Origin: Liolophura sinensis
Lineage: Eukaryota > Mollusca > Polyplacophora > Chitonida > Chitonidae
DNA: 64,000 bases
Assembly (NCBI RefSeq): GCF_032854445.1
Contig: NC_088300.1
Coordinates: forward strand, 78,903,084-78,967,083
Direction: 5' to 3'
Below the pieces are notes generated by a model. The model saw only the letters and a list, made by a program, of their open reading frames with translations, made no database searches and had not been told where the DNA came from. Made by a program: the position numbers and the translations under genes. Positions 1-64,000 of this stretch are shown here, one piece after another. How positions within the stretch are numbered: the first letter of the stretch is position 1; each line of letters opens with the position of its first letter.

Positions 1-1725
1 AGTGTGACAACCACATATTCCATAAGCCATTAATGCACAGCCACTCCCAATTCATTACAACTGAATATTTTTAAAAAGCGTTGTCAAGATTAATTGCTCA
101 GTCAATCTGGACTGATGTTCTAGGCTTTAAGCCTTCTGGGCAGGGGTTACACTTCTTTGTACTGATATCCTGAAATACATGTAACAATAACTGCAATGTG
201 TGGTGATTATCAAAAATATTCCAATTTAGTATCTCAAATGGTCAGTTGAAACAAAAAAAAAGCTCAATTTGAAACAAAAATACAATTCCCCCAGAAAGCG
301 GTGGTCAGTACATGGGAAAATGACTTCTGTGAACCCCTAAACAGTAATGCACAAGAGCAATATGTAACACTTTGAACAAATCATACACAGCAGAGTAGGG
401 TCACAATAAAAACGCCATAATCTTAGATGCCCTCATTGCCATTTTAGTACTCAAAACTTGTGTAGCTTTTCACTATTAACTAAGAAAACAAAAGGTAAGA
501 AATGTCAAAAGCGCAGGGCTTGCATTATCTTTCTGACTAAATGGTTGCCCTAGAAAAGTAGGTAACTAAATGCACATGTACCTGGAAGAGAATTAAATGA
601 AGTAAAGTAGGCACTTTGGTCAAAGTAGATGGCTACCTGCTAAAAATTTTACTACAGTAGCAGGCTGCAGGTAAATGATAACTGCCTTCTAATTCACCAC
701 CTAAAGCTTTTAAAGTTGTACACTTTGGTACCAGTAAATAATAAATTAGTGCTTTCATAAGTGAAATACCAAATACCACATTCTTGATTTCAAGGTAAGT
801 CCAAAGGTACACATTGTCTTACTATCTTTTATTGGTCAAATTTTGTGGTCAGAACTTTTCACAAATACCCTGTGGTATGGTATCAACTATTCAGACATCG
901 TGAAATTAAAGTACAATGCAGTATTACAAGAAAAAGTAGTGATGGTGGCAAATCTTCTGTGTAATAACCATCCATATGGCATAACATTCTGAATGCAGAG
1001 AAGTGATGATGCTGCACTTCAGTTCAGAATTGTGCTTCACATTGTTACATGTCCAGTACCTACTTCATGAACATCCTAGCTAACACTAATTCAAGAGTTA
1101 AGTTTTGTTACCAATATAACCCTTCCCACATCAAGCACATCACATCACAAAAAAAGCAAAAACTAAGTCATCACAGGCAGCCACATAGTACTACAGATGG
1201 CTTAAGCATAGTTTGTATTGCAGGCATCCTATAGATATACTGACAGCATCATGATATAAAGGAGAGTAACTACCTGCATAAGATGAGTGTTTATTAAAGT
1301 TAAATATCGGCTAACGGGGCTAACAGTAACATTATGAGATGGAACTTGACGATGGAATCTGTCACCACACCAGCTTATTCCATGAAAGTTATTCAGTGAA
1401 AGAAATAACACGATGTAAGAAAACATTAATATCTAGATTAAAAAATCAAAATGACTATCAATGATTAACGTAGAGAGGAAGCTATACACGCCTCACAAAA
1501 GCACTAAAAACGGCAATGTGAAGTAAGGTCAACTGGTCGACCTGTCATGAAACAACCCGGGATTCCGTGTACAGCCGTCAGAAGCAGCCGGGGCTGGGGG
1601 GGAGAAGACAGTTTTCCAAATGAAAAGTAAAAAATTCAACTACTGTATTTATCACCATGAAACAAGAAGCTAATTATGAAAGGTTTGCCTCCAAAAAAGC
1701 AAGCAGAAATGTCCAAATTACTTAC
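1..1725 (-). other. KDM3-like gene, intron 1 (partial)
   Basis: This stretch follows the splice donor of the KDM3-like first coding exon on the minus strand and continues past the left edge. I looked on the minus strand for the expected next exon, the one continuing the family's conserved acidic/aromatic segment, and found no convincing candidate. The sequence is AT-rich and unique-looking, without tandem arrays or recognisable SINE copies. Confidence 0.6.
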
Positions 1726-1881
1726 CGAAAAATCCGAACTAGAACTATCCCTGCATGAAACAGCCCGTATAACTCCAGCTAGCCATTCCCACTCGGATAT
1801 TTTACTCAGTTTCAACCTTCCTGCACTTCGAACAGCAAGAAATCTTTTTCCTACTACTTCTTCCCTAGACTTAAACGCCAT
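1726..1881 (-). CDS. KDM3: KDM3/JMJD1-family H3K9 demethylase, first coding exon (partial gene)
   Basis: KDM3 proteins are nuclear Fe(II)/2-oxoglutarate JmjC enzymes that remove mono- and dimethyl marks from histone H3 lysine 9. Only the N-terminal 52 codons lie here. They read from MAFKSREEVVGKRFL through a WEWLAGVIRAVSCRDS segment, which matches the family N-terminus (VGKRFL, then W..GVIRAVS.RDS, best recalled from JMJD1C). The exon ends in phase 0 at a GTAAGT donor (1725-1720). I chose the ATG at 1881 because it has a strong Kozak context (G at -3, G at +4) and puts VGKRFL about ten residues in, as in relatives. The ATG at 1890 has a T at -3. The open frame continues to 2004 but begins there with GTG. 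The JmjC domain is outside the window. The head-to-head REEP neighbour supports the call. Confidence 0.82.
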
Positions 1882-2630
1882 TTCACCCATCAAGTATCCA
1901 TTATGACGTTTTACACGAAATTCTGTGTACCAATTTACAACAAAATTTTGTGGAATGCCTTCCCTCTCATTTACACTGTGCCTGTGTAAGGATACAGCCT
2001 CCACCTACATTAGGCTGGGTCAAAAGGTCAACACTCCCTGTCTTCATCCGCGCTAGTCAATATAGTCCCGTCATTTAGCAGACAACCCTCCTTCATGTTT
2101 TGCACCCACATTGTTGTTTGGTCGTTTGGAATCAGTTTTATGAGTTCTTTAGCATGTTTTCAACAAACATCAAATTTAAACATTCGCAAATGTGAACAGA
2201 ACAAAAATAGACTACGTGCAGGCGGAGTCCGAAAGACTTGTTTCATTCCCCGCATATCTTCACTGACAAGCGGTATCAGCTAGCCCCACTTACATGTACA
2301 CGAACGCTTAACCGGTACCGTTTTTTTAACAGTTATTCACAACCACAGCAAATTAATTCAGTAGGCTACCAATATCACCGATGCAGACTCACATAATTAA
2401 AATACAAGCTGCATTAAAGGACTGAAACCAGAAAATAATTCAACATGTTGATGTGTGCAAGCATGACAGTGTTTATGTCATGTGACAACCTGCGCCTAGC
2501 CATGACGTCAACATTCAAAATGTCTGCCGTGTAACGAACAAGTAGAGGCGGTAAACAAATGAAGAAATTGGTCGTTTTGGACGGCTGATTTACAGTTTTG
2601 TGGAGTAATAGCTGTACACATAGCAGGAGA
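1882..2630. promoter_or_regulatory. Putative shared bidirectional promoter, KDM3-REEP
   Basis: The two divergent start codons (1881 on minus, 2631 on plus) are only about 750 bp apart, so both 5' UTRs and core promoters should lie here. I see no convincing TATA box placed for either gene. CpGs are more frequent than in the introns, and a perfect TGACGTCA element is present. Transcription starts cannot be placed from sequence. A further non-coding 5' exon for either gene would weaken the shared-promoter reading. Confidence 0.6.
2503..2510. promoter_or_regulatory. CRE palindrome TGACGTCA
   Basis: A perfect 8-bp cAMP-response element (CREB/ATF site) lies about 120 bp upstream of the REEP ATG and about 620 bp upstream of the KDM3 ATG. 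A half-site (TGACGT) is at about 1904. One 8-mer can occur by chance; the position in a short divergent promoter is what makes it notable. Confidence 0.45.
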
Positions 2631-2662
2631 ATGATTTCAGCACTAGTTTCGCGTCTCGTTAT
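2631..2662 (+). CDS. REEP: REEP exon 1 (start codon)
   Basis: Encodes [10 protein letters not shown] plus two bases of the next codon, then a GTGAGT donor at 2663. REEP1-4 proteins begin with a similar short stretch (M-x-S-x-x-x-S-R-L-V), and the split codon AT/A joins exon 2 to give [10 protein letters not shown]. The ATG has A at -3. A 32-nt exon is too short to be found by coding statistics; it rests on the family N-terminus, the donor and the exact phase fit. Confidence 0.85.
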
Positions 2663-5600
2663 GTGAGTATGGTTGGATATTTTTGTCAAATTTAAGTGAG
2701 TAATGTAGCTTGGTGTAGTGCGATGTTCACGATTTTGTACATAGCCCAAAGAAGAATGTATCACTTCTAACGTTCGGTGTTGCATTTTCATCTTGTTGGA
2801 TTTGTATCGTGCCTTACTAGGTCTAATGGAATTCAGACACGTTGATGAAATTATTTTGAAAAGTTGTAAACGGTATTACTATTTTCAGTTATTGTTAAAT
2901 ATATGTAGTGTTCTTCTTTAGACGTATCGTTGATTAGTATAAAATTCCAAGCCTCTTTCTAAAACGAAAGTGATCATTTCGTAAACTGTGTGTTTCATTT
3001 TTGATGTCTGTGGTTCAGATGAAGGTTGAGCATGTTGTCAGTTGCAATTAAACATGTAGACCTACTGAATTGTTGCCAAGGGAACTTGTCAAGAAATATA
3101 TTCTTTGTGTAAAGGAAATGTCACTGATGCATTTCAATGTTTCGGAAAAAAATTAACAATGACCATGTTCAGTCATTTATTGTGTATTTAATTTGTGGGC
3201 GAGTTGTTAAATTTCCTTATCCTATGAGATTTTAACCAACAAACATGAAGCAGTAGAAATCATATTTGTTTTTTAAATGAAGCAGGCCGAATTAAATAGT
3301 TTGACTTACAAAAAGGTTGTAAATTCATCAGCTTGCAGTTTAGGTCCTACATTCATGTATACATTATATAAAAGTATTTTGTGCTTTTCATTTGATACAG
3401 AGCCAAATCCTATCTTTCTGAATACAACTTAGACAATTCCAGTCAGAAGTTGATCCATTTAGAATGACCAAACAGCGTTTGTATTTCCCGCCTTATCCTC
3501 TTTTTTGACCTACTTCAGCCACTTACATTCCTTCCCTACGGTCTTCTTTTTGCCTGGTAAATGCATGTTCCACACTATTTTGATGAAGGAAGTCTTTGAC
3601 ACCGCTTCAGGCTTCATTCTCGCAGTGTGTGTACACAAACTGCTTACGTCACAAGTGTCATTGTTGGGAAAGTCTTACTCATTCTAAATGGCCCGATTTC
3701 TGACTAGAATTGCAGCATGCCGTTAGACTTACCACAATTTAGACTAAGACCAGGCAAAGAGTAAACTGAAACTATTGTTTCAATGAAGGTGCTAATCCAA
3801 CTGTTCAATAGTGCATTAACAAATTATTATTGATAGCTGCATTGTATGTCTAAGAGTCCAAGAAAATGACTTAATTTATATACTGACCATTGTAATTCTT
3901 GAATTTGTTAGCTTACTTGTTAAGACTAAAATCATTGTGAGTGTAGCTCAGGAAACGTTTCTTGAAGAAACAAATGAAAACCAGGGTAGTGCTGCACCAA
4001 ATTACCTCCCTTGAAGTCACTCTCCCATTTAAATGGAACGTTTCTAGGGGTAAACTGTGGTCTGATGGGACCTCTAGAAAGCTACCCAGATTAAACCTTT
4101 TTGTATATGAAAGAGCAACTTTCAGCTGAATTTATGCATGTATTTAATTTGATTTTGGAGACAAAACTACATTGGTTGGACTGGCCAATTTCAGGGCTTC
4201 ACAAAAAGTATAATTTTATCAGTCTACACAGAAGAATACCCTCAGAATTCAATTGATTGAACACCTTGCAAACAAGTTAAATGGTGGAAGAATTACAGTA
4301 ATGATTGTGAAAGTGGCATAAAGGTGATTTAAGACCTACATGTGCTTTCAAGACAGATTGTTATTGTGCAAATTGGTTGGAATAGTCCAGAGTAAACACT
4401 ACATAATTGCTTGAGTCATTTGGAAGAAATTTAAAAAGCCCCTAAGTAAAATGTATGAATTGTATTCATGTACAACAGACTTACAGCTTCGGTGGACTCG
4501 GTCAAATATCTTTCTACCTACATGTACGCTGGGCCACATTCTGTGAAGCAGTGACAGAATATGTCAGGGGTAATTTACATGGCAGTATACAGTGAAGTGA
4601 TTCAATGTACCTTTGCCATGGTAATTGCGCTTGACGCAGGCAACAGGTTTGTATCATTAATCTCATCATTATAAGTATCATTTGGTTTAAAAGATATGAA
4701 TAAAAGAAAAAAGGTGTTACTTTCGATTTAATTTTTTGATGGTTTGTGATGTGCCCTCCAAAAAAGAGGCCATTGCTTTCACTGTTGCTCGAGTTTGCTT
4801 GTATATTAAAACTACCTGATGGATAATCATGAGACTCACAGTTTACAGTAAGTACACGTAGATGTATGTGAAACCTTTGACCAAGTTCCGGGACTAGCCC
4901 AATGAATCTCTGAATCAGTTTTCCATCTTTATTCAACACCATTATTGTCATTGATTGTTGGTTTCTGTGCAGTAACTGCTCGAAATATTGCCCAATTTGC
5001 ATAATGCATCAAATCATTCTATGTAACCTCAAGTTAAGTTTGAACACCAGCTGATTCATGGAATTAAGGTTTGCCTATTGATGATGTCTTTGATTTGGAT
5101 TGGTCTGGGTCAGGTTTTGAGTAATCTTCTCACACATTTATCTTGAAATAGATTAGATCATAGCCGTGGAATTCACTGTGACTTTACAAATGGGAGACCA
5201 CACTTCAAGTTGGAAACTACATAAACCCTAAGTCTTTAAGCTTTTCAACATCTGTGACCAATATTTTGAAACATTCTGAGAGAAACATGAGGTGTAGAGA
5301 ATTAACTTTCACAGTTTTATGAAGCTTGTGCCTTTAGTGCCTCAAACAAATCATTTTTGGTATAATTTTGCCATACTTGTATGCATATATTTCTCTGAAA
5401 AAGGTCAGAAAGATTGGAGATTTACAGTAACTTAATATGAGCATAAATTTTTCTTTTTATGTAAAGCTTACCATACATATTGCCTATCATCTCAACTTGT
5501 GCATGTTTAAGTTTAATGGCAATTTGGTAATTATTTTCCAAATTACCAAATGTACCACCATTTAGGACATTGCGTAACAGTGCTTTTCCATGCATTCAGA

Positions 5601-8600
5601 TTTTGTCCATGCAACTTTTCTTAAAGCACTGAAGCTACATGTACATGTATTTCCATGAAACTTACCATACATCTCTCCTATCATCTAAACTTGTTGAAGT
5701 TTAATTACAATTGTGTGATTATTTTCATAATTACTCCGTTCAGGTACTTGGTGCAGTAATGGATTTTCAGATACGTTGTATTCTCTTCTTATTGCTATAT
5801 TTCTTCATTCAAACTGGATGCACCAGTTGTGCAATCAGTGCTCACAAAGAATGGCCAATAAAACAATCTGTATGAACACAGATTTTGTCCATGCCACTCT
5901 TGCCGAAGTATTGCACCAATTTCCCTGAAACTGTGCGTATATCTTTTATATCATCTAAACATGTACACAGGGTACTTGTTACCCCCATTCACGTACACAG
6001 GGTACTTGTTACCCTCATTCACGTACACACGGTACTTGTTACCCCCATTCACGTACACAGGGTACTTGCTACCCTCATTCAGGTACACAGGGTACTTGTT
6101 ACCCCCATTCACGTACACAGGGTACTTGTTACCCCCATTCACGTACACAGGGTACTTGTTACCCTCATTCACGTATACAGGGTACTTGTTACCCTCATTC
6201 AGGTTCACAGGGTACTTGTTACCCCCATTCAGGTACACAGGGTACTTGTTACCCCCATTCAGGTACACACGGTACTTGTTACCCCCATTCAGGTACACAT
6301 GGTACTTGTTACCCCCATTCAGGTACACAGGGTACTTGTTACCCTCATTCAGGTACACATGGTACTTGTTACCCCCATTCAAGTACACAGGGTACTTGTT
6401 ACCCCCATTCACGTACACAGGGTACTTGTTACCCTCATTCACATACACAGGGTACTTGTTACCCCCATTCACGTACACAGGGTACTTGTTACCCTCATTC
6501 ACATACACAGGGTACTTGTTACCCTCATTCAGGTACACAGGGTACTTGTTACCACCATTCACGTACACAGGGTACTTGTTACCCTCATTCACGTATACAG
6601 GGTACTTGTTACCCTCATTCAGGTTCACAGGGTACTTGTTACCCCCATTCAGGTATACAGGGTACTTGTTACCCCCATTCAGGTACACACGGTACTTGTT
6701 ACCCCCATTCAGGTACACATGGTACTTGTTACCCCCATTCAGGTACACAGGGTACTTGTTACCCTCATTCAGGTACACATGGTACTTGTTACCCCCATTC
6801 AAGTACACAGGGTACTTGTTACCCCCATTCACGTACACAGGGTACTTGTTACCCTCATTCACATACACAGGGTACTTGTTACCCCCATTCACGTACACAG
6901 GGTACTTGTTACCCTCATTCACATACACAGGGTACTTGTTACCCTCATTCAGGTACACAGGGTACTTGTTACCACCATTCACATACACAGGGTACTTGTT
7001 ACCCCCATTCAGGTACACAGGGTACTTGTTACCCTCATTCACGTACACAGGGTACTTGTTACCCTCATTGGCATACACAGGGTACTTGTTACCCCCATTC
7101 AGGTACACAGGGCACTTGTTACCCTCATTCACGTGCACAGGGTACTTGTTACCCCCATTCACGTACACAGGGTACTTGTTACCCCCATTCAGGTACACAG
7201 GGTACTTGTTACCCCCATTCAGGTACACAGGGTACTTGTTACCCTCATTCACGTACACAGGGTACTTGTTACCCTCATTCGCATACACAGGGTACTTGTT
7301 ACCTCCGTTCAGGTACACAGGGCACTTGTTACCCTCATTCAGGCACACAGGGTACTTGTTACCCTCATTCACATACACATTGTAATAATGCTTTTCACGC
7401 ATAATGCTAAATGAGCTACCTGAAGACACATTTAATTATCGTGATGTTGCACTCAAAGCTCTGTATTTCACACACATAATATCGGTGAATGTCTGAGAAT
7501 AATATCATTCTACTTTTTAGGGGGTTTAGAGGTCAGTGTATTGTATTTGAAGGTATTACCTGACTTGAACAGCTGTACGAATTGCTCAGGCAAGCTACCA
7601 CTGCTATCTGAATGCCTTGTTATAAATATTTATTTTGTGAACGAGAAGTGTCAAATGCCAGTATTAACATTCGATTAAAATTTGAGAAGACCTTGGTGTT
7701 GCAACAGTCATTAATTTGTTGAAAGCAACAACAAAGTAATTTTTTGACAATACCCTTGTTATCTGCAGTTCTCAAGCTTTCAGAAAGTACCACTGTGGTA
7801 ATGTGCAAGAATCTACATGTATGTGCATGTGTTCAGGAGAAAACGTGTCGACATGTATAGATAGTCTGTAAGCTGTAATGATTGTTTAAAGATTGAATTA
7901 AACTGAAAATCTGTAGCTTATTTGTAGTTTACAAATCCTTTGATAAAAGTAACGAAGTAGAGGTCAGCATAACTTTACATGTGCATACTCCAGATAGAGT
8001 AGGTGGAATGTTAGCCTTACACCAAAATGGGTTGTAGGAACTGGTTTCTCTTCAGGTCTGTGTACAGTACATGTAGCTCAGTTGCTATAGGAACCATCTG
8101 CATGCTGATTGAGTGTGTTTGCAACTCTACCCATCTTCAAAACTAGGTTAAAAAAGTGCTGTTTCCTCAGGAGTGCCAAGTACAGGTGTACGTGTACATA
8201 TGGGTAGGAGGAGCTGAGAAGTGGTTCACCTTGCCGTAATCCCTGAAGTAGTACTGTACATGTAGTGCTCAGCAGTGCAGTGGTGGACCAGCTTCCAAGT
8301 AGATGTTATCACCTTGTAACCTGGAGCCTTATCCCTACACATGGCTGTCCCTGGACTTAGGCCTGCTAGTGGTAGATCAAGACTAAGAGGAGACGGTAAC
8401 CTCTAGCAGGATTGGCTTACATCAGGAGTAGGACTGGTTCAACAGCAGCAATCCTTATATGTAAACATCTAAACATTGAATAAGACCCAAGGATTAAGAG
8501 AAAGCAAGCTACATGTAGTTTTCCAGACAAATTTGCAAGTTTCTGTTCCAATTAAATGGACAATGCATGTACCATGTTTCTGTCTTGTGAAGCAGCTAAG

Positions 8601-11600
8601 TTAAAGTAGTGCATGTAAATAACATATTTCATGCGGTTTGCCTGATATTTATGTTCATGTACGTGTACGTGTAGTCTTTGTCAGAGAATCATTCATATGG
8701 TTGTATAATTTCATGTCATTGTCCCTGTTTTATTTATGCACAGATACAAAATGTAGAGTAGTGGGAACTTGATACATGCATCTTGATTCATAGGGATAAC
8801 TCTTTAGGCTGAATATTGTTTTAAGAGTGAAATTACAACATCCTTAATATCATCCCAAAATCAAATTATGAAGGTGCATAAATTGAACTCAAAGTTGCTA
8901 TTTCATATGCAAAGTGGTTGAGGAGCTAAGGTATATACATGTACGGACAGTAGGCTACTGTCATTTGTGTGAGGAGCTAGTGTATATACATGTACCCACA
9001 GTGGGCTACTGTCATTTGGTTGAGGAGTTAGGGTATGTACATGTACCGACATTAGGCTACTGTCATTTGGTTGAGGAGTTAGGGTTTATACATGTACCAA
9101 CATTAGACTACTGTCATTTGTGTGAGGAGCTAGGGTATATAGATGTACCGACATTAGGCTACTGTCATTTAGTTGAGGAGCTAAGGTATATACATGTACC
9201 AACAGTAGGCTACTGTCATTTGGTTGAGGAGTCAGGGTATATACATGTACCGTCATTTGGTTGAGGAGTTAGTGTATATACATGTACTGACTGTAGGCTA
9301 CTGTTATTTGGTTGAGGAGTTGGGGTGTATACATATACATGTACTGACAGAAGGCTACTGTCGTTTGGTTGAGGAGCTATGGTATATAGATGTACCAACA
9401 TTAGGCTACTGTCATGTGGTTGAGGAGTTAGGGTTTATACATGTACCAACATTAGACTACTGTCATTTGTGTGAGGAGCTAGGGTATATAGATGTACCGA
9501 CATTAGGCTACTGTCATTTAGTTGAGGAGCTAAGGTATATACATGTACTAACAGTAGGCTACTGTCATTTGGTTGAGGAGTCAGGGTATATACATGTACC
9601 GTCATTTGGTTGAGGAGTTAGTGTATATACATGTACCGACTGTAGGCTACTGTCATTTGGTTGAGGGGCTAGGGTATATAGATGTACTGACAGTAGGCTA
9701 CTGTCATTTGGTTGAGGAGTCAGGGTATATACATGTACCGTCATTTGGTTGAGGAGTTAGTGTATATACATGTACCGACTGTAGGCTACTGTCATTTGGT
9801 TGAGGAGTTGGGGTATATAGATGTACTGACAGTAGGCTACTGTCATTTGGTTGAGGAGCTAGGGTATATACATGTACCGACAGTAGGCTACTGTCATTTG
9901 GTTGAGGAGCTAGGGTATATAGCTGTACCAACATTAGGCTACTGTCATTTGTGTGAGGAGCTAGGGTATATACATGTACCAAGAGTAGGCTACTGTCATT
10001 TGGTTGAGGAGCTAGGGTATATATATGTACTGACAGTAGGCTACTGTCATTTGGTTGAGGAGCTAGGGTATATAGCTGTACCAACATTAGGCTACTGTCA
10101 TTTGTGCGAGGAGCTAGGGTATATACATGTACCAAGAGTAGGCTACTGTCATTTGGTTGAGGGGCTAGGGTATATAGCTATTGAGTTCAGTATGTTTACC
10201 TCTAAGGGCAGGACACTTTCCCCATGAATAGTGTATAGTATAGGCAGGGAATCTCAGAATGTGTCTGTTGGTGCTTGTAGTTGATAATTTAAGTTAACTT
10301 TAAAATGTCATTAAAGTCAAAGACTGCATGTGCATCATGTACAGCCGATACATACATTGTACCTATTTATGTATATTTATTATCATCATATATTATATGA
10401 TTTAGATATTAAGATAAAAAATATTATCTGTGATACTCCTTTGCAATCTGTATGCTACAGCAACCTGTTACACAGCTCTGATTTCATTATCCATGCATTA
10501 CCATGACCAGTAATGATAGCACCAGTGATGAGACGGGTATGCTGAACATTTGGATGTACAGGTGTGCAGACGTGTACTGTTAGTTAGGGTGACTGCGTCA
10601 TATATTTATAGTTCTGCAGACTACATCTAGCACATGCAGCATATGTGAGTTTGATCCATAATGTCTGTGTGACTAGTGGATCTTGAAGTACATATGCACT
10701 CAACATGTACAATTTGATATACATGCACAATCAGGTACACCTAGCAGGATTTTTATTCCTATGTTGTTGTTGTAATTAAATGTGTAGTTTACTGTCGAAT
10801 AGTTGTGAAACAGTAATGAGTTTGTTTTGTTTTTTTTATCAGACACGTTGATTAGGATACATAGATTAATATAGATGTTTATTTGATTATTTATTTGATT
10901 GTTGTTTTACACCGCACTCAAGAATACTTCCCTTATACAATGGTGGTTAGCATTATTGTGGGAGAAAATGACATAGATGTAGTATATTTTATATCTCCGG
11001 TGAAAATGTTGTTGTTGTCACTGCTTGTGGAGCTTTACTGACGAGTGGTCAATGACGCTGGCTATTTACACAGTCTTACATCGTTAATGACCACTTGTAT
11101 TACACCAGTGTGATGTTTATATGTGTATTTCAGATGTAGGAGAGTTCATCAGTCTACACCCAGCAATCATCCCATTAGACTGACCACCATGGTCAGTATA
11201 CCCTATATCATGAGGGAAAAATTCCTGAGTATAGCGTTTAACAACAAACTTATAAATAGATAAATATATGAAGATGTTGTGTAGTTGCATCAGGATCACT
11301 GCTATAGTAGAAACTCTCCACATCAGCTTTGCTCATGACATACATGTACAAGCATGTAGACTAGCGTTACTACTGTTGCCAAGATAGTTTTTACATTAAC
11401 ACAAGAGATTTGATGGTATCAAGATCAGTATGGCTGTGTAAGTTTACATGTAAGACAGAGATTGGGGTGTACAGTGTGTAACAGTGTTTTGTGTATTTTT
11501 GAAGCAGGTATTCAGTGAAGATGTCCTGTGGCCAACTTTCTCATAGATACATGTACAAATTGTGCATATAGGTATTCCCCACCACTGGTATTTACATCAA

Positions 11601-14600
11601 AATACCAGGTTGTGCAATAGGTAGAGTGTGTGTGTCCAGCTAGCTGAGGTTTACCAACTCACACATGTACAATGTATTTACATGTGTGTTAGGCTTGTAG
11701 ATGGGTGGTCATGTAATGTGTATGCACATACACTGTATGTCTAATGTTCCAGAAGTGCATTTGTGGTTATCACGTGTGGATGACCAAGGATTGACTTGAT
11801 GTCAGATCATAGCGGAAGCTTGTACTGACTAGTTTACCCCTCACCCCACTGGAACAAGGGAGGGTAATGATGTACATAAACATACATTGGCGAGATAGGA
11901 AAACAAGTCTAACTGACAACAATTGATCTTTGAGATCAAAATGTTTATCTCGATGTTATGACTAGCACATTTCTAATAACTGGACTAAGAGGAAAGCCTG
12001 CAATAGCTATATGTATCAGGGGTCAAAATGTTGGCTCATTCACTGGTTTATAAGAGCTCAAAATAAAAACGATGACCTTAAGGTGAGCCCGGGTCATCGG
12101 TCACCAAAAAGATTGCCTATACTTTGTGTCATGCAAATATACATTTGTTCAGACACATAATGTACATGTACATGTCTTAATGATTGTGGTATTTTATCCA
12201 TTTCCGTATTGGCGCCTTTAAGTCATATTTGGTGACCTAAATTTTGGTTGAAGTCATCACTCAGAAGAGTCCAACCACAGTTGGTCCAATCCAATCCAGT
12301 CCCATGATTCCTTATTTTGGGATGTGCTTTTGGTACTTTTATCAATCATTTGTGTTTCAAAACTATTACTTCATTTGGTAGTTAAGGTTTCACCTCTCTA
12401 ACCAGAGAGGACACATTGAATGAGCAGTAGATAGGGATTTCTTCAGATCCAATCAGTGACAACAAGTCTGAATCAGGAGCGGCAAACACAGTGATGGCAG
12501 GGTTTGTGCTTAATGGGTATATGATAACATGTCATAATCTGTGGAGAATCACGTCAGCTATGTTCACACAGGACCCAAGGTGAAACAGATTGCTAGACAC
12601 CCTTTTGTTATTGAGATTTCCATTTTATGAAGATGAGCCTAATTCTGTAACTATACATGTATAAACAGACATGTCAAATTGATACATACAGAATACATGT
12701 AGATATATCTTGCGATGCTCATTGTGTTTATTTAGTAAAATGCAGTCATAAAATTGGTTTGTATTTCATTTCCTCATGTTCAGTGTATTTGTTACAACTC
12801 ACACATGTATATAGAATGAAATTCCAACACTGGTTTGTGCTAATGCTAACATTTTGTTGTCAGTATGATTTTAAAATGATTGAAATGTTGGACCATGCCA
12901 CATAATGAATGAACATTACAGACGGGTTCATTGTGTATTATGCATGTACCTGTGTATAGTGGAAACCTGATAGGAGTTTTGCTTTTTTTTTAGGCATTCC
13001 TACCTGTAAATGTACCTGTGTATAGTGGAAACCTGAGAAGAGTTTCACTTTTCTGAGGCACTCCTACCTGTACATGTACCTGTGTATAGTGGAAACCTGA
13101 GAGGAGTTTCACTTTTCTGAGGCACTCCTACCTGTACCTGTACATGTACCTGTGTATAGTGGAAACCTGAGAAGAGTTTTGCTTTTTTTTAGGCATTCCT
13201 ACCTGTACATGTACCTGTGTATAGTGGAAACCTGAGAAGAGTTTCACTTTTCTGAGGCACTCCTACCTGTACATGTACCTGTGTATAGTGGAAACCTGAT
13301 AGGAGTTTCACTTTTCTGAGGCACTCCTACCTGTACCTGTACATGTACCTGTGTATAGTGGAAACCTGAGAAGAGTTTTGCTTTTTTTTAGGCATTCCTA
13401 CCTGTACATGTACCTGTGTATAGTGGAAACCTGAGAAGAGTTTCACTTTTCTGAGGCATTCCTACCTGTACATGTACCTGTGTGTAGTGGAAACCTGAGA
13501 AGAGTTTCACTTTTCTGAGGCACTCCTACCTGTACATGTACCTGTGTATAGTGGAAACCTGAGAGGAGTTTCACTTTTCTGAGGCACTCCTACCTGTACG
13601 TGTACCTGTGTATAGTGGAAACCTGAGAGGAGTTTCACTTTTCTTAGGTGTCTAGGTGTCTACAATACTGGGTGTCTAACACTGCCCTGTGGCACATATA
13701 TGTATGTGAATCACTCATATACAAGGCTCTATGAATGCCACCCATGAATTGTATGTACATGTTGTTCTAACTGAGACTAGCCTGCAGCTCATCATCTGTG
13801 TATGTGTGTGAGAGAAATGATTTGCTGGACATGTTTGTACATGTATTTGTGGTTTCTACTTTAAAGGCTACATGTACTTAAACAGCCATGATGGAGTTTG
13901 GCCAGGTACTGAAAACCCTGTGGTGGACTTGGTTACATTGGCTGGACTAAGACTATAGGTACACAAGCGTTAGTCTGGTGATTGAGTGACCATCGAGGAG
14001 GTACACTGCACTGCACATGTATGTGCCGTTCAGGCTTGCCCTTTTCACTCGCTCAGTGGCGGGTTATACCCAAGGTGGTGTGTGGATGATGCCAGTGGTA
14101 ACAGTTTGGAGCAGCTGAGGGTCTTCTTACCCTGAGTTCATTGATCAACAAGTGGAGTTAACTGGGAGGCTTCCACTGTCATGGGTGCTGGCAGATATTT
14201 TCTTGTCATTTTAAGTTTTGCTCATAAGCTACCTGTGAAGTCTTCATATCACGTAGGGTGAGAGTTACAATGTACCTAAACAGAAAATCTAATAAATCTG
14301 GAGGACTTGTGGCTGTATTGTCAAGACAGATCAGAATTTGTGTAAGTGTAAACTGCTGGCAGAAAGGGGTGTAACCGCGCCCCCAGCATCTCTCTGTGGT
14401 TGTGTTCACCTCCCTGCCCTCCAGATGGTTTGGCTGTTAGGCCTGGACCCAGGTGTAATCAAGGAACTGCTCCTGACTATAGAGGTATTCATGGCACCTT
14501 ACATTTATGCTGTTTGCAGACTGCTGTTTGGGACCCTTTACCCAGCGTATGCTTCCTACAAGGCTGTCCGGACAAAGAATGTCAAAGAATATGTAAGTAT

Positions 14601-17600
14601 GAGGTTTTCTTTCTAGTATTTCTTACAAATACATTCAGTAACACATTTAACTTAATATACAGTAGACATGGATGAAGAAACCAAAGTTGAAACCAAATTA
14701 AAAAGCTGTAGAATGTAGGACATACATGTACATGTAGCTCTGTACAGGTGAAGAGTTTCTAGCCAGTTCCACGTAGACAACAGGTAACATGTAGATGTAC
14801 ATGTACCTTATCACAGTTGTGGAACATGTACATGTGCCTTATCACATAGTCGTGGAACATGTACATGTACCTTATCACATAGTCGTGGAACATGTACATG
14901 TACCTTATCACTTAGTCGTGGAACATGTACATGTGCCTTATCACATAGTCGTGGATCATGTACATGTACCTTATCACATAGTCGTGGATTTTGTACATGT
15001 ACCTTATCACATAGTCGTGGATCATGTACATGTACCTTATCACATAGTCGGGGAACATGTACATGTACCTTATCACATAGTCGTAGATCATGTACATGTA
15101 CCTTATCACATAGTTGTGGAACATGTACCTTATCACATAGTTGTGGATCATGTACATATACCTTATCACATACATGTAGTCGTGGAACATGTACATGTAC
15201 CTTATCACATAGTCATGGAACATGTACATGTACCTTATCACATAGTCTTGGATCATGTACATATACCTTATCACATAGTTGTGGAACATGTACATGTACC
15301 TTATCACATAGTCGTGGATCATGTACATGTACCTTATCACATAGTCATGGAACATGTACATGTACCTTATCACATAGTCGTGGATCATGTACATATACCT
15401 TATCACATAGTCGTGGAACATGTACATGTGCCTTATCACATAGTCGTGGAACATGTACATGTACCTTATCACATAGTCGTGGATCATGTACATGTACCTT
15501 ATCACATAGTCGTGGATTTTGTACATGTACCTTATCACATAGTCGGGGAACATGTACATGTACTTTATCACATATTCGTGGAACATGTACATGTACCTTA
15601 TCACATAGTCGTGTAACATGTACACGTACTTTATCACATAGTTGTGGAACATGTACATGTACCTTATCACACAGTCGTGGAATGTACATGTGCCTTATCA
15701 CATAATCGTGGAACATGTACATGTACCTTATCACATAGTCGTGGAAGGTACATGTACCTTATCACTTAGCCATGGAACATGTACATGTGCCTTATCACAT
15801 AATCGTGGAACATGTACATGTACCTTATCACATAGTCGCGGAACGTACATGTACCTTATCGCATAGCCATGTAACATGTACATGTACCTTATCACATAGT
15901 CGTGGAACATGTACATGTACCTTATCACATAGGCATGGAACATGTACATGTACCTTATCACATTGTCGTGGAACATACATGTACCTTATCACATAGCCAT
16001 GGAACATGTACATGTGCCTTATCACATAGTCGTAGAACGTGTACATGTACCTTATCACATAGGCATGGAACATGTACATGTACCTTATCACATAGCTGTG
16101 GATCATGTACATGTACCTCATCACATAGTCGTGGAACATGTACATGTACCTTATCACATAGGCATGGAACATGTACATGTACCTTATCACATTGTCGTAG
16201 AACGTGTACATGTACCTTATCACATAGGCATGGAACATGTACATGTGCCTTATCACATAGTCGTGGATCATGTACATGTACCTTATCACATAGCCGTGGA
16301 TCATGTACATGTGCCTTATCACATAGTCATGGAACATGTACATGTGCCTTATCACATAGCCGTGGAACACGAGTATGTACATGTACACATTACTACATGT
16401 ATACCTGTTCGTGACATACATATACTTGCATCGAAAAGGTTGTGTTACAGTATGCTTGCTCATTTTTAAACACATTTCACCTTTTTACACTTATAGATTA
16501 ATACATGTTTGTAAGATGTGCTTGAAGTTCCTTGAAGTAAAAGTGGTTTAGAGAAGAAAGACAGAGAGAGAGACATCTTGTGAAGCTTCTCTCAGTGTCC
16601 TACAATCCTGCTGATGACCAGAAAGCTGCCAGAAGCAGCCAAGAATGTGAAGACATCAGTTCCAGGATAATCTCCTTGAAGTTTTGGAAATTATAGTTAC
16701 CATTGACAACCACAGGTGAAAATCGACCAGTCCAGTGTAATTGATGGCCTTGTCTTGAAGGCTTCCAGAAGGACACTTAACAAGCAGGCAAGATTTCTCG
16801 TTACAGACTGGGTTAGATAACAGCATTCACTTCTCCTTCACTGTGATAATTTCCACAGTTTCAAGCTGAGGTGTAATATGCCCGTAATAGCAGCTGCTGC
16901 CCAGAGGCCACTGCTTCCTACTGTATGCAGGCATACATGGTTAACAAGATGAAAAAATGATCCCCAGTATCTGGCCAGCCATTCACAGACATAATTATCT
17001 CATCTCCTCACATCCACTGCTTCGTATTTTACTCTCAGCTTTCATCCAGCACCAGAAAATTAGAATGCAGCACTGTGCAGAAGCATGTCCTTCCCATATT
17101 ATATTCTTGTATTGTGTTACCTCTTTGTGCTGACAGCCAGCTTGTCCAGGAACACAGTGGTTTAATAATCATATTGCATCTCGTCTCAATTTACAATTTT
17201 TACCATTTAGAGACTTGGGTCTCAGATGCTTTCCCTCTTTTCTTCAGTCAACATTTAATCAGTCATTGCATTTAAATATCAAGCTGCCAAAGGGAAAAGT
17301 TGAGATAACATCTTTCCGAGCTAAGGTTCGGGTTAAAGGCAGTTGTACTTTATGATATAATATGAATAAGTCAGTAAATGGACTTGTAAATAAGAGGAGT
17401 AAATGTTCTGAGTAAAACTGTCTCAAACCATTCTCTTCTCCGGTCATATGTGGGAAAGTCTGCCAGCAGCTGCAGATGGTCGTGGGTTTAGCCTCCCACC
17501 ACAATGCTGGCTTCCATCATATAAATGAAGTCATTTTAGGTAAAAGCCGTTCAGGCTGTTAGAAACGTAAAATCATACTATTTTGAACTAAGCACATAGG

Positions 17601-20600
17601 TAACTGACCATAAACAACAGTCTGTCATAAACAGTCCATATGCTAAAGATTAGGCCAAAAGGGGACAGCTGGCTGGGAATGATTGGAGACATGTACAGAA
17701 ATAGAGTGCAGTGAAAATTCTGACATTAAAGTGCACACCCAGGGATAGCAGTTGAAAGGACACAAATGTTTCTTTCTGTTGTTAATATTTATATTGATGC
17801 TTTAATCCATACTTAAGAATATTTCACTTACTTGATGGCAGCCAGCATTATGGTGGGAAGAAACAGGGCACTGGGCGGAAGAAACCCTTGACAATCTGCA
17901 GGTTGCTGTCACGCCTTCCCACTTATGACTAGAGAGCATACCAGCATGAAATGGACATGAATTTCGTGAGAGGCTTCTAGTTATTGTGCTCAGCTACAAC
18001 GCTATTAAACCTCTCGGCCGTTTAGAACCCTTCTGTTTGATAATAAACACTGCAGACCCAAAGTTATTTGGACACAAGGTTCTTTGACTCGAGTCACCAT
18101 TAAACCCCTACGAGTACCAAATGGGACTACAGCATCTTGTCACAAAGATTTTTCAGTGTTTCATAATGGTTCATCGTATTGCATTGGTAGTAGGTACATA
18201 CAGCATAGCTTCAACCAAATGATGTCTTTTTTTCACATTACAACATTTTCAAGACTTCATTTCAAAACATCTCATGATATTGAACTGAAACTTCACCATG
18301 AGAAGTTATAGATCATGTTGAATTGAAACCTGTAACATCGCCATGAGAAGTTATAGATCATGTTGAATTGAAACTTTAAACTTCACCATGAGAAGTTATA
18401 AATCACGTTGAATAAAAACTTGGAATCTCGCCATGAGAAGATAGAGGTCTCTGTTGAATTGAAACTTTTTACCATGAAAAGGTATAGATCATGTTTAATT
18501 GAAATATGAAACTTCACCATGAGGAGATGTTGAATTGGAACTTTACTGTGAGGAATTATAGATCATGTTGAATTGAAACTTGGAACTTCACCATGAGGAG
18601 TTATAGATCATGTTGAATTGAAACTTTACTGTGAGGAATTATAGACCATGTTGAATTGAAATTTGAAAGTTCACCATGAGGAGTTACAGATCATGTTGAA
18701 TTGAAACTTGAAAGTTCACCATGAGAAGTTATAGGCCATGTTGAATTAAAACTTGGAACGTCACCATGAAAAGATAGAGATCTCTGTTGAATTGAAACTT
18801 GGAACTTCAGCATGCGAAGTTATAGATCATGTTGAATTGAAACTTAGTATGTGGCTATGAGAAAGTATAGATGTCTGCTGAATTGGACCTTCACCATGAG
18901 AATTGTTGAATTAAAGCTTGGTATGTGGCTTCAGCAACAAGTTACAGACCAAAATTTAGGCCATTTTTGTATTGTTATTTACTTTGACATAGTTGTTATT
19001 CTGTAAATAAACCAGTAGGGGGCATTTATTGCAAAAACAGGACTTCCAGAATGCTTATTTGTTTGACAATCAGCGGTGCTTCTCACTAGCTGTGACAAAG
19101 ACTTGTTTGAAGTTGCAGCTTGGAAGTTTCACAAAATTGGTTAAAATTGTGAGGCTTAGTTTGCTGTTGTAGCCATCTGATTGGCTGGAGGTCATGATTT
19201 AATTAAGCAAAAGATAGTCATAATTACATGTATGGCCAGAGGAGGAGCCTTTCTTCTCTGTCAAGCAACTCACTTATGGCTGTGAACCTGGAAGAATCGT
19301 TAACAATGGAGGCAAATGACCTTATGGTGTGAGCAGCTTTGCAGTGTTTGCTGTTTTCCTAGGGGGTACAGTCTCAATCCTGATAATTGAGAATCTGTAT
19401 TAGGATGCATTTCCAGGCCCCACATGCACCACAGATAGTTGATTCATCCTATTTGTAAAGAAATACATCTTTGGCAAGTCCTTGGTCAGATTTACGGGTT
19501 TTGTTTATGTGTTAGGATGTATATGTACATTGTGTTGTTTGTGTTAATGAACTAGATGTTACAGTGAACCAGCTTAAAGGATTAGCTTTATAACAAGGAC
19601 ATTAAGCTCTGATTTGGATACATGCAATGAGAATATACTGTCATTACTAAAGGAGTTAAGATGTAGGAACATGAAAGAATAGGAATGGGGAACTGAATCT
19701 GTTTTAGAGTCTGTACTGTAATACCCTTATTCCTAGTCTGTTGATTACACTTTATGATATTTGTGATGGAGTCAGAGCTACATTTGTTGTAAATCCTGAC
19801 TTAGCCTGCCATTTTAGACATGATAATTTGGTAAGCAGCCAGGAAGCAAAGGGTGTGAGGTGACAGCTAGGGACAATGCTTCAGGCCCCTCCTGGAAGCT
19901 GAAGAACTCCGACCCGCTCACAACATTCTCTTCCAACCCCTCTCTTCAGCCTGCCTCTGTTCTCGAGACCACTGCCAAGACACCAAAGTCTTATAAATTA
20001 ATGCCTCATTGAACCTACATGTATAGCCAGCTCACAGGTGCTAGCTACAGACGTGATGCCTCCCTCCGAATTGGACTCCACTTCAGTTTCACACTCACAG
20101 GTTGTTTTTTTGTTTGTTTTTTTTTTTTCTCTTCTTCAAAGGGTACTGTCATAACAGGGTTTTTGAGCTGACGACATCATTTCAGGTCAAAAGTACATCA
20201 TTTTTTAGAATTGCTTGGGAATGGCTGAGGATAGATGTGCATGTACATCAAGGTTTATGATATTCATACTCAGTGATTTTAATATTTCTTTTTTGTCTCT
20301 ATGATATGATGATAAGGACAGCCAGTAAGCAGCTCTCTTTTTGTGCAAACCAGTCACAATGGCTCAATGGGTAGAACATCCGCTTAGGGGGTGGTAGATA
20401 TAGGGTCAGTCCTTCAATAAATCATCAGAGTGAAGCAGCACTACATACATGTACATGTGACATAGTTCTCAACCACCTCTACATGTACATACATGTACAT
20501 GCGACATAGTTCTCACCCACCTCTACACATACATACATGTACGTGCGACATAGTTCTCAACCACCTCTACATGTACATACATGTACATGCGACATAGTTC

Positions 20601-23600
20601 TCACCCACCTCTATACATACATACATGTACATGCGACATAGTTCTCACCCATCTCTACACGTTCATACATGTACATGCAACATAGTTCTCACCCACCTCT
20701 ACACGTACATACATGTACATGTGACATAGTTCTCACCCACCTCTACACGTACATACACGTACATGTGACATAGTTCTCATTCACTTCTACACGTACATAC
20801 ATGTACATGCGACATAGTTCTCACCCACCTCTACATGTACATACATGTACATGTGACAAAGTTCTCATTTACTTCTACACGTACATACATGTGCATGTGA
20901 CAGTTCTCATCCACTTCTACACGTACATACATGTACATGCGACATAGTTCTCACCCACCTCTACACGTACATACACGTACATGTGACATAGTTCTCACCC
21001 ACCTCTACATGTACATACATGTACATGTGACATAGTTCTTACCTACCTCTACACATACATATATGTGCATGTGACAGTTCTCACCCACCTCTACACATAC
21101 ATACTTTACATGTGACATAGTTCTCACCCACCTCTACACGTACATACATGTGCATGTGACAGTTCTCATCCACTTCTACACGTACATACATGTACATGCG
21201 ACATAGTTCTCACCCACCTCTACATGTACATACATGTACATGCGACATAGTTCTCATTTACTTCTACACGTACATACATGTACATGCGACATAGTTCTCA
21301 CCCACCTCTACATGTACATACATGTACATTTGACATAGTTCTCACCTACCTCTACACATACATACATGTACATGTAACATAGTTCTCACCTACCTCTACA
21401 CATACATACATGTACATGCGACAGTTCTCACCCACCTCTACACATACATACATGTACATGCGACATAGTTCTCGCCCACCTCTACACGTACATACATGTA
21501 CATGCGACATAGTTCTCACCCACCTCTACACGTACATACATGTGCATGTGACAGTTCTCATCCACTTCTACACGTACATACATGTACATGCGACATAGTT
21601 CTCACCCACCTCTACATGTACATACATGTACATGTGACATAGTTCTCATTTACTTCTACACGTACATACATGTACATGCGACATAGTTCTCACCCACCTC
21701 TACACGTACATACATGTACATGCGACAGTTCTCACCCACCTCTACACGTACATACATGTACATGCGACATAGTTCTCACCCACCTCTACACGTACATACA
21801 TGTACATGTGACATAGTTCTCACCCACCTCTATACGTACATACACGTACATGTGACATAGTTCTCACCTACCTCTACACATGCATACATGTACATGCGAC
21901 ATAGTTCTCATCCACTTCTACACGTATACATGTACATGCGACATAGTTCTCACCCACCTCTACACGTACATACATGTACATGCGACATAGTTCTCACCCA
22001 CTACACGTACATACATGTACATGTGACATAGTTCTCATCCACATCTACACGTACATACATGTATACACATGCCACTAAGCAATCATTGCAGACCTATCCA
22101 TGATAGATTTCTCAGTGTGATTTATATCTTGTCTATAAACAGGCTATTCTTGTCACTGTTTCCTACCATTCCTGTATTAATCATTGTGTTTGTACTCGTT
22201 CAGCCCGTGGGGTGTCAGTCACCAAGCCCAATGCAATATGATACAATTACATGTACATGTACCAGCCTGCTTAATGGGATGAAAATCTCTCCTAGGTAAA
22301 TCTCAAGAGTCCATGAGAATAGATGAACACTGTAGTAATATTAGCACCTTTGGGAATTCTTGCAGACATCTATTTCTGGAAACCTCTCTGATATACAGGT
22401 GTATACATCAGTTTATTGACAACTTCCCATAAAAACACTATGATGCACTGCATTTTTTGATAACTCGCCAAGAAAGCAGCTATATTAAATCCATCATTCA
22501 TGATTTTAGTGTGGATGTTGTTTTACCTAGTTAAAGTAGATTTCTATTAGGTCTTCCTGAAAGCTCTGTTCCTGGCCATTGATGCTGATGACCTGCTAAA
22601 ACCTCCCATCCTTCATACGGTTTAATGTGCTACAAGTGTGTGGACATGCACAGAGGCTTTTTTCTCTGCCTCTCAGATCACCCGTCTCTATTGAGCCATT
22701 CTACGCGCTCAGCCGTAGTACAACCTTTATTCAGGCTCTAGATGAAATTAGATGTCCAGAGAGATATTAATTGGACAGGATAGGTTGCTGTTGAGAGTGT
22801 GCCACGAGATCAGAGTCATGGCCAGTGAATTGCGCTTTCATTAGACCTAGTTGGGAAGATCAATCTGGCATGACATGCTGAGATAGTGCTGTCACAACTA
22901 GCTCCAGGCAAGTTGTATCAGACCTCTACCTTACTGTGTATAATGTTGTCAGCAAAATCTGGCACTTGACAATACAAGCTTATACATGTACCTGTGTATG
23001 TACATCCTCTAACACAGGCTCCACATTTTGTCATAAGAAGGACTTCCAAAATGTCTAAGTTGTAATTGACATGTATTAAATGTATTAAAAACAAAGTAAA
23101 TTTAAGCCTGCATGATGTTTTACCTGCATGTACATGTTCAGTTGGTGTGTCTACAACATGTATATTTCCTGTTAAAGTATATTACTCCAGCTGAGGGGAG
23201 TTCACTCTGTAGAAAACCTCCTTTTTGCCCCTCTGTGACCTACATGTAGGGCTGTATACTTGGGGGACCAATTTATTTACAATCTCTGGCAATCTGCCAA
23301 ACTGGAATAGACAGATAGACCTGTTTACTAGTAGCTACACTTCTCCCTCTCATGACTAGGCCAAGGGACCATCTTCAAATTTCATGCCGTCTGAACATTT
23401 TCATTTTTATGGTGCAAACAGCACATGTATGTACAGTTTATATTTTTTGAAATTATGAAATTTTCTGTTTTGTTAGATCTGTGCTGTAAGGGTAATGTTT
23501 ACATTCAGATTTTATGATATGTTTGGTATGAAATTTAAGACTTAAACTGACCTACTTATACATGTGAATGTTCTTTTTTGGTAATTATTTTGTGTAAAAA

Positions 23601-26600
23601 CATGCATTTGGTGATAAGAGGTTGAAAGCTGCTGTAGCCATGAACAGAAGTTTAGAAGCCACACTGCAGTTCTGATGAAATGCAAATAACATGTAACGTT
23701 TGTTGTCATTGAACGGTTGTTGTCACACGTCTATGATTAGTGAGAATGCCTTTAAAAACCCCATGTACAGATTAAGGAGGATAATATGTTTTGTCCACAT
23801 GTGTTATTTCGTTATCTTCAGAGAAATCTTCCTCTCATCACAGATGCAGTACGGCCTCTGAACTAGGCCATTGCCACTTCATCTTTTTATGTTTTTTCTC
23901 TTACCACCAAAAGCAAATGTTTTTTTTATTTGATTGTGGCCTCAATTCAAGATCAGTGTCACTGGTTTCTCTAAATAATAAATGGTGATTAACTCTGCCT
24001 ATGGTCTCCTTGGGAAAAGGTAGGCTCCGTGGAAATTTGGTTAAGGCTGTGAGTGAAGTAAATCCATTCCCTTCAGAGCCTCATGACACCCTACAAGCCA
24101 CAGATTTATGTACATGTATCAGCCCATTACTTGTGCTCAGCTTCTGCCAGAACAAGGTTAAGCTGGAAACCTCATTCAAGGACATGTAGGCTACAGTTGA
24201 CCAACCAAATTCTCTGGAGAAGTAAAAGGCATCCATGTGTATATTCGTGCACATGTATGTGTAGACAGACATGCTTCTGCCATATTGTATTGTTGTGTAC
24301 CACATACATGTATACATGTAAGGCTTTTATTTATTTAATTGATTAATGTTTTGCGCCATACTCGAGAGATGGCAGCCAGCATCATGGTAGGAGGAAACCA
24401 AGAAGAGCCTAGCTGAAACCGGCCATGACCATCCACAGGTTGCTGACAGACCTGTAAAAATTTTAAGATGTACATGTAACATTTCACAAGTTGTTGCATA
24501 TGTGCATATTTGTTTTTGCTTAAGGGGAATCAAAACAGTTTATGTCATCATGATGCAAATCTACTGAGGGAAATTGGAAGTGCAGAATCTGTCTTCTGTT
24601 GATTAAATTGTCCATACCTGTCATTGATGTTGTGTTGTATAGACTAGGTTGAAAATGATGATAAAAGTCACTAATGTGTCAGTGGTGGTAACACACATGT
24701 ACTTGTATGTGTGCTGGTCATAACAGAGGTGTGAAGGCATTCCCCCATAATTACTAAGGGTTATTTTAGGAACTGACCAGTCAGACTGGTCAAACCCTAG
24801 CCAAGCTAGGTCAGTGGGACAGGCCGAAATAGCTTGCCAGCCAGTGTAGCTGTCACACAGGACACTTCATTAGCCAGAGGGCTCACCAGGCAAGCAGCCT
24901 CAGAGGAGTGATGGTCACAGGCAGTTATCAATCTTAATAAACCTTACTACCCTATCATGTTAATTAGCAGCTCAGGGTTTGATATGCCCACTCAGTGCTG
25001 AATTCCCATGCTGTCCATAACTGTATTGATCTGACTGGTGTTCTCACTCTGTTCCATCTCCTGGTCATGCTCACTCATCTCTACCCTCACCACAGACCAC
25101 CGGGCAAAACCCGCATGGAGAACCGAATTATTACACCTAATGTAGTAAAGTCACATGCACAAATTCCTCAACCTTTTCACATACATGAAAGAGCAATTTT
25201 CACTGCAATGTGTCCTCCTTTTTAATTTGCCATTGAAGACAAAACAGCATTGGTTAGTTTGACCAATTTCAGGGTTTTGGAAAAAATACAATATTTTCAA
25301 TCTGAAAAGTTCAATAATGCCCTCAAACTATGCTTGAATTAACATGTTGTCAGTCTGCAAAGCAGTTGGAAAATTACAGCTGGTGTACATGTACGTGGAG
25401 GCTGTGACATTTACATCACATTTACTTTTACATGTAAGTATCTAAATACATTTATACATTTATCCTTCTTACATGCACATGCTCTGGTACATGTACACTT
25501 CATTTCAGACATTTACTTTATTACATTTTGGTGCATTGAATTACCCTATCACACAAGATTCAGTGCCTTCCCATAGAGAAGACCGGCCTTTTAAAAGTGA
25601 TGTCCTTATCTAATTCTTTCAGTTCACCAAATCTTATTAAAACCGAGTAAGACTAGGTGTTAGTCTGGCTGGAGACCACTGAGCTGATGAACTCTAGAAC
25701 TGTGATTTAAGGGCTAGTTTCTCTTAGGTTCCATCTGGCTGCTGTACGTACCCACCAGGGGGCGTTTTGATGACCACATCAGCCACCTGCACTGACCCAA
25801 CTTTCATCTCACATCACCTTCAACTTTTCAAGTCCTAATATAAATATGCCAATGAATTTCTTTGCCATAGTTTGAAAAGAAGGATAAAGACTGCAGACTT
25901 TTTATTGAAAAACATGTATTCTTTCTCATGTTTTACACGTACATGTAGTTTTTATGACAGTCATGACCACATGTTCATAGTGTACCAGAGTTCTGTTTAC
26001 CTGTAATGGTGTCTTTAGGGGTAGGAAGTAAATGTCCATGTCTTACAATGTATTGTTCATATGGTAATCCACCGTAGCTGTCAAGATGTGCTGCAGGCTG
26101 TAATCTCAAAACAGATCTTACATTATATATACATGTACTCAAGTACTACTTCCACTAAAAGTGTATACATTACATGTACATGTACGAGCTCTGCTGTAGT
26201 TCATAGTGTGTTCCAGCAGAAACACATTTAGCAATGCAGTTTGCAGTGGAACTGAAGGTCTGCTGAAGTCAAAATTTTGATGTGTAGTGCTAGTTATTCA
26301 TTCCCACTCAGTCAATCAACCTGTGACGTGCAGTATCAAACCTTAGGCTCCCTTACCTCTACCTGTCAGTGAACATCAACCTGTGACCTGTTGTATCAAA
26401 CCCTAGTTATCCCTTACCTCTACCTGTCAGTGAACATCAACCTGTGACGTGCAGTATCAAACCTTAGGCTCCCTTACCTCTACATGTCAGTGAACATGGA
26501 CCTGTGACGTGCAGTATCAAACCTTAGGCTCCCTTACCTCTACATGTCAGTGAACATGGACCTGTGACGTGCAGTATCAAACCTTAGGCTCCCTTACCTC

Positions 26601-29600
26601 TACATGTCAGTGGACATGGACCTGTGATGTGCAGTATCAAATCTTAGGCTCCCTTATCTCTACATGTCAGTGAACATCAACCTGTGATGTGCAGTATCAA
26701 ACCTTAGGCACCCATACCTCTACCTGTCAGTGAACATGGACCTGTGATGTGTTGTATCAAACCCTAGTTATCCCTTACCTCTACATGTCAGTGAACATCA
26801 ACCTGTGATGTGCAGTATCAAGCCTTAGGCTCCCTTACCTCTACATGTCAGTGAATATGGACCTAGTTATCCCTTACTTCTACACGTGAGGGGTCCACCA
26901 GCCAAATCTCCTGTCAAGGCTGGCTGGAGATGATCAGGTCTCTGAAGGAAATTGTTATTTGGCTGGAGGATTAAGGGTAGTTACCATGTTCTAGCACTAC
27001 CCAGAGCTAAGGCAGACAGAGACCATTTGCTGGGGCAATCAGTCTTTGGCAACTGTCACTGTTCAGTTTGGGGAGGAAGCCTTCAACCACAATGCTCTCT
27101 CTTTGCCCACTCATTTTATTCTGGCTAATCCCCAGGCCTGTACACAGGTCAACCTTGGCTCTGTGTAATTTGGATCAATGCTTACATGTACATGTAGTTG
27201 TCTACTAGAGGTTTTGCCTGCGAAAAACTGACCAGAATTTCTTCTCTATACTCTGTTCTGATCTGATTGCATTCTTCTCCACATCATTTTGTGTGCTTTA
27301 TTCTCTACATATACATGTAGTTGTGCAAAATCTACCTTTGCTTGTGTCTGTCCATGTACATGCACACGTGGATCTCTTTTTTCCCAGCCCTGTATAAAAG
27401 CATACAGTGCATACACAAGTACAGAACATGTAGTTCATGATGTCCTGGACATCCCCTCTAACTGGACAGGGTGCAGTGCATGTAGTTCATGATGTACATG
27501 TACTGGACATCCCCACTAACAGGACAGTGTACAGTGCATGTAGTTCATTATGTACTGGACATCCCTACTAACAGGACAATGTACAGAGCATGTAGTTCAT
27601 CATGTACTGGACATCCCCACTAATAGGACAGTGTACAGTACATGTAGTTCATCATGTACTGGACATCCCCACTAACAGGACAGTGTACAGTACATGTAGT
27701 TCACGATGTACTGGGCATCCCCACTAACAGGACAGTGTACAGTGTATGTAGTTCATCATGTACTGGACATCCCCACTAACAGGATAGTGTACAGTGCATG
27801 TAGTTCATCATGTACTGGACATCCCCACTAACAGGACAGTGTACAGTGCATGTAGTTCACGATGTACTGGACACCCCCACAAACAGGATAGTGTACAGTA
27901 CATGTAGTTCATCATGTACTGGACATCCCCACTAACAGGACAATGTACAGTGCATGTAGTTCACGATGTACTGGACATCCCCACTAACAGGACAGTGTAC
28001 AGTACATGTAGTTCATCATGTACTGGACATCCCCACTAACAGGACAGTGTACAGTGCATGTAGTTCATCATGTACTGGACATCCCCACTAACAGGACAGA
28101 GTATACAGTGCATGTAGTTCATCATATACTGGACATCCCCACTAACAGGACAGTGTACAGTGCATGTAGTTCATGATGTACTGGACATCCCCACTAACAG
28201 GACAGTGTACAGTGCATGTAGTTCATGATGTACATGTACTGGACATCCCCACTAACAGGACAGTGTACAGTGCATGTAGTTCATCATATACTGGACATCC
28301 CCACTAACAGGACAGTGTACAGTGCATGTAGTTCATGATGTACTGGACATCCCCACTAACAGGACAGTGTACAGTGCATGTAGTTCACGATGTACTGGAC
28401 ACCCCCACTAACAAGATAGTGTACAGTACATGTAGTTCATCATGTACTGGACATCCCCACTAACAGGATAGTGTACAGTGCATGTAGTTAACGATGTACT
28501 GGACACCCCCACTAACAGGACTGTGTACAGTACATGTAGTTCATGATGTACTGGACATCCCCACTAACAGGACAGTGTACAGTACATGTAGTTCACAATG
28601 TACTAGACATCCCCACTAACAGGACAGTGTACAGTGTATGTAGTTCATCATATACTGGACATCCCCACTAACAGGACAGTGTACAGTGCATGTAGTTCAC
28701 GATGTACTGGACATCCCCACTAACAGGACAATGTACAGTGCATGTAGTTCATCATGTACTGGATATTCCCATTAACTTGACGGTGTACAGTACATGTACT
28801 TCACGATGTACTGGACATCCCCACTAACAGGACAGTGTACAGTGCATATAGTTCATCATGTACTGGATATTCCCATTAACTTGACAGTGTACAGTACATG
28901 TAGTTCACGATGTACTGGACATCCCCACTAACAGGACAGTGTACAGTGCATGTAGTTCATCATGTACTGGACATCCCCACTAACAGGACAGTGTACAGTG
29001 CATGTAGTTCATCATGTACTGGATATTCCCATTAACTTGACAGTGTACAGTACATGTAGTTCACGATGTACTGGACATCCCCACTAACAGGACAGTGTAC
29101 AGTACATGTAGTTCACGATGTACTGGACATCCCCACTAACAGGACAGTGTACAGTGCATGTAGTTCATCATGTACTGGACATCCCCACTAACAGGACAGT
29201 GTACAGTGCATGTAGTTCATCATGTACTGGACATACCCAATAACAGGACAGTGTACAGTATTAATAATTTCCCCTCCGTGTTTCACAGATTGACGGGCGT
29301 TTTTCACTTCTCAACTGTCACTTATCCACAGTACATGTTCATGTATGTTTACAGCATATGATATTATTTGTTGTTTCAGGTGAAGTGGATGATGTACTGG
29401 ATTATATTTGCCTTATTTACCTGTGTGGAGACATTTTCAGACATGTTCATTGCATGGTGAGTAGATCTAGTCATATACAGATACTAGTCTAAACAGCTGA
29501 AATGAAATCCCATTACTGGGAGGTAATGAAGAAAGTCTGTATGGTTTGTTGTACGTATTGTGTACTTCACTGTGAATATTTACAGTATACAGGAAAGCTT

Positions 29601-32600
29601 TACATAATCATGTGGACCAGGATATATTAGTATAGCAGATTCATATGCACTTAAGAAACTAAGACATCATGATAATAATGTCTTAAAACCTTGGACTCAA
29701 ATTAGAAATGTTGATCATGAAACGTCAGAAGCAATTTTGTGCCAGCCAGTGTCCTTGGCTATAATACCTCCAGGCTGTTAAAATAAATCAGCTGATTGTT
29801 TAGTGTGGTGGAAAGATGCTATTCTGTATGACTCATTTCACCAGAGCATTGTCAGCAGCATTGTGTGGTAATAGCTTTGTGCCAAGACAGCTGCTTAGAT
29901 AGCACCTGAAAGTGATTCCACTGCATCACAGGGATGGTATAGAGTGATCTCCCTTTGTACGTGCTGACTATCTGTCTTCAAGTTCAGAAGTCACAGAAAA
30001 ACTATAAAACTTTTTTGTGACATTAATTAGAAGTTTAGTCACCAGAGAGTTTGTCTCAGATTGAGATTGAAATGCAGTTGAGGGGAATTTGTGGATCAGC
30101 AATTCAAGAACACTGTTGTTGGACTGGTCGGGCCTGTGTCATTTTACATGTATGTTTGACATAATATGTTTCAATAGTGTGTCAGGTTAACAGGACCCTG
30201 GGTTTTAGCCATTAGGCATGCCTTGTGCAAGACTTTTAGAATGGCTGTCATGGTTCTTCCTTGATCATAGGTTATTCAATACTGGGAGAGCCTACATAGA
30301 GGATTAGGAAGCAAGGTAGTCATCCGTCCAGTGTCCAGTGTTTTTGCTAACCTACATGTACTGAAGGACAGGTTTTCTACATGTTCGAAGACACTGTTCT
30401 GAAGCATCAAAAAGAATGTTGAAAGTGATGTCAAATCCTAATTAGGCAAACAAACCTGCCAGTCTTAGAGTTCATATGTCATGTCTGTTATCTGTGATGG
30501 GTGGTTTAAGCTGGCAACATCAAAACTGAGAAAGCAAACCCCATTAGGGTGTAATCAAACTCTTAAAAATCAGCTAGAAGGGTACATAAGATGGTTGGAT
30601 TTCTTTCTTTTAAATCTACAGTTTAGAATAACATCCAAATACATAAAAAATCATCTCAGTTGCCTTCCTGGGATGTAAGTCAGTCAAACTGTAGCTTTCA
30701 TAAGACCATAGAACCCAGTCCAGAAATTAAGTACCTTGTGGTTGGGACGTCAGTATTAATAGCTGTCAAAACAAGTCCAGGGGAACTCACAAGTGGTCTG
30801 AGCTGGCCCCCCATCTCTAGTTAGTTCATTGCTGACATTATTTCCAAAAATTTCTGACCATTGACTAAAAATATGTATAAAATAGAGGGCTCCAAGATAT
30901 AAAATATGCCTCAAAAACAAGGAAAAAAAGTTTTTCACTTTTGTGGCTTACCCCTTAACACCATACTCTCTGTTTAAAGCGTTCATTTTCACGTATCCTT
31001 TAAGCTGAAAACAGTCGATTACTCAAGTATGTCATTCAGGTATTATGAAGGGTGGCTTTAACCCTCCTTTGTTTCCTGGGGTGCCACTAATACTCATATC
31101 AGAGATTAAAGCCATGGGTGGCTTTAACCCTCTTTTGTTTCCTGGGGTGCCACTAATACTCATATCAGAGATTAAAGCAATGGGCTTTCGCACCTACCGT
31201 GAGCAGTGTTCAGGAGATGTCACCTTTGATGAGTGATTTTAATCAACAATTAGTATTTCAGCCCAAGTCATTAATTCTTGCTTAACGTAGTCAAGCAACA
31301 CAGTTAGTTTTGGATTGTTTTCTCTTTTAATCGTACTCTGTAGCAGGTCAGAAACTGCTGGCATTGCCGTAGCTGTCAAACAGCCATTGTGTTGCTGTAC
31401 ACATTCACAATTAGTTAGGAGCTGACTCCCTGGTCCAAAGGAGAGACAAAGCCCATGGGATAGCGTATATCAAAGCTGCATTCATTGGAAACCATCACAT
31501 GGTTGTATCTACTTTTCTTTCACTTTAATTGGCATACCGAAGATTGATCAAACTAAAGACTTTGTTTTACATCCTCCACACTCTATCACCAGAGTTTATA
31601 TACATATATTTAAAGCCTAATTTGTCCTCCCTGCCACTAAAATTTAACTGCCCGCCAAAATTTTTTATTCCAACTCCTGTCAGCCCAGCAAAGATTTGGC
31701 GGTGGTGAGTATAAAGCCCGTCTGTCTTGTGCGGTGAGTCCACGCTTTTCTCTGGCCAGATCGTCTGGGAACTTGAAAAAAGTAACTCTAGGGTTCTTGG
31801 ACGACCTGTTTTTACAACCGTATAGCAAAAACCATTTCGTGGAGAAATTTGAATTGCTTGTTGTCACTTTTGTGGCTTTCTTAACACAAAACTAACACAG
31901 TATATACAAGGGTAGCTAATTATGTCTAAATAACCAACCTGGACACTAATCCTTTAATTATCAGTGCTTTTTCTTTTTCAGGATCCCGTTTTACTATGAA
32001 ATCAAGATTGTGTTTGTCTTATGGCTGTTGTCTCCTGTCACAAAAGGCTCCAGCTTTCTCTATAGGAAATTTGTTCATCCACAATTCTCCAAAAGAGAAA
32101 AGGTAAATATTGTGGGGAGATGTTTTGAAAGAAGTGCTTTATCAAATTACTAGTACATGTATGTAGCTGTAATTAGAAAATGTCATGCTTTACATGCAGC
32201 TGTTTTTCTTTCCTCTATTATGTGTTGCCACCAGTCTCACAGTGGTAACACATAACTCATCGATACAGTATTTTGATATCAAATGGGTACATATTTACCT
32301 CTGAGATTCAGAAACTGGCACCAACCAATAACAGGATTAGAACAGTGTTTGCCTCACAGCCTTCTTCGCCATAGTACACTGTACATGTAGTGTACCTTTA
32401 ACATGAACTTTGATACAATTTCTGAAAGTTCTGTAACAACTTGAACAACACATGGGGAGAACCTGGTATGCTGTGTATTTAAACAGTTTATGCTTTTGTT
32501 TTGCAGGAAATAGATGACTATATAGCTAAAGCCAGTGATAAAGGTTATACCACCCTGATTAGTCTAGGCTCCAAAGGTATTACATATGCAACAAATGTGG

Positions 32601-35600
32601 TCTTACAGACTGCTATTAAGGTGAGTGCCTGGTTCAATGTTTTCTCTCTCTTTTCTGTACACCACGGTGACTTCCATGTGTGTTTTAATATGTCACTGTT
32701 GTGCTGTCTGATACTCAATTTTGATTGGCTTAAATGGACAATTGAAAAACAATCAAAGTGTTTTGCCTTTCTGAGGACTACTTTTGAGCAGAACAGTTAG
32801 TGCGCCAGTGTAGTTTTGTTAGTTTGGGACAAACTCTCCCTTGAATAAATTGTCAGTAAATTGCTTCAACAAACAGAATCTGACAAGTGGCTTTCAAAAT
32901 ACATACATGTATATACACTACACCAGAAAGTTGTGAAATGCCATTGTTTTCTATTTGTGTGTAAAATGAATATAGGTTTTAGTCATTCATTCATGAAAAA
33001 TTGGTCACTTGGGGATACAATGTACATGTAGTTCTTCATATCCGAGAGGTGACAGCCAGCCAGGTATGTCTCTGCAACCATCATGGTGGTCATCTATGCA
33101 TCAGATAGAACAGGTATGAATTATCCAATACACTGGTCAGAGTACCTGTGGCTATTAGTTCCTTACCTTTATCAGGTGCGGGCAACAATAGTCTTACATC
33201 ATATCTGTTAATCCTTCAGTTCACAAAACAATTTTTCAGACATTTTTATTTTTGTAGCAGTTTATCAGATTGAATTCAGCTTGGTTGAACTTGGTACATG
33301 GTGTCACAAGTTATAGAACAAGTTCTTGTTTGTGAGTGGTTTGTCCACTTTTGACAAAATGCTGACGGTTTTTATCCCATTACGGACACTGACATTTTTC
33401 CACTGCTGTCAGAATGGCCCACCCTGAGTGGAAACATGGAACAGTGTAGCCTAATGAATTAGAGAGAGCTATCAGAGGTCCCTTCCCAAAACACTAGGCA
33501 TTTTCCTGTTCACGTTTGAGTCTCTGTAGCTTTTTTGCTACCTACCGCACTTTTGTTGGACCAAAATCGTGTAGGAAACCCTACGAAGGCTGCAAGTGAC
33601 GACTGGAAAATAGGGCTGGCTGTTAGCATACAACGTGTAATTCATTAGGCTAGGGACACGAACCTTGTTTCACAGATGTCATACATGTATGATAATCACA
33701 CATATGGTGACCTACAAAATGTCGTATGATAAATGTACGATTCAAAAACATTGCATGCTGCTTAGAAAACAGTTTTGGTCCATTTTGTCAAATCACAACC
33801 ATTTTTTGCTCTTTTTGAGGTTTGACACACGTGAAGCTATCATTGGGAGGGACATGTATGTTGAATATGTGGAAAAAGCAGAATGCTTGTTTGTCTAAAA
33901 GTTACTCATTTCATGTAAGTTTACACACAGAACACATACGAAAGTAAAACAGAATGGCAACTTACTAGATGGTTTATGTGACAGAGAAGATGAGTCTTGT
34001 AATTTGAAATTGCAGAGATTGGTTGAAGCATTGTGAAATATGTAGGAGGCAGTTTAACAGAGTTATCTCACTGTCAGTGGGGGAGGAATCCGTCTTGGAT
34101 GCCCATAACTGCCTGGGGTTTGGCGACCAAATGTCTGATAGGCAGATCGGTCGCCATGGATATCTGAGGAGCAAGCAATCAGTTGCTGACCAGCCAGAAT
34201 TGAATAGCCGCAATCTGCCAGCAGAACTAGTTGAAAAACCATCTGCATGGCGTAATGAAGACCTTTGGCTTCTACCCCGAGCTCTGATGAATTCTATTGA
34301 GGTCACCTTCTGTGAGGAGTGCCATTGATTGTATTACCATTGGGCAGCATATGAATGAGGAAGGGGAAGAAAAAAAAACGTGCCGTTCTTCTTGTCATAC
34401 TTGGCTTGATCAGATCTGGTCAGAAACCCATCTGTTATTCCAGAGGCAAAGCTTGTGCAACCGGATTTCTTTTTATGAACATGTTTGGCCTACAGTTAGA
34501 ATAGCTATGATTTGTGTTGTTAGAACTGATGAAGTACATGTACTTGTAAGAGTGGGTTCCCATGGTACCAGAGAGATGGAAGGACTGGATTCTGGTGTAT
34601 TTGTCAGGAAGGTGTATGCTTTTTTGTTTATAACAGAAACATTTTGTGTGCACTGATAACAGGCCAAACTTTTCTTCTTTTCTTGTTTCGTTGTGTATGA
34701 TTATCAGGCCAATCATACATATTAACTGTACATATTTAATATTTATATCGTTAATGAACACATGTAATACATGTGCATGTGCCCTTTTCTGCTCTTGTCA
34801 CCTAACCATTTGATCGTAACGATTATATTTAGGCGCATTTCTGTATGTGCTCATATATATCCAGTAGTTGCATGTATTTCTAGATTTGTTTATAGAAAAT
34901 AATACGTCCTCTAAAAAGGAAAATAAGTTTGGCCAAAGAATGCATATACATGTTTGAAAGCTAAATAAAATAAAAACCATCTTGGTTCTGTTTAAGTCAG
35001 AACCCTATGTACTTTAAACAGAGTAGAAACCAGTACATTGAAAACTTCTAGACATGTTTCTGACTTAACAGTGGATCAAGGTCCTGTATTATACTAGTGC
35101 CACCTTGCGGGATTAAAAAGTAAGACACCTGCCTATTGTTGGGGGTTGTCATAACTGGACTAGTGTCACACCAGGATATATCAAGGAGGAAACTGGTGGT
35201 AAAGAATGATAATTGAGTGGTTCGATTAGTTGCATTACATCTTTGATTTAAAAATTAGCAACGGTTCAAACGTGAATCAGGCTAGGTATAAGACTTGAGT
35301 GTTGTTAATTTTGGTACTTTTTAGTCTTTGCACTCAGCATGAGGGGTAGGCCAAGCACTGGCCTGCCAGTTGTAGTCTGGCATTCCAGTGAGGTCATCAT
35401 AAATGCATTGTGACTGGACTGCTAAAAGGAAACACCATTGTGGTAGGGCAGATATAATGAAATGTACGCTGTCCATTGTCTTTTGTTCCCAGGGTCAATC
35501 AAAGCTAGCGGACCAGATTCGCAGGAGCTACAGTATGAGTGACATAGCATCCTCAGGTTCCGGAGATGCAATTGAGATAATTGACGACTCCCCAGAATTC

Positions 35601-38600
35601 AGCGAGGATGAATTAGGTTAGTTATCAGTGCTAATTTTCCCAGCTTCTCTGCTAGAGTGGTGTGCGAGTGCTCAGAACAGGAAACTCCTGTCATTCTGGC
35701 TGTCTGTTGATTCTGTGTAGCTGGACGTTTTGTGTGTGCCTCTGACAGCCTCGGTTTACAACTCTGCCCACCATGAAGTAGTGTCGTGGCAGAACAGCAG
35801 ATAAGCCAGCCTGTACATCTGATGCCTGTCACCTCATCTGTCTTCCTTTATTACACCCTGTGTTTATACTTGATTATACTCTTATGTACAGTACACAGTA
35901 GAATTTTACTTACTTACACATAGGTGTAATTCTCACACATCTGTAAATGAATTTCTACATTAACTGCATCATATACTTGTAGTAACAGTATTATGTTTCT
36001 TAAAATATATTTTTCATTTACGTTGTCGGACATCTTCAAATCCCAGATCCTTGCAACGTATGATTTCTATTGCATTTCTCCACCACCATATGTGTGCTGT
36101 TGTATATGTATATATTTATGAACATTTTAAACTTTGTTGCTGTTTTAAGTCATTTGGTTGTCATCTACTGTAGACAATGAACAAGAAACTGTATCCTGAA
36201 TTCTCCATCTAATGTAGATGTCTCATCAAGTAGGTGTTGTCAGTTCACTTATATGTACTGTCCGTTTTTCTTGTATCATTCACTTGTTAGAGAAGGGCAT
36301 GTCAGAGCAGGGTGAGTTAAGCTGTGTTTTATATCTGTTGTCTTTACCCACTTTTAGCCACACACACCCTTGCCCAGCTTCCTCAGTGCTTTCACGTTGA
36401 TCCAAGTCTGTAGCACTTTGTACCTGTATATGTGCGTTTCTGTCTTCACAAGACAAACATGGGTTGTAACTTGGAGGACTGACTGGTAATGACACATGTT
36501 GTTGCATTCCTCACTGTTTACATTTTGAGGTGTAATCACACAGTTTCATGTTCACCTGAAACTCACAAACATGTCACCAGAATAGGGACATGAAGATTCC
36601 CCATAGCCTAGCCTTTCTTCACCCATCAACTAACCAACACCTTGTTCAGTGTGGTGTACTAGTTAAATAGCTAAAATCACCGGCGCTTGTTAGTTCCCCT
36701 AAATAAAGTATGTATCCAAGTATATACATGTACTTCTATGGATGTAGAAATAGAATATCAACATACACCTACATGTATACCAATACAGCTACTATATGTG
36801 CAGGAAAAACAGACCCTGAGATAAGTTCTCTATGATGTGAAGGTACATACATATGTGCATTAAGCAATAGTGTGTTAACAGAACCTGTAGGTGTGTCAAA
36901 AGCAGGTATATCCCTTGGAAGTAAGGAAAGCAAAATATTCTCCTAGTTGATTCCCTTTGTCTGGTCAAGCCACAAAATTTCAAAATTCCTAAATTGTTGA
37001 TCTTGTCATTTGTACTGTAGAATGAAGATATGAAGTACCCAGAATCATACTTTTGTTTTTGTTGTGCAGATAATAGGATAGCAGAGGACAATCGAGAGCT
37101 GGAGAGGAAACGTGACCAGGTGAAGAGGAGGAAAAAGATCCAGCGGGCAGCCTCTAGTGCAGGTCGTAAGTAAAACCACCTTTATTCCTCAGTCCCTGTA
37201 AGTCTGACCACCAAGCGCCTCCGTTGTAGATGAGAGAATACTGGCAACAATGGCCGGTGGCAGGAGGCTGGGAGAGCCTGTTGAAGATGAATTCTCACAT
37301 GGTCATAGTAATTTGTATGGTGCAGCATTGACGAGGAACATGTAGTCCAGAGAGTAATGTATCTCACAGTGGAGAGATATACAGGTGGCCGGCAGTGGAC
37401 ATACAATGCGCTTTGTGTTGCCGATTTTGACATCTTGTTCATCTATAGGTCTAACATGCATTGCTACAAAATTTAGAAATAGTTTACCAGATTTTTGTTT
37501 TTGTCTTTTAACAGCCTGTAGGCTATTTCTGATTTCAAAAATGTCCATCTGTTTCGCTTTTTAGTGATTAAATTTTTGTTGGGTAATGAGAATGATATTT
37601 GCTAGAGACAAGGTTGCACAGTTAAAAGTGACTTGGAAAAGTGGTTTATGAAAAAAATTGTAATTTTAGTAATTTCCTGATGATCTTTGGAAATGATGAA
37701 AATGTGAAAACCTTGTGTTAAAGAAGTATGATGTGTAAGTGTTTGTGGAGTTGATACTGTGAAGACGAATTCAATTTGTGATGTAGCAGAAAAAGTGTGA
37801 AGCTGTTAGTGGTGTGATAATCTGCTGACATTTGAGTGAAATGTCGTGAGGGGATCATTTACTCTGCCAATTGCCTTCTTGTGAATAGGCATTAACAAGT
37901 AAGCTCCTGGAAACTATTCACATAATCAGTCCATCAGAAGAAGTTTGGGAGTTTTGAATGGAAAGTCTTATCTAAGAATGCCCGCGGCAGCTCCCTCTCT
38001 TCACTCACACTGGCCTACTCAGCACAATTAAATCCCAACAGCAGTGCATCTGTAATCTGAATGACACAATTCTCAAAATCAGATCTGTCTTCAGAGTAAT
38101 TTGTGCCTTCAAAGAGGTTAGCTAGGCTGTGACTGATAAATCTGACTGCGAATTCCATTTGGCTTCAATGAATAGCTCGGCGTCAGGACTGACAAAGGAA
38201 TAAATGGGCTGGATGCCCGGTGCCATTATAATAGATGATGGAAGCTAAGACCTTGGGGATATGCAGCCGTCAAAAACCCATAATCCATCAGACTCGAGAA
38301 TCAATTTGAATCCAGAACAAATTCAGAGTTTGGTACTTTGATTTGGCCATCTCTCTATGGGTCTAGGACATAGCCCCACTCCTGATATGATTGGTCGCCA
38401 AGAGAGAGGACCTCTGCATAATTTCAGACTCTGTGAGGTGTCGCCCTCGCACACAGGTTCCTTCTCATCGATAGCCTAGAGAAATATCAGTACAACAATG
38501 ACTGGAACTGGTGGTGCTGCGAAGGAATTTGGTGTGAATATCACCTATCTGATTTTTGGGTATTTAATTTACAAGTATGGGGTTATTTTATTGGCATTTC

Positions 38601-41600
38601 ATGCTGACTCAAGGCTTACACTCTGTACCTATCTGAATTGCGCATGTGCCTTTCACCTAAACCTGGGACTATTATATACATGGTATACTCCCAACTTTCA
38701 CAGACATGTATGTATATGTTTATGCGTTATGGCTGTCTAGATACATAACTTGGGTATCTCCAGCCACAGCATTGACAGCTGGGTGTGCTCAATCAAAGAC
38801 TCTCATTATTCAGGGTGCAGTGTGATTAGGTTAGGGGCTCATATCCCTATATACCCTCAGCTTTGCAAACTAATAAGGTTAGGTTTACCATGAAGATCTA
38901 CAGTAACTGATAAGATTGTAGATCCTCTCATGCTAGCAGATGATTTCATGTTTCCAGATATACACATGTATTTGTATTCCATATTGTTGGCAGATTATCA
39001 CTAGATAATAAAACTGCTGATGCCTGCATATTGTACATGTATGACGTGTATGTTGATTTTGTTACACACGTACTCTGACAATAGTTGGTTCTACTTCCAG
39101 CTTTGTACAGTCTGTCAGAGGAGGAATCTGAGACGTCCTTAACCAAAGAAACGAGCACAATGCATCGTGGTAAACATCATGAGTCCCGCTACAGCACCAG
39201 AAGCAGCTATTCCACATCAGAGGTAAGTACTGAGCCATAGTTAGACAGGGAATGGTATCACCAGATATACCAAGGCTTGATCATGGAAGACCAGCTTCAC
39301 TAACTCGGCTCTCAACAGCCAACACAGATTAATAAAGGCACATGTAGTTCAGCTCTCCCTAGATCGGCTACAGTTTTACCTCATTAGGCTTTATCGCATT
39401 AAGCCTGCTGAGGTGCTATGGTTTCCTCAACTACTATCATGTAAGTCATATATTCTTGATTGCAGCATAAAACACTAATATGAAAAGTAAATGAATAAAT
39501 GTAAAAAAAATGCACAATTAAATGCCAGTGAGGTATGCATATCATCATAGTCTAACACCTTAGTGAGGAATTTGATAAGAGCAGCTCACTAGCATCTCAG
39601 GCGTATAGTTCAAAAATACTGCTTGCTTGAATCTTACATATACAAGATCAAACAGCATGCTTGCATATACTTGAAATATATCTATTTCCAAACGTAAAAC
39701 GTATTGTGAAGAGCATAGGAAATAACCATGAAAGATACATGTAATTAATTTAAGATGGAGTAATTGTTTTATACTATATAGACACTTAGCAGTGTACTTT
39801 AGTGGTTGTTACATTTTTATCTTGTTCAGTACTCAACCTTGTTACACTCAGCCTTTTCTTTCTGTGCTTTACTTTTTCAGTTTTTTACCTTTCTTCTGCC
39901 ATTATGATTTTAATCCTCTAGGCTGTTCCATTACTCACTGAGAGTATTCCACAGAGCTTGCCAGTCTCTAAGCGTTACATTTCCACAAGTGTTCACACTT
40001 CCACTTCCAAAAGTGTGCACACCTCCACCTCTTCTGGTGTGTACAAATCAACATCTGCCAGTGTGTACACCTCCACCTCAAGGCTGTACACCTCCTCCTC
40101 TACTGGGAACTTGAGTTGTCTGCCAGATTACAGCTCCTCTTCCTCTTACTCACACGGCAAATATACCACCCCTGGTTTGCTGAGCATTAAGTCCCCAAGG
40201 TCCACTGGCTACACATACCAATCAACCGAGTGGTCCCCATCAGAGTACACATCCACACCCAGGTCCCCCAGCTACCAACATTTCTCCAAGTCTTTGACCA
40301 GCCTGGGCTCCTATTCAGCATACCCACGGTCCAACCTGAGCCCCTACTCCACATACATGTACTCTCTGTCCCGAAGGCACTGGAGAACCAACTTGAATTA
40401 GACAGCCCTTAGTATTTCTTCCAGTCCGACCAGCCTAGGCTCCTAATCCACATATGGTAAATGACCTAAAGTTTCGCACGTGAATTGTGTTGGCGGCAAG
40501 ATGATAGAAGAAAATGATCAGAATCGTACTCCATGCGAGGTTTTTGAAAACTACCAGGATGTACAATGTGCTTTTGCCCCTTCTCAGTCCCACTGTGTAC
40601 GAGTTTGATACATCGGGAGACAGGATTCGTTTGAGTTCTTATCATATTAGGATTTCACACAACACCATCACTGGCTTTATATCAAACTAAAATGCATGTT
40701 TATGATTTCCTGTATACAGTTTTGCTCAGGCATGGTTTACTTGTCGCCAGCAGCAGGTATGAGATCGGGAAGAGCTATATATCTGCAAGGGATATACAGA
40801 ATGCTCGACCTTCATTCCCAGCTTATCCACAAACTAAAGAAGTCTACAAGTATGGTAAACAATTGCTCTTTGGCAGCTTGTGTAAGACTTTTTCCTAGTT
40901 TAAGAACCATTTCAGGACAAAAGACCCGGCGAACTAAAGCCCCATGTTCACTATAATACTATATTAGATTATTGAGAATCATTGTCTTTAGAGATGTCAG
41001 GCTATATTGTGTAAATTATATTTTGAGAATAGAAAATCAGCTTGCAGCTTGTGTAAGACTTTTTTCTATTCTAAGACCACAAATCTGATACATATGTCAG
41101 TATTTTCTATCCTGGAAATATAGGACCTGGCACAATAAGGCAGAGAATAAGCCCCAGAGAAGTTGGATAAGAAAGTGCAAATTTCAAAATCTCAGCACAA
41201 TTCTGTACATTTCCAAAACAGAAGTGTAAAACTTGGTCAAAACACTCATGGAAGTTATAATGCCATAGAAGAGATGGTTGCTTAGTAGTGACCCGTCAAA
41301 AATGCACTCTCAATCAAAAACTTTTTGTTTAAATGAGGCACTGTGTTTTTTATTTACAGTGTGAAGATCAACTTTAACCAGAACAATATCTTTACTGGAA
41401 CTTTCCTTTGTGTACATGTATTTCTACGTGCTGTCAGAGTTTTGATTGTGGTAACTTTTGTCTTCATATGTAAAAAATAAACTTTATAATGTGATAGTTT
41501 TTTCATAATTAGGCAACTTAAAAATCTGTATTTCCTCCATACTCTGTCAGTCATGTTTCATAGTACAGTGAACTAACCGAGTCACTATGGAGAACAGGTT

Positions 41601-44600
41601 GTATTTCAAGGAAGAATTGTAATCTTTGTGAAGTTTTTTTTCCTCTGACAACATACTTCTTGTGTGAGTAAAAATGTAGGCTGTATTGCATTAAATAAGT
41701 GTTATCATGAATTAAACAGTTAAGCCATGATATTATGTAATGTGAGGTAACTATAGCGAAATCCTACGTCAATCCTGGTTGAGGGCACAAATGGCCCTCT
41801 AGCTATCGTTACCATTAAACGTGTTACACGTAGCAGAAGTACAAGGATATACTTTTGTTATGTATGTATTTAACTGACTGGTGCCTAACCGCGCTCAAGA
41901 ATTTTTCAGAAAATTACATTTGTGGCGCATTGATTTTCCCCATTCTGCAGTGTTTAATGCTAAAAAAAAGGTACAACTGGAGCAGGCTACGAGTTGTTCG
42001 ATGTTTTCACCTATACATTGCTTCAGTGCATTCTTGCTATATACAAGAAAGGTGAAGAAAAGCGGAGCTGAAAAAAGAAATGCCCTTACTAGTGTGTCAT
42101 CAGCTGTCCATCACAACTACAGTCAGTTCTGCTACTTGAGGTGCACAGTTTCTTGCACTGGGGCAGAGTCCCCGCCTTACCATACCAGATCGTTTACATG
42201 CCATAGCCAAACATCTCTAATGAAAATGGTTGGTTCCAGATGCTTGTAGAAGTGTTGGTTTTAACATCCTAGAAAACAAAAGAAAGAAAACCTGTTATTA
42301 TTTTATTCAAAATTAATAATTTTCTTGGGAACTATAATATGAATTGTCTAAGTAATCTAAATTTATCAATACATCTGTTGTAGTTAACACATACTGTAAA
42401 ATTGCACAAGATACCTATAAACCGACTCCAAAGCGTACATTACTGCAGATGTGTGGTTATTCTGTGAATCATAGTAAGTCATAGCCTGTAAGCAAATTGT
42501 GTATAGTGAGAATAAACATATTTGCTTGAAAACAGCATTCGATAATAATATTTGACATCAGAGAAAATTTTTGGCGTATTGTTTGGAAATAGTATGTGTA
42601 CAATGTTAATGAGAGGAAGGCTGTTGCACCTGAATGCCCAACTGGGATATGTTTTGATGACACATGTTTAAATGGCATACAAAGTCACACTATATGAATT
42701 CCTGTCAACAAACATTTATCATCCTGTTTTTCAAACTGTCGGGTATGTTTTGCAGGTTAATTAAGACAATAGGATCTTGTCTGCAAGGCTTTTGTCCATG
42801 GGGTTTCTGTCCTGGATTCAAAACAATCAACCTATTGCGAAACGCATGTACTGAAATCATTACGATTAAAAGTGAGGAAAACATGACCTGTTGATGGTTG
42901 GAGCATAGACTCACTGCTCATTGAAGCCTGAGTTTGTTTATTTATTACATTCTTGAACTGTCAGTATAATCCTCTGACCACCCCTGATGCTCTCCCGCAG
43001 TGCTTAGTCAACAACAACCGCAATCAACGCGGTGAATCCTGGGATACACTTTCCAATTCCCGAGGCGAAACTTTAGGTCCATCCTGAAGGTACGGAAGAC
43101 ACAACTGGAATTAGGCTTAATCAGCCCCCAGTATTTCTCCCAGTCTCTGATCGGCCTGGTCTCCTACTGCACATACTGAGTGTTCAGCTTTTGTTCCTGC
43201 TCAACATACTCAATGTCCAGCCTGGGCTCCTACTCCACATACTTAATGTCCAGCCTGGGCTCCTGCTCCACGTACTCAATGTCCAGCCTGGGCTCCTGCT
43301 CCACATACTTAATGTCCAGCCTGGGCTCCTGCTCCACGTACTCAATGTCCAGCCTGGGCTCCTACTCCACGTACTCAATGTCCAGCCTGGGCTCCTACTC
43401 CACGTACTTAATGCCCAGCCTGGGCTCCTACTCCACATACTTAATGCCCAGCCTGGGCTCCTACTCCACATACTTAATGTCCAGCCTGGGCTCCTGCTCC
43501 ACGTACTCAATGTCCAGCCTGGGCTCCTACTCCACGTACTCATTGTCCAGCCTGGGCTCCTACTCCACGTACTTAAATGTCCAGCCTGGGCTCCTACTCC
43601 ACATACTCAATGTCCAGCCTGGTCTCCTGCTCAACACACTTACCAACCTGAAGGTACTGGAGATCCAACTGGAATTGTCTCAAAAGGTTTTGGCAGACAC
43701 TTCTGGAGACCAACTCATGTGCAAATATGCAGTAAGGCCATTCTGTTCAACAGGTGTGAAATCTTCCTCCATAGCATTAGCATTGACATTTGTGCTTACT
43801 TGTTCTGTCTTGTACCTGAGAAAAGCATCCTCAATTATTAATGGTGAAGGATTTGGTTTTGTAAGTTTCCAGGTTTCATCTGCCTTCAACCGCTCAGTGA
43901 TCTTGGCAACCACTAGCAACAGTTCTACCTTTTCTCAGGTTGCCGCTTTATATTTTGAACCCCAGAGTTGATTGCTTTTTCCAACAGCCTTTCTTTTCCC
44001 TCCCGAGTTTTCAACTTTCACATGGATGTACAAACATTATCCCACTCCAGTTGTCACCCATCCTGTGTATGTGGAAACATTATCCCATCCCAGTTGTCAC
44101 CCATCCTGTGTATGTGGAAACATTATCCCACTCCAGTTGTCAGCCTTCCTGTGTATGTGAAAACATTATCCCACCCCAGTTGTCACCCATCCTGTGTATG
44201 TGGAAACATTATCCCAACCCAGTTGTCAGCCTTCCTGTGTATGTGGAAACATTATCCCACCCTAGTTGTCAGCCTTCCTGTGTATGTAGAAACATTATCC
44301 CACCCCAGTTGTCAGCCTTCCTGTGTATGTAGAAACATTATCCCACCTCAGTTGTCAGCCTTCCTGTGTATGTAGAAACATTATCCCACCCCAGTTGTCA
44401 GCCTTCCTGTGTATGTAGAAACATTATCCCACCCCGGTTGTCAGCCTTCCTGTGTATGTAGAAACATTATCCCACCTCAGTTGTCAGCCTTCCTGTGTAT
44501 GTAGAAACATTATCCCATCCCAGTTGTCAGCCTTCCTGTGTATGTAGAAACATTATCCCACCTCAGTTGTCAGCCTCCCTGTGTATGTAGAAACATTATC

Positions 44601-47600
44601 CCACCTCAGTTGTCAGCCTTCCTGTGTATGTAGAAACATTATCCCACCCCAGTTGTCAGCCTTCCTGTGTATGTAGAAACTTTATCCCACCCCAGTTGTC
44701 AGCCTTCCTGTGTATGTAGAAACATTAACCCATCCCAGTTGTCAGCCTTCCTGTGTATGTAGAAACATTATCCCACCCCAGTTGTCAGCCTTCCTGTGTA
44801 TGTGGAAACATTATCCCATCCCAGTTGTCAGCCTTCCTGTGTATGTGGAAACATTATCCCACGCCAGTTGTCAGCCTTCCTGTGTATGTAGAAACATTAT
44901 CCCATCCCAGTTGCCAGCCTTCCTGTGTATGTGGAAACATTATCCCACCCCAGTTGTCAGCTTTCCTGTGTATGTAGAAACATTATCCCACCCCAGTTGT
45001 CAGCCTTCCTGTGTATGTGGAAACATTATCCCATCCCAGTTGTCAGCCTTCCTGTGTATGTGGAAACATTTTCCCACCCCAGTTGTCAGCCTTCCTGTGT
45101 ATGTGGAAACATTATCCCACCCCAGTTGTCAGCCTTCCTGTGTATGTAGAAACATTTTCCCACCCCAGTTGTCAGCCTTCCTGTGTATGTGGAAACATTA
45201 TCCCACCTCAGTTGTCAGCCTTCCTGTGTATGTAGAAACATTATCCCATCCCAGTTGTCAGCCTTCCTGTGTATGTAGAAACATTATCCCACCCCAGTTG
45301 TCAGCTTTCCTGTGTATGTGGAAACATTATCCCATCCCAGTTGTCACCCATCCTGTGTATGTGGAAACATTATCCCACTCCAGTTGTCAGCCTTCCTGTG
45401 TATGTGGAAACATTATCCCACCCCAGTTGTCACCCATCCTGTGTATGTGGAAACATTATCCCAACCCAGTTGTCAGCCTTCCTGTGTATGTGGAAACATT
45501 ATCCCACCCTAGTTGTCAGCCTTCCTGTGTATGTAGAAACATTATCCCACCCCAGTTGTCAGCCTTCCTGTGTATGTAGAAACATTATCCCACCTCAGTT
45601 GTCAGCCTTCCTGTGTATGTAGAAACATTATCCCACCCCAGTTGTCAGCCTTCCTGTGTATGTAGAAACATTATCCCACCCCAGTTGTCAGCCTTCCTGT
45701 GTATGTGGAAACATTATCCCACCCCAGTTGTCAGCCTTCCTGTGTATGTAGAAACATTATCCCATCCCAGTTGTCAGCCTTCCTGTGTATGTAGAAACAT
45801 TATCCCACCCCAGTTGTCACCCATCCTGTGTATGTAGAAACATTATCCCAGTTGTCAGCCTTCCTGTGTATGTAGAAACATTATCCCATCCCAGTTGTCA
45901 GCCTTCCTGTGTATGTAGAAACATTATCCCATCCCAGTTGTCAGCCTTCCTGTGTATGTAGAAACATTATCCCACCCCAGTTGTCAGCCTTCCTGTGTAT
46001 GTAGAAACATTATCCCACCCCGGTTGTCAGCCTTCCTGTGTATGTAGAAACATTATCCCACCCCAGTTGTCAGCCTTCCTGTGTATGTAGAAACATTATC
46101 CCATCCCAGTTGTCAGCCTTCCTGTGTATGTAGAAACATTATCCCATCCCAGTTGTCAGCCTTCCTGTGTATGTAGAAACATTATCCCATCCCAGTTGTC
46201 AGCCTTCCTGTGTATGTAGAAACATTATCCCACCCCAGTTGTCAGCCTTCCTGTGTATGTGGAAACATTATCCCATCCCAGTTGTCAGCCTTCCTGTGTA
46301 TGTAGAAACATTATCCCACCCCAGTTGTCAGCCTTCCTGTGTATGTAGAAACATTATCCCACCCCAGTTGTCAGCCTTCCTGTGTATGTAGAAACATTAT
46401 CCCATCCCAGTTGTCAGCCTTCCTGTGTATGTAGAAACATTATCCCAGTTGTCAGCCTTCCTGTGTATGTAGAAACATTATCCCACCCCAGTTGTCAGCC
46501 TTCCTGTGTATGTAGAAACATTATCCCATCCCAGTTGTCAGCCTTCCGGTGTATGTAGAAACATTTTCCCACCCCAGTTGTCAGCCTTCCTGTGTATGTA
46601 GAAACATTATCCCACCCCAGTTGTCAGCCTTCCTGTGTATGTAGAAACATTATCCCATCCCAGTTGTCAGCCTTCCTGTGTATGTGGAAACATTATCCCA
46701 CCCCAGTTGTCAGCCTTCCTGTGTATGTAGAAACATTATCCCACCCCAGCTGTCAGCCTTCCTGTGTATGTAGAAACATTATCCCATCCCAGTTGTCAGC
46801 CTTCCTGTGTATGTAGAAACATTATCCCACCCTAGTTTTAAGACTTCCCATGTACATGACTGTACAGACATTACCTCTCCCAAGGTTGCAGCCACCTCGC
46901 ATAGTACAAGTATCAACTTCATTGAGTTTTCCCAGCATTTAGCCTCCTTAAAATAAAGACTTGTTTTTCTGCATTTTGTTTTTCAATGCCTCTCCATTGA
47001 AGTGCACATTTCAATCTGAATGGGTCTTGTAATCATCGTGATGTTTATCAGTTTTGCATTCAAAGGCTGTCTACATCCCTAGTACTCATTTTTTGTAGAC
47101 ACAAGCATTATTGACAAATATGTATTATGTATAAAATTACCTCATAGTGGTCCTTCAAACTGGGACCTGGCAATGTCTTCCAGAATTAAACCAGTCATTA
47201 TCTTCAGCCATTAAGTAAGTGTCTTCCATCACCATTTTACCAGTATTCAGCCATCTCAAAACCATTAAACTAGGCAAATGTCTTCCTCCATGACAACAGG
47301 CAGTGTCTTCAACCATGACACAAGGCAATGTCTTCCACCATTATACCAAGCAATGTCTTCCATCATTATACCAGACATTGTCTTCCACCATGACACCAGG
47401 CAATGTCTACCACCATTACACCAGGCAGTGTCTGCCACCATGATACCAGGCAATTTCTGCCACCATTACACCAGGCAGTGTCTGCCACCATTAAACCAGG
47501 CAATACCAAGTCTGTGAAATAGTCATGATAAGCGGTAAACAAGGCAATAATAAACGTATTTCAACTGCGTCCAAACTGCGCTCCTATTTTATTTACAAAA

Positions 47601-49466
47601 AAGGCTTAAAAATAAGCTTGTTCGGAATTATTTGCTTTAGTTGTACACATTTTTCTCCAATATTGCTTTGTTTTTCATCTTCTGGATATAAAACCCAAAG
47701 CCCACCAGTGTGCTAAGCAACCTCTACATATTTGAGGTGTAATAATGTGATGTGTTACTTGTTCTTGTCTTTTCCATATCTTTCCCTAGCCAAGGTAAAT
47801 CTGGCCCTAAAGATGGCATCATAGTTGATACACAGTTTGCATTTAAATAGATGTTGTAATTTCAGATTGACTCTGCTATTAGGTGATTAACATCCAGTGA
47901 GTAATGTGTGACCGTTCTGATACTGGTTTTTGCACCTCTGTACAACATCCAAACCCTCCCACCAGTCAGCTGCCCTAGGCCTGTACATTCACCCTTGACT
48001 CACACTCTGCAGTCTCTCTCTCTCCAGATCAGCCCGCTCAGAGTTATCTCCATGTCCTTAATGTTTTAGGTACTTTAGTGAAAACACCAGATAACGTTTA
48101 AAAAGGAGTACAATGTTTACTAACAAGTACCTGGTGTACGTCAGAGTGGTTAAGGATTGACTGAGTGGAGAGAAGTATTCAAAGTTTGTGGGTTATCTAG
48201 CTCCAGTGTGAACATTGTAATAACCATCATCAAGGTTGGAATCACTGATGGAAAGGGAGGTAATCCTACAGAACACACTTGTCCTGTGTTCAGGAAGTAA
48301 TTACAAGAGTAAACATTTGAGTTCTCCCAGGGTATATAAAGGATTAGCTCCCTGTCATCAGAGAGAAAGTGATCCCGTGTACTAGCACAGGCGAGTGTGT
48401 ATGTGTTACTGTCTGAAATGTGGTGATATGTGAAACGTCTTAACCAGGGGAACTTTTTGGATACAAGGGATATCTGGTTCTGGTTACAATTTTTTCATCC
48501 ATTATGTGCGTGTATGTATGAGAATGACTACGGTACATTCCTTTCATTATAAATGTTGTAACAACATCCACGGGTAGTTCTCTTAGTTAGTGCATTTGGT
48601 ATTAAAATTAATTTGAAAAAAGATTAAATTAATGTACATTTTATGGTACCTAACCACATGGAGATGGTAGATGGATACATGTATGCTAGGACTCATGGAC
48701 TGAGTAGCTAGTTAGGTACTGGTGCTCCTGTAACCTCAGTGCTGAAGCTGAAACATTCATACTGTAACCTCTGTTGACATTGGCATTGTATTGCATTTGA
48801 CGGAGCAAAGCATTATATTTAATTCCCTGAAAATGTCTGAACCCAGTGCTTTTCTACCAAGAGTTTTTTTGCATTCTGTGGAAGTTAATTTGCTGATTTT
48901 AGAAGCTAGAAGTTGTTGAGAATCATATTCAACTGTTATTGTTTTCAGTTGGTTGTTTATGAAGTTGTTGAAGAGTGCACAACATTCAGCTTTTGAGCAG
49001 TTGGAAATGATAAATTTATGCAGCAAATTGTTCATTTGGAAGATGTTTAGAATAATGGATAATTTGTTTAGATAAATGGGATAAAGTTAAGGATATTGTG
49101 TTTCTTTTGTTGGTTTTTAGGTCTAACACATATCATGCATTGTATTTACACTTGTTTTGTCATGTAGTATATGTCCTCACTGTGAAGAAGTTGTGAAAGT
49201 TATGTATTATCTGGCTATAACTTTTATTCCCCGGATATAAAGTTGAATTCTAATAAAATGGTTATCTTTGGTAGTGTATCTGTTCCAGATTTTTGATAAA
49301 ACGCTTAACTTTGGTTGTACACTAACATATCTGAACATTCTTTGTATTGCTCTTACATGTCTCACTTTCATCTGTTCAGCAAAAGCAGATTGACACGTAC
49401 GGCACCATGCCACGGAAGAAGACCAGAAAACGTCCCTCTGTCAAACACATGAAAGACAACAACTGA
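2631..49466 (+). CDS. REEP: REEP1-4-class receptor expression-enhancing protein, whole gene (spliced)
   Basis: REEPs are TB2/DP1/HVA22-family ER membrane proteins. Hydrophobic hairpins shape tubular ER, and the basic tail of REEP1-4 links ER to microtubules. Exons are 2631-2662, 14520-14592, 29380-29456, 31982-32102, 32507-32620, 35493-35616, 37070-37165 and 39101-39222, followed by either 39922-40401 or 49380-49466. All borders are GT/AG and all phases agree. The common part is 253 codons; predicted proteins are 412 aa (Ser/Tyr-rich tail) or 281 aa (basic tail), the latter close to the roughly 200-260 aa of vertebrate members. Residues 1-101 are the TB2/DP1 core, 102-139 the conserved helix after it, about 155-180 acidic with Ser, 182-205 strongly basic. 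Introns 1 and 2 are 11.9 and 14.8 kb and full of minisatellites. The KDM3 neighbour fits the vertebrate REEP1/2/3 context. Confidence 0.9.
4093..4315. repeat. Dispersed repeat family, copy 1
   Basis: This stretch aligns with 25168-25385. Shared runs include ATGAAAGAGCAA, GACAAAAC and CCAATTTCAGGG in the same order and at similar spacing. Both copies lie in REEP introns in the same orientation about 21 kb apart. No terminal inverted repeats, tRNA boxes or coding capacity are visible, so the class is unknown. Confidence 0.6.
5388..5965. repeat. Degenerate local direct repeats preceding the 30-bp array
   Basis: Three diverged copies of one module are seen. Copies at about 5460-5545 and 5655-5740 share CTTACCATACAT and CTATCATCTmAACTTGT. 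The segments at 5599 and 5881 (282 bp apart) share CAGATTTTGTCCATGC. The third copy breaks off at TATATCATCTAAAC exactly where the 30-bp array starts. Confidence 0.6.
5961..7380. repeat. 30-bp minisatellite, 47 full copies
   Basis: The unit begins GGTACTTGTTACCCCCATTC and ends CACAG. From 5971 to 7380 every unit is exactly 30 bp with no insertion or deletion. Variation sits at a few positions (CCC/CTC, and ACG/AGG/ACA before TACACAG). A 14-unit block (6121-6540) is repeated as 6541-6960 with only two mismatches. Because 30 is divisible by three, long frames stay open on both strands; I treat these as artefacts. Confidence 0.97.
8910..10185. repeat. 51-bp minisatellite with a hairpin in each unit, about 25 copies
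   Basis: The unit contains GGTTGAGGAGCTAGGGTATA, then TACATGTACC and GACAGTAGGCTACTGTC. The last 17 bp are a perfect inverted repeat with a single central base (for example 9828-9844 and 9879-9895). Three units (junctions near 9251, 9600 and 9739) lack 14 bp comprising one arm, the centre and most of the other arm. Confidence 0.95.
10879..10970 (-). repeat. SINE fragment (3' tail part), minus strand
   Basis: On the minus strand it reads through the shared SINE tail: TTGTATAAG, TTCTTGAGTGCGGTGTAAAA, then a CAAATAAATAAT-type tail. It belongs to the same family as the copies at 17430, 17793, 24326, 52860, 53026 and 59437. The tRNA-like head is missing, as in a 5'-truncated insertion. Confidence 0.75.
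12945..13650. repeat. About 64-bp minisatellite, 11 copies
   Basis: Each unit contains ACCTGTGTATAGTGGAAACC, then GAGTTTCACTTTTCTGAGGC and a junction ACCTGTACATGTACCTG. Some junctions carry an extra CTGTAC, giving 70-bp units, and some units read GTTTTGCTTTTTTTTAGGCA in the middle. Confidence 0.93.
14520..14592 (+). CDS. REEP: REEP exon 2
   Basis: After acceptor TGTTTGCAG it encodes [19 protein letters not shown] then NVKEY, and ends in phase 0 at donor GTAAGT. This is the most conserved N-terminal segment of REEP1-4 (the [14 protein letters not shown] motif), comprising the end of the first hydrophobic segment and the basic stretch after it. The longer open frame upstream of 14520 is intron. 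Confidence 0.96.
14796..16368. repeat. 33-bp minisatellite, about 48 copies
   Basis: The unit is GGAACATGTACATGTACC followed by TTATCACATAGTCGT. It starts only about 200 bp after the exon 2 donor. Most units are exactly 33 bp; a few towards the end lose three bases around ACATGTAC. Its 11-codon periodicity keeps several frames open on both strands. Blocks of units recur (for example the GGATTTTGTACATG variant at about 14986 and 15513). Confidence 0.96.
17430..17540 (+). repeat. SINE fragment, plus strand
   Basis: Contains TCTCTTCTCCGGTCATATG, AAGTCTGCCAGCAGCTGCAG, GGTCGTGGGTTTAGCCTCCC and CCACAATGCTGGCTTCCATC, the central body of the SINE family seen complete at 17793-18024. It lacks both the tRNA-like head and the A-rich tail. 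Confidence 0.75.
17793..18024 (-). repeat. SINE, near full length, minus strand
   Basis: Read on the minus strand it begins GGCCGAGAGGTTTAATAGCG with a tRNA-like A-box region (TAGCGTTGTAGCTGAGCA) and a weak B box (ATTCATGTCC). It continues through the body (CCACCATAATGCTGGCTGCC-like) to the shared tail TTCTTAAGTATGG. It is the only copy here with head and tail together, about 230 bp, and is strongly diverged, so likely old. The architecture is that of tRNA-derived SINEs common in molluscs. Confidence 0.7.
18280..18930. repeat. 45-bp diverged minisatellite, about 15 copies
   Basis: The unit contains TTCACCATGAGAAGTTATAG then ATCATGTTGAATTGAAAC. Copies differ by many substitutions and small deletions, more than in any other array here, so it is probably the oldest or least homogenised. 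Confidence 0.9.
20345..20440 (+). repeat. tRNA-like SINE head
   Basis: An A-box match TGGCTCAATGG (20360-20370) and a B-box-like GGGTCAGTCCT (20403-20413) sit 33 bp apart, the spacing of a tRNA internal promoter. No cloverleaf acceptor stem is evident, so this is a SINE head and not a tRNA gene. The 44-bp array begins immediately downstream. Confidence 0.5.
20443..22066. repeat. 44-bp minisatellite, about 37 copies
   Basis: The unit contains ACATACATGTACATGCGACA then TAGTTCTCACCCACCTCTAC and ACGT. Variants lose two bases (GACAGTTCTC for GACATAGTTCTC) or replace CACCCACC with CATTTACT; the variant units recur in blocks. Confidence 0.95.
24326..24454 (-). repeat. SINE fragment, minus strand
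   Basis: On the minus strand it runs from CAGGTCTGTCAGCAACCTGT and GGATGGTCATGGCCGG through CCATGATGCTGGCTGCCATC to TCGAGTATGGCGCAAAACAT and a TTAATCAATTAAATAAATAA tail. The tRNA-like head is absent. Confidence 0.78.
25168..25385. repeat. Dispersed repeat family, copy 2
   Basis: Partner of 4093-4315 with the same order of shared blocks (ATGAAAGAGCAA, GACAAAAC, CCAATTTCAGGG). Class unknown. Confidence 0.6.
26313..26885. repeat. 60-bp minisatellite, about 9.5 copies
   Basis: The unit contains CCTGTGACGTGCAGTATCAA, ACCTTAGGCTCCCTTACCTC and TACATGTCAGTGAACAT. The units at 26461-26640 are in exact 60-bp register. A second variant reads GTTGTATCAAACCCTAGTTA. Confidence 0.92.
27421..29258. repeat. 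52-bp minisatellite, about 35 copies
   Basis: The unit is GGACATCCCCACTAACAGGA, then CAGTGTACAGTGCATGTAG and TTCATCATGTACT. The array ends about 120 bp upstream of exon 3. A variant unit with TATTCCCATTAACTTGAC recurs three times near 28765, 28867 and 29023 in a block pattern. Confidence 0.96.
29380..29456 (+). CDS. REEP: REEP exon 3
   Basis: Follows TTGTTTCAG and encodes [19 protein letters not shown] then SDMFIA, ending in a split TG/G Trp codon at donor GTGAGT. This is the central hydrophobic hairpin of the TB2/DP1 domain (residues 36-61) and is almost identical to vertebrate REEP1-4. Confidence 0.98.
29457..31981 (+). other. REEP intron 3
   Basis: AT-rich with no gene seen. It contains a two-copy tandem duplication at 31052-31179. 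Nothing else repeated stands out. Confidence 0.7.
31052..31179. repeat. Two-copy tandem duplication (about 63 bp)
   Basis: GGTGGCTTTAACCCTCCTTT, TTCCTGGGGTGCCACTAATA and CTCATATCAGAGATTAAAGC occur twice in immediate succession with one clear difference (CTCC versus CTCT). This is a recent local duplication. Confidence 0.9.
31982..32102 (+). CDS. REEP: REEP exon 4
   Basis: Completes Trp61 and encodes [33 protein letters not shown] and QFSKREK (residues 62-101), ending in phase 0 at donor GTAAAT. It holds the second hydrophobic hairpin and the highly conserved [12 protein letters not shown] motif of the family. Confidence 0.98.
32103..32506 (+). other. REEP intron 4 (404 bp)
   Basis: Short AT-rich intron ending TTTTGTTTTGCAG. 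No gene or repeat array seen. Confidence 0.85.
32507..32620 (+). CDS. REEP: REEP exon 5
   Basis: Encodes [38 protein letters not shown] (residues 102-139), matching the EID..I..A..R.Y..L...G..G.N.A...A. stretch after the membrane core in REEP1-4. It begins and ends in phase 0 (donor GTGAGT), so it could be skipped without a frame change. Confidence 0.96.
32621..35492 (+). other. REEP intron 5
   Basis: No gene supported. Two overlapping short frames near 33974-34328 have no recognisable motif. No tandem array is present. Confidence 0.7.
35493..35616 (+). CDS. REEP: REEP exon 6
   Basis: Starts [20 protein letters not shown] and continues through an acidic [17 protein letters not shown] stretch (residues 140-180). 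Vertebrate REEPs have a comparable L...R.RSFSM.D segment here. It ends one base into an Asp codon at a GTTAGT donor, a less common but acceptable sequence. Confidence 0.88.
35617..37069 (+). other. REEP intron 6
   Basis: AT-rich, no gene or array recognised. Ends TTTTGTTGTGCAG. Confidence 0.7.
37070..37165 (+). CDS. REEP: REEP exon 7 (basic segment)
   Basis: Completes Asp181 and encodes [31 protein letters not shown] (residues 182-212), a charged helix ending in a strongly basic cluster. This fits the positively charged tail that REEP1-4 use to contact microtubules (role inferred from the family). The donor GTAAGT overlaps an in-frame TAA at 37171-37173, so an unspliced transcript would end as a protein of about 214 aa. 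Confidence 0.85.
37166..39100 (+). other. REEP intron 7
   Basis: No gene seen. The stretch about 37860-38470 is less AT-rich and repeat-free compared with its surroundings, a possible conserved noncoding block. Confidence 0.65.
39101..39222 (+). CDS. REEP: REEP exon 8
   Basis: Acceptor CTACTTCCAG completes Pro213 and continues [40 protein letters not shown] (residues 214-253), ending in phase 0 at donor GTAAGT. Charged and Ser-rich; no domain recognised. The frame and splice signals are clear and it joins in phase to either terminal exon. Confidence 0.82.
39223..39921 (+). other. REEP intron 8 (short form)
   Basis: Intron used when the Ser/Tyr-rich terminal exon is chosen. It ends in a pyrimidine-rich tract and TAATCCTCTAG. 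No other feature seen. Confidence 0.7.
39922..40401 (+). CDS. REEP: REEP alternative terminal exon A (Ser/Thr/Tyr-rich tail)
   Basis: Starting [20 protein letters not shown], it encodes 159 residues to a TAG, dominated by short Ser/Thr/Tyr repeats such as [17 protein letters not shown] and [14 protein letters not shown], and ends with two 11-residue units ([25 protein letters not shown] 40295-40360). It is in phase with exon 8. The low-complexity tail has no counterpart I know in vertebrate REEPs. A poly(A) signal AATAAA follows at 41476. Support is the open frame, the acceptor and phase; transcript evidence is lacking. Confidence 0.72.
   Translation, partial: AVPLLTESIPQSLPVSKRYISTSVHTSTSKSVHTSTSSGVYKSTSASVYTSTSRLYTSSSTGNLSCLPDYSSSSSYSHGKYTTPGLLSIKSPRSTGYTYQSTEWSPSEYTSTPRSPSYQHFSKSLTSLGSYSAYPRSNLSPYSTYMYSLSRRHWRTNLN
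41476..41481 (+). promoter_or_regulatory. Candidate poly(A) signal AATAAA, REEP isoform A
   Basis: First canonical AATAAA after the TAG of terminal exon A, about 1.1 kb downstream, followed by a T/G-rich stretch. Position supports it; no cleavage evidence. Confidence 0.5.
41862..41915 (-). repeat. SINE tail fragment, minus strand
   Basis: GACTGGTGCCTAACCGCGCT followed by CAAGAATTTTTCAG matches the reverse complement of the SINE tail (TTCTTGAGTACGGCGTAAAA). It is short and diverged. Confidence 0.5.
43084..43180 (+). pseudogene. Duplicated 3' end of REEP exon A
   Basis: CCTGAAGGTACGG, ACAACTGGAATTAGGCTTAA and TATTTCTCCCAGTCTCTGAT align with the end of exon A and the bases after its stop (about 40370-40455). 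An acceptor-like GCCCCCAG would allow entry in the REEP frame, but that frame stops at TGA 43178-43180. It could be a rudimentary third terminal exon; more likely it is a duplication remnant. Confidence 0.55.
43191..43640. repeat. 33-bp minisatellite derived from REEP exon A, about 13 copies
   Basis: The unit is ATGTCCAGCCTGGGCTCCTA then CTCCACRTACTYA. It shares CAGCCTGGGCTCCTA and CTCCACATAC with two adjacent units inside coding exon A (40295-40360), where they encode [11 protein letters not shown] and [11 protein letters not shown]. One frame reads [11 protein letters not shown] repeatedly. A one-base insertion near 43575 shifts it. The array is followed by another copy of the exon A end (AAGGTACTGGAGATCCAACT, 43651-43670). 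Confidence 0.93.
44031..46838. repeat. 43-bp minisatellite, about 65 copies
   Basis: The unit is TTGTCAGCCTTCCTGTGTAT then GTAGAAACATTATCCCACCC and CAG. The block from 44081 (with variants CACCCATCC, CCCACTCC, CCCAACCC, CCCTAG) recurs at 45328, exactly 1247 bp (29 units) away. Two units (near 45848 and 46446) are five bases shorter. It lies in the intron before REEP terminal exon B. Confidence 0.97.
47165..47508. repeat. 25-bp short-period repeat, about 13 copies
   Basis: CAGGCAGTGTCTGCCACCAT followed by GATAC or TACAC repeats every 25 bp in the downstream part and becomes diverged upstream (TGTCTTCCATCACCATT and similar). Confidence 0.88.
47509..49379 (+). other. REEP last intron, 3' part
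   Basis: AT-rich sequence leading to the acceptor CATCTGTTCAG of terminal exon B. No gene or array recognised. Confidence 0.65.
49380..49466 (+). CDS. REEP: REEP alternative terminal exon B (short basic tail)
   Basis: After acceptor ATCTGTTCAG it encodes [28 protein letters not shown] and a TGA, 28 residues, in phase with exon 8. The lysine/arginine-rich end suits the microtubule/ER-contacting tail of REEP1-4. The resulting 281-aa protein is closer to the usual family length than the exon A form, so this may be the ancestral ending. No expression data. Confidence 0.78.
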   Translation, partial: QKQIDTYGTMPRKKTRKRPSVKHMKDNN

Positions 49467-52400
49467 GTTCCCAGTCACAAGACCAACGAAGATCCTCCAA
49501 TTCCACTAGTAATCTCCTCCTCGTCCTCTGTATTCTGTGTGTGTCTTCCAGGTTGCTACATCAGCAACACGTTACTGTGTGTCACTGGGAAGGACCAGGA
49601 GCATCAACTTTCGGTACAGCAGTACTATGCAGTCAGTGCATGTAGGCCATGTGATAACACTTGCATATACTATACCACTTCCGTGTCCACAACCGCTTAC
49701 TGCTGGCAAGGAAATGGAGTCCAGGAACAACGCTACTTTGTAGCAGATTTCTATCTTGCGTGCATTGACTTTTTGTTACTCAAAACTTGCTCGCTTTCGT
49801 AAATGGATAATACACAAATATATATATATATACATGATTTTTTTTTTGTTATTATTATTATTTTTGAATCTCCTTTGACATATAAAGGTTGTGGAATTTT
49901 ATCATGTGAAGCGATTTTGACCCGAGATGTTGGTAACTTACAGTAGATTATGTAACTGCTGTCATATCATAATGCAAAACATCAAGGTGTTTATTGGAGG
50001 CTTTTCCTTATACATTTGAAATCCATCCAAACCTTGGGTGCCTTGTATTTTCATCTCAGTGAATTTTATTGTGTCACTGGTGTGATATCAGATTTGTAAG
50101 TCACTTCACAGGGGGTTTGGTTTTGAATTGAAATTTTTTGTATAAACAGTGTATTTCATGTGGTGAAGGGGTAAGTTAAGAATGCTGAGAATCCTGTCTC
50201 CAATGTGTGACTGGCTGCCTTGTTGGATCAGTTCTACTGTGGTTAACTTGCTCACTGGTTGCACAAATCGCCCTAGTTTTGTTAAAAATCAATGGAATCT
50301 AACACCGACGACAATTCTTTATATCTATCTCAGTGTCGATGACATGGTTTCACTCAATCCAACATTTGAAATTCTATTGATAAGGACATATTAGCCTTCT
50401 CTGAAGTGCTCATCATACACACACAGTAGGAGACGGCATTCATTTTTTTCTGGTGTTTTTTTTGTATTGAACATTCATGCACAAGCAGCTATGGCAACAT
50501 TCCAGTTGGAGACTGAACATTTCTTCCTAGACATTAAAGGGATAGGGAATTGTTTCTGATTGGCTGGTGTGATAGACAAGTCAAGGCTAGGCAGAGTCTG
50601 AGCTGACGGCATTTTAGGCATAGCAGGCTTATTCAAGCATGACCGAGGCTATGGGGTTTAACTCCACTCTAAGCCAATCAGCGCTGATTCTTTAATCTTT
50701 TAGAGGTTGTGAACCAGAAGACAGAATCTTCACTTAAACGAGTAGGAAGGATTTTTAGAGCCCTGCACTGATCTAGATAGTCTAGTGTGTTACTTTTCGA
50801 TCTTTTGCACCTCTTCACCTTGTTTTGCCTTTGGTTTGCCTTTGGTTTGGGTTGGGTATCACAGTTTTGGCTTTATATGTGTTGTGTATTTGTTTATATG
50901 GATGTGTGCAAGTCAGATGTGCCATTGTATAGTGTAAAATACCAGGTCCATTTCTGATCACACCCTTCATCTAGAGGGTTACCTGTAGCATAAGAGTAGT
51001 CTTTGCTCAGGAAGGTTTTCAGCCTTTGTGTTTGCCCAGGAAGGTTTTCAGCCTTTGTGTTTGCCAAAACAAGCTCCCTGAAGACTGAATTTGTTCATTG
51101 ATGGTTTGAAATAATAAGTAGATCTTCCCATAACAATAGAATGGTTAATATTTTCATAATATGTGGGAAACGACTTTACTGGTATATTTTTTAAGAAATT
51201 GTTTTTTTCTTTGTCTTGAAAATCTTTATAAATTATTAAAAGGTAAATGTGTTGGGAATGAGGTGTGAGGTTGTCTTGCTGTAGTTGTTCAAAGATTACG
51301 TCCTCTGGTAATCATCTACCTGTACCTATACCTCATTAGGGAAGATACGAGAAATCTTGATGTGGCCCCCATTCATATCGAGATTGTTTTTTGATTATGC
51401 TAATAAATATCCGTGGTCAGGTAACAAGAATACTACAACATGCTATGAAATGTCATAACTTGCAATTTCTGAGGGAAGGTTTTTTAAACCAGTTTGGAGA
51501 ATACAGGTTTATGATGTTGGTGTATTAAGGTGATTGTTAGAAGACGATTTTTGAGTCTAATTTCATTTAGCAATAGCATTCAGGGATGAAATGCTAATTA
51601 CAAGATGTACATGTTTTCGTTTGCTTTGTTATACGAGGTGGCTGGTTGCTCTAGAACGAAAACTTCCAATGTGATATGGCTGATGCCTTATTATCTACAG
51701 AGCTATATGTAGACTTTGCTTACTTCCCTGTGTGGTACAAGCACATTGCCTTACCTGCTGTATGATCGGGTGGCTGATGCCTCAACATCTGTCTACCTAA
51801 AAATCTGGGTCAGTGTAGAGACATATGCTTACCTCCCTTGGTGGTACAGGCACGTTGGTATCATGGGGTTTTGGAACAATAAATGTGAATTATCTATTAA
51901 AAAAAAATCAACATATCCCAGGAATAGAATAGAAGTCATAGAATCATCAGGTTTTTTTATTGAGGAAAATATTTTACTAGCGCTAAAGCTACAACTATTG
52001 TGTATTTATATACTTATCTAGAATTTATGGTATGGTATGCATCAGTTTTCGTGTACGAAGCCCAGTGGTTTTTGTATTATGCCCATGCAATAAATGTCAG
52101 GTTAATTTACTCTGCTTTTTTTTTTTATCAGATATGCAAGCGTATTATAACATCATGGTATAAAAGTATGTGGGGTGTAGCCAAATGTTAGATAGGTGCC
52201 ATTGAGAGGTAGGCTTCCTTACCACCCCTGGCCTTCTGCAAGGGAATGCCTGTGTTTATTACAGAGAAATATGGGTCAGTTCTGAATTGTTATCAACACA
52301 AGGGAATTGAAACCCACCTTTCTATACCGTCCCATATATGCATGTGCAAAATTTAGTCTGTGCATGAAAGTTTTGTCTGTTCTCCTGATTGTGTTAATGA

Positions 52401-52751
52401 CATTGTCTTGGTCATGAGCAAGGATACTTTTGTCATTTAAGGATGTATGGAAGCGCCCTTCACCGCCAGCTTCATCGTGGGATTTAGTTTTACATCAAAG
52501 ACAGCTTTTATACTATAGAATGGAAATCAGTCAACTCACTCACAAGTTCACCAAGTCCAGTCAGTGCCTGACATTTACATGGATGTAGAAACTGAACTAG
52601 TAATGGAGATGAAGGACAGCTTCCATCTGTGAAGTGACAGAATACTGAATTGTGAGTCATGTCCAGTACAGAAACTTCACTCTGCAGCTGTGTGAGTGAA
52701 ATGTCATTGTTCACAAATTGTTGATGTTGAAAATGTGACGAATAAAATAAA
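49467..52751 (+). other. REEP 3' UTR candidate region
   Basis: No gene with recognisable coding signal between the exon B stop and the SINE cluster. AATAAA signals occur at 51412, 51878 and 52741. A short direct repeat, CAGGAAGGTTTTCAGCCTTT, occurs twice at 51008-51056. Whether the whole 3.3 kb is UTR depends on which signal is used. Confidence 0.5.
52741..52751 (+). promoter_or_regulatory. Overlapping AATAAA poly(A) signals
   Basis: AATAAAATAAA holds two overlapping canonical signals, followed within 30 bp by a T/G-rich stretch (CTTTTTGTCTGTTGTTTAC) typical of a downstream element. This is the best candidate for the distal end of REEP on the plus strand; a nearer signal (51412 or 51878) could be used instead. 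Confidence 0.5.
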
Positions 52752-52846
52752 TTTCAAGTTGGTATAACTTTTTGTCTGTTGTTTACACTCTTTATCAATA
52801 GCAGGTTGAATCATGGTACGTCTTCTGTCTGTCCATAAACTTCATG

Positions 52847-52962
52847 TCAACACTATATCGGTCGTGGGTTTCCCCCTGGCTCTGCCCGGTTTCCACCCAC
52901 CATAATGCTGGCCACCGTCGTATAAGTGAAATATTCTTGAGTACGGCGTAAAACACCAATCC

Positions 52963-53001
<39 letters not shown>

Positions 53002-53011
53002 ACACTATATC
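52847..53011 (+). mobile_element. 5'-truncated SINE insertion with 13-bp target-site duplication
   Basis: TCAACACTATATC occurs at 52847-52859 and again at 52999-53011. Between them lies the 3' part of the tRNA-derived SINE (GTCGTGGGTTTCCCCCTGGC to TTGAGTACGGCGTAAAACAC, then CAATCCC) followed by 35 adenines (52964-52998). A perfect duplication plus a long pure A tail indicates a recent insertion by target-primed reverse transcription. Confidence 0.9.
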
Positions 53012-53025
53012 CACAAAAAGCCTGC

Positions 53026-53131
53026 GGACAGTCATGGTTTCCCCGGGGCTCTGCCTGGTTTGGTTAAACCATAACCGCCATTGTATAAGTGTAATATTCT
53101 TGAGTAAGGTGTAAAACACCAATCAAATAAA
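53026..53131 (+). repeat. Older SINE copy, plus strand
   Basis: Same 3' SINE body as its left neighbour (TGGTTTCCCCGGGGCTCTGC to GTAAGGTGTAAAACACCAAT) ending in CAAATAAATA, but more diverged and without a pure A tail. The young copy inserted just upstream in the same orientation. Confidence 0.82.
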
Positions 53132-55151
53132 TATACCCATGAAACCATCCCATAGAGTGTGTTTAAAAATCTGTCCCATTTTGTTATAAGTTGGTTTTTC
53201 ATATCGCTTACAAGACTACAGGACCACTTCACTTTTTCAAGCCTGTATTGATTACTGGTATGTGCGTACCAGTGGCTCAGGCTGATTACCATCAACCCAA
53301 TACGACCCCAGGTAGTGTGAAGGTATCACATGGTGTACTGCACACTTTCCTCCACCCATACCATTCACAAATGAAATAAAAGGGAAGTACTCTCAAGCAC
53401 AACTTTTGACAACACGTCGTACTAGTTTTCTTCTGTTAAGTATGTAATATTGATCTTAAAAAGGAGTTTTGATTACTCTACTTTTTAAAGTGATCATTGT
53501 AAAAAACAGAATAAGATCCGGGATCCCACTGCAAAATGACCTTGCCACTTATCCATTAAAATGGCAGCATGGGTGTACAGGCAAAACTATTTCCTGATTA
53601 TCATTGTTTTCGCAAGATTTGATGCCTAAAGCCACCAAAGAACATAATTCAGGGCATTCGTCCATTCTGTAAAGTTCCTTTTTCTACACTACATATATTC
53701 TACCCCATTTTGAAGTTTGCAGATTAATTGAATGGTGCCGCTAGCCTCAAAAGAGAAGTAACTCTATTGTCACAGATTTACCTTGACACCTGGGCCCAGT
53801 TGTTCAACACTGTATTAGAAATTAGGCTCTGTATTAACTTTAGTCTGGATAAAGTGCCATCAGGCCATTGGATGCTAACCTACAAAAATGTAGATCAGGC
53901 ACCAAAGAGCTTGCCTGTAGGAGACACATGAATACAAACCTTCAGCTGAATAAACAACAAACTGAAGACGTGGGTTTTGTAATTTACAGCAATCAATAGT
54001 AAAACCCAAACAAAGCTCCCACGATGGAACATCTCCTTTGTGTTTTTTTACTTTAACACTGACTCTAATATACAAAACATTAAGTCATGAATTTTGCAAT
54101 TCACATTAAGAAAATTGCTCCCAACAAATCAATGATGGAACATCCCCCTCTTGTTATTGTGTTCTACACATATGCAAAACCGAAGCTCAATAGATGCCAC
54201 CCCTAACACTTACCCTAACATTGCTTTCCCTGTTGTTGGCCATCCATGCCTGGTGTTATGACATTTGTAAGCCATGTCTGTGATTTGAACTGGCGAGCTA
54301 AAAATTACACTTTCAGCACCAATAACAGTATTTTATTTGCCTCTAAAATGCACTTTCTTGCAAAATTCTAGGTAACTTACAGTTTTGAACAAAAAAAAAA
54401 CAGAAAAAAGAAACAATAAAAAGTTTCATGAATGTGTTGGCTGGCCTTGCCACTAAGCCACCGATCTGGTTTCGGTTAATGCTATGTAGCCAAAACAAGG
54501 CAAGAATAGAAGGCACCCAATGACCTAACCCTACATTTGGTTTGTCTGCCTGTATGTACTACTTGTCACGTCATTCCACTTTCTTGGAGGACAAATATAG
54601 AGTTGAAGCCTTAACACCTTTTTTAAAATTTATTTCTGACAACACAAAGTAGACAATGAAGTAAGCCAGTCGTTGACAGTTGTGTTTAGTTTAGGGAAAA
54701 GGGCGATCCTAATCCCTGTGTTAAACAGGTACATGCCCATGGTTTGCTACATACTTCTCCATGTGTCTTACATCAACATGTGTTGACTTAACTGAACCAA
54801 CCTCAAAATTGTCATCATACCCTCAACATTATATTTATAAGCAAATTTGACAGCAACAAATAGTAGTTATTTAAGACAAAGCTTTACTGAGAAGATTCTG
54901 AATGAACACACAAATGAAACCATGACACAAAAACGTGTCATGATGAAGATGTACTGATTAAAACAAAAAGTTGTGTCTATGTTGCCATCTCCTGTCACAC
55001 AGATACACCACTGGGTGCATCCACACACTGGATCCCTCACACATCTCCCGGCTTCTCTCGCTATCCAAAAGGGCCAGCTGTTCTTTGATAATGCTACATA
55101 ATGAGATGAGATGAAAATGGATTTTTCCCCAAGAACACAGTCACTTCTGTT
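53132..55151. other. Interval between REEP and SNRPG (convergent)
   Basis: No gene recognised. The right part (about 54630-55151) is the likely SNRPG 3' UTR on the minus strand. The stretch 53400-54600 is AT-rich and unremarkable. Confidence 0.6.
54629..54634 (-). promoter_or_regulatory. Candidate poly(A) signal AATAAA, SNRPG
   Basis: First canonical AATAAA found on the minus strand after the SNRPG stop codon, about 520 bp downstream. A second is near 54332. Position only. Confidence 0.4.
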
Positions 55152-55202
55152 TCATACTCTGTCTAGTGACTCTAACAACACAATACTGTTGCCTCGAACC
55201 AC
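55152..55202 (-). CDS. SNRPG: SNRPG last exon (Sm2 motif)
   Basis: Acceptor TTCTGTTTCAG, then [16 protein letters not shown] and TGA. The RGNSI core is the Sm2 signature of SmG; the G in RGN helps form the RNA-binding loop (family knowledge). Confidence 0.96.
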   Translation of the reverse strand: MVRGNSIVLLESLDRV

Positions 55203-58200
55203 CTGAAACAGAACAAATGATTTACGTTTAATATTAAATTGGTAATTTATACATGAATCATTCTTCAATACACAGAGGGAAGCGTGTGGAACCGGAAGGA
55301 AGGTGATCATAACATCATCTGGTCACAAATACACAGAGGAAAGCATGTGGAGCCTGAAGGTAGGTGATTATAACATCACCTAGTCACAAATACACAGAGG
55401 AAAGCGTGTGAAACCTGAAGGTAGGTGATCATAACATCACCTAGTCACAAATACACAGAGGAAAGCGTGTGGAACCTGAAGGTGGGTGATTATAACATCA
55501 TCTGGTCACAAATACACAGAGGAAAGCGTGTGGAACCTGAAGGTAGGTGATTATAACATCACCTAGTCACAAATACACAGAGGAAAGCGTGTGGAACCTG
55601 AAGGAAGGTGATCATAACATCACCTAGTCACAAATACACAGAGGAAAGCGTGTGGAACCTGAAGGTAGGTGATCATAACATCACCTAGTCACAAATACAC
55701 AGAGGAAAGCGTGTGGAACCTGAAGTTAGGTGATTATAACATCACCTAGTCACAAATACACAGAGGAAAGCGTGTGGAACCTGAAGGAAGGTGATCATAA
55801 CATCACCTAGTCACAAATACACAGAGGAAAACGTGTGGAACCTGAAGGTAGGTGATCATAACATCACCTAGTCACAAATACACAGAGGAAAGCGTGTGGA
55901 ACCTGAAGGTAGGTGATTATAACATCACCTAGTCACAAATACACAGAGGAAAGCGTGTGGAACCTGAAGGTGGGTGATCATAACATCATCTGGTCACAAA
56001 TACACAGAGGAAAGCGTGTGGAACCTGAAGGTAGGTGATTATAACATCATCTGGTCACAAATACACAGAGGAAAGAGTGTGGAACCTGAAGGTAGGTGAT
56101 TATAACATCACCTAGTCACAAATACACAGAGGAAAGCGTGTGGAACCTGAAGGTGGGTGATTATAACATCATCTGGTCACAAATACACAGAGGAAAGCAT
56201 GTGGAACCTGAAGGTAGGTGATTATAACATCATCTGGTCACAAATACACAGAGGAAAGCGTGTGGAACCTGAAGGTAGGTGATCATAACATTATCTAGTC
56301 ACAAATACACAGAGGAAAACGTGTGGAACCTGAAGGTAGGTGATTATAACATCATCTGGTCACAAATACACAGAGGAAAGCGTGTGGAACCTGAAGGTAG
56401 GTGATTATAACATCACCTAGTCACAAATACACAGAGGAAAGCGTGTGGAACCTGAAGGTAGGTGATTATAACATCATCTGGTCACAAATACACAGAGGAA
56501 AGTGTGTGGAACCTGAAGGTAGGTGATCATAACATTACCTAGTCACAAATACAGAGGAAAGCGTGTGGAACCTGAAGGTAGGTGATTATAACATCATCTG
56601 GTCACAAATACACAGAGGAAAGCGTGTGGAACCTGAAGGTAGGTGATCATAACATTACCTAGTCACAAATACAGAGGAAAACGTGTGGAGCCTGAAGGTA
56701 GGTGATTATAACATCATCTGGTCACAAATACACAGAGGAAAGCGTGTGGAACCTGAAGGTAGGTGATTATAACATCATCTAGTCACAAATACACAGAGGA
56801 AAGCGTGTGGAACCTGAAGGTAGGTGATTATAACATCATCTGGTCACAAATAAACAGAGGAAAGCGTGTGGAACCTGAAGGAAGGTGATTATAACATTAT
56901 CTAGTCACAAATACACAGAGGAAAGCGTGTGGAACCTGAAGGTAGGTGATTATAACATTATCTAGTCACAAATACACAGAGGAAAACGTGTGGAACCTGA
57001 AGGTAGGTGATCATAACATCATCTGGTCACAAATACACAGAGGAAAACGTGTGGAACCTGAAGGTAGGTGATCATAACATCACCTAGTCACAAATACACA
57101 GAGGAAAGCGTGTGGAACCTGAAGGTAGGTGATTATAACATCATCTGGTCACAAATACACAGAGGAAAGCGTGTGGAACCTGAAGGTAGGTGATCATAAC
57201 ATTACCTAGTCACAAATACAGAGGAAAATGTGTGGAACCTGAAGGTAGGTGATCATAACATAACCTAGTCACAAATACAGAGGAAAGCGTGTGGAACCTG
57301 AAGGTAGGTGATTATAACATCATCTGGTCACAAATACACAGAGGAAAGCGTGTGGAACCTGAAGGTAGGTGATCATAACATCATCTAGTCACAAATACAC
57401 AGAGGAAAGCGTGTGGAACCTGAAGGTAGGTGATTATAACATCATCTGGTCACAAATACACACAGGAAAACGTGTGGAACCTGAAGGTAGGTGATCATAA
57501 CATCACCTAGTCACAAATACACAGAGGAAAACGTGTGGAACCTGAAGGAAAGTGATCATAACATCATCTAGTCACTAATACACAGAGGAAAGCGTGTGGA
57601 ACCTGAAGGTAGGTGATTATAACATCATCTGGTCACAAATACACAGAGGAAAGCGTGTGGAACCTGAAGGTAGGTGATCATAACATTATCTAGTCACAAA
57701 TACAGAGGAAAACGTGTGGAACCTGAAGGTAGGTGATTATAACATCATCTGGTCACAAATACATAGAGGAAAGCGTGTGGAACCTGAAGGTAGGTGATCA
57801 TAACATTATCTAGTCACAAATACAGAGGAAAGCGTGTGGAACCTGAAGGAAAGTGATCATAACATCATCTAGTCACAAATAAACAGTGGAAAGCGTGTGG
57901 AACCTGAAGGTAGGTGATTATAACATCATCTGGTCACAAATACACAGAGGAAAGCGTGTGGAACCTGAAGGTAGGTGATCATAACATCATCTAGTCACAA
58001 ATACACAGAGGAAAGCGTGTGGAACCTGAAGGTAGGTGATCATAACATTACCTAGTCACAAATACACAGAGGAAAGCGTGTGGAACCTGAAGGTAGGTGA
58101 TCATAACATCACCTAGTCACAAATACACAGAGGAAAGCGTGTGGAACCTGAAGGTAGGTGATTATAACATCATCTAGTCACAAATAAACAGTGGAAAGCG

Positions 58201-61200
58201 TGTGGAACCTGAAGGTAGGTGATTATAACATCATCTGGTCACAAATACACAGAGGAAAGCGTGTGGAACCTGAAGGTAGGTGATCATAACTTTATCTAGT
58301 CACAAATACACAGAGGAAAGCGTGTGGAACCTGAAGGTAGGTGATCATAACATTATCTAGTCACAAATACACAGAGGAAAACGTGTGGAACCTGAAGGAA
58401 AGTGATCATAACATTATCTAGTCACAAATACACAGAGGAAAGCGTGTGGAACCTGAAAGTAGGTGATTATAACATCATCTGGTCACAAATACACAGAGGA
58501 AAGCGTGTGGAACCTGAAGGTAGGTGATTATAACATCATCTAGTCACAAATACACAGAGGAAAGCGTGTGGAACCTGAAGGTAGGTGATTATAACATTAT
58601 CTAGTCACAAATACACAGAGGAAAGCGTGTGGAACCTGAAGGTAGGTGATTATAACATTATCTAGTCACAAATACAGAGGAAAGCGTGTGGAACCTGAAG
58701 GTAGGTGATCATAACATCATCTGGTCACAAATACACACAGGAACCTGAAGGAAGGTGATCATAACATCATCTAGTCACAAATACACAGAGGAAAACATGT
58801 GGAACCTGAAGGAAAGTGATCATAACATCATCTAGTCACTAATACAGAGGAAAATGCATAGAACCTGAAGGAAGGCAATTGTGACATCTAGTCACAAATA
58901 CACACAGGGAAATGTGCAGAACCTGAAGGAAGGTGATCATAACATCATCTACTCACAAACACACAGGAAAACGCGCGGAACCTGAAGGAAGGTGATCATA
59001 ACATCATCTAGTCACAAATACACAGAGGAAAGCGTGTGGAGCCTGAAGGAAGGTGATCATAACATCATCTAGTCACAAATACACAGAGGAAAGCGTGTGG
59101 AACCTGAAGGTGGGTGATTATAACATCATCTGGTCACAAATACACAGAGGAAAGCATGTGGAACCTGAAGGTAGGTGATTATAACATCATCTGGTCACAA
59201 ATACACAGAGGGAAGCGTGTGGAACCTGAAGGAAGGTGATCATAACATCATCTAGTCACAAATACAGAGGAAAGCGTGTGGAACCTGAAGGTAGGTGATT
59301 ATAACATCATCTAGTCACAAATACACAGAGGAAAACGTGTCAAACCTGAAAGAAGGTGATCATAACATCACCTTGTCACATAAAACTGAGGCCAAACAAA
59401 ACAATAATATCTAGCAACCTCGATTTAGTTAACAGTAAATGATCGATGTTTTACAGCATACTCCAGAATATTTCACTTATACAACAGCAACTAGAATTAA
59501 GGTGGGATGAAACCGGGCAGCGCCCAAGAGAAACGCAAAACCATCCCATATACAACCAGAGAAGAAGGTGGCATGACATCCCCACAGCAACAGCACTGGT
59601 GACACATTCCTCTCTCTTTGTGCTGTGCTAACACACTCCACAACGTAGGCCCCTCTAGCCACATTGTGGGGAGGACAAGCACATCAGAACCACATCACAG
59701 GAGAGGCCAAGCAAAGCCAGAACATCTACATGTATCCACATCACAAGAGAGGTCAAGCAAAGCCAGAACATCTAACCACATCACAAGAGAGGTCAAGGAA
59801 AGGCAGAACATCTCACAAGATTACGAGAAAGGCCAAGCAAACCCAAAACATTTAACCACATCATGGGAGAGGCCAGGTAAAGCCAGCATATCTAATCTCT
59901 CACTTGGAGAGGTCAAGCAAAGCCAGAGCATCTGACCACATCATGGAAGAGGCCAAACAAAGCCAGAACATCTGACCACATCCAAGGACAGGTCAAACAA
60001 ATCCAGAACATTTGGTCACATCAAACGTGAGGACAAGCACACCCGTAATATCTAGCCACATCACGGGACAGGCCAAGCTAAACAACATCAAAGGAGAGGC
60101 CAAACAAAGCCAAAAGGTGAAGCCACATCAAAGGAGAGGCCAAACAAAGCCAAAAGGTGAAGCCACTTCAAGGGAGAGGCCAAACAAAGCCAAAACATCT
60201 AGCCACATCAAGGGAAGATCACTGCTGTATAACATAACTACCAGGCAAAAGAAAGGTTTCACCGTATTTTTTGTCATAAAAAAAAATAAAAGCGCGGTTC
60301 CGGATTTGATTCTAAGCAGGACATGGTGTATGACTGCATCGTTTCCTCTACCAGAGCGCATCGTCACGAACGCAGCAATTGCAATTGTGAAATTGCGATA
60401 ACATGCAAAACGTCCTTTTGAGGCATGGCTCGTGATGCACGTGCGGTAATGTTGCATAAATACTCTTGCTCGAAAGAGCAGACATTCAGTGACCGAAAAA
60501 ACACCAACAGTATGCCAAGACTTACGCAAGCGCAACGAGACCAGGCCATCGGTATGTCCACCATGGGAGTCTCGCAACGTCACATTGCAAGAACGTTCAA
60601 CTGCAGCCAAACCACCATCAGGAGGTTGTTGATATGCTATCAGCAGACAGGCCAGACCAAAGACAGACCAAGATCGGGAAGACCGAGGGTAACAACTGCG
60701 CCTGAAGATCGCTACATCCGGCAGATCCACCTCCGAAGCCGATTCGTCACGGCGACGTCAACAGCGGGGACGGCACTAGGCCATGTCATCAGCCCCAGGA
60801 CAACACTGCGTCGTCTTCGTTCAGCTGGTTTACGACCTTACCGCCCCTTCCGTAGGATGGCCTTGACCCTTTTACACCGTCAACGCAGACTGCGATGGGC
60901 ACATATTGTACGTCGGTGGCAGCGACGTGACTGGGCGAGAGTGCTGTTTACAGACGAGAGCAGGTTCTGTCTATTCTGGAACGATGGCAGAGTTCGAGTT
61001 TTCCAACGAAGAGGCGAGCGTCTCGCGCCAAACTGCGTAAGAGACGTTTATCCGTTTGGAGGCGGAGGCGTCATGGTTTGGGGAGGGATTTGTGACCAAA
61101 TGAAGACGCAGCTGGTTATTGTGCGAGGTAATCTGACTGGCAAGCGATACCCTTGATGAGGTACTGAGACCTGTCGTCGTTCCTTTCCTTTAATGACAGC

Positions 61201-62765
61201 CAAAAGGATCAATCTTGCAACACAACAACGCAAGACCTCACACTGCCCGCATTTTTACAGACTACCTCGAGACCGCAAACGTCATTGTGTTGCCCTGGCC
61301 AGCCAACTCACCAGACATGAACCCTATTGACCATCTCTGGGATCACCTTGACCGCCGTTTGAGACAGTTCCTCCAACTAACCAACAGGAACTTGAGCAAG
61401 CTCTGTTAAACCTATGGAACGTTATCCCAGCTGACGTCATCCGGCGACGGACGACGTCAATACGGAGGCGTGTGCTTGCATGCATTGATGCCCAGGGTGG
61501 CCACACTCGCTACTGATGACTGTAGTCCTTCATTTCTGTGGATACTGTGACTTTACATGCACTTGCCAGTTAACTTTACATTTGTGTAATTTTTTCTTCT
61601 GACCCCTTGTCTCTTTCATTGTGTTTTGTGGCCAATTGAATGCCAATATTTTAAAGCCTTTTTGAGAGAATATTTCACAATGATTCCTGTTTATAAACCA
61701 ATCTTCTTAATTCTTACATCTGACTTTGTTTTTGTTTTATGGGCTCAAGAAGTGGGTGAAACCTTTCTTTTGCCTGGTAGTTTAGTTCACATTTTCTGAC
61801 TGATCTGATTGCAGTCAGGTTCATAAGTAGAGGAAAACTAAGCGTCCAGACTAAACCATGTTTAGGTACATGACCAGCCTCACAAATTAAAGCTGAAGTT
61901 AAAGCAGCGAGGGCTGGATTCAAGTACACGACAGGCTTTATTTGTCAGGAGTCAAATTGGTTTAAACTCTTCAGAATAGCAATGCTGAGTTCCTACACGA
62001 CAATACTCAGCTGAATTCCTATAAATTGACAATATCAATGCTGAGTTTACCACATAACATATGTGAGTTCCCTAAAAATATGAAACAATGATATTCCCAT
62101 AAACAGATAAAAAATATACAGTGTTTACAAAAGAATGAGTGAACACTTGAGGTTTAACTTCGTACTTAACAATTTTTCAGCCATATGATGGTGAGTCATT
62201 AGGCGTGTGTATATATACTGTGGTTCTTATGGCAGGGCAAGTCCATACTGCCAAAGTGCTGCCGCCACTGAGGCATCATGCCCAAGACACCAGACATGAC
62301 ACCCCACCCAATTATACTGACACCGGACCCACCAGTCCTGTTTCCTTGCTCTAAGCTCTCAGTGCTGAGCACCAAGTGAAGCAGCAACAAGTACCATTTT
62401 TAAAGTCTTTCAAGCGACATGACCCATCCCGGGTTAGATCCTGAGTTTCCCAACGTTAAGGCAGGCACTCAAACCATTAGGCTACCAGAGGTCCAGTGTC
62501 AACAAAAGCTATATATAGTGTCAACTATTACATGTACTTGTTGGCAACATAACATTTCCACAAAACAAACTACACTTACAAATGTGCTCCAGTCAAAACC
62601 GGTTAAAATCGGTGGAATCTGAGCTTTGAGTGAAACTTACCACCATGCCAATGCTGTGTTTTTCTCCCTGTTTGGTTTCTTCCATACATTCATCCATAAC
62701 GAGGTTCATGAATGGGTCAAACCCTCGCAGCACGCCACACACCTGACGACCCCCATTCAGTTTCA
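55152..62765 (-). CDS. SNRPG: Small nuclear ribonucleoprotein G (Sm protein G), partial gene
   Basis: SmG is one of seven Sm proteins that form the ring around the U-rich Sm site of the U1, U2, U4 and U5 spliceosomal snRNAs. Two minus-strand exons are present: 62765-62641 (41 codons after a split codon, Sm1 motif) and 55202-55152 (Sm2 motif and stop). They join in phase at donor GTAAGT and acceptor CTGTTTCAG to read [19 protein letters not shown], matching the family end. The first exon, encoding about 18 residues, should lie beyond 64000; I searched to the edge and did not find it. The intervening 7.4-kb intron is almost entirely repeats. Confidence 0.95.
55270..59380. repeat. 61-bp minisatellite, about 67 copies, in SNRPG intron
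   Basis: The unit is ACACAGAGGAAAGCGTGTGG, AACCTGAAGGTAGGTGATTA, TAACATCATCTGGTCACAAA, T. Variable blocks are ATCATCTGG, ATCACCTAG and ATTATCTAG. A two-base deletion (AATACAGAGG) recurs in several units. The array begins only about 70 bp from the last SNRPG exon. It is the largest array in the window. Confidence 0.97.
59437..59560 (-). repeat. SINE fragment, minus strand
   Basis: ATCGATGTTTTACAGCATAC, TCCAGAATATTTCACTTATA and AACCGGGCAGCGCCCAAGAG correspond to the reverse complement of the SINE tail and body seen at 52860-52963. It sits between the 61-bp and 41-bp arrays. Confidence 0.78.
59687..60212. repeat. About 41-bp minisatellite, 12-13 copies
   Basis: The unit contains CACATCACAAGAGAGGTCAA then GCAAAGCCAGAACATCTAAC, with many substitutions and some length changes; the last units read AGGAGAGGCCAAACAAAGCC and AAAAGGTGAAGCCAC. 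It ends just before the Tc1-like relic. Confidence 0.9.
60512..61516 (+). pseudogene. Tc1/mariner (Tc1-like, DD34E-type) transposase, degenerate
   Basis: Transposases of this family cut and paste elements bounded by terminal inverted repeats. The first 214 codons run from [20 protein letters not shown] through the paired helix-turn-helix region, a GRPR linker and the first catalytic Asp (FTDESRF). The frame then stops at 61154-61156. Homology continues in another frame ([29 protein letters not shown]) and, after a second shift near 61375, in a third ([14 protein letters not shown] to GGHTRY, stop 61514-61516). Two further in-frame stops lie at 61191-61196. The second catalytic Asp is Asn and the third acidic residue is Asp where this group has Glu, with the 34-residue spacing kept. 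I could not find the inverted repeats. It is antisense to SNRPG. Confidence 0.93.
61517..62214. other. SNRPG intron, right of transposase
   Basis: AT-rich with no gene. It probably contains the right end of the Tc1-like element, but no inverted partner of the 60213-60511 flank was recognised by eye. Confidence 0.5.
62215..62495 (-). repeat. tRNA-derived SINE of a second family, near full length
   Basis: On the minus strand it starts GGACCTCTGGTAGCCTAATG with an A box (TAGCCTAATGG) and continues to a B-box-like GGATCTAACCC, then CGGGATGGGTCATG. The body reads AAAATGGTACTTGTTGCTGC, AGCACTGAGAGCTTAGAG and ends near AAGAACCACA. It differs from the first SINE family in head and body. No clear target-site duplication was found. 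It lies about 145 bp from the SNRPG donor. Confidence 0.7.
62641..62765 (-). CDS. SNRPG: SNRPG internal exon (Sm1 motif)
   Basis: Acceptor GACTTGGCAG, two bases of a split codon, then [20 protein letters not shown] and [21 protein letters not shown], to donor GTAAGT. The [20 protein letters not shown] pattern is diagnostic for SmG rather than the related LSm7. Confidence 0.97.
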
Positions 62766-64000
62766 CTGCCAAGTCACAATGAGAAGAAAATCATAACCAA
62801 TGTATCAGACATTTACCTTTTCACAGCTGTATGTTTTCTTTAAAAGTGGGGAAAACATAAAAATTACACAAGTGCAGAATCACATGAAAAGTTAGTTGTA
62901 AATATGGTCTCCTGTTCCTTTTTTAGGTTTTTTTTATTATTTTCTTTAAAGCGGAGAAGACACTTGAACATAGGTTTGTAAGATGGGTATTTGGGGCCAC
63001 CTCCTGGTAGACCTCTTCTCTCTACATCATAATGATATAAAGGAGGATGTAACACATGTTTAATATTAAATATTGAAGTCCTTGCTTGTGGTATATCCAG
63101 GAGATGTACCCTTTTTTAAATTATCTTTGGAGAATATTACAAAACCATTCATACGGAACAGTACTTCATTCAGTTATTGAAGCCCAAACGAATAGCTTGG
63201 TTTCATTGTGAGGGTAGTACCATTGTTTGTTTTGTTTAATTTTGCTCTCTTTATATACAGACCTAAATCCCTGTAAGCTTATTTCTATGTTTACCCGGCA
63301 ACAACTAAAAGTTGCTAAGCTACATAACTGTATGCATGTCTATATACACATTCTTTGTGACTATTAACTGTACCATTTTGAAAAGTCTCAAAAGAGATGA
63401 AACGCGTTAATAGTTTAATACAAGTATGAGGTTATATTAGTCACCAGCGTTTTCATTCATCGTACACGTCATTAGCTCTTGCTAGCAAGTCATTCTCCTA
63501 GATATATGTATAAAAGTATGGTACACCATAAAACCGTATTGGTTTCAATCTATTCTGTTGTTCAAAAATGTTAAAGTTACTTGATACCAAACATATTGCC
63601 AAAAGAAATTCAGATTGTTCAGAATGTTTACAGTTAGGTAAACACAGCTAAACACCAACATTAGTTGCATTTGCCTGCTAAGTAAATGCCGTAAGACTAA
63701 ATTTCCGAAAAATGTCAATTAAGAGAATTAAAAGGGGAAATCTGTCACTAGTCTAAACCGCCAACATGCAAATGAGGCAGCACAGAGATTTCCATAATGC
63801 AACATTTGCTTGTTGATCGCACAAATGAAAACAATATAACAGACTGAAAGCGTATTATAAGCAACCCATGTCTACTAATCCAAATACAACCTTCCTTAAT
63901 TTCTATTAACCATGTATTATTAAAGTATTCATAATTCCCCAAAATCTGTACAACAAAACTGAAGTAACACAGAAGGCTGCATAATTACACCACAAAACCA
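62766..64000 (-). other. SNRPG upstream intron (partial)
   Basis: Sequence before the Sm1 exon on the minus strand. I searched for the expected N-terminal exon (an ELKKFMDKK-like stretch) and did not find it, so it probably lies beyond the right edge. AT-rich, no repeats recognised. Confidence 0.6.

Follow-up and report, generated by a model that had tools for sequence, protein, structure and literature searches.

How old is the neighbourhood of KDM3 and REEP genes, and what has kept the two together? The question is raised by a 64,000-nucleotide stretch of a chiton genome (hereafter the window; C6:78,903,084-78,967,083, plus strand), in which a KDM3 gene and a REEP1-4-class gene adjoin on C6 in a divergent, head-to-head layout. 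The initial annotation had placed their starts about 750 bp apart; the two ATGs are measured to be 750 bp apart, which agrees with the customary description of a bidirectional pair as 5′-to-5′ neighbours whose start codons lie within about 1 kb. The genome searched was that of one chiton (609,464,459 bases in 632 contigs, with a C6 of 82,489,547 bp). It is near certain that the pair is real and that both genes are correctly identified.

The minus-strand gene begins with a coding exon of 52 codons (window positions 1726-1881, ATG at 1881, GTAAG donor after 1726, phase 0), and an in-frame ATG three codons before its start is a possible alternative. The first 51 codons match the PF22989 (DUF7030) profile with an E-value of 2.8e-16, which, together with the in-phase joining of this exon to those that follow, led to the rejection of a chance open reading frame. 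Exons 2 onward lie to the left of the window on C6. In particular, exon 2 (C6:78,872,461-78,872,306) and exon 3 (C6:78,869,687-78,869,571), both on the minus strand, each have an AG acceptor, a GT donor and phase 0. When joined, exons 1 to 3 yield a full-length PF22989 match (E = 4e-25) and a match to positions 1-66 of the 98 in PWWP_KDM3B (PF22988, E = 1.4e-19), both above cut-off. The PF22989 match spans the junction at intron 1, with exon 1 covering profile positions 1-46 and exon 2 covering positions 44-60, the latter falling below the cut-off when taken separately. A genome-wide PF22989 search returned these two matches, both in this gene, and the KDM3 gene of the pair is the only one found in the genome. 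Membership in another JmjC gene was rejected because PF22989 was found in no other gene of the genome; the corresponding PF02373 search gave 19 matches at E-values up to 10, one of which, at C6:78,815,924, lies inside the KDM3 gene.

The remainder of the gene was traced using a human KDM3A sequence as the query. Matching exons continue on the minus strand, in query order, to about C6:78,815,051, giving a gene of about 90 kb that encodes a PWWP domain, a cysteine-rich zinc-finger region and then a JmjC domain; the leftward extension that the initial annotation had proposed therefore reaches JmjC from exon 1 through collinear exons. Most of these matches score between 30 and 129 bits. Two are weak when considered alone, namely the one covering residues 183-219 (26.6 bits) and that of exon 3 (23.9 bits), an exon accepted because the PWWP match bears it out. 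About a dozen out-of-order or opposite-strand matches to the query (23-28 bits) were set aside as chance. The gene model was built from genomic exons and leaves gaps at KDM3A residues of about 145-182 and 220-522. Two catalytic exons have KDM3B chains as their best solved-structure matches (6.1e-32 and 9.5e-29) and JMJD1C as the next best (6.9e-24 and 3.1e-19), and the JmjC exons contain NLHLDVSD and FIPAGAPHQV, which we take to hold the iron-binding HxD...H residues. The cysteine-rich region between the PWWP and JmjC domains aligns to human KDM3A, with none of nine listed Pfam models reaching the cut-off there, and a 241-residue exon (L006:6004-6726) matched no Pfam family. Overall, the PF22989, PWWP_KDM3B and JmjC exons of one collinear gene bear out the earlier assignment of the minus-strand first exon; judged by its sequence, the gene is a member of the KDM3/JMJD1 lysine demethylase family, with a predicted H3K9 demethylase activity.

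The plus-strand gene opens with a 32 nt coding exon (2631-2662, phase 2), followed on the same strand by exon 2 (14520-14592), exon 3 (29380-29456), exon 4 (31982-32102) and exon 5 (32507-32620). The five exons join at compatible phases, with splice sites that follow the consensus, into one open frame of 139 residues, in which the TB2/DP1/HVA22 domain (PF03134) is found with an E-value of 4.6e-31. The reading of the first exon as REEP1-4 class was likewise correct. The class was judged from identities to human REEP1 and REEP5 sequences. The window gene is 70-77% identical to REEP1 across exons 2-4 and 33% in exon 5, as compared to 37-42% identity to REEP5 across exons 2-4; it is nearer to REEP1/3 than to REEP5. 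It also has a short N-terminus before the hairpin, presumably a feature of the REEP1-4 class. A PF03134 search of the genome gave nine matches at E-values up to 10, two of them above the cut-off: the window gene and a gene on C8. The C8 gene shows 57% and 60% identity to REEP5 in its two best exons and 43% in a third, versus 45% to REEP1 in its best exon. A REEP5/6 identity for the window gene was rejected, the REEP5/6-class gene being located on C8. The window gene is then the only REEP1-4-class gene found, which is a reading and not a proof, with five sub-cut-off PF03134 matches elsewhere left aside.

A probable exon 6 (35493-35616, plus strand, limits counted by eye) has a weak BLAST score of 21-25 bits. 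Within this weak match, the sequence RRSYSMSDI stands at the place of the 14-3-3 lynchpin serine that, according to Tinti et al. (2012; PMC3411107), is conserved after the hairpin domain of vertebrate REEPs. The gene model reaches as far as the probable exon 6, which gives the gene a length of at least 33 kb. Separately, a 159-residue open frame rich in Ser, Thr and Tyr (39922-40401, plus strand), which has no Pfam match, is possibly a C-terminal REEP exon.

The adjacency can hardly be put down to chance, because random adjacency is expected at only about 2/28,010, or 7e-5; this is our own estimate, which assumes one gene of each kind and uses the 28,010 protein-coding genes given for the published Liolophura japonica assembly (PMC11068029). 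The comparison of adjacency covered one mollusc genome, with human and amphioxus taken from the literature. The initial annotation had named KDM3A-REEP1, KDM3B-REEP2 and JMJD1C-REEP3 as human neighbours; these three pairs stand as listed, but the set was incomplete, its fourth member being REEP4 (8p21.3), whose human neighbour we take to be HR. In human, KDM3A-REEP1 and JMJD1C-REEP3 are divergent, KDM3B-REEP2 and HR-REEP4 are tandem, and KDM3A and REEP1 lie about 100 kb apart yet are linked. Since two of the four human pairs are not divergent, the linkage there would have outlived the head-to-head layout, and the pair may be seen in its undisturbed form in the chiton if these layouts hold.

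Tinti et al. (2012; PMC3411107) assign human REEP1-4 to paralogons, with KDM3B, REEP2, EGR1 and CTNNA1 in the 5q31.2 region, a 2R paralogon, and REEP4 at 8p21.3; HR appears in the legend of their Figure 4. The same legend gives the amphioxus single genes 185339, 269996 and 124949 as the counterparts of REEP1-4, EGR1-3 and HR/KDM3A/JMJD1C/KDM3B, by which a REEP-EGR-KDM3 linkage in amphioxus is suggested. Taken together, the chiton pair and these published amphioxus counterparts uphold the earlier claim that the linkage is older than the vertebrate genome duplications, which fits what is largely in print already for chordates and is strengthened here. Because the genome is that of a chiton, the origin of the linkage would go back to the protostome-deuterostome ancestor and not merely to a time before 2R; its presence in the bilaterian ancestor, for which one protostome is the evidence, is very probable, while how old the head-to-head layout is has to be inferred. 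The chiton locus is like the paralogon of Tinti et al. in having both gene families in one neighbourhood, and it differs in having one pair and not four, in belonging to a protostome, in the 750 bp between its start codons and in an EGR gene that is 30 Mb away from the pair.

The wider linkage on C6 extends this comparison. A single match stands out for the EGR zinc fingers, at C6:48.93 Mb with 91% identity and 183 bits; among the 190 matches listed (150 of 830 candidates scored), the runner-up in score has 58% identity and 98 bits. Vinculin-family exon matches fall on C6 in 25 of 29 cases and form two clusters there, assigned through the closest solved structures of one exon each to alpha-catenin (35.45 Mb) and vinculin (39.8 Mb). 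The three genes lie on the same chromosome as the KDM3-REEP pair at distances of 30-43 Mb. C6 makes up 13.5% of the assembly, and the probability that EGR and alpha-catenin, which were preselected for the linkage test as vinculin was not, would both be there by chance is about 2%, which is not negligible. In human, CTNNA3, VCL, EGR2, JMJD1C and REEP3 are all located at 10q21-22. The presence of EGR, alpha-catenin and vinculin on C6 fits the KDM3/HR-REEP-EGR paralogon of Tinti et al. (2012; PMC3411107).

The 749 bp interval between the start codons (1882-2630) is a candidate bidirectional promoter, expected to contain both 5′ UTRs. Its observed/expected CpG ratio is 0.77, versus 0.32 across the 164 kb joined region, where 4.1% of 750 bp stretches have a ratio at or above that of the interval. 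The strongest sign switch in skew, calculated with 750 bp flanks, falls at 2440-2460 (GC skew at 2460, combined GC/AT skew at 2440) and ranks first of 16,250 overlapping positions, both for GC alone and for GC plus AT; the GC-skew switch of 0.49 exceeds the next peak of 0.48 by a thin margin, and a rank among overlapping positions is not a probability. GC skew is negative leftward, toward the minus-strand gene, and positive rightward, toward the plus-strand gene. This pattern of skew and CpG content could be left by outward transcription from a shared region, and base composition, an indirect indicator, tips the balance modestly toward a single bidirectional promoter serving both chiton genes. 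Counting against the shared-promoter reading are the width of the CpG-rich zone, which exceeds the interval (ratios close to 1.0 within KDM3 intron 1, at 1300-1599, and as high as 1.58 within REEP intron 1, as far as about 2999), and the skew at 1200-1699 in KDM3 intron 1, which is slightly positive (0.01-0.12) and thus opposite to the expected sign.

A scan of the interval for 16 promoter patterns found no occurrence of 11 of them. Two sites are weak leads: GTCACATGAC (2477-2486, minus strand), the sole copy in the window and presumably M-box/TFE-like, and the palindrome TGACGTCA (2503-2510, plus strand), one of two in the window, which we take to be CRE-like. Their nominal P values (0.0135 for the CRE-like and 0.0045 for the M-box-like site, from 2,000 simulations) are uncorrected for the 16 tries, two CRE sites as observed were reached in 11 of 100 whole-window shuffles and the M-box was present in 32 of 100, and the sites are therefore leads only. 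An Rfam scan of the window at gathering scores returned no matches.

The whole explanation that we consider probable is an inherited, ancient, divergent KDM3-REEP1-4 pair, most likely with one CpG-rich bidirectional promoter. The bilaterian ancestor would have had the KDM3-REEP linkage, which vertebrates would have duplicated to four pairs (KDM3A-REEP1, KDM3B-REEP2, JMJD1C-REEP3 and HR-REEP4). In the chiton, a single CpG-rich bidirectional promoter, some 0.75 kb long, would drive outward transcription of both genes, and they may be co-expressed. Where two promoters lie within one open region, a break between them would be expected to harm one or both genes, and the pair would stay joined until duplication lets the copies separate. 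A shared promoter as the reason for the retention of the pair is a tentative and somewhat doubtful part of this account.

Such behaviour would have precedents. Pairs of unrelated genes are reportedly kept adjacent across animal phyla (Irimia et al., 2012), and the chiton pair is like that metazoan microsynteny in joining unrelated genes. According to Marletaz et al. (2018; PMC6292497), bidirectional promoters account for 25% of neighbouring protein-coding genes in amphioxus, and most members of a set of ancestral bidirectional promoters have disappeared in vertebrates. The chiton pair resembles those chordate promoters in that invertebrate genes lie 5′-to-5′ within about 1 kb; their set was partly separated in vertebrates, as KDM3-REEP would have been if the human layouts given above hold. 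The 372 pairs of that set differ in having CAGE from amphioxus, mouse and zebrafish, whereas the chiton pair is known from sequence alone. KDM3, JMJD and REEP are unnamed in the main texts of three microsynteny papers (PMC8851819, PMC6292497 and PMC12407938), and a search of the open-licence literature found no paper on a KDM3-REEP shared promoter or on a protostome pair; apart from Tinti et al. (2012), the papers that it brought up include work on disease genetics, on acupuncture and on the genes close to a human variant.

Passive retention, in which an ancient linkage persists through slow decay of gene order with no common regulation beyond closeness, has a substantial, if minority, chance of being the explanation. 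EGR, alpha-catenin and vinculin share the chromosome at 30-43 Mb without tight linkage, and this loose linkage implies that slow chromosome-scale change alone may keep genes together; moreover, head-to-head closeness is common, as the 25% of amphioxus neighbours in Marletaz et al. (PMC6292497) attests. However, passive retention explains a shared chromosome better than an exact 750 bp adjacency over the age of bilaterians, and the CpG-rich interval with its skew switch resembles what is expected of a shared promoter. It is unlikely that the pair is instead a long-range regulatory block, held together by an enhancer in the introns of KDM3 or REEP that regulates the neighbouring gene, although the long introns of both genes (about 90 kb and at least 33 kb in total gene length) and the linkage of human KDM3A and REEP1 across about 100 kb, which a shared promoter cannot explain, speak in its favour: tandem arrays occupy 28.5% of REEP intron 1 and 41.8% of intron 2, and neither KDM3 nor REEP is a developmental transcription factor. 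An independent origin of the chiton and vertebrate adjacencies is highly improbable, even with one protostome genome searched, in light of the estimated rate of random adjacency (2/28,010), the sharing of C6 by EGR and alpha-catenin as human EGR1 and CTNNA1 share the 5q31.2 paralogon (PMC3411107), and the amphioxus homologues in the synteny figure legend of the same paper.

Returning to the inherited divergent pair, it is quite improbable that its promoter has been shared since the bilaterian ancestor because the products of KDM3 and REEP1-4 act together. Under such functional coupling, the H3K9 demethylase would open chromatin and its REEP1-4 partner would shape the ER; REEP3/4 keep the ER membrane off mitotic chromosomes. 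After duplication, some of the four pairs would have kept the shared promoter and some would have lost it, and, if true, the four vertebrate pairs would test naturally what role the coupling has. More broadly, the protostome case in tight head-to-head form is new here and would make the KDM3-REEP neighbourhood a feature of bilaterians; if the human layouts hold, one ancestral divergent pair and its four vertebrate descendants would constitute a natural experiment on bidirectional promoters. KDM3-REEP loci are also tied to disease: according to Tinti et al. (2012; PMC3411107), REEP1 is associated with spastic paraplegia, and KDM3B and REEP2 with the 5q31.2 deletion of myelodysplasia.

The surrounding DNA is rich in repeats. 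Tandem arrays located between 5963 and 60215, whose units measure 25-66 bp, account for 28% of the window (14 arrays in our merged list), and a 30 bp array at 5963-7379 is open in four of six frames and so produces long ORFs that are spurious. There are 222 copies of the heptamer ACATGTA in the window and 213 of its reverse complement, where a few would be expected for a heptamer in 64 kb at even base use. Past the 3′ end of KDM3, gag-/pol-like frames of 500 and 888 aa (L005:886-5055, minus strand) were recognised by eye as an LTR-type retroelement. Toward the right end of the window, a Tc1/mariner-like transposase frame (60422-61156, plus strand) matches HTH_Tnp_Tc3_2 with an E-value of 8e-10.
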